From Psilocybe azurescens (Eukaryota > Basidiomycota > Agaricomycetes > Agaricales > Agrocybaceae), in the NCBI GenBank assembly GCA_023853785.1, contig JAJIRX010000510.1, forward strand, positions 682,001 through 746,000: DNA of 64,000 bases. The letters are read 5' to 3'. The notes under the pieces were generated by a model, which was not told where the DNA came from, searched no databases, and worked only from the letters and a program-made list of their open reading frames with translations. Both the position numbers and the translations under genes were made by a program. Positions 1 to 64,000 of this stretch are shown piece after piece; position 1 is the first letter of the stretch; every line of letters begins with the position of its first letter.

Positions 1-26
1 TCGCGAAGCGTACACGTCAAGTCCCG

Positions 27-770
27 TTGAAGAAGAGGCCGGCGCCCGTCTCGAAGCTCTCCAATGCTTGGCGACCGGCTCAAGAGCCACCCATTGCATC
101 GACATCCGCAGCAGCCGCTCCTCCCACCACCACTTGTCGGACCCATCCGGCTATCCAAAGAATGGAGGCATCTAATTCCAGTGCTCGTCGACCGGCTCCG
201 TCGACATCCGCAGTCGAGGGGGATGCAAGCGGGGGCCGCTCGCATCATCAAAGCAGCCTCGGCCAGGTCATCAAAGGTCAGGGAGTGGACTGAAGGAGAG
301 GTTGCCTGTAGGTCGTGCATTAGAGCACAAATACCATGCCTAGTCATGGTTGACAAGGACAACAGCGCCCATGCTTGTATGGAGTGCAACGCTAAAAGAA
401 GAAGTGCCCGTTAGCAGTGGCGAAGTCCCCCATTCTAGGTTTTGGGACAACAATCAACTACGAGATGGCAGATGATCTGTCAGGGGAGGCGTTTAATCCC
501 AATACTCGAGCAGCAAGGCGGATCCTGGAAGATATGGAGAGGAAGTGGGCAATGCCCGAGGATTTCGGAGGAATCCTCATGAGCATTGTCTCTAGCCTTC
601 GAGTGGTCAGGGACGACAGCAAGCACCTCATGTCGGAATTTCAGAAGTTGAAGGAAACTGTCAACCGGCTGGCATCCGCCCAAAACAACAACGACAGGCT
701 GGTCGACGACGTGCAAGGTGCGACCGACGTTGAGGACACCCTTCAGCAACTGCATGCAAAACGCATCTGA
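27..770 (+). pseudogene. Zn-cluster protein, copy A (frameshifted, 5' end outside window)
   Basis: A Ser/Ala/Pro-rich leader (27-290) runs into a cysteine cluster (ACRSC at about 319, then IPC, HACMEC and KKKC near 395) and then an acidic, helical tail (417-770) that looks able to form a coiled coil. The spacing is roughly C-x2-C-x6-C-x12-C-x2-C-x6-C. Coding potential passes from frame 3 to frame 1 near 285 and back near 393, so the copy carries two shifts or consensus errors. The interrupted minus-strand gene at 8,072-16,682 has the same cysteine spacing, the same lead-in (W-x-x-G-x-V/D-x-C) and a similar helical tail, so the two are paralogs. DNA or RNA binding is a guess from the cysteines. 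No known family name is claimed. Confidence 0.55.
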
Positions 771-1800
771 AGGTGAGTCGAAGCGGCATCAACAATGGCG
801 CCTCGCGGATCAGACAATGACAGTTCCAGCGGTCATGATGGGGACATGCCCAAAGTCCGTGAAAGTTATATCGCTTCCTGTAAGCGTCTTCTATGCAGGC
901 CTGACAGCACAGATGGAATTACCAATGAAGATGGAGCAGGGGCCGCCTTGAAACGCAAGGCAACCAGCGACTGTTGCTGGACATAGCCTATCCAAGAAAC
1001 AAAAATGTAGGAATGGCGTGTACTTTTTCTGCACCCTCTCGGCAACATATTTGTTATATATTTTGTCTTGTCATTCCGTCGTGCTGGGCTTTCTTGTTGG
1101 ACATCGCCCTGTCTTTTTTTTTTTGGGACTTTTACATTTAGTTTTTGTTTGCATTTAATACATCAGGGCCCGTAGTAGTCTGTTGTTCATTTGGCCCCCA
1201 CATTAAAATTATACTATATACAGAATTATAATGCAGTTTTGGTCACTTAATTCATGAAAACAGTATGATTCAGCTTCTTAGACAAAGAAAGTGGCAGGTT
1301 GAAGGCGGTGGCCACATACTTTTTGTAAATATAACCGGCCACCGCCTTTGCACTGGTCTTTGACTGGTGGGCAGTTGTGCCCACTACGCAAGTGGGATAA
1401 TTGGCACGGCAAATTTTCATGGGGGAAAATGGGAAAGCCGTTGCAAAAAAAACGATTCTTGTGCAGCTTTGTGTAAAAAAGCCTGGCATGCACGTACAAA
1501 CTGACATCTCAATCGGAATGACTGATTGATGACTCTGGCGGCCGTCATCAACAAAATAGGTGCCCAGTGATTTCACACGGCTTCCATTTTGGTATAAAAC
1601 TATCTACAATGCTTCTTTCCAGAGCCCGGATGCCAAGAGATCAATAAGCTGGAAGGGATAACCAAGGGATATCAAAATAATTGTCTTTATTTGTGGTCAC
1701 CTTCCACTGGGAACTTTTTTTCTTCTTGTCGATCATCCTACATCCTGATAACGTTAATTCTCTACCTACTCCTACTAAATCAAAAGCTCTGTTTATTATT
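771..1800. other. No clear gene; weak tail fragment at 795-986
   Basis: A 63-codon open frame at 795-986 (Ser/Asp-rich, then Lys/Arg) may be the last part of the Zn-cluster copy to its left. The rest is AT-rich with homopolymers and has no recognisable coding, RNA or terminal-repeat signal. Confidence 0.4.
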
Positions 1801-3022
1801 ATGGACTCTGAAAACCTCAATACATCAAACTCAAAGATATCCCATTCCGCCGAACCTGTCAATCCAACGAAATGCTCAATTACTGCGCACCATGAAGATA
1901 TGGAGGGCATAAACTTTTCCAAGGTCCATATACCTCATCCTGACAACATGGTGGATCCTGGTAGGGACTTGGTTTCTGTCACAGCCGGCCCTATTGTCGG
2001 TTTAATGAAATTGTCTATGTATGTTCGTGAATGTCCTTTGTGAAAATGAAATCTGAAAAATTGTTTGCAGTCTTATACACTCTCGTCATGTCAACATTGA
2101 GAAAGTCCTTGCCTGCCCTGGCTTTTCGGTAGTGCAGTTTAGCGAATTTACTGACGCAAAGAATCATTATGAAGAGCAATGGATGTTGGGGAAGGTTCGG
2201 CTAGTCACGATAAACGGCGACATTATTTCTTCAAAGAATCAAAGTAAATGCCCAGCCATCACGTCGGTGACCATCCCAACACAAAGTACTGTGCAAGCAG
2301 CTGCCCGGGTTCCGACTATTGCATCCCCAGCAACTGATACGGAGGCCGGTACTGTTCAGGGAACTGCTTGCACTGCAGCCATCGCGATCACGCCATATTC
2401 TTATTCTGCCCCAGCAAGCGATAAAGCTCTTGCCGTGTACCTGGAAGTTGCTCCTACAAATTATGTGGCGCTACAAGTTGAGCCTGCCACCGATACAGAA
2501 ATTGCCACTGTGTTGCCATCCAGTGTAGGAACAAGTGAAGGTGTGGGTACCCTCTCCAGGACACACATGTCTTTGGCGGCCGCTATGGAATTGCCAACTA
2601 TTGTTGGTCTCAAGTGCACACCTCTCCCTTCAGAATCCACCCTGGACACCGAAAATTTGCAACCTCACGTTAGTGATGAAAGCCCTTACAGTGTGATTGC
2701 TATGGATGCAGCCACGGCCGACTCTCAGCAATCCGATTCTGTTACATTGGGTGCGGCCTTCATGAAGTCACCGGGCGGGCCTAACGCTGCAAAGCAGTTC
2801 CTTCTTTGTGCAGGAGTCTTCACTTCCAGATCTTGCTCCAATTGCCAACAACGTGCCATTGAAAAAAGACCGGTGGTCAACATCCAAGCAGAACAGGATC
2901 GTTGGGATTATGCAAGAGCTTATTATGACAAAGTATATAAACCCAATCATGTTTTCCTCCCGGTCGACCTGAAAGCGGCTGCCAAGGAAGGATATGTCGC
3001 CCCCTCAGTCCCCCTACTGTAA
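1801..3022 (+). CDS. Hypothetical protein with RNase H1 N-terminal (viroplasmin)-like domain
   Basis: Start ATG at 1801. One intron at 2019-2070 (52 nt, GTATGT..TTGCAG) splits an Ile codon and keeps the frame, giving about 390 residues. Residues of the form VTAGPIVGLM, then about 25 residues later FSVVQFSEFTDAKNHYEEQW and GKVRLV, fit the pattern of the small fold found at the N terminus of eukaryotic RNase H1 and in caulimovirus viroplasmin (VGxxxGxY ... F..F.t..eA...). The rest is Thr/Ala/Pro-rich and disordered. A cluster with CAGVF..RSCSNCQQR lies near the C terminus. No RNase H catalytic domain follows. Genes of this type are abundant near transposons in mushrooms; the role is unknown. 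Domain assignment is by eye only. Confidence 0.5.
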
Positions 3023-3541
3023 TCCTCCGTCCATGGAAATATGCGGTGGATCTCCGTGTCGAGGCCTTCTTGGAATACAAGAAAGCTCGGGAAAGGGCTC
3101 TTGAAACCGAAGTTCGACGGACGCCCGGAGAATTCTAAACCTTCAGCTGCGGCGACAAGAATTAAGAAGTCGGATAGGGTCAAAGATAAAAGAAATTTCT
3201 AATTGAACCGGAGTCCGACAAGGAGTTGTTGGACACCCCACCGCCAAACCCTAATGGTTTTACAAATCTATTCAAATACGAAGACATATTCGATGAGGCA
3301 ACTATGAAAATGGCCATCGAGGGAGAAGTACAGAGACAAGGTTGTAAACGATGAAAGTGAAGAGTACATCAGCAACTTGACTCCCCCGGCGTCCATAGTG
3401 GATTCTGATTACTTCATCAGAAACTCGAAAAGAAAACCAAAAGCGGACCTCTGCATCAACGATAATATGCCTCAGTGCTGAACTACGTGAGTGTGTGATT
3501 TGATATATAAATCGAAAACCAAAACACAAACCAGAGAGGAA
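3023..3541 (+). other. Derelict coding tail after the preceding gene
   Basis: Past the stop at 3020-3022 another frame reads on with RPWKYAV..., a Lys/Glu-rich helix and stops at about 3,137. It could be the original C-terminal part of the 1,801-3,022 gene after a shift. The remainder (3,140-3,541) holds only short broken frames. Confidence 0.3.
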
Positions 3542-5201
3542 TGGTCTAGACTAGATAAGACGACTCTCTCCCTGTTGAGTTAAAGTGAGGGCTGGCTTTG
3601 CCACTAGGTTGTGTAGATGTATGTGGTCTGAGGAGGGCAGGGACATATGAAGGAGGAGGAATGGATGAGGGGATATAAAATGCCCTTGAGTATTTACTGG
3701 GAGGAAGCAACCCGACTTGATTAGGGTAGAACGGTGTGAATGAGGTGTGATGACTGTGGAGGGGCCAAATGACTAGATAAATCGTAGGAATTGATACGGG
3801 GGGCAGGAGTGAGAATGTAGTCTTGATCCTAGTGCGCTTCAATCGAGTCTACAGTGTCTGCAAAGCTAGAAGTAAAGCCTGCTGATAGAGTAATGACTTG
3901 AGCGGCCTGGAGTGATAGATGATGAAGGATTGTGCGATGTTCTTGAACCAAAAAAATCAAACAGAGCGGTAGAGTGAATGAGGGATGACTAGGGCGATGG
4001 ATGAAGATGACAACAAGACCAAGATTGCTGAATAAAAATATTCTGGAGTGACTGAAGCGATGGGGAGTTGAGGATCTTGATGTAGAGGAAGAATGAAGGG
4101 TCTGGAGGATGGTAGGATCGAAATGAACTGGACAAAATTCTCTGTGATGAGAGAGCGAGAGTGGTTGGATAGGCTGGTCTAGCCACTGATGAACGTCTTG
4201 AATAACTGGAGTGATTGTTGAATTTCGTGCTGAATACTGATAGAGATTGATTGAATGCGTGCTTGGAGTGCTGGACTGAGTACTTGATAACTTGAAATCT
4301 TTGCTGTGAAGAAAGTTGGGGCTTGTAACTTCCTTGCATTCCAAGCGATACTAATACATGGTTTATATACCAGAGAACATAGAAAAATATTTAAAAGAGA
4401 TCAAGCGTCCAAACTATACCAATCATTCTGTGGAACGACACCCAGTAGTCCCATCTATCAACTACATACAATAGATTGAAAGCTGACGGAGTTTAGGAGT
4501 GAAAAATAGAAGGATGAGTAAGTAAGTAACATAGGATGAGTAAGAAGTATAAGCAGGATTATGAAAAGCGAAGTGAGATGAGTAAGAAAGAAGCGAAGCT
4601 GAGTAAGTACAATAAGCAAGAATGACAAAAGGAAGGAAGGATTAATCATATGAAAGTGTCAGACAATAGAAAAGGAGCCAAAATAGCGAACAAGTACCAT
4701 GCTAATGAATAGAACCAGTCTATTCATGGCACAGCTCAGTCATCCATTACCAAGACTGCTGAGTGAGACAAAGATTTGCTGCATATGTGGAATCCAGTTA
4801 AGGACCAAATAGTTGTAGATGATCAAATGCTGATGACGATGGTGATATATGATGCTGTGCAGTGCTGTGCATACTAGGATGGATAGAAATGATGTCCAAG
4901 AATAATCTGCGCATAGCCTTGAGGTTCGAAATAGATAGACGATTGGATCATTGATAGGGAATGTAACTGATCAAATGGTTGAAGTGGAGATTGAAAGTTG
5001 GAATGGAGCTTGAAGTGGACTGTGAATGGGCTTTGACATTGAATATTGAGGGATGTGCTTCAGATAAAAATGCGAAATAATAACCCTGGCTTCTGCATGC
5101 AATGGGGAGTCAAGACAGATGCTCTAAGCTTATAGATAAATCTCATATCCAATCAAAATTGGTGTATGACACTGGTGCAGATAGAGGTGGGGCATTCCAC
5201 A
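3542..5201 (-). repeat. Non-coding LTR-like block
   Basis: About 1.66 kb with strong strand asymmetry (purine-rich on plus) and no protein-like frame. Read on the minus strand it begins TGTGGAATGCCCCACC at 5,201, has a TATATAA-like box near 4,370 and reaches GGATCAAGACTACA at about 3,816. TG...ACA ends and this layout resemble long Ty3/Gypsy LTRs of basidiomycetes. I found no matching target duplication, and no gag-pol frame adjoins it, so a solo or truncated LTR is an inference. The 171-codon minus frame at 3,829-4,344 is not convincing as a gene. Confidence 0.35.
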
Positions 5202-5220
5202 ACTGCAATAGATCCTCAGC

Positions 5221-7985
5221 ATGATCCAAGGATGCCCTGTGCAGCACCTGGACTGTCAATCTGGAAGAATGAAGAATCAGCTATCCTTCAGCGCAAATGT
5301 TGCCGGCTATCGAGCAGCACCTCGTAAAGAGAAGTCACAATGGGTGGCAAAGAATGTTGTTCCTTTAATAAAGACGGTGTTCAGTGAAACCTACAAAAAA
5401 AAATACACGGAGAAGGATTCAACGCTTCTTAAGCAGTGGGACAAGAAGAAATTAGTGAGTAGGTGCTGAGATAGGTTCATAAAAGTCGTACTAACATTGT
5501 TCAGCAAATTTATACCTGGTTCAGGAACAATGCGGCGACTGAAAGAACAATGCAAATTCCAGGATTTAATATCAAAACTAGTTATGGCTCACTAATATCG
5601 TCCGTTAAAAAAGATGAAATTGAGATAGAGGCAAAAGGCTGGCGTAGGAGCATATGGAAGAACAAGCGGCGGCCGGCATTGAGCCTATGTCTCAATCGGA
5701 AGCCGGTAGTAGCAAAAATTGGATTCGATTTTATTCTGCTGCCAAATCAATAGTCAGAAAAAGAATGAACAAGGAAGAAAAGGAAGAGCTAATAACGAAG
5801 CTGGAAGAATGGGAAAAGGAGGCATCCCCGAGATGTTCAAGCACAGTGTTAGAAATAGACAATAATGCACAAATCAGTAGCTATACTGATGAGTAACAAT
5901 AGAGTCAAATCTCAAATGCGCAACAATGACAAGTATGAGTGAAAATAGTAAATTGCTTCTGTAGACTCCAAATCTTGTTCTAGTGTCTTTGTTTCCTCAG
6001 ACATAGTAGGAATACTGGTCTTTTACATGGCTAAGTGTCTAAAAATGGCGAGGCGTGACTATAGGTGTCCACAATATTGCGTCAAAACACCAAACCTATA
6101 ATTACGTGACAAATTATATATCACCGGAACCGTCTCAACGAGGGGATTCCGGATCAGTGATCAGAATTTGAATAACTTTACTCTACAAAAAGTTATTAAC
6201 AGAACAGTGTGCAAAAACACTGAAAAGAGCGAATTCTAACTAAGTGTCCATTTGTACAAGTCCAAATATCAAGTGTAGAACATTAGAAACAAAGTGTTTA
6301 ATCACAAAAACTAACACACAGTCAGTATAGTTGCCATTCTGATCAGCCATTGTCTATTGTTCTAATCCTTCCCCATCAATCAGGAATGCATATAAATATG
6401 GGAGCAAGATCATACGGGCAATGGACAAGGCATGGTTTAATTCTATGAGAATGAGAACAGTGGCATTTGAATGTCATTATGATAAAGATGGGAACATGCA
6501 CTTTTCAATGTTTGTCCTGCAACTGACTTGCTTTCCGAGTACAATAACAAGACAAGATTTACAGATATGACACACTGCGTCTAAATAACGATCCATCAGG
6601 AATGTTATCATTTGACATTGATGAGCCAGAGGCATACAGCTTGGCAATGGAGGGTTTTGTTCGGTGGTCCAAGAAGATTGCACGACTTGAAAATCCTAAT
6701 CAGGGTCCGGATGCGGAGCCTGAAGTGATCAAAACAAGAACATTTACGGTCGCCGATCTCACATATACGGCCGCCAAAATGCCACAGATTCCGCCCACCT
6801 ATATTGAACAAAAACGGAACCGAAACCCATGTTATTCAGAGAGATATAGTAAGAACATTGTGGAATAAGCATCTTGGTATGTCAAAAAATGGCACTGCCT
6901 TGACAATTGCTCACAATTTTTAGAGCTTGGTAAAGGGCCAAAAGGCAGAGTCCCCTACAAGCTCATGGTACAAAATGGTTGGAAGTTATACATTGATAAA
7001 AAATACTTTCCGGCTGGGAATAGTCTTGCAGGAGCCCGGAAAGTATAGCGCAGAAGAAGTACAGAAAATACTCTATCTGTGGAGGAGGCGTCAGGACAAG
7101 TTTGTTATACCCTTCAAATTTACAGCATTTCCAGGAAAGGGCCACATAACGGCAGCCGCCTATCCTGCTGGACTTTTCGATGGATATTCCGAACCGGCCA
7201 CCGACGATCCTGACAATGTCACACCACCCTTCTCAAGTTTGATTCCCATGGAGCCTGCCAGTGAATCAGACGAAGAAGGATACATCCACAAGGTTAGGGA
7301 GAGATCTCCATCGTGTGAAATGTCTGAAGTAGAGGGCACCGACGGTCATCTCATACAACAAAACCAAAACAATGTTGGCGGCCACCTCACAGACTCTATT
7401 GGTCATAATCAACCAGCACAAACCAGTGTTGTGCAATCGTCCACTGTGCAATTGTATGTCCACCATGTTAGGGAGCGATCTCCATCGTCCGAATCGTCTG
7501 AAGTAGAGGGCGCCGATGATCATCTCATACAACAAAACCAAAACAATGTTGGCGGCCACCTCACAGACCCTGTTTGTTATGATCAACCAACACAAACCAC
7601 TGTTGTGCAATCTTCCACTATGCAATTGGAAAGCAACTTCCAACAAGAAACTAATCAAGCAGTCGGTCGCCGAAGTCATTGCTTGTCTCAAATCGCTCAT
7701 GAAGATGGAATCCTGCAAGAATCACGAATACAGTCACTGCCATCAATTCAACAATTGGATAAGCATCTTCATCCTTCTACCTCTTCAACCAGCAAAGAAA
7801 AAGTTTCAAAAAACTTAGGGACCACAGTAAGAAGGTCTAGCCGAATTGCTATTCCTGTAGCCGCGGCCGCCGCTGTGAACAAGTCAAAAACGACGTCGGG
7901 GCCGTCAAAGGCCAAAGTAAAGTCATCAATAAGCACAGCTATTAATAAAGGCAGAACCGCATCTGGAAAGGCGAGGCATAAATAG
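5221..7985 (+). pseudogene. Uncharacterised Agaricomycete repeat-associated gene, decayed
   Basis: Exon 1 starts at 5221. An intron at 5,455-5,504 (50 nt, GTGAGT, CTAAC, TTCAG) joins KKKL to QIYTWFRNN. After a shift near 5,645 comes a helical piece with NWIRFYSAAK and LEEWEKEASP (5,660-5,896). A later piece reads WFNSMRMRTVAFECHYDKDGN (about 6,430-6,500). An intron at about 6,877-6,923 leads to a piece starting GKGPKGRVPYKL and, after another shift near 7,015, EPGKYSAEEVQKILYLWRRR. The C-terminal half (7,250-7,985) is disordered, holds two copies of a roughly 195-nt unit (RERSPS..EVEG...LIQQNQNNVGGHL) and ends in Lys/Arg/Ser-rich sequence. Proteins with this order of blocks recur in mushroom genomes. 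No enzyme motif is seen. At least two shifts suggest a pseudogene. The stop lies 87 bp from the convergent end of the Zn-cluster gene. Confidence 0.5.
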
Positions 7986-8071
7986 TAATCTCTTCCCTTC
8001 CCTTCAATTTCCATGAAGTAGCAGTACCATTAGTCCGTACCTAAATAGCAATAAATAAATTGATATAAAAA

Positions 8072-9545
8072 CTATACTCTCTTCTTCTTTGTCTCATGAT
8101 CCTCATTTCCCTCCAATTCCATTTTGCATTTCAAAGCCATTGTAGTGGCATACCCCACCTCCTCATATTCCCCATGCCAATCATTGTCTTCTTTCCCCAC
8201 TGCTCCGGCCTCCGGGGTTGGAGAACAAGGATATGGCACCAGTGTGTTTGGCACCAGTTCTGTGTAACGGAAACGTGGTATATAAGTTGCTGGCTCCAAA
8301 GTACCTTCTGGAATCCAACTATTGCAGTTTGGTTTTTCAACTGGCTGAGTTGTAAATCCTCCTGCGTCATCGGCAACCGTGCTGGTTGAAGAATCTGTTG
8401 AAAACAATTTTGGCTGATCCAGTAGCTCTGTTGTTACTACCCCCTGATATGTTACTTGTTGAATCTTGATTTAGTCCAGGCAAAGAGTTTGCAGCGCCCT
8501 GGTTTGCTGTGGGCCGCAATGACTGCGGCATCTGGATCGATGTTGAATGTGTCGCCGGCAGCCTTGGTGAGGGGTGTGTTGTCGTCGGCAGTTGGGACAG
8601 TAGGAAGTGTCAGTTCTGTAGTACCTGATTGCTTGGGGACATCCTGGTTTGCTGGGGCCTCTGATTCATCGAACTTCCCTCCATAGTTGCCAGATTTTGG
8701 GGGAGGAGCATCACCTTTGGCCTCCGCTACGGACTCCGCAATGTCGTTTACGATGGGCGCTGGTGACCAACTTTGGACTGATGAAACCTGATGACTGGAT
8801 CATTCTGAACGATGCCCCCTTGTTTATCATTCCCATCCACCCCTTCATCTCTTGCAGATCCTTCTCCAATACTTGTTGTTTGTTTTGAATATCTTGGACA
8901 CCCTGCAAGATATCCCCCAGAAGGTCATCCGCGTTGGAGGGCTCGTGATGTTGGTGGACCTTCTGCAAGATCTCGGCAAGAAGGTCCCCCAAGTCGTTAC
9001 AACCAGGATGTTCTCCCAGTTGTCTGAGCATACCATCACTCAGAGGTGTCTTGAAGTGGAGCCTGATGTTTGCTGTGTTGGCCAAAGGGCATCGTTTTTG
9101 CCATTCTTGCAAGCCCAACATGCGTGTCCCTCCCATGCTGTCTCATCGGCGAGGACCAAGCACCTTCGACTTGCTTTCAGGCACGAATCGCAAGAAACAT
9201 CGCCATCAACCCACCCTTTTACTTCAGCATTATGGTCAGACTTAAGGGAGGAATCTGGTGGGGCTGAACTGCCAGCCTTAACGGCCTCCCCCGGGCGGCC
9301 GCTTTTTTGTGTGCTTTCTTTGGAGCAGCCGCTGCTTTATCTTCCTGACCAGGTTTCGCAGGCTTTGGAGTTATCCTGTCAACATTTTTTGTAGATTCCT
9401 CTGTAATAATTTGTTAAAATATGTAACAAGCAATATGAGATCAACTAACTCTTTATTTTAGGCGTCACCTCGTTCTGGGTTTCGTGGGTTTCATGGGTTT
9501 CCTGGTGTCGCCTTTTTGTCTCACCTCCATCGTCATCGCTGGAAA
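8072..9545 (-). pseudogene. Zn-cluster protein, copy B, C-terminal part (split by KDZ insertion)
   Basis: This is the downstream part of a minus-strand gene whose start is at 16,682. From high to low coordinate it reads VIVSSDDDGGETKRR (ends about 9,463), an intron at about 9,403-9,455, a Lys/Ala/Pro-rich stretch, the cluster GDVSCDSC...RRC...HACWAC (about 9,120-9,210), a Leu/Gln-rich coiled-coil segment (8,790-9,060) and a Pro/Ser-rich C terminus ending ETKKKRV at 8,072. It changes frame near 9,285, 9,090 and 8,500. The cysteine block matches the copy at 27-770. A nuclear DNA-associated role is plausible from the basic and acidic tracts but not shown. Confidence 0.55.
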
Positions 9546-9553
9546 CTATAACC
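9546..9553. repeat. Target-site duplication (left), CTATAACC
   Basis: The 8-mer CTATAACC abuts the left TIR of the KDZ element and is repeated exactly at 16,119-16,126. An 8-bp duplication is what Zisupton/KDZ-type elements make. Confidence 0.85.
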
Positions 9554-9577
9554 GAGGTCTTTACCCTCACCCATATA
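9554..9577 (+). repeat. KDZ left terminal inverted repeat
   Basis: 24 nt beginning GAGGTCTTTACC. It pairs with 16,095-16,118 read on the minus strand with five mismatches (positions 2, 4, 5, 13 and 14). Confidence 0.8.
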
Positions 9578-9580
9578 TTC

Positions 9581-9920
9581 GGTGGAGTCCACCAACTCCG
9601 GCATGGAGTTGGTGGACTCCACATGGAGTTTGGTGATCTTTTTTGGCAGGTATCCCAGCCATTTAGGGGTGGAGGCTCCACATGGAGTCCAGCCGGAGTC
9701 GACTCATCCTCCATGTGGACCAATGTGGAGGATGTGGAATTCCATGTGGACTCCATGTGGAACTTCATTTGGAGTTCATGTGGAGTCCACATGGAGTTCA
9801 ACATGCTCCACATGGATTCTATTTGGATTTAACCTATGAATAATGTATATCAACATGACTACACAATTTTAGGACCAGATTCAAATGGACTCCATGTGGA
9901 GGAAGGTCCCCGGATTTTAT
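9581..9920. repeat. Left subterminal array of TGGAGTCCA/TGGACTCCA motifs
   Basis: A dozen or more near-palindromic 9-mers (TGGAGTCCA, TGGACTCCA, TGGAGTTCA and one-base variants). 9,583-9,599 and 9,605-9,621 are inverse copies and could form a hairpin next to the TIR. Such subterminal arrays are usual transposase-binding sites in DNA transposons; that use here is an inference. Confidence 0.75.
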
Positions 9921-11339
9921 ATATATTTTATTTTAATTTTAAACAATTTATTAAAACCAAGAAAAAACTACAATACACGGGAATTGAACTCTTGACATCA
10001 CAGCAAGAAATATATACGTGTTTTACCACTGCACTATATCAGCTTTATTAAATTAATAAAACAACGTGTCCATATACCTGCGTCCAAGTCACATGCAGCA
10101 ACATGTGACCACGTTCAGCATAATTGGCACGCAAGCCACGCGCAAATATTTGTTTGTGGCGCGCGGCCAACATTTGATTGTGGCACGGACAGCCACATTG
10201 CCACTTTCCCCCCACTTCCCCCACTGCCCCCTCCCTCACTGCCACTCGCCACCGTCGACTATTGCATCCACGATCGTGGACGATCGTGCATGATATGGCC
10301 CCCAGACCCGGTCTGGGGCCCCTATATCCGCATCCGGACCCATCACCACCGCTCCACCCTCATCCGCTGGCCCCCCAAACGTGGTCGCCAACATCTCGAA
10401 TCGGACGCCGCACAGGTGCCCAGCAAGCGTACATGCTGCAGGGCTCGAGGCACAAACAATGACAACAACGATACCAACAATCCCCACGCCGAATATGATG
10501 ACTACGAAGACCGTTTGACTGCCAAACCAGGGAGTAGGGTGTCCAAGGCGACATGGCTGGGCAAGAAAGGAGGTCCCCGCAGGTGCGTATACCCCTCCTT
10601 TTTCATTTTTATTCGCCTCACTGACGTTTTCAACAGGAAACCTGCCCTTGAAAAGGCCAGGAAGGAAGCCGGGGTCGATATACCCCGCTGACAAAGCCCT
10701 TACCTAGTACATCCCCACCCCCTACCCCTTCCTATTCATATTCAAAATTTTATTTCTCTTTTTTTTTACTGTTTTTTTTTTTGTAGTACAGAATGTGTGC
10801 TCGAGACGAGCAGCACCACGGTAGCACCCCCACCACACCGCTCGGGCGGCGTATCAGCTGCCGCCCCTGTCCCTGCTACACCCGTCCCTGCCCTCGTCTC
10901 CGCCGCCAGCTCATCCAGGCGATGCAAGGGCGCTGACGCGTACGTGGAGCCCGTAGATGGCAACCATGGCAACAACCGAGACAAGGACGGTGACTACGAC
11001 AACGACGAGGACGCAGACCGCAACCACGACAAAGGACCACGACAAAGATGAAGACCACGACAAAGACGAAGACCACGACAAGCACGGGCACAGCCAGCGA
11101 CAAGCACAAGCACAGCCACGACAAGCACAAGCACGGCCACAAGCACGGCCATGGCAACGACGACAGCGAAGGCAACAACATGGCCAACAACAGCCATGCC
11201 GAGGGACGACGACGGCCACAACAACAACAACGACTGCAACGGCGACCACAACGGCGAAGATGACGGGAGTGAGGCCAGGGGAGAGGGTGGGCGTGACGCT
11301 GCCGCCGCCACCAAACCTGCCCAGGAGATTGCATGAGCG
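9921..11339 (+). other. KDZ element leader with low-complexity frames
   Basis: No certain gene. An open frame at 10,290-10,691 (SKATWLGKKGG..., ending GVDIPR) with a possible intron near 10,583-10,636 could be a 5' coding part. After it, 10,950-11,270 is a (GAC/CAC/AAC)n-type tract that gives His/Asp/Lys-rich or Thr-rich protein in different frames, so frame choice is not informative there. A T-rich tract at 10,748-10,784 could be part of an intron acceptor. Confidence 0.4.
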
Positions 11340-13101
11340 GTGCACCTTGTCTGTGCTAGCACCAGTGCACGCCGTGACCATGACAGGACCCCAACCCGCT
11401 CTGTGCATGATCCCACCACCCCTCGTGGCCGTGATTTCAACAAGGCCAGCACCCGCCTTGATAAAGGTAAGACGAGCACTGCTCGTCATCATGCCTATGA
11501 TGGCTCTAGTACCTCTCGTGCACCTGTGCATAACATATCCCACAGCCGGGACAGAGGCAATTCCACCTCTCGTTTTCGTGCTCTTTCCTCTGAACGTCGT
11601 TGCTATCAGGAAGGTGAAATGTCTACCACCCATTCTGATGAGCATGTCTCTCGAGGCCGAACCTCATCTCGCAGCACCTGTGATGATGGTATATTTATTT
11701 ATTTTTATTTATTCGTAGTCATTAATATATTGAATAGATATTGTTATAGCCAGTCCACCTAAACATATCCCTGCTCAGGGTTCATCTCGCTCATCAGGTG
11801 GAATAGCCAGAGGTAGAGCATTGGGTGGCTATTTTAATATTGCAGATGCTCAAAAGGTTTGGGGTGATATCAATGCTCACGAAACCTCGGCCATTGGACC
11901 AAAGGAAAAGGGCAAGATCTTTGTCTATCAGTCTTCATCAGATCCAAATACTGTCGACATTTCATCAACTAAATCTTCATTTGCTGTCCATGTGGCTGAT
12001 ACTGTGCAGTATACAACTATTCAAGATATTGTCAGAAGGATTGCACAAGACTATTCTCCAATTCAAAGTAAGTTAGATAACTTCAACTATCACTGAACTT
12101 ATTCAAATGAATTGATAATAGAACCTACTGTTCAATTGTTCTTTCTTGATGATGTCGACTGGATTGCATTTGGCCGATATGAGGCAATTACTCACCAAGA
12201 TTTGGTGTCTGAAGATAATATTGACTGGTTGAAGAAAGATGGTCTAAAAGTTGTTCACATTTTGGCTGTAAGCTTTTATTATATATATATATATATATAA
12301 TTAACTTGAATTTTTTTTCTATTTGTAGTCAACATATGATCTAAGTCCTGGTTTGATATCAGGATTACCAGGTCGTATTGGATCTATTTCTAGCCGAATC
12401 CTCTTTACCATCTGGCTCTTACTCTGGTATTCGCTCTGAGTCTCCTCTCTGTCACAACACTATTACAACAGTGTCAGCACCTTTGACTATTCAAGAAGAT
12501 TCTGAAGAAGTACCATGGCTTACTTCATCAGGCATTCCAACTCCTAAATACCAAAAGCGCTTAGCTGAAGAATTAGGCATTGATTCATACTATATGAATT
12601 CGTTCTGGTAAAGGTATACAATTTTACTGGGGTTGTTACAAAGAGTGCAAAGCAGCAATGAAGAGAGCTAAAGAAATCAACAATAGTGGAAACTGGCCTA
12701 TTGACATTCCTAGCTATTGTGAGGAGCACATTATTGAAGTTTTTATTGGAAATTCTGCTTGGCATCAAAATTATGGTACACTTTTTACAAGTGTCAAGGA
12801 TTATTATCCTGATTTGGTGGACTGGTTGGAAAATTCAGAAACACCTAAAGAAGAAAACAAAATAGTTTGGGGAGTGGAGAAGGCAGAGTACACTATAGCC
12901 GACTTGAAAGAGTTTTTAGAGAATCAAGGGACTTTGCGTAAGTCCAAGGCCAAGATCAGCCGACATTCTCTTTCACCGACTTCACCTTTAATTGGAAGAA
13001 ACAAGTCAAAAATAATCAGGAACAGCATAGGAGGTAGGCAATATTGCAATATCTTTTTTTTCTGTTTTTCTTGTTTGAAAACTTTCTTTTTCTTTCTTTA
13101 A
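11340..13101 (+). pseudogene. KDZ-element accessory protein (unknown function), frameshifted
   Basis: Spliced frame: a basic, Ser/Arg/His-rich exon to 11,688; intron 11,689-11,749 (61 nt); exon 11,750-12,067 with GGYFNIADAQKVWGDI; intron 12,068-12,121 (54 nt); exon 12,122-12,267 (TVQLFFLDDVDWIAFGRYEAI); intron 12,268-12,328 (61 nt); then exon 12,329 onward. Exon phases agree at all three introns. One-base shifts follow near 12,375 and 12,604. The C-terminal block contains FYWGCYKECKAAMKRAKEI, GNWPIDIPSY, an aromatic NYGTLF segment and a Lys-rich tail. I know no domain name for it. It lies directly upstream of, and co-oriented with, the transposase, so a role in transposition, such as recognising the termini, is a reasonable guess. 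Confidence 0.5.
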
Positions 13102-13159
13102 AAAAAAATTTAAAATTTAAAAATTTAAAAAACTAATATGTATTTTGTGTACTTGTAGT

Positions 13160-15592
13160 CTGGTTTTGACATTGGTCTCTCTGGCTTCCAAACCTGTAAC
13201 ATCATCTAATAGACATTTTGATAACTTTGTCTATGTTTTACTCTATCTTGCAACTGTCTTGTTTTGCAATGCTGCTCGACTACCAGCATATCTGAAAGTA
13301 CTTGGGTCACTAGTGTTTCTTCCTTTAGTGTGTGCTACTCCTCAAACACAGCCATTTCCAGATATACCTTTTATGTCTTTAGTGAATTTATTCAAAAGAC
13401 ATTTAACTCTGAAGTGTCTCTGGCAACAGTATTGCTGGTATTATTTTCAATGACAGAAAATCCTGAACTACTCAGCTTACATGCTCGACAAAAAATCCTG
13501 TCTTTCAAGGAGAACGTAAAGTTGTATCTTCAGGATGGATAAGATCTCTATCTCGTGGCATTATGCATAAATTACAAGACACCCAAAAACTCTTTTCCTC
13601 TATGGAGAATATTCTAAAACTCATCGAGTTGTAAAGTTGGCCTCCAAACTTGATGCACTTGCAATTTTGCTTAAACTTACTCCATATGATAAAAATAACA
13701 AATTCAAGGGCAAGCTGCTTCCTGTATCATATGACAGCATTCAAGGTGTCCTAACAATTTGTCCAAATTCTGTTGTATGTGTAAATGTAGCCTGCAAACC
13801 TCGAGGTTTATTGCAAACCAGTTTACCACGTGATATTCCATTAGTCACTCTATACAAAGAAAATATCATCTATCAAGATACTCCAGTTTTGATGGGAAAA
13901 TGCCTTAATTGCAACACTTTCTACTATGCTGATCATGAGCGTTTTCAAGATCAACAAGGCCAATGGAATAAGTGTTATTTAAATTCAGCAAGGTTTCTAA
14001 AAGTTGGTCAAGTAACATGGGTTGATAGAAAATTTTCACATTCAGTTCTGAGTGGGATGTATAACTTTCATGGATCAGCAGCTGCTTATACCCAATTCTG
14101 GAATGACTGCAACTTAGTCACAGGATCAGACTTACAAGTTGCTAGACGTCTGATCTGGCAAACATTTATCCAAGAGTCTATCAGGTCAATTGCAAGCAGT
14201 AAAAATGTTAACTTGGAGTTGCCAGACAAACTGAACGTTAAAGAAGTTGCAATTCAAGCATTTTCTAAACTAGGAGATGCAGGAAAGTTAGAACCTGCTA
14301 AGAATCATTCTTGTTCACAATGTACTCAGCCATACAGAGCTACTGCAGATTTTATGGCAAATGATGATCCTGCAGCAGTTCAAGGTGCTGATGAAAATAC
14401 TACAGTACCTGTTTTAATTGGAGAAAATGCAGCAATATCTGCACAGAACACTATTGAACAACGAGCTGCTGCACGAACAAGAGCAAATAACTTGCATTCT
14501 AATGTAAACTCAAATAATGATGAAATGGATATTGACTATGATGATTGCACAATGATAGTACTAGATGGTCTTGTTATGGGTCCTATAGTAAGTTAGACTA
14601 TTATTTTTTATTTTTAGAAATGACTAAAGCTTGTTTAAGCACTGTGCATTTGAAGGCTGTACTCAAGATGTAAAGAATGCAAGAGGTGGAGCTTTTTGTG
14701 AAAACCATGAAAGACAATATGGGAACAAATGCCGTGTTCGTATTTGTCAAGCAATAAAAGTTGAAAACACACAAGCATGTCAACAGCATCAGCCAGAATG
14801 GAAGAAATATAAACTTGATCATAACAGGTCAACTTTGGCTGGGGTTAGACGAATGCTTCAAAGACCTGATGAAGCTAACCCTTGGCAACCTGGTCTTCGC
14901 AGAACTATTCAGGCTCATGATGATGATGGAGACATTGAAATCCCAAGAGATAATTACATTGGGCCTGGTCGATGGTATTGTGTTGAAACAATGACTGCAC
15001 CATGTGGAGTTGTGATTGCATGGACTAAATTTGATAAGTCTGAATCACCAACTAAGATTCTGAACTGGTTGCAATCTGTTTATCCAACTGAAGAATCTCG
15101 GCCATCCTATATTTGTATTGATAAAGGTTGCCAAGTCCTTCGAACAAGTATTGTAAACAGAACTTGGGAATCTTGGCAAAAACTAGTCGATTTATTGTTG
15201 ATTCATACCATTATATTAACCATCGAACAAGTGATTATCTATGCCGTAAATGGTGTAATCCAGCTCCATTAAATGGTTCTGCTCCAAATCTTGTAGTTCT
15301 AGCAAAGACTAAAGATGGAACAGAATATCTTCAGCGAGCATTTAATACACAAGCATGTGAACAATTAAATTCATGGTTAGGTGGCTTTGATTCAATTCTA
15401 AAGCGCATGAAATCTGGGAATTTTAATTGGTTTTTACATTCAATGCTGTTCTATCACACTCAACATGTCATTCAAAAGCAGAAACAAAGAGAAAAGCTTC
15501 ATCAAATTGATGATACTGAAGATGATGAAGGAGAAGAAAAGAATGAAAATTATATTGAAAGACACTGGGATATGGAAGATGATGAGGCATAA
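13160..15592 (+). pseudogene. KDZ transposase with CxC5 and CxC6 cysteine clusters
   Basis: From N to C terminus: a hydrophobic/helical start (13,160-13,560, shifted); a CxC5-type zone (13,571-14,587) with VCVNVACKPRG, GKCLNCNTFYY and CSQC; an intron at 14,588-14,639 (52 nt, phase 0); a CxC6-type zone (from 14,640) with HCAFEGC, FCENHE, CRVRIC and CQQHQ; then the RNase H-like core with CGVVIAWTKF, ICIDKGCQVLR, VDSYHYINHR, LCRKWCNP and ACEQLNSWLGGF, and an acidic C terminus ending at 15,592. The Asp residues in IDKGC and VDSYH and the Glu in ACEQLN are candidate catalytic residues (inference). One-base shifts at about 13,597 and 15,183 break the frame. KDZ (Kyakuja-Dileera-Zisupton) elements are expanded in Agaricomycetes, where they are linked with TET/JBP genes. 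Confidence 0.85.
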
Positions 15593-15819
15593 GTGTGTAG
15601 AAAAAGAAGTGTATTCTAGTGTACCACTATAAATTATTTGATTTAATTTGAAGACTTTAAGAGCTTCATATAGACTTTTACAAAGAATCTATTTACAAGC
15701 TTGTAAGTCTACTACTCACTTAGATAATGAATTTGAAATAAATATACAAAAGCTCTATCTAGATTCTATCTAGACCTTGACTATACTAATAAAAAATAAA
15801 AATATTAAGACCTATGTGG
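15593..15819. other. 3' flank of KDZ transposase, non-coding
   Basis: AT-rich sequence between the transposase stop and the right subterminal array. It probably holds the transcript end. No motif is certain. Confidence 0.4.
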
Positions 15820-16094
15820 AGTCTACACAGAGTCCATGTGGAGTCCATGAAGAGTCCATATGGAGTCCATTTCTTTTACTTCCATCTAAAGTGGAATCAT
15901 TTGGAGTCCAGATGGAGTCCACCTGGACTCCACCTGGCCTCAAGTGGAATTGTATGGAGTCTAAGTGGACTCCATCTGGACTCCATCTGGACTCCACTTA
16001 TCAAAGATGACTTTTTGAACATTTATATATGTTCCAGGTGGACTCCATGTGGAGTCCACCACTTTTGTATGGAGTTGGTGGACTCCATATGGAG
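15820..16094. repeat. Right subterminal array of TGGAGTCCA/TGGACTCCA motifs
   Basis: Counterpart of the left array, with about 17 matches or near-matches to TGGA(G/C)TCCA. 16,071-16,087 is the perfect inverse of 9,583-9,599. Confidence 0.75.
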
Positions 16095-16118
16095 TATATG
16101 GGTGGAGGTAAAGTACAC
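16095..16118 (-). repeat. KDZ right terminal inverted repeat
   Basis: Read on the minus strand it begins GTGTACTTTACC and matches the left TIR at 19 of 24 positions. Confidence 0.8.
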
Positions 16119-16126
16119 CTATAACC
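16119..16126. repeat. Target-site duplication (right), CTATAACC
   Basis: Exact copy of 9,546-9,553. Confidence 0.85.
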
Positions 16127-16682
16127 TTGCTTTTACGTTTCCTACTGAGGCGCTGAAATTGGGCTTGGATGGTGCAGATCTCTTATTTTTGCGAATGTTG
16201 TCCTCTTCAGCGGTCGCCGTAGCGGATGCCGTTTCAGCATGAGAATTTCCAGTTGATACCTTGTTCTTCGGCTTCTGCGTGCGTTCCCTGACATGTTCCT
16301 TTGTCTTCTCCTTCTCCTTCTGGTCCTCTCTTGCTTTAAGCACGGCCTTGTGACGTTCTGCTGCCTCGGCAACTTGGATTGCCATTGGCCTGAGTAACCA
16401 TCCCCTGCCTTTGTTTGCCCTGCCTCCCATCAGTATATCGTGAACCTCCTTCCACAAAGTTTTGGGTTGGTTAGGAAGGTTTTGGCTTTGAGAGTCCAGA
16501 GCCACCTACTATTATAACATTTGAGCTAATGAATACAACACAAAATTAAAATTTTCGCTCACCAATTCACTGTAGAGTTCCACAAGATTAGCTTTATACT
16601 TGATTGGGTCCCGTGCTAATCGAATGATTCATTTGTCTGCCTGATTGGTGCGAGCAATATGGGAAGTCAGGGCAGTAGACAT
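16127..16682 (-). pseudogene. Zn-cluster protein, copy B, N-terminal part
   Basis: ATG at 16,680-16,682 gives MSTALTSHIARTNQADK, then an in-frame TGA, then IIRLARDP...KYKANLVELYSEL. An intron at about 16,508-16,562 (GTGAGC..ATAG) joins to ALDSQSQNLPNQPKTLWKEV and a highly charged Lys/Glu/Arg-rich helix. The frame then meets the KDZ insertion at 16,126. The TGA (probably from a Trp or Arg codon) is real decay that a single-base length error cannot explain. The start is divergent from the acidic repeat gene, whose ATG is 228 bp away, so the two may share a promoter. Confidence 0.55.
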
Positions 16683-17324
16683 AATCACAAATGAGGTATT
16701 GAAAGCTAATCAAAGATTCAGCGTTTAATTAAGAGAAGACAATTTGATGGAGATGAAGAATTTTGAACTGTCTCAAAATAGCTCAAATCAGGTCACATGC
16801 CGTATTGCAACTTTTATTTGAGTCACGTCTCAGTCATCAACCACCATCATACTCTTAAGTCGGCGAGCTCATTTTTAGTGTAGGCCAATAATAGGAATTA
16901 CTATCCTGTCATGCCCAGAAAATCTAGAGGTAAGCATATAGATTCTGGGAATTTGTTTTGTATATAACAAGATCTTTGTTGTATATCGATGTTCAAGTTA
17001 ACACTATAGCATCCTCTCCAGACCTCAGCATGGAAATTGGATCTGATAGCTCAGGAGTTGACGAGGCTACCCAACGGATTTCCGACGATGACATCATTGA
17101 GATTGGTTCGGACACCGACGCTGATGAAGATCAACTTCAACAGGACAATTATAACGACATCGAAATAGGTTCAGACATTGATAGCGTGACGCAATACACT
17201 CAACAACATTGAAGTTGTATCCGACAGCGAGATTATGCAAGAGGACAGGCCGTTGGACATTGATGCTATTATCGAGATTGGGTCTGATTCGGAAGATGGA
17301 GATATTGAAATAGGGTCCAATCAC

Positions 17325-18275
17325 GATGAAGAGTTAGAAGTTGGGACTGACAGTGAGAGAGTGCGAGGTGGAAGTGCGGCCGGTATGAGTGATGAGGAAT
17401 TCAAAGTTGGGACTGACAGCGAGAGCGTGCGAGGTGGTGGTGCAGCTGTCAACATGGATGATGAAGAATTGGAGGTTGGGACCGACAGAGAGCGTCGCGA
17501 GGTGGAGGTGCAGCTGCCAGTATGGGTGATGAAGAATTGGAGGTTGGGACCAACAGCAAGAGCATGCAGGGTGGAGGTGCAGCTGTCGGGATGGGTGATG
17601 AAGAGTTAGAAGTTGGGACCGACAGCGAGAGCATGCGAGGTGGTGGTGCAGCTGTCGACATGGATGATGAAGAATTGGAGGTTGGGACTGACAGCGAGAG
17701 CGTGCAAGGTGGAGATGCGGCTGCCGGTATGGGTGATGAAGAATTGGAGGTTGGGACCGACAGCGAGAGCGTGCAAGGTGGAGGTGCAGCTGCTGGTATT
17801 GGTGATGAAAAACTTCGAAGTTGGGACCGACAGCGAGAGCATGCAAGGTGGAGGTGTGGCTGCCGGCTTGGGTGATGAAGAACTCGAGGTTGGGACCAAC
17901 AGCGAGAGCATGCAAGATGGAGATGCGGCTGCCGGTATGGGTGATGAAGAATTGAAGGTTGGGACCGACAGCAAAAGCGTGCAAGGTGGAGGTGCAGCTG
18001 CTGGTATTGGTGATGAAAAACTTCGAAGTTGGGACCGACAGCGAGAGTGTGCGAGGTGGTGGTGCAGCTGTCGGCATGGGTGATGAAGAATTGGAGGTTG
18101 GGACCGACAGCGAGAGCGTCTGCGAGGTGCAGCTGACGGCTTAGGCGATGAAGAGTTTGAGATTGGGACTGATAGTGAGAGCGTGCAAGGAGGTGCGGCT
18201 GCCGGCTTTCATAACGAAGAATTCAAAGTTGGGACCGACAGCGAGAGTGTGCAAGGCGGAGGTGCGGCTGCTGAA
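17325..18275 (+). repeat. 69-nt coding minisatellite (about 13 units)
   Basis: The 23-residue unit reads GDEELEVGTDSES(V/M)QGGGAAAG with small changes. Two units, beginning near 17,795 and 18,001, share the same one-base-longer variant (GATGAAAAACTTCGAAG). They are about 207 nt, or three units, apart, so a block of three units was duplicated after that change arose. Confidence 0.85.
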
Positions 18276-18440
18276 AGATCTATTTCCAGTGAGCCAGGAG
18301 ATATCGAAATTGGATCCGACGTTGAAGACAGGCATTTTGACATTGGGACAGACGAGCATGTAGGAGGAGGTAAGATCACCAATGACCTCATCGAAGTAGG
18401 ATCTAATGACAAGGCAGTGGCTGCTGTGACTGTCTTCACA

Positions 18441-18863
18441 GGGCCACTGACCCTAAATACATTGATCTGCGGGCCAGACAGCAGCGACGATGGGGACTGG
18501 CAACCTTCCAACAGGTCTTCCAGCTCATTCGACGAGGATATCAACATTTGTTTAGATCCCAGCATTGAGATCCAAATGAATGAGCCGCTGACCCTGAATA
18601 CATTGATCTGTGGGCCAGACAGCAGTGACGATGGAGACTGGCAACCTTCAAACAGGTCTTCCAGCTCACTCGACGAGGATATCAACATTTGTTTAGATCC
18701 CAACATTGAGATCCAAATGGATGGGCCACTGACCCTGAATACCTTGATCTGTGGGCCAGACAGCATCGAAGATAGGAACTGGCAACCTTCAAACAGCTCT
18801 TCTAGTGAATCCGACGAGGATATCGACATTTGTTTAGGTACCGATGAGCTGGATGGCTTAGTG
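18441..18863 (+). repeat. 141-nt coding repeat, three units
   Basis: Units begin at 18,441, 18,582 and 18,723, exactly 141 nt apart, and encode 47 residues each: PLTLNTLICGPDS, then DWQPSN(R/S)SSSS, then DEDI(N/D)ICL. The third unit has diverged most. Confidence 0.85.
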
Positions 18864-20710
18864 GAAATTGGGTCGGATGCCAGCATCGAGATAGAGTCGG
18901 ATAATATGCTTGAAAATGGTAATTCTTTATTGAATAGGCATTGAAAATATGTCAATAATGCAATCTTTTCAGCCAGTGAACCCCTGCCCTGTCCTGGCCC
19001 GGCCTCCGACACACTCAATGACATCGTTGAAATCGGATCGGACATCAGCTCAGAGATGCAGTTAGATACAAACAAAAACGGTAATACTCTTGAAGAATCT
19101 CTCCCAGTATATTCTTAATATTATCCTCCCAGCCAGTAAACATTCGTCTCATGTTGGGCCCTCCACGGCCTCCGACACTTATACAACAGCCGCCGGAACT
19201 CATACAGATATCCTTGAGATTGGATCAGAGCCAGCATAGAGATTGGGTCGGATACGAGTGAATCAGGCAGACACGTCCCGGCCTCCAGCGCTCATGCAGA
19301 CATCGTAGAAATAGAGTCAGACATCAGTCTAGAAGTTGGGACGGACACCAAAATAGGTATTTATCCTTGTACTGGTCTTGTGCACAGAAAATAATACTGC
19401 CTATCCAGCTAGTAAAAAACTGCCCTCGCGTTAGGAAGGCCGCTGCTACTCTGACATCGCACCTTTCAAATGCCTCCACGTCAAAATTTCTGTTGGAGCC
19501 ATTAACAGGAGATCATAGCGATGATGATGTTGAGTATGTTGAAAGCATCCATGTTGATCAACGCCCGGGATACAAGCAACGAAAGGATACGAGGCCTCCG
19601 CCACCCCATCGCAAAAACAAGTGCTCCCAGCCGCCCGCCTCTCGTCGTGGCAAGGCAACTGAAAGGTACGTTCCAGGTCAAAACATGTATGAAGGTGAAG
19701 TGGAGTTGTTTACATGGAATATTAATTGTAGTACTAGTGGAGATAACGAGACAGACCCCGTTCCTCCTGCAAGGACATCCCGTGGTGGTGTGTACCTTAA
19801 TGTTAGTACGACAAGATAAATCACATGGTTTTGATTAGAGCTTGAATGGCCACCGCTTGAACATAAAAATCCCAGCTTCCATCAAATCAAAAATGACTCT
19901 AACGGTAGAATCCACTCTTCATTAAGTCTAATTAAGCTGATTTACTACCAGATGGAATTCAATTTCAAAATGATTACAGTATATTTACTAAGGCTCTAAC
20001 ACCTGAATCCATTGGTATGTTGTCTCAACCAATAACTATGATTAATCCGACTCTCACTTCATAACTGCTTTAGAGCCTCGGATAAATGCTGTGGCCGACA
20101 TGGTTGAAGACACTATAGATAAAGACAGAGCATATGTCAGGAGCACATTATCGAAAACCTTCAGGCCTGATGTGGAAGCCCATTTTGTGCATACAAGGCA
20201 CATCAATATCAGGCAAGACGGCCGCCGCCACCAAGGTCAAGCCGATACCCGGCTCCCGAATCTTGATCAAATAGGGATGCCTTCTGCTGTACAAGAGCCA
20301 TATGTCTTTGTATGTGAAAGATTCAACTTTGTGGTAAAGACATTTACTCAAGATATTCTTTAGCATTACACCAGAGAACAACTTCAAGACATACATGAAA
20401 ACGTGAGGGGAGGCCTCCCTTATGTAGACACTGCCTATGTGTTACAAAACGCGCGGTATAATCAATTGCAAATGGAAACGGCACAGGTAGAGATTATGCA
20501 GAGGGCATTGGAAGAAGTTACAAAGGCGGCAGATATGCTCACACCTTGGCTTTAAATAATTACATTTCAGTTGGTATAACTTGAATACGAGCAGTATCCG
20601 AATACACGAAGTGTTAAACTGCAGCGGCCGATGTTGGCCAAAATGTGATACAGGTCATGTGACTCGTCTGCCTAATTGATCAAGTTGAACTTTGCTTCTT
20701 AATTTAAACC

Positions 20711-22128
20711 ATGAACATGAAACAAGTACAGCTCATTACACTGCATTCGACCATTCTGCAACAGACTTCCTTTGATGAGAGGGAAGCCATAGCGCGTCTT
20801 AAACTACACTTAATGATGTCTCGCTTATGTACTGCAGTTTGGACTGTAATGACGAGACCTACAAGCGCCGAAGATCAATTTGCACGAAATCTTACAGACG
20901 AACTTGTACGTGATATCAATTGTTATTCTCGCACACTAATTTGAACTACAGGTCTTAATACTTGCACATATTGGTCACTGTGCACTTCACGGATATTGCA
21001 TATACCCCCTTACCTGTTGCAGGAATTCTCTGATGCATGGTTTGAGGAGTTAAAGAAAGGACCTAAGATTGATCCACTCAAAGTTGATTTTCCCGGATCC
21101 ATCAATATGGAATTCAATGCCGACAGTGACCTTGCAATCCTTGGCATGACCAAAGAACATTCCTATTGGTGGCAAGGTCAGCCAACCGGTCAGGTGGGAC
21201 CGATTGTGACGGTTGAAGTTATTGAGGGCATTTTGAAGCATACTACACTGAGGTATGAGCATGTCGCTTGGCCGTAAGAAATGGTTGAATCAAATAAATT
21301 TCCAGCACCTTCGAAGCCATGTGGCTGCTGGTGAAGATACCAGTGATAGCATGCTCAAAGATGGTGTACCTGGAATGGCTGAGCGGCGTCCGAATCACAC
21401 CACCACTGTGGTAGCGGAGCCCGGATGTACGAACTGTGAACCGATTTGGGATGTGTTGAGACATGCCCATGATAAGCTTAATCAAGCCAGGTTTATAATG
21501 AATGAATATATTCAGAGCGGCAAGGATGCCAAAGAACAATCTAGCCATGTCATTGGGGGATATGGGGCTGCTGTGGAACTCGCCAAGGAACTTGGAGAAG
21601 ACTTCTACGCACTCCCGGACGCCGCTTTTCCAAAAACACCACCGCCTACTTTATCCAAAGGTGATTCCACCCGCACCAGATACACATCGCCCCAGAACCT
21701 ATGTCTGTAATCGTCCAGGAGTATCCTTACCTTCTATAACGGGTTCAGTTATTCCGTCAACAGGAAGAGCAGCGGCGATGGCAGCAGCCATGGAACCTGT
21801 TGATGTTTCCATGGGAGACAATGTCCCGGCGAAGATTCAAGTTCGTGATAGTGACCATAGTAGTGACACCACAACATCTGTTCCGGAAGGGTTTACAGAT
21901 CCTGAATGGTCAGACAGTCAAGATGGCAGCGATCAGGTAGACATCGACATGCCTTTCAATGATAGTGCAGTCAACCAATCCATTGGTTTACCGCTTGGGT
22001 GTGCAGATACTGTACTTCAGGGTCCATCGGAAATGGAAGAAGTACATGTAACAAACTCGATCACTAGTGGGGAGGAAAAAAGAGAGGCGTTGACTGCTTC
22101 CATAGCAAGGCCGGAGGCTGATGAGTAG
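20711..22128 (+). pseudogene. Uncharacterised multi-exon gene
   Basis: Starts MNMKQVQLITLHST at 20711. Helical exon 1 (to about 20,907) is followed by a region with one or two introns (GTACGT at 20,908; TTGCAG at 21,023). Next comes an exon with EFSDAWFEELKKGPKIDP and HSYWWQGQPTGQVGP (to about 21,272), then HLRSHVAAGEDTSD..., CTNCEPIWDVLRHAHDKLNQ and an Ala/Gly-rich helix (21,300-21,660). A shift or intron leads into a Ser/Asp-rich C-terminal tail ending at 22,128. No domain is recognised. It lies between the acidic repeat gene and the dioxygenase, all on plus. Confidence 0.4.
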
Positions 22129-22735
22129 TTTCAAGAGGCGATAAAAATACATGTATGCAGTAGAAAAGGCAATAATCCAACAGCAGTTTGATTTAAATGA
22201 GGTAGTCACTATTATAATAATCGTCCCGGCATCTGATGCACTGCCATTGTATCAACCACGGCCTCTAAGAAGTCATAATCATGTTCTAATAGACAAAATA
22301 TTGCTGGTCTGATTCTCACCCTCTTTCCAAACTAGTCTTTCATTTCAATGATATTGCCGTGAATTAACCAACTTGGCTAGAAGGAGCCCAACTAAACCAA
22401 CACTCTTTTCCTCATGTAAAAAGCAATGCAGCATGCAAGGACGGGTGCCGGGACATTGAGTGGCATGCCGTAGGATGCGACCGAGTAATGCAATAAAGGT
22501 TCCTGGGTTGTGCTTCACATGTAAACCTGACTACTGACATACAGTAATGTGGGTGCTGGGCAGTGAGGCCATTGAGCGGCGGCCACCTGTGTACACTCAC
22601 CGTCCGTTTTTCTGCGCATTCAACGCCCGGATGGCGGAGGCCGCACCGCAAGAAAAAAATTGTTATGCGCGTGCTGAAGACATTCATGGTGGGAGCATTC
22701 CCACGTGATGATTTGAGATATGCGAATGTAGAAGT
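22129..22735. other. Intergenic, no gene seen
   Basis: Only short frames on both strands. It probably contains the promoter of the dioxygenase gene. Confidence 0.4.
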
Positions 22736-25700
22736 TTGAACGCAAGGTTAAAATTTGCTATCATCATGCAAAACACTCCAGAACAAGCATCAGGCCTGAC
22801 ATGGGAAGTGGCGCTGTACATTATTTGGAAGTTTGACCTAGCAGTAGCCCGCTCTGCAGAACACTGTCCCTTTCCTGCAAATTGGGACTTGGAATTTCTG
22901 CATGAAGTCAATCTAGCTGTGGAAGTCCTCATTACGGCAACTCGAAACAAAAGTGTGTCCCCAATATATACGTATAGTTGTTACAAGTTCAATATAATTG
23001 CAGGGAACACAAGTTGGAGGGTAGAAGACTATGTTAAGCAAATGACAACAAACTGCACAGGACGCAATTCTCTTGTGGAAAAGAAGTTGAAGAAGAATTT
23101 TCCTCCATTGTTCTCTCCGAGTCACTACATGGCCGATCCCTGCATCATAGCCGGATAAGGACGATAAATGTCTGTTTTGGTATTTGCCAGGAATTTTAAC
23201 TGATAAGCGGAGGGTGAGTAAACAGGCCGCTGCCGCCCTGATCATGTCGCTGACCGGTGCCCACTTTACTGTATGTCTGTAGAATCAGGTGTGGGAAGAC
23301 ATGCAACACTTGTCCAAAATCCTTGTTGTAAACAAAGGATCCAAAAGTTGGAGAACATCACCTTGGCATTACAATGACAAGGAAGGCTGGTTGCAGCCTG
23401 GAGAAGCGAACCTTTCTCCAGCCTGGTTCCAACAGGGTCATGAGGTCGGTCGCCGAATGACGTTATATTCTCAATACATAATGCTATTGCACAGAAAACA
23501 AATCATTTGGAGGTTTCAAGGAACCTTAGAAATGATGATACAATTATCTGGCTGGAAAGAATAATTAAATTTCAGGCAATCATTGGTGGGATTCTCAGAA
23601 TCATTCAACCTTATCTATTTATCGTTGGTATCAACGCCCTTTCGGACTTGGCGCTTCAAGTGGGAGGAGATTGGTCACAGCGACTACATTCTGCGAATAC
23701 TTCAAGTTTGGGGGACGCCCGTTGAGATGTTAAGTGCGGGGTGGCTTTGTAATTGCCCAATACACAACACCCAATCAAATATTTATATTGATCAGTTCGA
23801 TCTGGGAGGGTAAGCTCGTAAGGCTTATTACAATAACTAGTTTAGCAGAGTACAGACTTAGACGATCGCGCTGGGGTGATCACTAGTAGCTAGAGAACGT
23901 TTTTACAGGCTAGTACACACAAGGCACTTGAATAGTAAGGGTGGTCTCTCTTATATGAGGGCAATCACCAATATCAGGGGGGATCGCTTTTGGGGACGAG
24001 TGTACACGGGACACTTAACAGTTTCTCTTTATAAAACCCAAACTCAAACTTTGTCAAACACTATAAGCGATCACCCGTATTAACACGTAGTAGATCCTTG
24101 GTTCCTATAAGCAACTGGGCACACTAGTCCACAGTCCTTAGTTTACTATAGGCAACGTCCTGAAACAGTCGGATTTCTCTGACAGTCGTCCCTAGTTACT
24201 ATGAGCGATCACTTAGCCTTTATAGGGTTCCCACCCGTACTTAATAATCCCCAGGGCAGTCTTACTATAGGCAACGTCCTGAACAGTCGGAGTTCTCTGA
24301 CAGTCGTCCCTAGTTACTATGAGCAATCGCTAGTCGTATAGGGTTCCAATCCGTACTTAACAATCCCCAGGGCAGTCCACGGATGACTTATAAAAGCCTG
24401 CTTATCAAGTCTAATAGACCTGACGTTGAATATCACAATGGCGATCGCTCACGAAACCAGGTAACGCCCTAATTGCTTAAGGTGAACTGCAGTGTTCGAT
24501 CTCTTATCACACAAATCACTAGTCCTCGAAGTGTTAACACTAGAATTCTTATTCAGAGTAAATTCTGATATCAAATCTGGGGTGTAAATTACTTGGTTCC
24601 TATTCTAAGATACAGGACTGTTTTTATAGACTAAATAGATACTTTGGCTTGTGATAATTGAAAGAGACTAAGAGAAAAGGAAGGAAATGGACCGCGTGCT
24701 GCCTAGCCTTTGCTGCACCAATTATAATAGTGGAAAGTACTAGTTTGCCTGGGCTACGGCGCTTATTTGAAGATAGCATGGTTGTCCATGCGGCAGTGCC
24801 TTCTTGGGTAGCGATCACCCGACTTATTTTATCAGATGGCTCGCGGCTAAGGCATGTCGGGACTAGATTACTTAGGGGTATATTTCCTAGGAAACCCTCC
24901 CAAGGTTCCCCAGCACAGTTGCTATTGGTTTAGGACCCCTGGAACAGCAGGTGCCCTTATCATGAGGCAAGTTACCTCTAGTATCGTGTGGCGATCGCTG
25001 GCTGGGCGATCGCTCACTCACGTTGACTGCATTGCAAATTACAAGTTTTTATAGTCGGATCTATTAGACCGCCATATGCTGAGTTGTACACAAGATTTCA
25101 ATTGCCAATACATTCGGTCCGTGGGGCGATCACCCGTGTGGCGCAGTGATGCCTGATCCCCGAGCGGTTGATCGCCTAATTTAGTGAACAGCCTTTGTGA
25201 GGCCTGGACACAGTGATCGCTTTGCTAATTAATAAGGTTTTCATCACTTGGCGATCGCTCGGTAAGACACTGGTGGGTGTTACCCCTTGTAAGAGCCAAG
25301 GTCATTTCTTAAGGGTTTCTTCTTTGCATGGGACTAATAGTATGATCAATGGAGCGGGCGATCGCCCGGACGCTTCGGTTAGGGGTTGCTTTGATAGCTG
25401 TGTAGGAAACTAAAGGTAGTCTTTGATTCGTAGCACTGATTAATAGGCCACACTACACCTTAGTTAGTTTGTAAGGTCTATTACTCTTGTTGGCCCACTA
25501 GGAAGTAAAGCCTCAAAGCCTAATAGTCTGGCGATATCTCCTACCCTTCACTAGTATAATGTACTAGTTTATTACAGATAACAATCGCAAAAATAAGGGC
25601 CTCTGTGTCTCACTATGAATTGTAAGCTCAGAATGGTTTACACCCTTTCACCGTTCAACGTTATAAGTGTCATAAGTAATCGCGACACACCATTTCACCG

Positions 25701-26017
25701 GGATAACGGATCCGACCATCGTTGGTTTGACATCCTTTCTGCTCTGGGAAATTATCAAAATGGAGTGTTTGAAATCCCAGGAATAGGCTTACAAGTGAGG
25801 TATGACCCAGGGACCATTATTGCTTTACTCGGACGCGTCCTACGACATGGCGCTAAATGCCCCGGGCGACCGTGCTTGCATTGCATTTTATATGAGGAAA
25901 AGCGTGCTGGGTTATTTGGGTTCATTTCAACCAAGTTGGTCGATTCACGGCGATATCATTGAGGATAAAACCATAGTTTGGGAAGAGGGTGAAAAATATT
26001 TATGGTCTGGTTTATAG
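22736..26017 (+). pseudogene. TET/JBP-like 2-oxoglutarate/Fe(II) dioxygenase, split by a 1.93-kb insertion
   Basis: The upstream part (22,766-23,210) ends with a YMADPC segment and, after a one-base shift near 23,157, CLFWYLPGILTDKRR. An intron ends before VWEDMQ. The next exon holds GEANLSPAWFQQGHE (about 23,400-23,444). A helical exon follows (AIIGGILRIIQPYLF). Beyond the insertion (23,723-25,650) the core continues: VISVISNRDTPFHRDNG has the H-x-D iron site (His at 25,696-25,698, Asp at 25,702-25,704), WFDILSALGNY follows, and VLRHGA has the distal His (25,846-25,848). After another one-base shift DRACIAFYMR supplies a candidate 2-oxoglutarate-binding Arg. This motif order is that of fungal TET/JBP proteins, which oxidise 5-methylcytosine or thymine in DNA. 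Joining across the insertion gives W-G-R-P-F-N-V in frame. Function is lost in this copy. Confidence 0.7.
23723..25650 (+). mobile_element. 1.93-kb non-coding element, copy 1 (in dioxygenase gene)
   Basis: 1,928 bp with TG...CA ends (TGAGATGTTAAGTG ... ACACCCTTTCA), flanked by CCGT on both sides (CCGTT if the first T is counted with the duplication). A second copy lies at 35,923-37,848 in the same orientation. It has no convincing reading frame. It contains five GCGATCGC palindromes and many CGATCAC variants. The ends fit a long solo LTR or a non-autonomous LTR-type element; the autonomous parent is not in the window. Confidence 0.7.
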
Positions 26018-26800
26018 AACAAGTGGTTTCTGTCTTTAATTTAACAATTTGGGGGCCTGATATCAACATAATGGACATATTGCGGACGCCGGAGGAAACA
26101 TAATTATGAAACCCCAATTTTGATTGAGCAGCTGCCGCGAAACTGCGATGGTTATCCTTAATACACTGTGAGACTCAGTGAGGTATATAGAGGAATAATG
26201 GATTTCAGAATAAGTCATATCAGAACAAATACTGATGTACATTATGCAGTCCCGGCGCCTAAAGCAAGTCTCTGGGAGGTAAGGCCATCAAACGCACTAC
26301 TGGGACACACAAATTGAAAGAGACATTATACTTTTCATGTTGTTGTTAGCTTGTCGACATTTTCAATACCTGAACTATTGTGCCGGTGTCCAGCAAAGAC
26401 ATGATATGAGTTCTCAATTTGCAGATCGGGAACTGACTTCAAAATATCTGAACACTGCTCGCCTGTACATCTTTCGTGAGCCTGCAAAACAATAGGTTGT
26501 TCATATTAGCGACAGAGAAGATGTTTTCAAAGAGGACGATCTGTAAAGCTGATTAGGAGGAGGAGTCGGGAGCCGGCCATTCGTCCTGTCTTAGTTGCGT
26601 GCATGTATTGCTTCCAATAAACGGGCGTCCGTCGATCCCAAACTGCCACAGGTACAAACATCCAAATTACATGCATCATAAATCACGCCCACGTTTAACG
26701 TCATTGGCATCCACAACTTCAACGCTTAACTTCCCTTCACTCTATTATACTTTATGCCAGTACTTCTCACTCCCCCACATATTCCCTAGGACTGGAGGGA
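26018..26800. other. 3' flank of dioxygenase gene, no gene seen
   Basis: Short frames only. It may contain the degraded 3' end of the dioxygenase gene. Confidence 0.35.
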
Positions 26801-26915
26801 TTGAGAAAGGGAGTGAAGAGAATAGAGGAATAGAGGGAATAGAGGGGATTGAAGAGGGAATGAAGGAATTGGAGAGGGAATGGAGAGGAATGATGAGGAA
26901 TGAAGGGGAATAGAG
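26801..26915 (+). repeat. Purine-only GGAATAGAG-type tract
   Basis: About 115 nt of almost pure purine on plus, built of GAGGGAATAGAGG and GAGAGGGAATGGAGAGG steps. The sequence onward to 27,390 is AT-rich and has a repeated CTGCTTATATAATC motif at 27,053 and 27,091. Confidence 0.6.
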
Positions 26916-27399
26916 TTATTTATAGCCAATACAGTAATAAAGTGGAATTCCCATGGCTTGAAGCTGAGTAAAAACAATTTCCCACACCTTTAGGCAGAAT
27001 ATAAAAATAGATTTACACAGTTACCACTACTATCATACATATACTATACACTGCTTATATAATCCTTATATCATACACCTACTGTACACTGCTTATATAA
27101 TCTACCCTGTATCATTGGATTCCAACTACAATATTTCAATCTATCAATCTTAGTAGTGTAAATTCATGAGTGCAATATAATATATTAATAACTATATACT
27201 ACATTATTATCTACATGCAAAGTCCATTGTAACAAAATAAAATTAAAATTAAAATTATAACAGAGTAAAAAGATGGGCGGGAGGGTATATACTTGGGTTA
27301 AATGAACAAACAAACACATAGATGTAAAAGAAAATGAGAGAACAAAAGAAAAAAAGTGAAAAAGTGAAAAAAATTTTTAAAAAGGGTGGCAGACGGGTG

Positions 27400-27930
27400 G
27401 TCTACATGCTGTCGTTGTGGGCATGGTACGCATCCGCCGTACGCGTCGTTGTCCTTAAGCGGCCGTTGTGTCCGTCATGGCTGTCATGCGTGGCCGTTGT
27501 ACTCCGGTGTCGTACATGTCGTCATCGCTGCCTTTGGCGGCCATCGTGGGTGCCGTACTCGGTGTCGTGTGTGTCATTGTCGTGGCCGCCGTGGGCGTTT
27601 TGTACGTGTTGTACGTGTTATCGTCGTGGCCGCCGTGCGTGTCGTACATGTTGTTGTTGTCGTCTTTATGGCCATCGTGGGTGCCATACGTCAGTGGCGT
27701 ACTCAGTGTTGTGTGTGTTGTCATCGTGGCCGCCGTGCGTGTCGTGCATGTCATGCATGTCGTCGTTGTGGCCACCGTGCATGTCGTACGTGTCGTTGTC
27801 GTGGCCGCTGTGCGTGTCGTACATGTCGTCGTTGTCGTCTTTGCGGCCGTTGTGGGTGCCGTACATTGGTGGTGTACTTGGTGTCATGTGTGTCGTTGTC
27901 GTGGCCGCCGTGCGTGTCGTGACGTAATAT
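27400..27930. repeat. CG-rich GTCGT/GGCCGCCGTGCGTGTCGT array
   Basis: Degenerate short-period repeats (GTCGTTGTCGTGGCCGCCGTG and relatives), open in several frames on both strands. The same units recur at 32,809-33,190, including a shared GTACATTGGTGG..GTACT..GGTGTCATGTGTGTC segment, so the two arrays are related. Long Val/Cys/Arg-rich or Thr/His/Asp-rich frames here are by-products. Confidence 0.7.
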
Positions 27931-28441
27931 ATTAGTTGTGGATTCAGACCTATCAAATTTTGTCCATACATCTGAAAGCCAGGCATCGCCAGGCTCACTG
28001 AGAGTCACACAGAGAATGACAAGACCAAAATATATTAATAGAACAACTGACTAGCTACAGGTGTGTACAGTGCATAAGGTCTAAGGTAAGTCTATATCAA
28101 GGAAATGTGGTTTGGGGATCATAGTCACATGCACATAAATGTATAAGATAAGATAATATGGAAAGGGGCTGTGGTAAGACTGGGGCACCAGGCTTACAGC
28201 ATCTATATTATTTAAGGAACTAAATACATGATAATAATAGCAATAATAATAATAAATACCACGATCAGGACCTATGGTGGAAGAGCCATTGTCCTGATGT
28301 ACATGGCCTGCAGCAATGGTGGTGGACACAACCAAACCATTAGCAGCAGTGAGAGGGCCACTGCTCTGGTTGGAGATTCCCATAGGATAATCAACATCAG
28401 CCACAGTGGTGGAAGGTGCACTGGGCTGATGTGGTGGTAGG
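27931..28441 (-). other. Sequence left of MITE: minus-strand reading frame fragment
   Basis: Minus-strand frame 28,250-28,440 (SAPSTTVADVDYPMG...NGLVVSTT) probably continued into the frame at 28,761-28,900 (TVSVLPTVAADSESLSKPSGLP) before the MITE inserted. The Ser/Thr/Pro-rich product is unknown. 27,940-28,240 has no gene. Confidence 0.35.
28434..28441. repeat. MITE target-site duplication (left), GTGGTAGG
   Basis: The 8-mer GTGGTAGG is repeated exactly at 28,761-28,768. Confidence 0.65.
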
Positions 28442-28760
28442 TAGGCAATGGCATGGGTAAACCCACAGGTATTGCGCCAGCACCCCATACCCTACCCGTG
28501 GGGCAACCCTACCCATAACCCTACGTGTTTACCCACCAAAAGAGAATAAAAACATCCAAATTGGCCCATAATTGAAGGAGATATGACTAATTTCGAAGAA
28601 TTTTGCGAAATCAGTCATATCTTCCTCAGTTTTGGTCCGAAAAATACGTTTTTAGACTCGTTCAAAAGCTGATGGGTAGGGCTATTGTAACCCATACCCT
28701 ACCCGCGCGGTACGCGTACCCCTAACCCATACAGGTTACTCCAACTGGTGCCATTACCTT
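28442..28760. mobile_element. hAT-like MITE, 319 bp
   Basis: The ends are TAGGCAATGGCATGGGT and, on the minus strand, AAGGTAATGGCACCAGT (12 of 17 equal, with AATGGCA shared), flanked by 8-bp direct repeats. No coding capacity. The interior has CCATACCCTACCC blocks near both ends, arranged as imperfect inverted repeats, plus a central TGACTAATTTCG...CGAAATCAGTCA palindrome. TSD length and size fit a non-autonomous hAT element. Confidence 0.65.
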
Positions 28761-29462
28761 GTGGTAGGCCTGAAGGCTTGGAAAGGGACTCACTATCAGC
28801 AGCAACAGTGGGAAGCACAGACACAGTAGGAGGGAAGGTAGAACTGGGAGGGCACTCAGGAGGGGCTACCAAGGTGGCAGCCCCATCAAGCTTCTGCACA
28901 ACACTAAAAAGCGAACATAAAATTAATATATCTATATTTTTGAATGAAAAAAGGGGGAGGGGGTATGCGTACGGTTTGAGGTGGGTGGGGGGCCTTTGCG
29001 GCCTCTGCGGCGTCCTCCTGACGTCGCTGTGTCGAAGTTTTACGGCTGTGAGGGGTGGTATGGGTTGGTTAGCACCGGAAAAGCTCGCAAAAAGCGAGTG
29101 CACGCACATTTCTGAGGGTGCCTTGCCTCTGGCACCCTTCCCTCACCCTCATCGGCCTCTGCTCCTTCTTCCCCTGCTGCGGTTCATAGAGAGAGGAAGG
29201 AGTGGAGAGGGAGGGGAGAGGGAGGGGATGGATGTTTGGGTGGTGGGGAAGGAGGGGAGGGGAGAGTGGATGGGGGGAAAGGGAAGCAAGAATCGAACCG
29301 ACAAAGGGGTGATGTAACATGGAAACCGTGACACCGGCTGTTGCGAAGATGCCGAAATCACGCGTGTTTGATGGACGGATTTTCGGACTGTTTAAGGGTC
29401 CAAAAATATGTCCGGCTGATCGGTATCCCATCAAACGGTTACCGATCAATCAAAATCGTATG
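28761..29462. other. Fragment right of MITE and G-rich spacer
   Basis: 28,761-28,905 is the other half of the interrupted minus frame. 29,180-29,290 is G/A-rich (GGAGGGGAGAGG-type). 29,330-29,460 has no recognisable gene. Confidence 0.35.
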
Positions 29463-29764
29463 TAAATTAATTAATTGATTCTAATCTACATCATAATGAT
29501 CATCATAATGATCGTAACAATGAGCACCATGCGGACGCCAGTAATTAATTGATTCTAATCTACATCATAATGATCGTAATAATGATCGTAACAATGATCG
29601 TAACAATGGGCACCATGCGGACGCTAGTAATTAATTGATTCTACATCATAATGATCATCATAATGATCGTAACAATGATCGTAACAATGAGCACCATGTG
29701 AACGCTAGTAATTAATTGATTCTACATCATAATGATCATAACAATGAGCACCATGCGGACGCCA
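29463..29764 (+). repeat. About 80-nt tandem repeat, four units
   Basis: Each unit opens with (G)TAATTAATTGATTCT and ends with AACAATG(A/G)GCACCATG(C/T)G(A/G)ACGC. Units begin near 29,463, 29,541, 29,627 and 29,708. They differ in the number of internal ATCATAATG and ATCGTAACAATG steps (repeats within repeats). Confidence 0.8.
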
Positions 29765-29913
29765 GTCCGTTTTCGGTTCCGTTCTCGGTTCCGTTCCGCG
29801 GTAATCCGTTTTGTAAACGGATTCCGTTTAATTCCGCTGCGGAATCCACCATTCCGCCGGAATTGATAATAAATAATATGGCAGGGCTTTGTGCCATATT
29901 TCTGCCCTCATTC
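29765..29913 (+). repeat. 0.2-kb repeat, copy 1, left part (split by hAT)
   Basis: Begins GTCCGTTTTCGGTTCCG and continues at 32,748-32,808. Homologous to the unbroken copy at 33,644-33,849. Rich in CGGAATTCCG-type palindromes. Confidence 0.65.
29906..29913. repeat. hAT target-site duplication (left), CCTCATTC
   Basis: Exact copy at 32,740-32,747. Eight base pairs is the hAT length. Confidence 0.85.
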
Positions 29914-32739
29914 TAGTGTTGTTGGCAAAACGTCGCCATATCGCCCTCGCCGGCGATCGCCACCTGAGTGATACTCACCGGCCAAAATGACCCGGCGAAA
30001 GGTGGCGACAATGTCAAGTACTTCATTCACAACCGTAGTTAGTAACTACGTAGTAGAGTAAAATTTTATTGTTTTCAGAACCATATACATCCTCGAAAAC
30101 ATACACTATGTTCCAGAAGCCTAAAGGGGGCCGCCCAGCAGACGACTTTATTCTCGAGCACTTCAAAAAAATCAGCAAGATCAATCAGAAAACCCGTCGT
30201 TGGAAAGTGCAATGCCTGTACTGTCCGGATAGCACACCGGTTATAGACCATAGGGATTCACGCTGTTTGACTCACATATCTAAAGTGGAGTCCTGTCCCA
30301 ATGCCCCTGCAGACATCAGGCAGCAAGCTCGAAAACTCTTGATGTTGAAAGGAGGAATAGAGTCGATTGCCCCTGAAGATCACTCCGACGATGACGTTGA
30401 GATCGTTGATGGTCCTGTCGAGAAGAAGGCTAAAGGAAAACATGGTCAAGTCATTGCAGTCAAGTGTGGGATCGAGCACTTTGCGGACAGGGCACTTACA
30501 AAAGAGGAGACAGAGAAAGCCAATGTCAAAATGTTGCAGTGTGTAGCAGTATCCTGCATAGCGAATATTAAGTTAAACTTGAATTTCATCATCTTACCAG
30601 ATATTTTGTTCACGCAAAGCGTGCCCTTCTCGTCTTCAGAGAACTACTTTTTCTTGAAATGGATCAATTTCGTGAGACCATCATATTCTCCGGCAACTCG
30701 ATATGTTCTCATGGAAAGGCTTCTTCCTGCGGAGGAAGCACGGGCATTCACTGAGGACATGAAGCGGCTAGAGGGTAGAAAGAATTTGACATATCTGATG
30801 GATGGCTGGGAGGATATCCTGCGTCGGGAGTGTGTATGGCTGTATGTTGGCTGAAGTTGGCGAATATCCTGTTGTTCTTGGTCTTGAAGAACTTACCGGT
30901 ATCCGTGCAACAGCTGACAATCTTGTTGTTGTTGCGGATAAAGCTCTGAAGAAGAAAGAAGTCGACCCACTGAATGTCTTGGCTGCATGTACCGACAACC
31001 CAACAACAATGCAGGCTTTTCGTCGAAAATGGACTTCTCCAGGAAAGAATTATTCAATTCTTGTGCGTGTCACATTGACTGTTCAGGTTCTATTAAATTA
31101 AACTGACTATGAAATAGCCGCTTGCTTGTTTCATGCATGGAATAAACACAATAATTGGAAAGATTACAAACTATCCAACAATCAAGAGCACGATAACAAA
31201 GAATACACGAATTGTCACATTCTTCAACTCGTCGCATTACTGGGGTGGTCAGCTTGATATTGTTTGAAGGGAGAAGAAGGTCACTCGTGGTTTGAAGACA
31301 AATACGGAATCACGATTTTATGCCTTAATTCTTCAAGCACTTAGCATTAAAGAGCACAAAGCGTCTCTAACTGAGCTTTGTTCTCGAGATGATGCCAATC
31401 GTTCAATTGGTGGTCTTACTCCGGTTACAAGAGATGTCCTCGACACCGTATTTGACATGGATAGGTGGCGAAGAACTGATTTGCTTATCCGTGTCTGCAA
31501 GCCACTTGTGGACATTATTGGTGACATTGAATCTCGTGATGCAACTTTGGCTGATTGTATGCTTCAGCTTATTTGGGCGACATCGGAGGTGAACAACTTG
31601 AAGCCTAGCACAGATGCAGACCCTGACGAAGTTGCATTTTTACACCATACCCAACGAAGTTTTATCACAGCAATTCCATGCCATGAACACTGATCTGCAC
31701 TGGGTCACTCTTTTCCTTCATCCGCTTTGTCGTAAACTCGCTATTTCCTCATCAGTTCACTCTAGGAAACTCGAAGATGCATATCGAATCACTCTCGACA
31801 TCGCGCTCCGCTGGAAATGGTCCAAGGCTGCTGCAGCAAAACTCCCACGAGATCTCAAGGCCTATTTCCTGGGCGAAGCACCTTTCAATGTTCCTGCAAA
31901 ATCAGATGCAAAGGAGTGGTGGAAATCATTACTCGTTACACCCTCTGATCACCCCCTCAAGACATTGGCCATCAGAATGTTTTGCATTGTGCCACATGCC
32001 GGCTGAGGTAGAGAGATTCTTTTCTAATCTCGGCGGTGTTCACAGCCGCAAACGATCAAAACTGACCATTCCGCACCTCCAAACTTTGGGCACCCTTCGC
32101 AATCATTACACACGCCAAATTCAAGAAGAGGCACTTTCATTGGGAAAGATGACTCGCCGGAAACACTCCCATATGCATACACTACCCAACCCCGGCATCG
32201 ATGTCAACCGTGCCAATTCCCTAGTCGAGAACTTCACCCACATTCCTCTTGTGACCGGTTATGACGACGTAAGCATCGATGGCCCGGAAATGGTCACTAT
32301 GGAGGACATTGACCGAGAATTTGATGAGCTGGAGAAGTCTGCATTCGATGTTGCCAATGGAGATGAACTCGGCAGCGATGTATCACTTGAACAGGTGTAT
32401 GACATTTCGGGACTTGATAAAATACGTGCTGGTGAGACAGCAGACCTTCCTATCGAGTTAGATGTAGAAATCAGGGACTCTGCGGAGAGTGCTGAGGGTA
32501 CTTGGGATCGTGATTCTTTACTTAAATCACTCGGAATGTAGCATAAACTTATTTATTTAATGATTCTTGTTTTGTTTCTACTTAGTTATGCTCAAAAACG
32601 ACGAAGACTACGTGAAATCTCGAAATCTGCTTACAAATGAGTATCGCCAATCGCCAAGTATCGCCACTTTCCCACGCCCAGGGGTATCGCCTCGCCGGGC
32701 GAATGGCGAATGCTCTGGGGAGTATTGCCATCCACACTA
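29914..32739 (+). mobile_element. hAT transposon, 2,826 bp, with TIRs and TSD
   Basis: TIRs TAGTGTTGTTGGCAA (29,914-29,928) and TAGTGTGGATGGCAA (minus, 32,725-32,739) match at 13 of 15 positions and fit the hAT pattern (TAGnGTTGGCAA-like). Flanked by CCTCATTC on both sides. Inside is a BED-finger hAT transposase. Both ends also hold clustered TCGCC/GGCGA motifs, possible subterminal binding sites. Confidence 0.85.
30108..32541 (+). pseudogene. hAT transposase (BED finger, hAT dimerisation domain), broken
   Basis: ATG at 30108 (MFQKPKGGRPADD). The N-terminal BED-type zinc finger is VQCLYC ... HISKVESC (about 30,205-30,310). An acidic linker follows, then pieces of the catalytic core: LTYLMDGWED (about 30,790), VYGCMLAEVGEYPVVLGLEELTG after a shift near 30,828, and DPLNVLAACTDNPTTMQAF. 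After an intron or broken stretch (31,063-31,280) come YALILQALSIKEHKASLTELC and LRWKWSKAAAAKLP. The C-terminal hAT dimerisation region is EWWKSLL...HPLKTLAIRMFCIVPH followed, after a shift at about 32,003, by AEVERFFSNLGGVHSRKRSKL and an acidic tail ending at 32,541. At least three shifts make this copy inactive as read, although the TIRs are intact. Confidence 0.75.
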
Positions 32740-32747
32740 CCTCATTC
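32740..32747. repeat. hAT target-site duplication (right), CCTCATTC
   Basis: Exact copy of 29,906-29,913. Confidence 0.85.
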
Positions 32748-32808
32748 CCGGCGGAATGGCGGATTCCGGCGGACTCCGGCCGAATATGTGGGGGACACAA
32801 AAGCCCTC
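32748..32808 (+). repeat. 0.2-kb repeat, copy 1, right part
   Basis: Continues the repeat cut by the hAT element and ends GGGGGACACAAAAGCCCTC, as does copy 2 at 33,849. Confidence 0.6.
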
Positions 32809-33190
32809 CATGTCGTCGTCGTGGCCGCTGTGCATGTTGTACATGTCGCCGTTGTCGTCGTCTTTGTGGCCATTGTGGGTGCTGTACATTGGTGGCGTAC
32901 TCGGTGTCATGTGTGTCATCGTCATGGCCGCCGTGCATGTCATACGTGTCGTGGTACATGTCCTGCGTGTCGTGGTATGCATCCTGCATGTCGTGGTATG
33001 CGTCCTGTGTGTCGTGGTATGCGTCCTGCATGTCGTGGTACACGTCCTGTGTGTCGTGGTACGTGTCCTGCATGTCGTTGTCGTTGTCCCTACATGCCGT
33101 GTCCACTTTCATATGTACCGTTGTTGTACCGTACACGTTGCGTGTGTCGCGGTACATGCGGTACATACATGTACGCCATCGGTCTATATG
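32809..33190. repeat. CG-rich array with 21-nt minisatellite
   Basis: The first part resembles 27,400-27,930. From 32,947 to about 33,079 a 21-nt unit (CATGTCGTGGTATGCATCCTG-like; YHDMQDA on minus) repeats about six times. The 226-codon minus frame over it is open because the repeat period is a multiple of three. Confidence 0.75.
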
Positions 33191-33643
33191 AGAAAGAGGG
33201 GGAGGGTTAGTGGCGGCGGTGGGTGGGGTTTGCAACTTACCTGGTGTCGCGGCCGCGTTCACGTCGCCTTGTTACCTGCTCACATCCTCTCCCCTTGTTC
33301 CACCTTGTTCCCTCTTGGTCTGGTGTTGTTGTCGTCATATACAGAGCCATCGTCATCATTGTCATACCGTGTACACGTGTCTGGAGTCGTCGTCATTGTA
33401 CACGGACCCGTCATCGGTCGGTGGTGCCACGATGCATGTTGGGTCGGGTTGGCAAGTGCCTGGCTCTGACCGACAACGGCAAGGTGGTGAGGGCACGCAC
33501 AACGGTGGCAGCAGGGTGGTGGTGGTCAGAGGAAGAGGTGGGGTGGTTGGAGTAACCAATGGACCAATGTGGCAACCAAAAGTCACGCACATGACATTGT
33601 TCACAGTTGCTGAGAATTGCTGAGCAATAACATTAAATTTTAA
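33191..33643. other. Spacer, no gene seen
   Basis: Short overlapping frames on both strands and G/T-rich stretches. Nothing recognisable. Confidence 0.4.
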
Positions 33644-33849
33644 GTCCGTTTATGGTTCTGTTTTTGGTTCTGTTCCAGGCTATTCCATTTTGTAAACAGA
33701 TTCCATTCAATTCTGCCGCGGAATCCGCCATTCCGGCTGGAATTGATATTAAATAAAATAGCAGGGCCTTGTGCCATATTTTTGCTCTCATTCCACAGCA
33801 GACTCCGGGCGGACTCCGGCTGGAATATGTGGGGGACACAAAAGCCCTC
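33644..33849 (+). repeat. 0.2-kb repeat, copy 2 (unbroken)
   Basis: Begins GTCCGTTTATGGTTCTG and ends GACACAAAAGCCCTC. Compared with copy 1, many CpG sites appear as TpG or CpA, which fits deamination. The ends are not obvious TIRs, so the element type is unknown. Confidence 0.6.
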
Positions 33850-34277
33850 TAAAATTGATTCATTCTGTAGAAATTTTTGAAGAGATGGCCATTAGATGTT
33901 CCTACACACAAATATAAGTTAATATCTGCCACAATAATTCAGATATCTGCAGAAATTTGCATAAATGTGATGAAGTGGTTGATTTTAAACCCCAATGCAT
34001 TATTTTTGAGCACAACTGTAAATGTTCAGTTCACATGCCTGTGTGATGCATGATGTGAACAAACAGTCATAATAGTATGGTATACTAGATGCCTCTCAGG
34101 CTCCTTTTGAACCCACCACACATGATACAACAACATAGGGTGTACTTATGTCTTATCCTGAACTATATACTATGCTTGGACCCTCAGATGATATAGATAT
34201 GCAACAATCTGTTTTCCCAATTTTCCCAGTTTTTCCATTAAATTAGCCTCCTTCTTCTGGAGTTTATGCATTTTGGG
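33850..34277. other. AT-rich spacer, no gene seen
   Basis: No reading frame of note and no terminal repeats. This is the flank into which the Copia element inserted. Confidence 0.4.
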
Positions 34278-34282
34278 AAGAA
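34278..34282. repeat. Copia target-site duplication (left), AAGAA
   Basis: Matches AAGAA at 41,747-41,751. Confidence 0.75.
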
Positions 34283-34674
34283 TGTTGAGGGAAATTGGTC
34301 TGGACTACAATTGTTGTGTTATCTTATCTTTATATTTACTAACTACTATATTTGGCCAACAACTTCCTTCTTTTGTCTGGGGCCTTGGCAAGCCCCCTGC
34401 CTATTTGTTTTCCCTTCTCTTCAACTATGCAGTAGCACGCAATCCACACGGTATTTTCCATGTGGACAGTATGTAGAATTCATCTACGATAGTAGGACCT
34501 CAGCTGTTTACTTTCCGTCTACGTCTGAGGTCCATATATTTCATCTATTTAGATTCTTTACTTTACTTACTTTGTTCTGTAGTTTCTCACATGCGCTTCG
34601 TAACTACAGGTATAATATACAGCCGTTTACTTTCCGTCTATGTCTGAGTTTCTCACCTGCGCTTCATAACTACA
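34283..34674 (+). repeat. Copia 5' LTR
   Basis: 392 bp, TGTTGAGGGAAATTGG ... CATAACTACA. It holds two copies of a GTTTACTTTCCGTCTA(C/T)GTCTGAG segment. Confidence 0.9.
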
Positions 34675-34686
34675 GGTTATGGGCCC
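34675..34686 (+). promoter_or_regulatory. Copia primer-binding site (half initiator tRNA type)
   Basis: GGTTATGGGCCC directly after the LTR is complementary, with one mismatch, to the anticodon-loop region of eukaryotic initiator tRNA-Met (GGGCTCATAACC). Copia elements commonly prime from such a half tRNA. Confidence 0.6.
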
Positions 34687-34774
34687 TGCATGATTTTTGA
34701 GTAACTCAGAAACATAGTGGACTAGACATTTTTTTCTTTGGCTCAGGAGTAACATTGTTATTTAAGTACTCTAC

Positions 34775-35814
34775 ATGACATCCAAATCAGGTGGGCTATC
34801 GCCCCCTATACTTCCAGACTCAGAGAAGTTCAATGGAACGAACTACTTGGAATGGAAGGAGACCATCCTTATGGCATGCCATGTCCACGGTGCACAAGGA
34901 TACCTCAAAGGCCAAATAATGAATCCGGCTCAGACTGTCTCACCCTCGTCTTTCCACCAAGCAACTGATACTTCCTCCGCCTCAACATCTCCTTACGCAG
35001 TGCCATCCTCAACCAAGGATACACCATGGACGTCACTCAGCCCAAGTGCTGAAGAGTGGGACATGAGGGACGCTTGGTGCCTGCTAGCGATATGCCAGAA
35101 CGTTAAGAATGTGGTCGGTCTTGGACTGAAGACAAGCGGGATGGCTGCAGATGTGTGGAAATCACTGGAGGACAGGTACAACACTTTGAGCAACCTGGCA
35201 AGAGTGTACGCCCAACGCAAGCTGCGAGGGAGTCACGATGTCAGATGGCAATGACTTTCAAACACACTTATCAACCTTACACGTCAAACACAAATGAGCA
35301 AACGCAGTCGGGCGCAAACATTACCGACTCTGACTTCAGGGAAACTATATTGGCCTCCTTACCATCATCTTGGGACAATATTATTTCTATTCTCCATCGA
35401 ACCCCTTCGCTTATGGACACAATCATATCTCTCGAGATGCATTGGCAGAGGGTCAACCGGAACACAAAATTTTGGACTCCAGATACCACGGCAGTCGCAC
35501 TCAAGGCAAACACGAGGAATGACACCTTCAATAAGAAGGTGTGCATTAATGTGAACTGCCGACGCCGTGGCCATCTCATCGAGGACTGCTACTGGAAGGG
35601 AGGAGGAAAGGAGGGCCAATTTTCCCCTGGTTTTGGTCAGAGAGGTGGCGCAACAGGATCAGCAGCTAACGCAGTGAGTCGCACAACACCGCCAGAAGCT
35701 ACAGCAAATGTTGCTGTGGTCGGAAACAGCATACGTGTTATGCATGATGATCAACACTCCCGATGCACAACCAGTCATGGACCAGCCCGACAACACACAT
35801 GGAGATTTTGTTGA
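34775..35814 (+). pseudogene. Copia gag
   Basis: ATG at 34775 (MTSKSGGLSPPILPDSEKF). FNGTNYLEWKETI and VWKSLEDRYNT are typical of the UBN2/gag domain that forms the virus-like particle. A shift or small deletion near 35,220-35,250 moves coding into the frame carrying FRETILASLPSSWDNI and the zinc knuckle CINVNCRRRGHLIEDC (about 35,541). The knuckle has C-x4-C-x4-H-x4-C spacing rather than the usual C-x2-C-x4-H-x4-C. It passes into the protease region, which is cut at 35,922 by the nested element. Confidence 0.7.
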
Positions 35815-35922
35815 ATATACAATCACCAAGATACCAGATCCACCCGATGAACATCAAGAGATAGGCAGGTGTGCGATGATGGCTAGAGAGGGGGAGGTGA
35901 TAGATAGAGCAACATACGCTGG

Positions 35923-37848
35923 TGAGATGTTTAGTGTGGGGTGACTTTGTAATTGCCCAATACACAACACCCAATCAAATATTTATATTGATCAGTTCAA
36001 TCTGGGAGGGTAAGCTCATAAGGCTTATTACAATAACTAGTTTAGCAGAGTACAGACTTAGATGATTGCTCTGGGGTGATCACTAGTAGCTAGAGAACGC
36101 TTTTACAGGCTAGTACACCCAAGGCACTTGAATAGTAAGGGCGATCTCTCTATATGAGGGCGATCACCAATATCAGGGGGGATCGCTTTTGGGGGCGAGT
36201 GTACACAGGACACTTAACAGTTCTCTTTATAAAACCCAAACTCAAACTTTATCAAACACTATAAGCAATCACCCATATTAACACGTAGTAGATCCTTGGT
36301 TCCTATAAGCAACTGGGCACACTAGTCCACAGTCCTTAGTTTACTATAGACAACGTCCTGAAAACAGTCGGATTTCTCTGACAGTCGTCCCTAGTTACTA
36401 TGAGCAATCACTAGCCTTTATAGAGTTCCCACCCATACTTAATAATCCCCAGGGCAGTCTTACTATAGGCAATGTCCTGAACAGTTGGAGTTCTCTGACA
36501 GTCGTCCCTAGTTACTATGAGCAATCGCTAGTCGTGATAGGGTTCCAATCTGTACTTAACAATCCCCAGGGCAGTCCACAGATGACTTATAAAGCCTGCT
36601 TATCAAGTCTAATAGACCTGACGTTGAATATCACAATGGCGATCACTCACGAAACCAGGTAGCACCTAATTGCTTAAGGTGAACTGCAGTGTTCGATCTC
36701 TTATCACACAAATCACTAGTCCTCGAAGTGTTAACACTAGAATTCTTATTCAGAGTAAATTCTGATATCAAATCTGGGGTGTAAATTACTTGGTTTCTAT
36801 TCTAAGATACAGGGCTGTTTTTATAGGCTAAATAGATACTTTGGCTTGTGATAATTGAAAGAGACTAAGAGAAAAGGAAGGAAATGGACCATGTGCTGCC
36901 TAGCCTTTGCCGCACCAATTATAATAGTGGAAAGTACTAGTTTGCCTGGGCTACAGTGCTTATTTGAAGATAACATTGTTGTCCATGTGGCAGTGCCTTC
37001 TTGGGTAGTGATCACCCGACTTATTTTATCAGATGGCTTGCGGCTAAGGCATGTCAGGACTAGATTGCTAGGGGTATATTTCCTAGGAAACCCTACCAAG
37101 GTTCCCAAGCACAGTTGCTATTGGTTTAGGACCTCCTGGAACAGCAGGTGCCCTTATCATGAGGAAAGTTACCTCTAGTATCGTGTGGCGATCACTGGCT
37201 GGGCGATCGCTCACTCATGTTGGCTGCATTGCAAATTACAAGTTTTTATAGTCGGATCTAGTAGACCGCCATATGCTGAGTTGTACACAAGATTTCAATT
37301 GCCAATACATTTGGTCCGTGGGGCGATCACCCGTGTGGCACAGTGATGCCTGATCCCCGAGCAGTTGATTGCCTAATTTAGTGAACAGCCTTTGTGAGGC
37401 CTGGACACAGTGATTGCTTTTGCTAATTAATAAGGTTTTCATCACTTGGCAATCGCTTGGTAAGACACTGGTGGGTGTTACCCCTTGTAAGAGCCAAGGT
37501 CATTTCTTAAGAGTTTCTTCTTTGCATGGGACTAATAGTATGATCAATGGAGCGGGCAATCGCTTCGGACGCTTCGGTTAGGGTTGCTTTGATAGCTGTG
37601 TAGGAAACTAAAGGTAGTCTTTGATTCGTAGCACTGATTAATAGGCCACACTACACCTTAGTTAGTTTGTAAGGTCTATTACTCTTGTTGGCCCACTAGG
37701 AAGTAAAGCCTCAAAGCCTAATAGTCTGGCGATATCTCCTACCCTTCACTAGTATAATGTACTAGTTTATTACAGATAACAATCGCAAAAGTAAGGGCCT
37801 CTGTATCTCACTACGAATTGTAAGCTCAGAATGGTTTACACCCTTTCA
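35923..37848 (+). mobile_element. 1.93-kb non-coding element, copy 2 (inside Copia)
   Basis: 1,926 bp, same ends and orientation as copy 1. Only one of the five GCGATCGC sites of copy 1 is intact; the others read GCGATCAC or GCAATCGC. No clean target duplication (GCTGG left, GCGGA right). Confidence 0.7.
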
Positions 37849-40800
37849 GCGGACTTGGGCGCTAGTAACCATTGTTTTGCGAATAAACCTGATTCCTCCA
37901 CCTACCACCTGTTTGATAATATCCAACAAGGCCAAGCTGCTACCCGATCTGCAAAGTTCTCCATTCATGGAAAGGGAAACATTACAAAACATTACATATC
38001 TACGAATAACCGGGCACAATTCAACTTCAGCAACGTACTCCACACTCTGGATTTTGCAGCAAACCTCATCTCAATTAGCCAATTCGATGAAGCAGGATTC
38101 AAGGTGGTTTTTGGGCGCAGGAAAGGCACAATTTATAAACCCAAAGGGAAGGTGGCCTTGGAAGTTGGAAAGAGAAATGGAATATACCTCTTTCAGGAGA
38201 TGTCAGTGGAGACACACCCTATCGCAATGACCGCAAGATCCCATGAGAAACCAACAACGATCCAGCAATGGCACTGATGATTATGCCATTTTGGACCACA
38301 AACCATCAAAGAGATGGCAAGCAAGGGATTGGTCGATGGGTTACATATCACAAATCCAAACGTCGAGATGCCCAGAATCTGTGAGGACTGTGTCTACGGC
38401 AAACAAACAAACTGCCCATATGATGAGAAGGTCAAACCAGAAACTGAACTACTGGAACAAGTCCATCTTGATTTATGGGGCCCGGCACGAGTAGAGTCAG
38501 TCGGAGGGGCAAAGTACGCACTGGTATTTACCGACAGAGCATCATCATTCTGCAAGGAATATTTTCTATCAGAAAAGTCCAGCGACACTACAATTCAGGC
38601 TGTGAAAGAGTTCAAGGCTGAAGCTGAAATGCAAACTGGAAAGAAGATTAAATGTTTTCATATGGACATGGGGAAGGAGTTTCTCAACAGTACCCTTACG
38701 GCTTTCTGCAAAGAACACGGGATTCGGATCGAGATGCCCACCCCATATGCACATAGTGTTAATGGGGTTGCTGAGCGCACAAATCGCACAGTCACAGAGG
38801 CCATCAGATGTGTTTGATGTGATGCTGGCTTAGATGCCAAGTGGTGGGCAGATCTATTTGCAGCGGTAATCTACGTGCTTAACCTCATCCCATCACAACA
38901 TCATCCAGGAATCATCCCAGCAGAACGATGGTTCAATAAACGACAGGACGTATCCCATCTTCAACCCATTGGTTCTGACGCCTATGCCAAGATCCCAAAA
39001 GAAGTAAATCCATCCAAACTTGATACAGTCTCCATCAAGTATGTACTTATTGGGTACTACGGCCATGATGCATACAAACTACTTAATAAGGCAACTGGTG
39101 AGGTCGTCAAGTCGAGAAATGTGGTTTTTGAAGAGGGAATTGGACATTGTACCCAGGTTAGCTGAGATCCACTACACAATGAGCCAATCTTTGAAGATGA
39201 AATTGCTCCCAAAAATGTTCCACATGAAAATGTGCCACACCTACCCAAGACTGTTGAGATATCGCAGACACTCAATGAACTGAAAGGAGAAGACCCAATA
39301 ATAGATGTTGAGGGGAGGATCGTTGTAAATCATCCCTACCCAATTGCACCACGGCATAGGCAAGGGGTCAACAACCAGCCCCCTCGCCAGCCGCAACCTA
39401 GTCAACGGCCTCAACAGGATAACACATCAAATATGCCTCAACGAACAAATGCGACAGATCTAGCACCGCCTGAACCACCTCGACGATCAACTAGAATTCC
39501 AACCCAATCAGCAGCAGCAAAGGATTCAGCAGAATTTGAGACAAGGGAAGGAGTAGCACAGAAGGAGAAGGAGGATTGGGCTACAAACCACACAAGACCA
39601 TCAGCAAATATGGTGATCTACAACTTAGATATCGACACGGGCGGATTTTCAGACATGGCATTTGGAAAATTTTCAATCAGATCTCACCGAATACATCGCG
39701 CTCATGGCCGATACCAACCCCAATCCAGCCATGTGAATCCTGGCAATGTTCAAAGAAGCTATGAAGAACCCAGAACTATGGATGCCTGCCATGCAAGCAG
39801 AAATGGAGATGATGGTGAAACGTGGAGTGTTTGCGAAGGTCCCAAGGCCAGAGGACATGCTGGTGATCGGCCTGAAATGGGTATTCGGATTCAAGTATAA
39901 TTCAGAGGGGGAGATTGTGCAGATGAAGGCGAGGTTGGTTGCACAAGGTTTCAACCAGATCCCAGGAGTTGACTTTGACCAGACATATGCGTCTGTTGCA
40001 CGGCTTGAATCAATGCGGATATGCATTGCAATTATTGCACACCTTGACCTCAACCTGTGGCAGATTGACTTTGTTGCTGCGTACTTGAACACCAGCAACA
40101 AATTCAAGGTGTACACTGAGCAGGCACCAGGTTTCATTAGCGAAGGGGAGGAGAATCTGGTATATCGCACAAACAAAACCCTATACAGTATGATAGCAGG
40201 TGCGCATGACTGGGAGGAGGAACTCTCAAGAACCTACGACACTTTGGGCTATTACCAGTCAAAGGCCGACCCATGCGTACGACACCGAGTAGTGGATGGA
40301 CAATACACCCTAAATGTGACTTACACGGACAATGTAGTTGGTGGATCATCAACAGAGGCAGAGAGGAGAAAAGCGATAGGGGAGTTGGACGCATCGTACA
40401 ACATTAAGGTGTTGGAGGATCAGGAGGAAAAGGGGAGATGGATTTTGGGGATGAGGATGAGAAAGGATGTGAAGACCGGAACCATATCACTTTCACAGCA
40501 ACCGTGACTTTGAACAACTCCTGAAACAGCACGGAATGGAAGAATGCAACCCAAAGAAAACTCCGCTGCTGCTCGGAATCAACCTATCGCTTGCAGATTG
40601 GCGCTGAGACTCCCAAACAGAAGCAATTCATGAAGGACAAACCATACTGTGAGATCAATAGTGAGATATTGGGTGCCGTGAATGTGGGGACAGGTGGCTA
40701 CCCGACCAGACCTATCGTTTGCAGTCAATCTTCTGGCACAATTCCAGATGAATCCTGGCCCAGCACACTGGAGAGCCCTGATGCACGTGACTTGCATACA

Positions 40801-41338
40801 TCAAAGGGACTATCAACTACGAACTCAGATACTACCGGAGCACAAGGAACGGAATCAACCCATACGGATATGTCGATGCCAATTATGCTGGGGACCTGCT
40901 TGACACAGGAAGATCGACAGGAGCATACGTCTTCATGATGGCGGGTGGGCCAGTGTCATGGTCCTCAAAGAGACAAGCAACGGTAGCATATCAACAACCG
41001 AGGCCGAGTATATGGCGACGAGCAGAGCGTGTCAGCAGGCCGTATGGATGACTTCATTTATGAGCGAGGCTGGACTCACACAACCCCTCCCATCCATTCT
41101 TTACAATGACAATAGTGGATCGGTGGCCCTCACAAAGAGTAAGAAAGGCCACAAGAAAGCAAAGCACATCCAAATCCGATACCATTACATTCGCAAACAG
41201 GTCGCAACTGGAGAGATTGACGTCATTCATGTCCCATCTGAGGAGAACCTAGCTGACATTCTCACTAAAGCCCTACCTCGAGAAGCAACCGAATATCAGT
41301 GCAGGATGCTTGGGCTAGTGCCAGGAAGTGGGGATTGA
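37849..41338 (+). pseudogene. Copia pol (protease, integrase, reverse transcriptase, RNase H), broken
   Basis: The protease starts at once with ADLGASNHCF (active-site D-L-G-A-S). Integrase: CEDCVYGKQ of the zinc-binding part, HLDLWGP and HMDMGKEF for the two Asp positions, and NGVAERTNR for the Glu. An in-frame TGA at 38,815-38,817 follows IRCV, and coding resumes in the same frame (KWWADLFAAVIYVLN). A Pro-rich linker (39,300-39,520) leads to the reverse transcriptase (from 39,746) with ELWMPAMQAEMEMM, KARLVAQGF and DFVAAYLN. The catalytic Y-x-D-D box reads YTDN, so the second Asp is lost. After shifts near 40,507 and 40,945, RNase H shows STTEAEYMA and an ADILTKALP end. The copy is inactive as read. 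Confidence 0.8.
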
Positions 41339-41352
41339 CCAACTTAGGGGAG

Positions 41353-41746
41353 TGTTGAGGGAAATTGGTCTGGACTACAATTGTTGTGTTATCTTATCTT
41401 TATATTTACTAACTACTATATTCGGCCAACAACTTCCTTCTTTTTGTCTGGGGCCTTGGCAAGCCCCCCTGCCTATTTGTTTTCCCTTCTCTTCAACTAT
41501 GCAGTAGCACACAATCCACACAGTATTTCCTGTGTGGACAGTATGTAGAATTCATCTACGATAGTAGGACCTCAGCTGTTTACTTTCCGTCTACATCTGA
41601 GGTCCATATGTTTCATCTATTTAGATTCTTTACTTTACTTACTTTGTTCTGTAGTCTCTCACCTGTGCTTCATAACTACAGGTATAATAAACAGCCGTTT
41701 ACTTTCTGTCTACGTCTGAGTTTCTCACCTGCACTTTGTAACTACA
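41353..41746 (+). repeat. Copia 3' LTR
   Basis: 394 bp, TGTTGAGGGAAATTGG ... TTGTAACTACA, about 95 percent identical to the 5' LTR by eye. Confidence 0.9.
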
Positions 41747-41751
41747 AAGAA
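41747..41751. repeat. Copia target-site duplication (right), AAGAA
   Basis: Matches 34,278-34,282. Confidence 0.75.
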
Positions 41752-42296
41752 GAGAAGCCCAAAAACATAGATGCAAAGTTTATGTTAAAGCTGACTGTGA
41801 AGGGACAGAGTGCAAAGGAAATAATAATTGTAAGTGTTGTGAGTCTATAGAGGTATGTCTTCTATATTAATTATCACACCACTCACTAATAGAAAATATT
41901 GGACAGAAATGTGGAAAATAAGCCTAGTATAAAGCTTCCAATATGCAAAGTTTCATAGTTGTAGGACTAGATGTAAATAAGATGATGGTTTTTGAATACT
42001 TTTTCAAAGATATTTTATTAAATAATGAATTACAAAGATTCTGATCTAAGCAAATTCACCTGCATGGTTTGGGCTTTTCAGAGTCTCATATTTGAAAACA
42101 ATTTCCAGATTGGAGCCCATTCCAGACATGACACCAGAGCCTCTTTCTGCAGATTAATATTGATCGTGAGAGTTTAGGGTAGGTGAGAACGCGACAATCT
42201 TGGCGTGATGGCGTTGCTAATCTCTTTCTCAATCCACATTCAATATTCATCCTTTCTGAAAACTCCTTACACAAACAAATCCAATCAGTCATAGAC
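41752..42296. other. Spacer between Copia and SLD5, no gene seen
   Basis: AT-rich to about 42,180, then the SLD5 5' flank. The frame upstream of the SLD5 ATG is open back to 42,183, but the ATG at 42,297 is the better start. Confidence 0.45.
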
Positions 42297-43608
42297 ATGG
42301 ATTGGGACGAGGAATACGAGCTCATCAGATCAGGCCGTGCAGTTCCACGAGCCGGTCCTTCATTTCTCACCCGAGACGGCTCCCCCTCCAACGATGACCC
42401 CCACACCAACGCCAACAATACCACACGCCACCAACAGCCCGAGCCCCCTGCACCTGCACCTGCAGCAGCAGCAGTCATTGAAAGTGTACCCGACTTCTAC
42501 CCCGAAGAAGCAGAACAAGGCACACCCCTCGAGCAGCTCACGCGGCACTGGATGAACGAGCGCCACGCGCCGGACATCCTCCCTGCACAGGAGGATCTAC
42601 TGATGAATCTGCTGGATCATCTTCGAAGACAGGTGCGCTTATCTCATTATCATGGCTTTGTTCGCGGTTCATGGCCGGGACTGTGCTGATGGAGAATCTT
42701 ACTTTGCGTTTCCTTTTTTACATGTTGCATGATACTTTTGACTCTTGCGTCGGCTTCTGTGATGGGATGGTCGCGGCTAGTCAGAGGCCGTGCAGCTATT
42801 GCGCGAGGATCCATCGACCTCCGAGGAAGAACACATCCGGATCATGCTCGTGCAGATAGAAGTCGAGCGCGTCAAGTTCATCGTGCGCTCGTATGTGCGC
42901 ACGCGGTTGTTCAAGGTGAGATCCGCTTTGCTTCTCTCACTGTGTACTGGAATGGGCTCTGATCTTCGGGGTGTGTTGTGTTGTGTTACAGATCGAACGC
43001 TACGCTCGCTTCATAACGACCAACGCAGAGATCCAAACGCGCTTAACAGCCGCTGAACGGGACCACGCCAGTCGGTGAGCTGCGCCTATCTCTAACGACC
43101 CTCAGCCCAAAAATCTGATAAAGGAGTGAATCGACTTCAGGCATGCTAGACTCACAGATCAGCATTTCTACCTGTCGGTGCTGCAGGGGTTGCCGGAGAA
43201 ACAGTCCCATCTGGACGACACGCCGTTATTCGTGCCGCCTATGGGTGCGTAGCTCCTCCGTTTCCGTTTCCCCTTCCCCTTCGAATAAATATACCACTGC
43301 CATCGACATCCCCCTCTCTGCTCCTCTCCCGTACTATGCTTACATCGACATCTCATCTACTTTTTTTTTTCAAGTCACCGAGCCGGATAAATCACGCCCC
43401 GTGTTTGTGCACGCACTGCAACGCTGTCCGCGAATACGACTTCCAGAGTAAGACATCTCGCCCTCGCCCTCGCTTTTTTACAGCATGAATATGAATTCAC
43501 TTTTTACATTTTTCTAGTGGTGCTACGTTGGACATGGAGAAGGGTCATATATCGCTGATGCCGTATTCCGTTGTAGAGGAGCTTGTAGCGAGGGGGAGGT
43601 CGAGTTGA
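42297..43608 (+). CDS. SLD5: GINS complex subunit Sld5
   Basis: Sld5 is one of four GINS subunits, which with Cdc45 and Mcm2-7 form the replicative helicase in the nucleus. Six exons: 42,297-42,632, 42,781-42,915, 42,992-43,074, 43,141-43,244, 43,375-43,447 and 43,518-43,608; phases agree at every junction. The N-terminal leader is acidic and Pro/Ala-rich. The conserved helical part begins TPLEQLTRHWMNERHAPDILP. Later landmarks are EEEHIRIMLVQIEVERVKFIVRSYVR, RLFKIERYARF, and the small C-terminal beta domain GATLDMEKGHISLMPYSVVEELVARG. As written the end is GRSS, while Sld5 normally ends in VEL plus a hydrophobic residue. One more G in the G5 run at 43,592-43,596 would give EVELI and a stop at 43,611-43,613, so a base was probably lost in the assembly. 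First gene of the intact host block. Confidence 0.92.
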
Positions 43609-44000
43609 TCTGATCTGATCTGATCTTTTCTGGGTGGAACGCAATTCATGTTGCCCGCTCCATTCCCATTCAACATACAAAAAAAATGCCGGGTAGTGGC
43701 GTTTCTGGTCTCGATGGGAAGAAGGAAAACCGACCATCTGTCACTGAGTCGAGTCGGAGCGACGAGCATGGGCTTGGGCACGGGGAGGGAGAATACAGAT
43801 TTGAGATTTGGCAACACACAAAAACATCGATCGCATACATATTACAGAAAACGTGAATCCATCATCAAATACAGCTGAAAGAAAGAAAGAAAGAAAGACT
43901 AGTGACTATGTCGATTGTCTGTGTCGATGTCGATGTCGACATCATGTTGATGAATTGAAGATGATAATGATATGGGTATCAATCGCATCGCCATCGCTTT
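43609..44000. other. Convergent 3' spacer between SLD5 and BUR6
   Basis: Holds both 3' UTRs. (TGATC)n at 43,606-43,624 and an AAAG run at 43,879-43,899. No gene. Confidence 0.5.
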
Positions 44001-45284
44001 TCACCTTCTCGACCGCGGCGGCATGTACGGCTTGTCTTCCTCTTCGTCCTCGCTGGGACTCTGATAGCGGCGGAAAGCGGGCGCGGTCGAGGACGACGAG
44101 GTAGCAAGCGTAGGTCGGGGAGGCGGCGGCGGCATAGGCGCACTCTCCTCTTCGTCGTAATCATCGTCCTCGTCGTCACCGCGCATCTCCGCATCCGCCT
44201 CCTCCTCCTCAGATGGCGTCTTCGCGCCCGCACCTGCGCTCGAGCCCGTGTCTCTGCGCCTGCTGGCGCCCTTCGCGCCCCCGAAACCAGCACCCGCACC
44301 CGCACCCGGCGCATCGTCCTCGTCCATCGCAGACGGCTCGGCGTCCGCCTTCTTCTTGCGGCGCCTCTTGGGCGCAGCGGCGGCGGGGTGGTGCCGTCAC
44401 CCGGAGCGGCGGCACCAGCACCAGCACCAGCACCAGCGCCAGGGGCGGCGGCGGCGGTGCGCTTCCCCCTTCCCGCGCCTCTTCTTCCCCTCCGCGTTCT
44501 CGGCCTCGAAGTCAATCGTGCCGCCCGCGGACGGGTCCGGGATGTCCTGCACGAGCTCTTTGAGGAAGTCGAGCGTTTCGGTCGTTTCGACTGCGTGTTT
44601 CCTGGGGGTAGAGACAAGGATCAAGGGTGGGGTGGGATGGGGAGGGAAGGAGGTGAGAAGGCTCGTTAGCGATGCGATGCAAGAGGGAAGGAGGGAAGGA
44701 AAGGAGAGACTCACAGATGGTACGCCTCGAGCTTCTTGGACCCTCTTTCTGTGGTGACTTTGCTGGACTGCTCGATGATGAGCCCGAGGAAGAGTTCCAG
44801 TGCTTTTGCTGTGTGTTTACAGAAGTGTTTCGTCAGCGCCAGCGTCAATGTCAATGCCGATACGACACCTCCGAATAGCACCAGAAGGGATGCATGGGAT
44901 GGAGTGAATGGAAGAGATTTTTTTTTACGTACATATCACGATGGGCGTGGCCTGTGCGACTTTGCCAACCTCCTCATCCTTCTGCATGATCTTCTTTATC
45001 CGGGCCTGCATGTAGAAAGCACGCAAGCCACATTTTCGATTTAGGTTTTGATTTCGTGTTGGATGGATGATGAATAGATAGATCGACGGTGGCAGATCGA
45101 CAATTCATCAGCAAGCGAGAGCAGGATTCCAATAGAATAACAAAAAAATATGAGCTCTTTCCCTTCTTGTAGGTGCTAGTGTCCGCCGCCCTCGCCGCTA
45201 AGGGTCTCGGGAAGACGGACCAGGGCAAAATAAAGAAGTTTTACTCACGACGGGGAATTTGGTCTGCTTGTTCTTGTTCTTCAT
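44001..45284 (-). CDS. BUR6: NC2-alpha (DRAP1/Bur6), histone-fold transcription repressor
   Basis: NC2-alpha pairs with NC2-beta (Dr1) through a histone fold and binds TBP on promoters, blocking TFIIA/TFIIB. Exons on minus: 45,249-45,284, 44,933-45,005, 44,715-44,808 and 44,001-44,601, with phases that agree; the sum is 804 nt. Landmarks: MKNKNKQTKFPV, ARIKKIMQKDEEVGKVAQATP, SKALELFLGLIIEQSSKVT, ERGSKKLEAYHLKHAVE and TLDFLKELVQDIPD, followed by a long Gly/Ala/Pro and acidic tail ending YMPPRSRR. In the tail the frame leaves at a G5 run (about 44,463-44,467) and returns at a C4 run (about 44,389-44,393); without this a stop at 44,397 would cut it short. Two compensating homopolymer errors are the simplest reading. 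The histone fold itself is unaffected. Confidence 0.9.
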
Positions 45285-45887
45285 CGTCGTTTATAGTGTG
45301 GTGTACAAGTACAAGTGCAAGTGTGGCTTTTGATGGGTTCGAACGAAGTGTTTAAGTGGAATGTCCTTTTATAATGCAAGTGCACAGTGCAAAGAATGGG
45401 CTTTGGAGTACAGACGTAGCGTTACTTGTAACCTAACCCTTGAGGGGAGGACGCATCAAACAAGACATGTCACGTGCTATCGTCGCGTCCGCGTCGCGCT
45501 CAATCGTCACGCGGCGCGTCGGTTACTTATTATCTACCTTCGTGCACAACTTTTAATAACTAAGAGCCGGGGTTAACCTGACACCGAATCGCCTGGATCG
45601 TCGCCGCAGATGCTATTAAGAGAGATGCTATTAATGAAATCTTTCAACTTCGCACCGCCTTGTAATGCCATAAGTAGGTTATACGTTAATAAATTACTCG
45701 TGAGGTTCGTAGGAAGTAAGTCCAGGATCATTAAGTGTCAGAAAATAGCATCCAAGTACAATCTTCGAGTGCGAATGCCGTGGATTGACGCTGAGCACAG
45801 AACTACACAGATATTTTTCTCTCCCTGCTGATCCAATAATAATTCAAGATTAGAAACGCTCTGGCCAGTGGCGCCTTGCGCTCTCAC
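45285..45887. other. Spacer, no gene seen
   Basis: BUR6 promoter side and 3' flank of the SLATT gene. No reading frame of interest. Confidence 0.45.
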
Positions 45888-47080
45888 TCACCCACTACCA
45901 TTCCCCAGCAGATCCTCAAACCTTCTCCGGAGCTCATCAATCCTGCCGTCCAACGAGTCGTCCGCGATGTGTCCGTGATCCATCTTGAAGGCCTCGCACT
46001 CGCGGATGAACTGCTCGAGGTCCTTGACGCGCGTTATCGAGAGCTCGGGTTCGTTGGACCCGCGGGCTCTGGCCATGTAAGAGGCTACGATCGTGGCAAT
46101 TCCGCCTGTCCAAATACAATAAGTACGGAGAGTCAGGATGAGATAGGTGGGTATAATCGAATATGGGCCGCAGAGTGCGGTGAATGGATTGAATGGGGAA
46201 GATGAATGGGAGGCGTCCGATACATACCAAGAACAGCTGTCACAATCTGCGTCTGTGCAGATTCAAATTTAAAGGGCACACATCAGCCTCCGCCTTTCTA
46301 CTTCTGTAGAATAATAATTGCGACACCTGGTGCCCAGTCGTCACAACAGACAGTCCCGTCGTGAGCGCGCCCAACACGACCTGCATCCCGATGGCCGCGT
46401 TCAGCGCGAAGCCGGTGACTCTGGCTTTGATTGCGTATTTCTCTTTCTCGGCGATTGCGGTGAGGAGGGTGGGATCGAGGCGCTCGCCGGTCGTTTTTCT
46501 GCGGGGAGGCTGGGAGAATTGGGTGGTGAGTATGTGTGGATAGCGTTCAATGGGCAGGCGGACTGCATGTTGGCTATTTCAGAGAAGAAGTACGCACCCT
46601 ATCCCTATCCTCTCGAAGCACACCCCGACTCGGATTCCAGTCGACTTCAGATGCGACGCCGCTAGGCAGCAGAGACATCGACACTCTGCGCGTGTTGAGC
46701 GGCATAGAGCGCGGATCGGGATGTGGAATTTGACGTGGTATAATCTTTTCCGGGACTGGGGGTAAGGGCGGGCTTGAGGGAGAACCGACAAGTTCGACTG
46801 CATCGTGTTCATCCTCGCCCAAAGAGCCTGGATCGGGCGGCCGCGTCTCGCGGGGGAGTTGTACGGGACTTTCTGAGGTGGGATTGGGATTAGGATTCGG
46901 GGGATTCGAGATGATACTTGTCAATGATGTTTGAATCTCCGCGGCTGGTGCTGGTGCTGGTCGACCTGCACTATCGTGAGCATGGGGTGCTTCATGTTGT
47001 CCGAGTAGAGGTAGAGGTACCTCTAGAGGTGGAGTGTCTGGTTTTGGTGTTGAACTAGAATGACTCAGATCGTTGTCCAT
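45888..47080 (-). CDS. SLATT-domain (SMODS/SLOG-associating 2TM effector-like) protein
   Basis: Exons on minus: 46,598-47,080, 46,327-46,509, 46,228-46,252 (25-nt microexon) and 45,888-46,105; the sum is 909 nt, giving 302 aa. Residues 1-160 are Pro/Ser-rich and disordered. The conserved part has LLTAIAEKEKYAIKARVTGF, then two hydrophobic segments: ALNAAIGMQVVLGALTTGLS and IVTAVLGGIATIVASYMARA. RGSNEPE follows, then a helix (KDLEQFIRECEAF). This matches the fungal SLATT family, whose bacterial relatives are predicted pore-forming effectors in nucleotide-signalled conflict systems. The function in fungi is unknown. It is divergent from the gene starting at 48,009, with a 0.9-kb shared promoter region. 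Confidence 0.8.
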
Positions 47081-48008
47081 GGCTCAAGTAGAGTATCCTT
47101 CCCTACCAATGAAGGTCTATATATTCAGAGAATAATAGAGAGAGAACAGACGCTCACATCGAGTGCGCAGTGCTAGTCCTGCTAGTGCCATGCCCCCGCC
47201 TGGCGGCTTACTGGCGTCAGGAAGTACTACGTGGCCTGCAGGTTATTCTGGCGCACGTATTCTGAGAAGACACTAGGCTTGATTCTGCCTGGTTTATCAT
47301 TTGATCAAGTGCTGTAGAAGGTGAAGGCAAGCCGCAGGTTGAATTGCTGAGTGACGTAAGTGTTATGTAAGTAAAGGGGTGTATCTGTTTGCTTTTGCCG
47401 ACTCGGAACTCTTGTTTGCCGACCACGACTACATGCGACAACGTTTATAAATTATAGTCCACTGGTTTTCGAAACATGAAGAACGACGGGAACATACTAC
47501 TTATGTGCAGGAGTTCCGGAAAACACTGATCAGATGCAAGTTTCAGACATCTGGCGCCTATCGACTACTCCCTCCTCCCGGACAGGACAGCGCATGATCG
47601 CGTCGCCTCGAACTTGAATGGCTCCTGCAAAAAGGGTGCTGGAACCTCACCTCATGGAGAAATCCCCTCAAATGACTGCATTCTTTTGTCCTATGGACTC
47701 GCAACCAAATCAAGACTATTCTATGGAGTTTCTAGGACTTTCTATACGTCAGATATTCTCTTCGACGGACTGGGCTAAAACACGTTCAAGTCAAAATCCC
47801 ACCCACGAAAATATGAATCTATCCGTTTCAAACCAAACCTGTCAGCTTAATCACTATATTTTTCTCCTTTTCATGCCCAAAAGGCATATATATCCTCCAC
47901 CAATGGAGCCAGCCTTTCCAAGCAAGCAAGCCAGACCCAGACCTTCCGAGCCAGTACTTTTCTTCTTTCTTTTTCGGCATCTAGCCACCCAGGTTTGGTG
48001 GTGTGTCC
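47081..48008. promoter_or_regulatory. Divergent intergenic region
   Basis: Between two genes transcribed away from each other. Pyrimidine-rich tracts (47,860-47,990) precede the plus-strand start. No specific binding site can be named. The open frame at 47,618-48,046 is not protein-like. Confidence 0.4.
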
Positions 48009-49167
48009 ATGCCCACTGTTTTCCTCTCGCGCGACCGGGAGCTTGACGAAACGCTTGAATCCCAAGCTCGTCTCACTTTGATTCTGGTCGGTGTTGGGCT
48101 TGGGATTCTCGTTCTCACTACCGCGGCTGTATACTTTGGATATCGGCTGCTACAGACCCTGCGCCCTGCATTTTGTCTGCGTCTGCGCCGATCTGGTCCC
48201 ATTGCGAATACGGCTGAAACGGCTGAGGCCGAGGTATTTATTCTCCCTTTTCGCTTCTTCTCCTTTCAATTTGCTGAGCGACCCCACCGTCTTGTGTGCC
48301 TCCTAGCGAACCGAATACGAATCCCAAATCACAGAAGTAGACAACTGGTCGTTCGATATGTCCATGGCTCAATCAAAACCCTCTCTTCCTCGGAGGCTGA
48401 CCGAACCGGAACGCACACCCCCTTCGAGGATTCCCTCCCTGTTCGCCTCGATCCGGAAGCACCCCTCCGCGTCCCACCGTCCTACAGGCGTATACACCGG
48501 GCCCAATGGCAGATCACCCTTCCTCCCGCGGCCCCCTCCCCCTGTGCGCCTCACATCCCCTTCAACGCAGCCCCAAATCAAACACCACCACCACCACCAC
48601 TGCCGCACCACTGCCGCGCCACAGGGCGTCGTCACACCGCATATCGCCGAGTGGATGAAGGTGGCTGACAGCGTCGTTGGGCGGCACCCGGACGCGCAGC
48701 CGCTCTGCACGCGCATCGCGACGCAGGCCGAGGTCGACCTGATCTCCGGCCACGTGCACGTCCCCTGGGCGTCGCTCAGAGGCACTGGGGGCACGTCCGC
48801 GACGTCGTGCCAGCCGCCTGTGCCCGTGAAAGTCATGAGGCCCGTGGTATCTGCGCCTGCGTCTGCGCTGGCACCTGCTATTGGTCAGGGCCATGGACAT
48901 GGTCTGCCCCAGCCTCAACCTCCCCCCATGAACTTGTCGATGTCGGTGCCGATGTCGATGATGCCGAAGCCGGGCGTGCTCAAGGACGTCGGGAACTTGA
49001 CCGTGAGGGCCAGAGACGTCTCGTCCAGTGTGACTGTCAACACCATGAAAGCTCCAAAAGCATCTCCGAAAAGGAAGGCCGTCCGTCGTGCTCAGGCTCA
49101 TGGAAAGGAGAACATGCCGGCAGTCCCATCGCCTCTCGCCCAATCATCCAGCCGCCATCGCAACTGA
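48009..49167 (+). CDS. Single-pass membrane protein, uncharacterised
   Basis: Exon 1 is 48,009-48,233 and exon 2 is 48,307-49,167 (intron 73 nt, phase 0), giving 361 aa. The start follows a pyrimidine tract and is the first ATG in frame. After about 20 charged residues a clear membrane segment (LTLILVGVGLGILVLTTAAV) is followed by basic residues, so the long C-terminal part is probably cytosolic. That part is disordered, rich in Pro/Ser/Arg, with a His run (about residue 160) and a conserved-looking patch (TPHIAEWMKVADSVVGRHPD). The end is basic (SPKRKAVRRAQAHGKEN). No domain is recognised. Confidence 0.7.
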
Positions 49168-50783
49168 GTGGTTCTAAATATACATCGGGACCATGCTGCG
49201 CAGACTAAAACTTGAACCACCTCCCCCACCCCGATTCGGCTTCATGGACGCTATATCTAGCAAGGTTCGCGTGCGTACGTGCGTAGAGTACTCTACTATC
49301 TGATCTTTCTATTCCTGTGCAACAACTCGAATTTCTCTGTCTCTTGTCCTTTAATCGACACTGAGTCTGGTAAGTCAGCTTTCGACTTCACATGGTGCTA
49401 GCAACATCTAACAGAACCTCTATTCTTCCTTAGTAGCATTGCAATGTCTTCATTCATTCCTTAAAAGCCTCATGTACGCCATCATGTTGTACATGCCATG
49501 TTTATTCTCTACGCCTAGGTTGTCAAGTACTCGAGCATTGATTTATCACCCTGCGTATACAATACAATATATCCTATCGATGCCCCAAACAAACCGACGT
49601 ACTCTCTCCAAACTTGAAAAACACCCTGGCGTCATGCCGGAAGCGTCGTTCTCTTTCTTCTTCTCTTATAAGTTTTCAGGTCAAGTCCTCGGGATGATGA
49701 AGTTATCCACTCGGGCCGACGTTCATTTGCGAGTCTTCTGATTCGTGGGCTTTAGCGCTGGAAGGAGTGTGGGATGCGCCTGCCAGTGCCAGTGTCAAAG
49801 AGTTTATCTCCAGGGTCGCCCAGTGCTTGTATGCTCGCACTATCTCACTCCACAGACCCGGCGTTTCGTCCTGCCCGTTTCATTAATTAATTAAAGATCA
49901 GTACTCCGTTTTCATCTCATGACCAGCGACCACTGCCAGTGGAGAGTGTTTGCTTCACTTAAGATTACACCGGTAGCTGTGGCAGCAGCCGGTCTGGTAC
50001 GATTCACCAGGCCTTACTTTGTACACCATTATCGATTTCGTCTCGTTCATGATGTCACAAAAATACAACGACGATAAAGGATTACAGAGACAACATCCTA
50101 TAAATACCAACCCATATGATCTTCCTTTCCACATATGTATGACTTTACTTCATGCAAACGTTGATCGCCTATTTCTGCTGCTCGTAAGGCCGACGATAAA
50201 ATTAGAACTTTACCCACCATGGCATGTACGTCTTGATTTCCTGATTTCCTGCCTTGCCCTGCCTTGGTGCCGGAAGCATAAAAACAAATTCTAATTCTAA
50301 TCGTCGGTCCTCTGCTCCCTTACATGACTACATCTGACGGTGTTGTCTGCCGACTCCTTCGGAAGAGCGATTAATGCTTCGCCGCAAGCCGCAAGTGCCA
50401 GGCAAGATTTAGTGGCATCATCCCAGCCCCAGCTTTACTCCTTGTCTCCGGATTCTACTACACCCCATCCTTCCTTTCGCCTATTCACACACCGCTTGCT
50501 TTACCCCTACTTACCCGCGAAGCTCCTCCTTCTGGTTCATCCTTGGCGGCGGACTATCGTTAATTTCGGGAAAGGGCCTCCTGGCGCACTCTAACGTACC
50601 TCGCAGCCTCAGCGTCGACCGCAACAACCCACGGATCGGACCGCGAGCGCGAGCGCAAACCCACCTCCACAGCCACGTTGTTGTTGTAGCCCGAGTGTTA
50701 GTGTGCGAATCATCACGGATTGCGAAGGCTCGAGCTGAGAAAAAGAACTCGAATTGTCGGACCAAACGTCACCGTCCAGCAAC
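49168..50783. other. 1.6-kb intergenic region, no gene seen
   Basis: Several short frames on both strands (for example 50,340-50,594), none with protein-like composition or matched splice phases. Confidence 0.4.
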
Positions 50784-51989
50784 ATGCCCACAAACACCTC
50801 CTTGACCTTGGCTCCCATAAACCCCTCGCGTGAGCCAGCCCAATACCCCCTTCCCCCCAATCCGTTCAGTTTTTTCTCAACCTGCGAGAATACTTGTATG
50901 TGTGATCAGAGATACCCCCGGATAGCATCCTCATAGCCGAAGCGCAAGCCCTGCTAAACGCCTCTCGTTCATGGCAACCAGGAAACACGTACCCCAAAGT
51001 GAAAACTTTCCTCCACAAGGAACATGACCCTGCCAGAAGAAAATCACAAGTCTGGCAGTGCATCGTCAGCGAGCTGCACAAAGACGAGATTTCGTTCAAC
51101 GCGATATGGGCAAAGTTGGGAAAGAACAAACTGTGGAACCAGAAAAGGTGAATACTTTTGCATTCTGGTCCCCAAATTAACCCCACTTCCTGGGGGGCGT
51201 ATTCATGTTTCATTTCCATGCTGGACGAAAAATTGATAATGATAACCGTTGATCATGAAGCCACGCCACCAACATCGAGAAAGTGACGCGAATCAAGTAT
51301 TTCTCCGAGTGGCAGTCGATATGGACGGCGTCGATCGCCTATCCTCCACCGATGTCGCCTCGCGTCTTCACAGTATACCAAACATCGACCTTACTCGAAT
51401 ACTCGCACCGACGGAGAGGGTAAGATATCTTCCATCCCGCCATCCTGACTCTCGAGAACGTAGACATTAGCTGAAAATGACTGACTGATTGGCCAAAAGG
51501 ATCGTGATTACCCTGCCCATCGATCTTGGGTCCAAATCGAATGAGAACCTCGCTGAGCTAGAGGAGAAGGGCGTGAGAGGGCGCTTTGTCTCTGTTGAGC
51601 ATCTGCAAGAAGTAAACGGAGATATCATCGAGTGGAGGAGGGTGATCAGCATAGATTCCGGAGGCTCCATTTCAAGGTGCTGGGCTAGAAGACATACAGA
51701 GAAAAGAATAATTGACGTGAGTAAGCTGTCTTTCCTCTTGATTGAAGTAGTTATTCATAAATAAGGATGCCAACTTGTCTTGTTGGTTCGGTTTGCCTTC
51801 GTGCAGGAGAATGTACGGTGGATAGAGTGGTTGAAGACTCTCAAGCAAGAGGAGACAAACGAAGAGAATAGGCAAGAGTCCCCAAAGCGCAGTAGTATCG
51901 GGAGCCTGAATGCGCAATCAGCGAAAGCATCGGCAGATATGTTCCATTATCAGGACGATGGTACAAATACAGAAACTATAGTCGGGTGA
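50784..51989 (+). CDS. DUF3074 (START-like) domain protein
   Basis: Five exons: 50,784-50,829, 50,910-51,147, 51,261-51,419, 51,500-51,716 and 51,807-51,989; the sum is 843 nt, giving 280 aa, with every phase consistent. Landmarks in order: SQIPPDSILIAEAQALLNASRSW, GNTYPKVKTF, VWQCIVSELHKDEISFNAIW, NIEKVTRIKYFSEWQSIW, PPPMSPRVFTVYQTST, IVITLPIDLGS, LEEKGVRGRFVSVEHLQEVN, IIEWRRVISIDSGGSISRCW and an ENVRWIEWLKTL end. This is the pattern of fungal DUF3074 proteins, which have a START/Bet v1-like fold and may bind lipids; no substrate is known. GGSISRCW differs from the usual GGxIPxF-like motif. Its stop is 6 bp from the stop of the convergent DAP1 gene. Confidence 0.82.
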
Positions 51990-51995
51990 AGTCAT

Positions 51996-52727
51996 CTAGA
52001 TAGCATCGTTTTCAACAAGTTTTCCGCAAACAATGTACTTGTTGGTGAAGTGTTCAATCCAGCCTGAGACAGAAAAGCATCAGTATACCGCGATAGAAAG
52101 AACTGTTCGGATACAGACCTTTCATGTTGTCGCTAAACGAGAAGAATGAGCGTTAAAAATGTTGAAGAATTTAGGAGTTTTAGTTCATGACTTACAGCTC
52201 CATCCCGTTCAAATCCTCAAGTTTGTCGAGGGGTTGATCGATTGGAGTCAACATTTCTATCACAGATTCGTCAATTATGTAAATATGCAGGGAGAAGAGT
52301 AAGCATACCGAGGTCGAAAGACTGCTTCGCCATTCCGCGTGACGCATCCCGGCCAGCAAAGTTTCCGTACATGCCATCTATAAGCCGAATTTCTTAAATA
52401 ATGGTCTGGTTGTAGGCAAGGGTAACGACACATACTAGGACCGTAGAAATTCCTTCCAGCTGTGACGTCGAAAACTGTTCCCTTGATAGCCAACAGAATT
52501 CTGCCTCCATCTTGACCATTGAACGGCTGCAGAGTCTTTGGTGTGTACACCTTGTACATCACAGTCGCTTGGTGAGTTTTAGGCATCCAAGAGTATCCAG
52601 ACTTGAACTCATGAGGAACTTTGGATGGCTTGGACGTCGAAGGAAGGATAATACGCTGCACCGAATACAGGATGTACAAGAAAAGAGCAGTGTTGACAGG
52701 TGTTCCCAGATCAAAGGTAAGAGCCAT
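51996..52727 (-). CDS. DAP1: Heme-binding MAPR protein (Dap1 / cytochrome b5-like)
   Basis: Dap1 is an ER protein with a cytochrome b5-like fold that binds heme and supports Cyp51/Erg11 in ergosterol synthesis. Exons on minus: 52,436-52,727, 52,309-52,377, 52,196-52,256, 52,119-52,132 (a 14-nt microexon) and 51,996-52,063; the sum is 504 nt, giving 167 aa. The N-terminal hydrophobic segment (TALFLYILYSVQRIIL) is the membrane anchor. The b5-like domain has [53 protein letters not shown] and a C-terminal WIEHFTNKYIVCGKL. The Tyr residues of FYGP and MYGNFAGRD are in positions that coordinate or contact heme in MAPR proteins. Tail to tail with the DUF3074 gene, so the 3' UTRs must overlap. Confidence 0.9.
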
Positions 52728-54399
52728 TTTGTTTCTTGTTGTCTGGTTGGGTGATAGAGAGGTCTGACGGCGGATTGTGGGTTCAAAGATGGAGGTTATG
52801 AGCTCAGCAGTTGGCGTTCCAGTCGGTCAACCCTGGCCCACTTCTGTGCGCCGAGTTCGTGCTGACACATCTGGCTGTGCGTCTGCGGGCCGTGCACCCG
52901 GCGCCTTGGGCGAAGTTGCAACCTCTGGGCTCGCCCCGAGCTCGTTATCAGCGCTCTTGCAGTGTGTTGAAATTGAAATATAACTCAAAGCCACAGAATA
53001 CATAAAAATAATCAAATTCTGACGGTCATTATACTCTTTCATGTTGCTTTCATGCTACCTGTTGATTTACACAGCTACCAAGTAATAGCCACGGATTTCA
53101 TTCAACGACCTCTGGAATGCCATCCCTATTTCTTTTCCACTGAAGTCCCTGTCTTCCTCTACTCCACCAAGGATAGCCTGTCTTTACTTCCTCTGATGCT
53201 TTTTTTCTCACCATCGGATTTTTTTGAATGCAGCCTCCAGTTCTTGATACACTGTTTCGAGTCTTTGGTCTTGCTTCAGCACGATAGCTTTTATTCTCAT
53301 CGTGACTTGATCTCGGCCTCTCTCGTCCGCTTCCAAGACACTGGTAACTGGACGTATTCTGCTGTATCTGCAGGTCAGGCACCCCGCTGCCTCTGCTCTA
53401 TCCGAAATCCCGTCGCTGCCACAACGTTTCTCTTGCCCAAAAACTGTCAAGTCAGAATCGCGAGGTAGAACTCTTAAAGCCATTTTTGACCGAGGCCTTT
53501 GGCGTCGATTTGGTAGCAAGAGGGCCGAGGCGCTGACTTGTGTAGTAGTCACGAGTGCCATGAGGATTACCATAGATAGAGATAGATTCAGACGATGCAT
53601 GGGTAGTTGGGGAAGAGTTTGAAGGAATACCAAATTGGATGTGATCGCCGAAGAATATTGTGTATAAGTTCCTTCTAGGATACATTGTCATATTTTTAAA
53701 GGACTGGACTCTAAGGCGTCAGCCTCAATGGCTGACAATCTCGTCCGAGTTGACCCCAGTTTTGAAATGTCAGAAAGATCGTCGTGCCTAGATCAAGCAG
53801 TTTATTTATAGATTCTCTCAGGGAAGCTTTAGATTCAAGCGTCCGATTGACATTCAAGTCATTTTATTGGATGGTCTGCTCTGAGGAAGTTCATATACCT
53901 TGCGATGTGTTATATATAGGACGTCTGGACACTGCGATACTCCACCTGCACAAGGCTGGTCTGCTGCTGCGGTGATAATTACTACTGTCTTGCTACTGTT
54001 GTGACTTGCAATTGGAGCTTGTAACTTGTGGCAAAGATAAACGCCCACCGTATCAGCAGTAACAAGGTACATTGAGCTTGACATCACATCTGCCTATCGC
54101 TTGCAAACAATGACTTCTAGCCAAAAATAATACAGAATGAATACAAATTTGGGATACACGAATACATCTGTACTTGATTTTCTGGAGTCTCAATATACCA
54201 CTACAAGTTGTACAACATTTCGGTCAAATAGCCCAAGTCAGAACTAGGAACCTAGACTAGGAAAAAGGCTATAAGTCATGTATAGAGAAGAATAGAAAGC
54301 ACGGCGTCTGCATGTAAGCTAGTTTCAAACTCGATACATACACCACTACAAAACGTATCTCGAAGAACACTGAAATTCGAACTCTGACCCTTTTTCTCT
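52728..54399. other. Intergenic region with one uncertain minus-strand frame (53,098-53,691)
   Basis: Overlapping minus frames from 53,691 (MTMYPRRNLYTIFFG...) to 53,098 include a charged helical piece (RIKAIVLKQDQRLETVYQELEAAFKK). No single phase-consistent gene model was found and no family is recognised. 53,700-54,399 shows nothing else. Confidence 0.3.
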
Positions 54400-54928
54400 T
54401 CAGAGAAGGTCGGATTGAGTAATGAGTAAAGGAGATCCAAAGTCTTCAACGCAGGAGTCTCCAGCTTGATTGACTGAAAATCCTGCCATGCAGCGGTGCA
54501 CGAGGCATTTGCCTTCGACGCAGGACACGTCAGATATTCCGGGGATGGCGGTACAATCGATTCCATCGTCCTTGGAGAAGAGGTAGGACGACTGTATCAT
54601 GCATCCGCCGCCTATTTGTACGTTAAATAAGTCTCATTATTTTGAATATCAGAACTAGAAGTTGGACTGACAGCTCTCGAGATCCTTCTGGGTATCTACG
54701 CACTCCCAGAGCTCCCGCTCCGCGTCCAATAATTTGGCAGGCCGAAAGACCAATTGGACACAAAAGCTTGCTCGATGCCTCAGAGAGTGCTCTCTTGCCA
54801 TATCCACTTGGATATCCTTCGAGTGCCCTCTTCCCGTAGCCGCTGGGATATCCAGCGGCTGCACCAGCAGCGGCCGCAAAGGAAGAGACGAAGACAGCAA
54901 GTTTAAAAAATCCAATGGTAGTGCGCAT
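54400..54928 (-). CDS. PriA-like Cys-rich secreted protein with Kex2 repeat sites
   Basis: Start ATG at 54,926-54,928. Signal peptide MRTTIGFFKLAVFVSSFAAA. Directly after it stand two copies of GYPSGYGKRAL, each with a Lys-Arg site for the Golgi protease Kex2. The mature part begins LLCPIGLSAC. An intron at about 54,612-54,671 joins ESC to GGCM (T from exon 1 plus GC). The second exon has GIDCTAIPGISDVSCVEGKCLVHRC and FSVNQAGDSCV, typical of PriA, a protein of Lentinula primordia found throughout Agaricomycetes. Exon 1 is one base out of phase: frame A (SACQIIG) must pass to frame B (AERELWECVDTQKDLESC) near 54,725-54,740, by a real or assembly indel. Role: secreted, possibly cell-wall linked; unknown. 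Confidence 0.75.
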
Positions 54929-56456
54929 CTTCAATTTCGAAGAAATGTCGTAGTATCAAAAATGGGCGATACAGCAGATATGCTTAGTATGCTCTCTTTC
55001 TTATCCATGCACCAGGATTATATCCGCACGAGAATCTAGTGCACGGTAAACACATCATTCCTCCTTAATTCCACTCAAACATCCAAACAGGCGAAATTGA
55101 CCTCGAATGACGGAGAATGGTCGGACACATGGCTGACAGATCATAGTAAGCAGTTGTTGGTAGAGAAGTCTCTGCAGTACATCGAGATAAACCGCTCTCT
55201 TTTCATATATCCTCCGATATGCAAGGTGATCTGGGGGCTGGAAACCCACGCTGCAACGGTAACATTAGACCGAACCCCTCGTATCTGCTTTCACGTTTTC
55301 CGAAACACCATCGTCGAGCTTCCTTATAACCTTCATGTTGTGCTAACTGAGTAGCACCAAAGCCACCACTCTGTGAAAACACCCACTAGATATAGCAATA
55401 CCAGGCGCAAGCAGAACAAAAAATCGGGGACAGCGCACTCCAAGTTCTTCGGAGTATCAGGCCCTCATCTTCGGATAAGATCGGAAGCCACGCATTATGG
55501 AACCAAAGGAGTGAGAAAACCAGAGGCCATAGAGCGCTTTGGCAGTCTGATTCATCAAGAATCGCAGAGCTATAGATGTTTGCCAGCGTTGCTTATATGC
55601 ATCCTGACATATCATATGGATGGCATGCAGATAGATAACACAAGCCGGCGTGATGGCCTTGACGAAGTTCCATGCCCATCTTGCCCAATGACTGCCTTTC
55701 GGGTCCGTAGTAACACCTCATAACGAACTTCTCTATGGCGAAGCGCAGTAAGAGTGATAGAGCGGTCGACCAGAGCCAGTATGAGTGAAGTATGCACGCA
55801 ATTTATGTCGTCAGTCCCCATTTCGAATTCGATAGTGGAGCCTGCCAGTTTGAGAAATGGTATGATATTTGCCGTCAATCGAAAGAAATATAGCAAGAGG
55901 CGCATAATCAGAACAATGATGATGCAGCACTGGCAGATGATGATGGTATGAAGGAAGAGACAGCGGCGCACTTTCAAAATAGAAAATCCGACTCCTCAGG
56001 CCTCAGGGTCCAAATGCGAAAAATAGTGAAGTCTTATTTTGCATAGGGTATACATAGTTGAAATACATAACAAAGAAACGCCACGAGTCGAAAGAAATTA
56101 TATGCGTGCGGCGAGAAGAGCTGGCATATTAACCATACCACCAATCTATGAAGACGAGTAAGCAACGCTACTCAAGGAAATATGACAAAAAAAGGAGTAT
56201 AGATTTCGTGTGCGACCGAAACTAGAATACAAGGTTCAGAGGAAGAAAACAGAGTGGCACCAAAAAAGAGAAAGAAGTAGGAAAAACACGACAGAGTTGG
56301 GAGTACGAGAGCGAGATTTCAAATGTGCTAAATAGAAATTGAAAAGAAGAAACCAGAAAAGTCGGAATAAAATGCAGAATGAAATGTAGAGTACGCGCAC
56401 AAGCAGCTCGCTCCGAAGATGGTTGGAAGATGATAAACTAATTCGACAAGAGGGAA
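54929..56456. other. 1.5-kb region, no gene seen
   Basis: Contains the PriA-like promoter and the EPL1 3' flank. Frames such as 55,612-55,977 (minus) and 55,373-55,723 (plus) lack protein-like conservation cues. Confidence 0.4.
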
Positions 56457-59400
56457 TTAATAACCATTCTGTGGACCTCCAACCGGTTGTTGATGCTGCA
56501 GCGAGGGTGAGGCCATGGTCATGTTGGGTGTCATGGGCACACGAGGAGGAGACTGCGATTGGGAGATATTGGGTAACGGCGAGGGCGAATGCTGCATATG
56601 AGGTGACATTGAATGTTGCCCATTCATGTGAACCCCATTCCGTAACACCGGCCGCGAGCCATTGGCCGAAGGAGAACGAACAGGAACCGAATGGCCGATG
56701 TTAGGACTTGCAACCATTGCGCCATTTATCTGACCATCCGTTCCATTGACCACAGATGGAGGCCGTTGCATGGGCGAATTCATCCATTGCATCTGGCGCG
56801 CAGCAGGCAGCTTCAGATTCATGTTGGTGCCCTGGGCGATCTGTATATTCATGTTCGCGCCGTTAGGAGGGTGCATATACGAAGCTGGTATTCCTCGGGC
56901 GGCTTGGAAGGCGGCGAGCTCAGGAGCGGGCATGTTCGCAAACACGTTCTTGAGGTTTTGCACCTGCTGGAGAGACAAGCCCGTCGGGATTTGCTGGTTC
57001 TGGTTGTGTTGCTGGAAGGCCGCCGAGTTGACCAGAGCAGCTGCAGTCATATTATTCATCGGCGTCAGATGATATCCATTAGTCGGGACACCTAGGCCAA
57101 GGTGAGACTGAGGAGTGACATTCTGTGATTTGGGCCGAACTGGAAGACCGTTTACAGTCATCTCCGCATTAGCATCCGGCTGCGGGTTGGAAGACACGCC
57201 ATTGGCGATAGCAGGAGTAGCAATAATCTCTTGTTTCTGCACCTCGACATGTGGCATAGAGATGGCGGCTCGACTAATTCCATTAACTCCATTGAGGGGC
57301 GAATGCTGAGGGACAGGGACAGGGACAGGATGAGGGGAGGATACATGATGGGCGACGGTACCGTTCACCTGCTGCTGCTGTTGAAGATTCGACACAGACA
57401 TCACTGGAGGTCGCATACCACCATTGGAAGATATACGCATTTGAGGTGCCGCAGTGGGAGGCTGCATCTTCTTGATTTGATGCTGCATCGCGACGGGAAT
57501 ACCGTTGACACCGACCATGTTAGCGAGAGGATGATTGGGGGGGATGTTATGTTGCATGGGATATGGGCGCCCTTGTGCGTCCCTTCTAATGGGAGGAGCG
57601 GGCATTCCAAGGCGATAAGGAACCACAGGATGTTGGCGTCCATCCGGTCCAGTAATATATATAGTAGGATCGTTCATCAGGCTAACGTGGTCGCTCTCGT
57701 TGAAAAGGGTCATAGTATGTCGCAGATATCTGTTCCGTGGTATTAGAACCTTTAAATCAGATAAAATTGTAGATAACATACGTTGGATTATAGTCATCAA
57801 CTAGAACTCTGTCTTGTTCATCCGGACCTTCTGGGCCTGCAGGAGGAGCATCGTCGTTGTCATACTTCCAGCGTTCTTCTAGGCGTCTCATGCGTTCGAC
57901 TTCTTCAGGGTCCTCATCGACATCCATGCCACTGGCGTCTTCGTTCTCAGAATCACCAAGAGCAAAGAGTGATGAACGCGGAAGTTTGGAGGTCGGCCGT
58001 CGTGGAACAGCGTCTCGACGATCTAAAAGTATTCGTCCCCCACGGCCGTAACGCATACGTACGGCGCGAGGAACATGAGGAGGAGCGGTAGTGAACTCAT
58101 CATCCGTCTTGTCTGAGTTTGAGGATGGCCACGGAGGGGTATTCGAAGGTGGAATGTACTTGAACAGTTTTGACGCGTACGGCACGGGCAGGTTTTGGTA
58201 AGGGTTCTATATGGTTATCGTGAGTAGTCTAAAAGGCAGCGATGAAAGGAATATACATACGTCGACCTGGTCTTCCCAATGGTGATCAAGGTCCTTTTGT
58301 CTTGCCAGACTGGTTTCGATCTGGTCCCGTATCATTTGTTGACGTTCCCTCGGTCGAATGACCACCTCCTGGCGAGGAGCAGGAAGGGCCTGATCGCTAG
58401 TCCTGATTTTCAAACCCGGTACTCGTCTGGCGAGAATGTAAGGAAAAAGGTAGAAACAAGTAAAGAAACACATACGAATTATCAGCCCTCTTGGTAGGTC
58501 GCTCTTTGTCTACAAGCAACTCTTCGTCAATCTTGTCATGGAGGCTGGGAAATTTGCGTTTCAAATCGATGAAGGCGAGGCGTTTCTCCCAAACAGCCTG
58601 AGATTGGACAGCCAAGTCCTTCTTTACCGTTTCTCGCGCCAAAATTGCCTTCGCCAATTCAAGAGGATAAGAGAACTCTGCTTGAAGACGAGCAAGTTTG
58701 TCCGATGAAGTGACTTGTGATGCACGAGTCTTTCGTACAGCCTTGCTCTCTCTCCTTCGGAAGCAGATATATGATTCATTGAGGGTGTCGGATTCATCGC
58801 CCTTGAATAAACAATGAGCATATGAGAGAAAAATGAAAAAGGATGAAATTTACATTCAGGGTGGGTATTATTCGGTGTCCTCCTCGTTCCAATCTACGCT
58901 CCTTCCAATACGGGTAAATGGCTCTTGCACTCTTGAGCAAGGCTTGAGGTGAAGGTATCCAACTCGGCACGGTGTAGGTCGCGAAAATTGTCACCGGCAG
59001 TGTCGTGGAGAAGACATCCTGGTACTCCGAGAAAGCAGGGAACTCCATTCCCGTTTCCAGACTCTGTATAAGATCGTGAGTATTGTAACCCGACCAAATG
59101 AAGGAATTGACATACATGATGCAGATACTCCGTCTTCTCGTGCGTCACCTTCTCAAATATACCCATTACCAACTCGAACTCGTCCTCAGAGATAACGACA
59201 GGCAGCGAGGATTCAGGCTCCTTGCCTTTCGCTTTCGCACTGCGGGCAGAGGTCCGGGTGCCGGATGCCGATACAGCACCTTGCGCGCTGGTGCCTTCGC
59301 CTCGAGCTTCCTCATTGTTCTTATCGAGCCACTCCTTATCGCGCTCGTCCATATAGTAGGTGAATCCATTGGCGAGGCCATTTGTAATGTGCTCCTCCAC

Positions 59401-59914
59401 CGTCTGGGATGTGTGAACATAAGTTGCTGGATCCTTCCATTTATTCGGGGGATAGAGCTCCTCGTAGTTGTCGACAACACCGGTAGAGTCAGGGGTGGGG
59501 ATAAAGGCAGGAAGAGAGACGGCGACGGGTTTATCGGCAGTGCTGCCTCTAGGCTGCCTGTTGTTGATGTTAGTCCGATGTACCGCAGAAAGTACCTCCT
59601 GCAAGTGGTGTTCCTAAAAGGGCACGATATGATTTGTCAGCATCTTTGTAATACAATCCGCGGAACGCACAGCCACCATCGATGGCATCGATAGCTGACG
59701 TGGCATGAAAACGACGACGAAAATTGCTTACATTGGCGTCCTCAGCGTCAACACCGGCGACGAGGTTGGTGAGACGATGCTTCTCTTCGTCTTCGTCTGG
59801 AATGAGGATGGCATCTGCGTCGAGCGAGCCCTGGTGGATCTTAAGGCGTGTTTTGTTTGTAATCCGGTTGCGGTTTCTGAGAGTAGAGGCAGCCGGATGG
59901 TGATTTCGGGGCAT
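56457..59914 (-). CDS. EPL1: Enhancer of polycomb-like protein Epl1 (NuA4 subunit)
   Basis: Epl1 anchors the Esa1-Yng2 catalytic module in the NuA4 histone acetyltransferase, acting in the nucleus. Seven exons on minus: 59,732-59,914, 59,116-59,613, 58,854-59,063, 58,476-58,801, 58,261-58,426, 57,782-58,206 and 56,457-57,729. They sum to 3,081 nt, giving 1,026 aa, with every phase consistent. Landmarks: an EPcA region with STLRNRNRITNKTRLKIHQG, YEELYPPNKWKDPATYV, YYMDERDKEWLDKNN and SEDEFELVMGIFEKVTHEK, then FPAFSEYQDVF. The exon 3/4 junction region reads YPYWKERRLERGGHRIIPTLN..DESDTLNESYICFRRRE. Next come a Lys/Glu-rich helical stretch, VRMRYGRGGRILLDRR, and a 440-residue Gln/Asn/Pro/Met-rich disordered tail. 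No shift is present in this long gene. Confidence 0.95.
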
Positions 59915-62900
59915 ATCATGGATGGTTGGAGTTCAGAAAACGCTCAAGGAAGGGAAAATAAGTTACACGTAGGGAGGATAGGTAGACTCGTCGTCGTGAG
60001 CGTCGTCGGCACTGACTGGTCAATGCGTCGCTTTTTGGCCGAAAAGTAGTGAATTCGGCCCGGCAAATGAACTCGGAGCTGATCAGATGCGGCGGTGTTT
60101 GTGTAGTAAACAAACCTTTTGCGGCACTCTCGGCTACTCTTAGTAGGCCCATTCGTTTTCTCATTTTCTTACGGGCGTTGCTCAACGTCTCTCAGTAGGC
60201 TACTGTAGGACCAGTTGGCCCTCGGGATGGGCTTAAATCACATTCACAACCTACCTTTGTTATTGGTACTTGGCAAACAAAGTTTGAGTCAGTGCCTTCG
60301 CGTGCCAGAAGCTCTGGCCTATCGGAACTCACATATCTACGTTTGTAAAGATTAGCCATTCCCGGGAACGCTTCGACAAGAGAAAGAAAAGCTCACTGAT
60401 TATAAAATACCACGATCGACGATAATCAACGTCATGCCTAACAACTGAGGATCAGCGGGATTGTTCCAACCGTTGCAGAACTGCAAAAGGGCTCACCAAC
60501 AATTTGATTATTCTAAGAGACAAAAGAAACCCTTCTCAACCTTCGGCAAACTAATTTGATATAGAAAGACACGCACCTCTAACTAAACAGGCGGATTCAT
60601 CTCAAATAGAAATGATCAACCTAAAGGCATCGATGATCGCCTGTATGAAGTGATTCATTCCTCTCAGACTGGTCAAAACTATACAAAAGAATCGTATATT
60701 ATACACTAGAATAAAGGTAATTGAGCTCAGGTTTCACTAGGGGAAAAAACCATTCAAGCAAGAAATAACGCACTGATTCTGACCCCCAAACCGGAGTCGA
60801 TCTGTCAGGTTTTACAATGTAGACGCCGCACTATCGAGGAAGAAGAATTTCAACTCCCTGGGAAATCACTCGATACGGAAAAGCATTTACCTCAGAATTA
60901 ACCTTTAGATCCGCCTTCAAATACCATTCGCTCATCCGATACGCATCGATAAACGCGTGGGTGAAGTCAAACTCGTCCCATCATGAATGGAGCGGTGAAG
61001 ACCGCGTAAAATATTGCAGATAATATACTGAGATAAAAGTAACTCAATCGATAGCCCTTGAGTACAAACAAGCCAATTAGAAATGACGCACCAGTTCTAC
61101 TAAAGACCCGCCGCTATTCGCTTAGACCATTCCTGTAGGCGCTGAGCCATCGACAAAAGGAGATGATCCATCCTTATCAATATGTGCGTTGCGAACCGGG
61201 ACTGAAACGCGACATCGGGTTAGAATTGGCGACAATTACAACGCGGGTAAGGAAAAGAGGGTGTCAGGTTCGGAGGGGGTAAAATTGCTTACCCTGAAGG
61301 CTTATTTTCTTTATAGCAACATCTTGAAGAAGATAGACGATGCTAGCCTATTGTCTTCAAGTCCGACACTGCTAGAAAAGGAAAAGATCTCAGAAGATGA
61401 TAACTCTTATGCTGTGTCAAAAAGCTCACCTGGTCCATGGTTACATCGAAATGGGCCACTCCATCCGTGAAGAGGAAAAGATCAAGTGATGTTTTGACCA
61501 TAGGATCAAAGCTGGATGCAACGGGTAAGGATGTCAGAGGTGGATGACGCGGACGGAGTGGCACAATGGGCTTCCGATATGAGATTACGCACTATAGGAC
61601 ACAGCCTGTATGAAACAGACCGGCATAAAAAAAGACGTTGCAGAACAGACAGGAAAAGTAGAGTAATCACGTCAAGAGCTGCGTTTGCCTAACAACGTGC
61701 CTATCACGATGTGGTGAGACTGGAGATCCGATCCCTCGAGGAAGAAAAGGACATACCCAACGTCGCCTCCATCCCCCGGGCACAAATCTCCTCGTCGGAA
61801 TAAAAGTAACTTTTAGCAAATGGGTGGTAGAGTCCATGTCAGCCAACTACTCAAGTCAGATAGCGGTACTCCAACCCCTTGCCCTTCCCACCACACAAAA
61901 GCGAGACGGGAACAATGGATTCCGATCCCTCGTCCCAATCTGCCCGGAAATCCAAGCCCAATGAAAACTTCAAAAGACATCATTCCCCACAAGCCAGCGG
62001 ATCCATAACAGCTCGATGTTGGTGTATCGTGGCAGTCTCCAGATGAGAAGGGTAAAGACCGCAAAAGCAGCGAAGTGTCCGAGGTAGTAGAACTAGAACT
62101 CGGATGTAAGGAGCGAGGTTCAGCCACCCGGCACGTGTGGTCGGAAACAACCGACCAACTGCCATTACCTGATTAGATTTCGACGTCTTGTGGATGGGTG
62201 GCTGAGGTTCAGGATGTTTGTCATGTTCTAGGCCAGTGGTTAGCACTGCGGCCGTTAGGCTAGGCAGGAGCTCCTAGCTGAGTAGCAGGTCGAAAGATAA
62301 GACAGGTGGAGGCTCTGGAACGGACTTGCGGGCGACCAAGAAGAAACTTTGAAATGGAATCTCTCAGGCATTTTAAAGCTTCGTTTCCGTGAGTGAGCTG
62401 CCATAAAAATTCGTTCATGGAGTCAATCACTTGCACCAGCACGTATCTGGAAGTCACTGACATGTGGTCGACAGCAGGCGGACCCATATACCTATCATTT
62501 CTTCAAGAGACTCGAAGCTAAACATCCTGAACATACCTGGTTTCCATAACTTTTCCAACCCTAATCACGTTCGGTACCCACACCCTTTTCACGGGTCTTT
62601 CGAGCATGCGTACAGGCTGCACCGCAGCATCTCACTGTCATTCTCGAAAACACAGCCAGAAACCGGCTCAATAATATTAGAGGCTATTTTTAGATATCTT
62701 TCAACTCGAAGGAGATCATCATCATCAGATGAGCTCGCTTAGTTCTTGTCGCAACTTCTCTACTCGACTCTTGGTATGCACTTGTTCGAGCTCAAACAGT
62801 TTCAACGTCATAATATGTGCTGCAGTACTTTGTCGTATTGCTTCGCTGGATTTCAGTCCGCACGTTACCCGCGGTGATGCCCAGAATTCTCGTTATGACA

Positions 62901-63060
62901 CCCTCGGAAACGGTGACAGTGTGTAGGAAGGAGAAAAACCGACAATAAGCCCAACGTTCTCATCTCACAAATAAATAGATGGCTTCCAGCCCGCTCTGTA
63001 CTCCAACAGCAGCTGCACAAGCGTGGTCACAATTTATTGACGTTGTTATGTGCGACGACC
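59915..63060 (-). other. Unresolved 3.1 kb; possible decayed multi-exon gene(s) on minus
   Basis: No long frame, yet short protein-like pieces bounded by plausible splice sites occur on minus. Examples are SFDPMVKTSLDLFLFTDGVAHF (about 61,450-61,530, ending at CAG/GTGAGC), VRNAHIDKDGSSPFVDGSAPTG (about 61,140-61,200), DEFDFTHAFIDAYRMSEWYLKA (about 60,905-60,970), GVYIVKPDRSTPVWG (about 60,790-60,835) and WNNPADPQLLGMTLIIVDRGIL (about 60,400-60,470). A coiled-coil piece (TLKLFELEQVHTKSRVEKLRQ) sits at 62,740-62,810. Stops interrupt several. I do not recognise a family; a pseudogene or a gene of very small exons are both possible. Confidence 0.3.
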
Positions 63061-64000
63061 TCAGAAAGCACTAGGAGTCATCCCTCCATCCGAAACGATG
63101 ATCTAACAAGGTTATAGTTAGCCCAAAAAGTACGACCGACATATTTAAAATAGGACGCGCCTTATTGGTCATATACGCATTGCTCACAAGCATCTCCACG
63201 ACTGTGGCAATCTCATGAGGAAGTCCGAATCGTCCCACAGGAATTTTATCCTATTAATGGACGTAAATTAGATGTTTGTTGATGAGGCTGTGAGATGGTG
63301 AAGAGAATCCCCTTACTTTAAGCTGATCAGAGGGGTTTTCAAACATCGACGTCTCTGTAAATCAGAAGTTTGGGTGAGACCTTTACAGTTTAGAAGATGG
63401 TTGAGAGGCATACCGATTATGAGGGCAGGAGCCACAGCATTGCAGGTCTATAGAAGTGTCTTTAGCTATCCAGGATTACTGGAAAATCGAATAGCATACC
63501 ACGCCGTCTTTTGCATGTCTCATAGCTATCCAATGAAGGAGACCATGCAATGCAGATTTGGAGGAGGCATAGTGTGGCCCAATAACACCTCCAACACCTG
63601 TAGTTTGAGGGCATCAATAATTGATCATTTCCTAGGCTCGAAGGAAACGTGTCTACCTGCGGCAACGCTAGAGCAGAATACAATCCGGCCAAATTTATTT
63701 TGCACCATGTTGGGGAGACACAATTGTGTGAGCTTTTCAGAACCAAAAATTAAAGACGGGACATTGAGAAAAGAAATTAACATCCAACGTACCAGATAAC
63801 TCGACGCTGTATTCACCCTCCATGTTTTCTCAAATTCGTCAATACTGATGGATGCAATATCGCCATACATCCCAATAACACTATTCGTGCGTCCAGCATT
63901 ATTGAACAGCACGTCTGGTGGCCCATCTGCTCTACCACATCGGCGTGAAGCTTGCGTACTTGATCAAAGTCGCCCATCTCAGCTTGGAATGCGATCGCCT
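63061..64000 (-). CDS. Short-chain dehydrogenase/reductase (5' end outside window)
   Basis: NAD(P)-dependent oxidoreductase of the classical SDR family; the substrate cannot be told. Exons on minus: 63,793 to beyond 64,000, 63,657-63,732, 63,500-63,597, 63,414-63,447, 63,317-63,354, 63,161-63,250 and 63,061-63,102; all phases agree. Motifs: LFNNAG, VNTASSYL, GRIVFCSSVAAG (catalytic Ser), HYASSK (Tyr-x3-Lys active site), NAVAPALI, PVGRFGLPHEIA and a C-terminal IIVSDGGMTPSAF. The Rossmann glycine motif lies outside the window. The last intron (63,103-63,160) has a GC donor (AAG/GCGCGT). The frame slips near 63,918-63,925, between VVEQMG and PPDVLFNNAG, next to a short C run (CC where CCC is expected), so a base was probably lost. 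Confidence 0.85.

Follow-up and report, generated by a model that had tools for sequence, protein, structure and literature searches.

We describe a mobile element of Psilocybe azurescens that very probably belongs to the CxC5/CxC6 group and moved as a cut-and-paste DNA transposon, now disabled by frame changes and inserted in another multicopy repeat, with the CxC5/CxC6 protein as its own transposase. It lies on contig JAJIRX010000510.1 (assembly GCA_023853785.1) in the 64,000-nucleotide stretch of DNA analysed here, which we call the window, and is delimited as follows:

9554..16118, + strand: transposon of 6,565 bp; ends common to genomic copies, sibling sites empty
9546..9553: left target-site duplication, CTATAACC, from the window sequence and the empty siblings
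16119..16126: right target-site duplication, CTATAACC, from the window sequence and the empty siblings
9554..9580, + strand: 5' terminal inverted repeat, GAGGTCTTTACCCTCACCCATATATTC, matching the 3' end at 21 of 27 positions
16092..16118, - strand: 3' terminal inverted repeat, matching the 5' end at 21 of 27 nt

The element starts with GAGGTCTTTACCCTCACCC, and its opposite end, reversed, reads GTGTACTTTACCTCCACCC. The perfect 17-bp inner inverted repeat seen in the initial annotation is present at 9583-9599 and 16071-16087. In the element's own genome (70.4-Mb assembly) a first look yielded 299 candidate 5' ends and 306 candidate 3' ends; 40 of each were scored, and the ends were compared across a sample of 40 fetched loci and the window copy. 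Both ends were recognised in 36 rows of this sample; five more 5' ends stood without a 3' end, and 8 of the 40 loci yielded no paired row. Exact 8-bp duplications flank 24 of the 36 two-ended rows and all 24 differ from one another, where 0.0005 exact matches would be expected by chance in 36 pairs. In two rows the duplication becomes exact after one end is shifted by one base, in two it matches at 7 of 8 positions, and eight rows have none (L012 twice, L017, L021, L037, L040 twice and L042); two of these eight belong to one nested locus, and L017 runs into a contig end. The initial annotation had proposed a delimited DNA transposon with an 8-bp duplication and terminal inverted repeats, to be checked by copies that share their terminal bases but differ in their duplications, and this is what the genome holds. 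The last base of the duplication is C in 14 of 24 cases and the first is G in 10 of 24, and the duplications are mildly biased towards a palindrome (combined P 1.7e-4, with a 25% base rate assumed).

Direct proof of insertion comes from empty sites, because the right flank has five further genomic copies of 98-99% identity and all five, read across the site, lack the element and carry CTATAACC once; three siblings extend over 5,343-5,387 bp, and the window without the element and one duplication measures 5,378 bp. A single CTATAACC at an empty site had been anticipated, although in related strains, whereas these siblings are in the same genome. The element thus has the terminal inverted repeats, the fixed-length duplication and the empty sites of a cut-and-paste transposon. 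Its proposed capture inside another gene needs qualification: the insertion does lie in a minus-strand gene, but that gene belongs to a repeat that spans at least 5.4 kb and whose siblings are mostly 97-99% identical, and the element is therefore nested in another multicopy sequence. The argument that an in-frame junction independently proves the boundaries is weak, since a frame of 54 aa is open across the window junction but the 128-aa right-hand frame stops there, and the two frames differ. The length of the T run immediately to the right of the insertion site varies among the siblings.

The interior carries, on the + strand, a gene with matches to both cysteine clusters, as had been claimed:

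13303..15592, + strand: transposase gene, with frame changes near 13491, 13588 and 15180-15200
13748..14110, + strand: CxC5 domain, PF18718 (E 9.1e-26)
14564..14566, + strand: first candidate catalytic Asp, in the strand MIVLDGLVMGP
14637..14807, + strand: CxC6 domain, PF18721 (E 1.9e-10), between the first and second strands of the predicted fold
15120..15122, + strand: second candidate catalytic Asp (YICID), conserved in 74 of the 76 aligned relatives, with Glu in one and a gap in another
15200..15202, + strand: additional near-invariant Asp (FIVDSYHY), in 75 of 76 aligned relatives (one gap)
15359..15361, + strand: candidate catalytic Glu (FNTQACEQLN), in 75 of 76 aligned relatives (one gap)

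Both clusters sit in one gene together with a conserved YICID...FIVDSYHY...CEQLN domain, which places it in the CxC5/CxC6 group, and third-position bias is seen in four of five 150-base steps across 13650-14399. The element had been called complete, a description that holds for its ends but not for its genes, given the frame changes in the transposase. Frame changes also affect the CxC5 part of L018, L046 and L057, and no intact transposase was found among the four copies looked at (these three and the window).

The conserved C-terminal domain carries no Pfam name. From its structure model a retroviral-integrase-like (RNase H/DDE) fold is predicted, and the alignment of 76 relatives supplies three candidate acidic residues. 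Compared with retroviral integrase cores (PFV, ASV, HIV), the domain is predicted to have an RNase H fold of their kind, and its first candidate catalytic Asp is in register in many rows. Unlike those cores, the Psilocybe protein would carry its CxC6 cluster as an insertion behind the first catalytic strand, and a PDB sequence search returned 0 matches. The transposase would be a CxC5/CxC6 protein that combines zinc clusters with an RNase H-fold DDE domain split in this manner.

In the Pfam entries the CxC5 and CxC6 clusters are said to be "associated with" KDZ transposases, and the initial annotation used the name KDZ without reservation. The name is partly supported: it rests on the names of the cysteine clusters, and the catalytic domain looks like an RNase H/DDE domain for which Pfam has no name. 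That the element is nevertheless a true KDZ element, its C-terminal domain being a diverged KDZ catalytic domain and the whole one more Zisupton/Dileera-like family, is a reading to which we give only slightly less than an even chance. An 8-bp duplication is also recorded for Zisupton and Dileera (in the available portion of PMC12730594) and for Cryptococcus KDZ1 (in that of PMC12810828), a CxC zinc cluster in the transposase is likewise a KDZ feature, and by eye both catalytic domains share the motif order Asp, Phe-x-Val, His, Asp-x-x-Cys, Glu. Against this kinship, none of the 76 relatives matched the KDZ catalytic domain PF18758 at E <= 0.08 in a search reported in full, and, judged by the 150 of 170 PF18758 matches listed, at least 3 of 89 CxC5 loci have one within 5 kb. 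When KDZ and DDE-core profiles were compared, the score of 11.75 fell inside the range of 20 shuffled controls (8.1-18.5), with only two pieces in the KDZ profile; we rejected it as a match between the two, which leaves room for a remote relation. The true-KDZ reading overlaps with the one we prefer and differs from it on kinship, not on the mode of movement.

A second gene, already reported as co-oriented, precedes the transposase gene:

11750..13100, + strand: accessory gene, given as coding blocks with splice sites placed by eye; blocks with third-position bias span 11850-11999 and 12600-13049
12598..13098, + strand: conserved accessory exon with homologues, upstream of a CxC5 exon at 37 of 42 places

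The accessory exon had 48 matches in the own-genome search, from which 42 distinct places were typed. At 37 of these a CxC5 exon follows downstream on the same strand, 469-903 bp away; the five exceptions include C883, at a contig end, and C528, where the CxC5 exon is 3 kb off. This close linkage marks the second gene as a genuine companion of the CxC5/CxC6 gene in this genome. The relatives L058 and L060 have the same arrangement: their CxC5/CxC6 gene is preceded by a gene that ends in a lysine-rich tail and a stop. Identity among the accessory-exon homologues falls to about 21%, and the pairing is therefore probably old. No Pfam family scored above cut-off for the accessory gene, a search with the protein gave one match (Psilocybe cyanescens, 88% identical over 67%), and a structure model was discarded as unusable, its alignment of two sequences being too shallow. 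The companion protein probably helps the transposase in complex assembly.

Beside the terminal inverted repeats lie two repeat arrays:

9583..9894: 5' subterminal repeat array with 6 exact TGGASTCCA sites
15839..16087: 3' subterminal repeat array with 11 exact TGGASTCCA sites

All 17 exact TGGASTCCA sites of the element are subterminal (6 left, 11 right), and the motif occurs once in the remaining 57.4 kb of the window. We regard these sites as candidate transposase binding sites. The transposase would bind the arrays and, after cleavage at the ends, insert these into target DNA at positions staggered by 8 bp.

Near the 5' end, on the opposite strand, is a unit that resembles a tRNA-type promoter:

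9981..10036, - strand: tRNA-like putative Pol III promoter unit, with A box TAGTGCAGTGG, 36 nt and B box GTTCAATTC
9962..9967, - strand: T6 run that may terminate Pol III transcription of this unit

We take the two motifs to be A and B boxes by comparison with the box consensus. Among 32 copies, window included, the A box is found in 26, the B box in 29 and both at a fixed spacing in 24; in L037 both are present one base farther apart. A run of at least five T follows the unit in 31 of the 32, and the window is among the 24 copies with both boxes at tRNA spacing, which together with the T run are the features of a type 2 Pol III promoter. Shuffled versions of the element contained such a box pair in 7 of 300 cases, and in 1 of 300 at the observed spacing. 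Conservation is much stronger in the B-box columns than in the middle (0.07 versus 0.55) and less clearly so in the A-box columns (0.38), and in a block-shift test the two boxes together ranked 7 of 56. Neither covariance models (Rfam) nor ARAGORN called a tRNA gene here, and the microRNA names that came up at E-value level lie on the inverted repeats. Six genomic sites match the window version of the unit: the window itself, L057, L026 and three more, among them C883, where it stands 3 kb upstream of an accessory match.

We read this segment as a putative Pol III promoter of tRNA origin that the element has retained; it probably supplies either a short RNA or a boundary bound by TFIIIC. A functionless captured tRNA relic, or the head of a SINE, is a serious competitor that we nonetheless judge somewhat improbable. 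The tRNA searches do not recognise the unit, the copies are related, so that part of the conservation is inherited, and eight 1.2-kb deletion derivatives have spread without it. Yet divergent versions, found at the same place in the window, in L018 and in non-autonomous copies of 2 kb whose interiors differ, retain the A box, the spacing, the B box and the T run around a middle that differs, and the scarcity of such pairs in the shuffled elements also speaks against a relic. A Pol III promoter retained in a DNA transposon would be a trait better known from SINEs, and in the titles and abstract openings covered by our literature search no DNA transposon with terminal inverted repeats was described as containing such a promoter or a tRNA unit.

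Beyond the preferred reading of the element as a cut-and-paste transposon, a wider proposal can be made, tentatively and with the expectation that it is unlikely to hold in full: CxC5/CxC6 elements may form a lineage apart from classical KDZ, marked by a CxC6-split DDE domain, an obligate companion and a 5' tRNA-derived Pol III unit that would make a short RNA or a chromatin boundary and be kept by 2-kb offspring that exchange nearly everything else.

The closest described case is the gene-interrupting 6,792-bp insert at poMSH4 of Pleurotus ostreatus, with a 739-aa CxC5/CxC6 ORF (PMC7641404). In the accessible text of that paper the insert resembles the Psilocybe element in its CxC5/CxC6 gene, its high copy number and the lack of a nearby KDZ gene; the main text does not use the terms target site duplication or inverted repeat and names no companion gene, in contrast to the companion found here, and its authors point to Copia, whereas the Psilocybe element has defined ends, an 8-bp duplication and a DDE-like domain. 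The Cryptococcus neoformans elements KDZ1-3, in the available part of PMC12810828, are also DNA transposons with a zinc-chelating CxC domain and terminal inverted repeats, and differ in their size (about 9-11 kb), longer inverted repeats (139-241 bp, with 241 bp in KDZ1), CxC1 cluster and recognised KDZ core; KDZ2 and KDZ3 further differ in their duplications of 4-8 bp. Within the text available of PMC12730594, where the term CxC5 does not occur, some fungal Zisupton/Dileera/Kyakuja families carry an accessory gene, but this is TET/JBP, and the described Kyakuja families differ in having 7-bp duplications, CA..TG ends and no terminal inverted repeats.

As far as titles and abstract openings among the matches listed go, a CxC5/CxC6 element with proven ends appears to be new, and so do its predicted CxC6-split DDE-like domain, conserved companion and tRNA-like unit. 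TET/JBP genes and KDZ were reportedly treated by Iyer et al. in 2014. Proven ends and 8-bp duplications, together with an integrase-like domain predicted in the same protein, suggest that the CxC5/CxC6 clusters belong to the mobility gene itself; the sporeless mutation of Pleurotus could then be reinterpreted as a cut-and-paste event, and the exact terminal sequences are now usable for searches in other Agaricales. The Pleurotus authors, in the accessible text of PMC7641404, found CxC5/CxC6 without a KDZ gene in the vicinity and suggested that a Copia retrotransposon was involved, and short derivatives in this genome must move in trans, but a non-autonomous passenger whose CxC5/CxC6 protein is accessory and whose mobility comes from another element (Copia, or a canonical KDZ acting in trans) is very improbable here, given that the inverted repeats, duplications and empty sites are what cut-and-paste transposition leaves and that the protein has conserved acidic residues and a predicted integrase-like fold of its own.

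The short derivatives fall into two groups, which, like the subterminal arrays and the tRNA-like unit, went unmentioned in the initial annotation. One recurrent deletion, from element position 291 to 5532, accounts for eight copies of 1.16-1.28 kb, with no perfect microhomology at the junction in the letters examined. Members of the second group, mostly 1.9-2.2 kb long, share roughly 380-460 bp at the 5' end and, in most cases, 200-230 bp at the 3' end, around an interior that differs from that of the window element and is ACGAC-rich in the copies looked at.

The sequence around the insertion, at about 7000-18950 minus the element, belongs to a repeat in its own right. This repeat is 5.4 kb or longer, and its other copies in the same genome (on contigs C215, C547, C548, C642 and C713, among others) are mostly 97-99% identical. 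The window also holds the following tandem repeats, the 69-bp array falling in open frames that encode acidic repeats:

7285-7628, tandem pair, 174-bp unit present twice, inside an open frame
17325-18271, tandem array, 69-bp unit, ~14 copies
18443-18837, tandem array, 141-bp unit, 2.8 copies, 90% matches

A second full-length copy of the element (locus L018, C779:25746-32276; 88.5% identity) lies at an insertion adjoining a fragment that matches PF18758, the Pfam family of the KDZ catalytic domain (C779:25378-25605). The non-autonomous copies among loci L009-L048 fall into two groups: 1.2-kb deletion derivatives with a single common junction, and 2-kb elements that have nothing but ends in common and whose interiors, in the copies inspected, are ACGAC-rich. 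Within the element, the minus strand at 9981-10036 carries a tRNA-like unit consisting of an A box, a B box and a T run, and this arrangement is kept at the corresponding position in the 2-kb copies. Copies with recognisable ends at loci L012, L021, L037, L040 and L042 lack a TSD and are perhaps recombined or nested.
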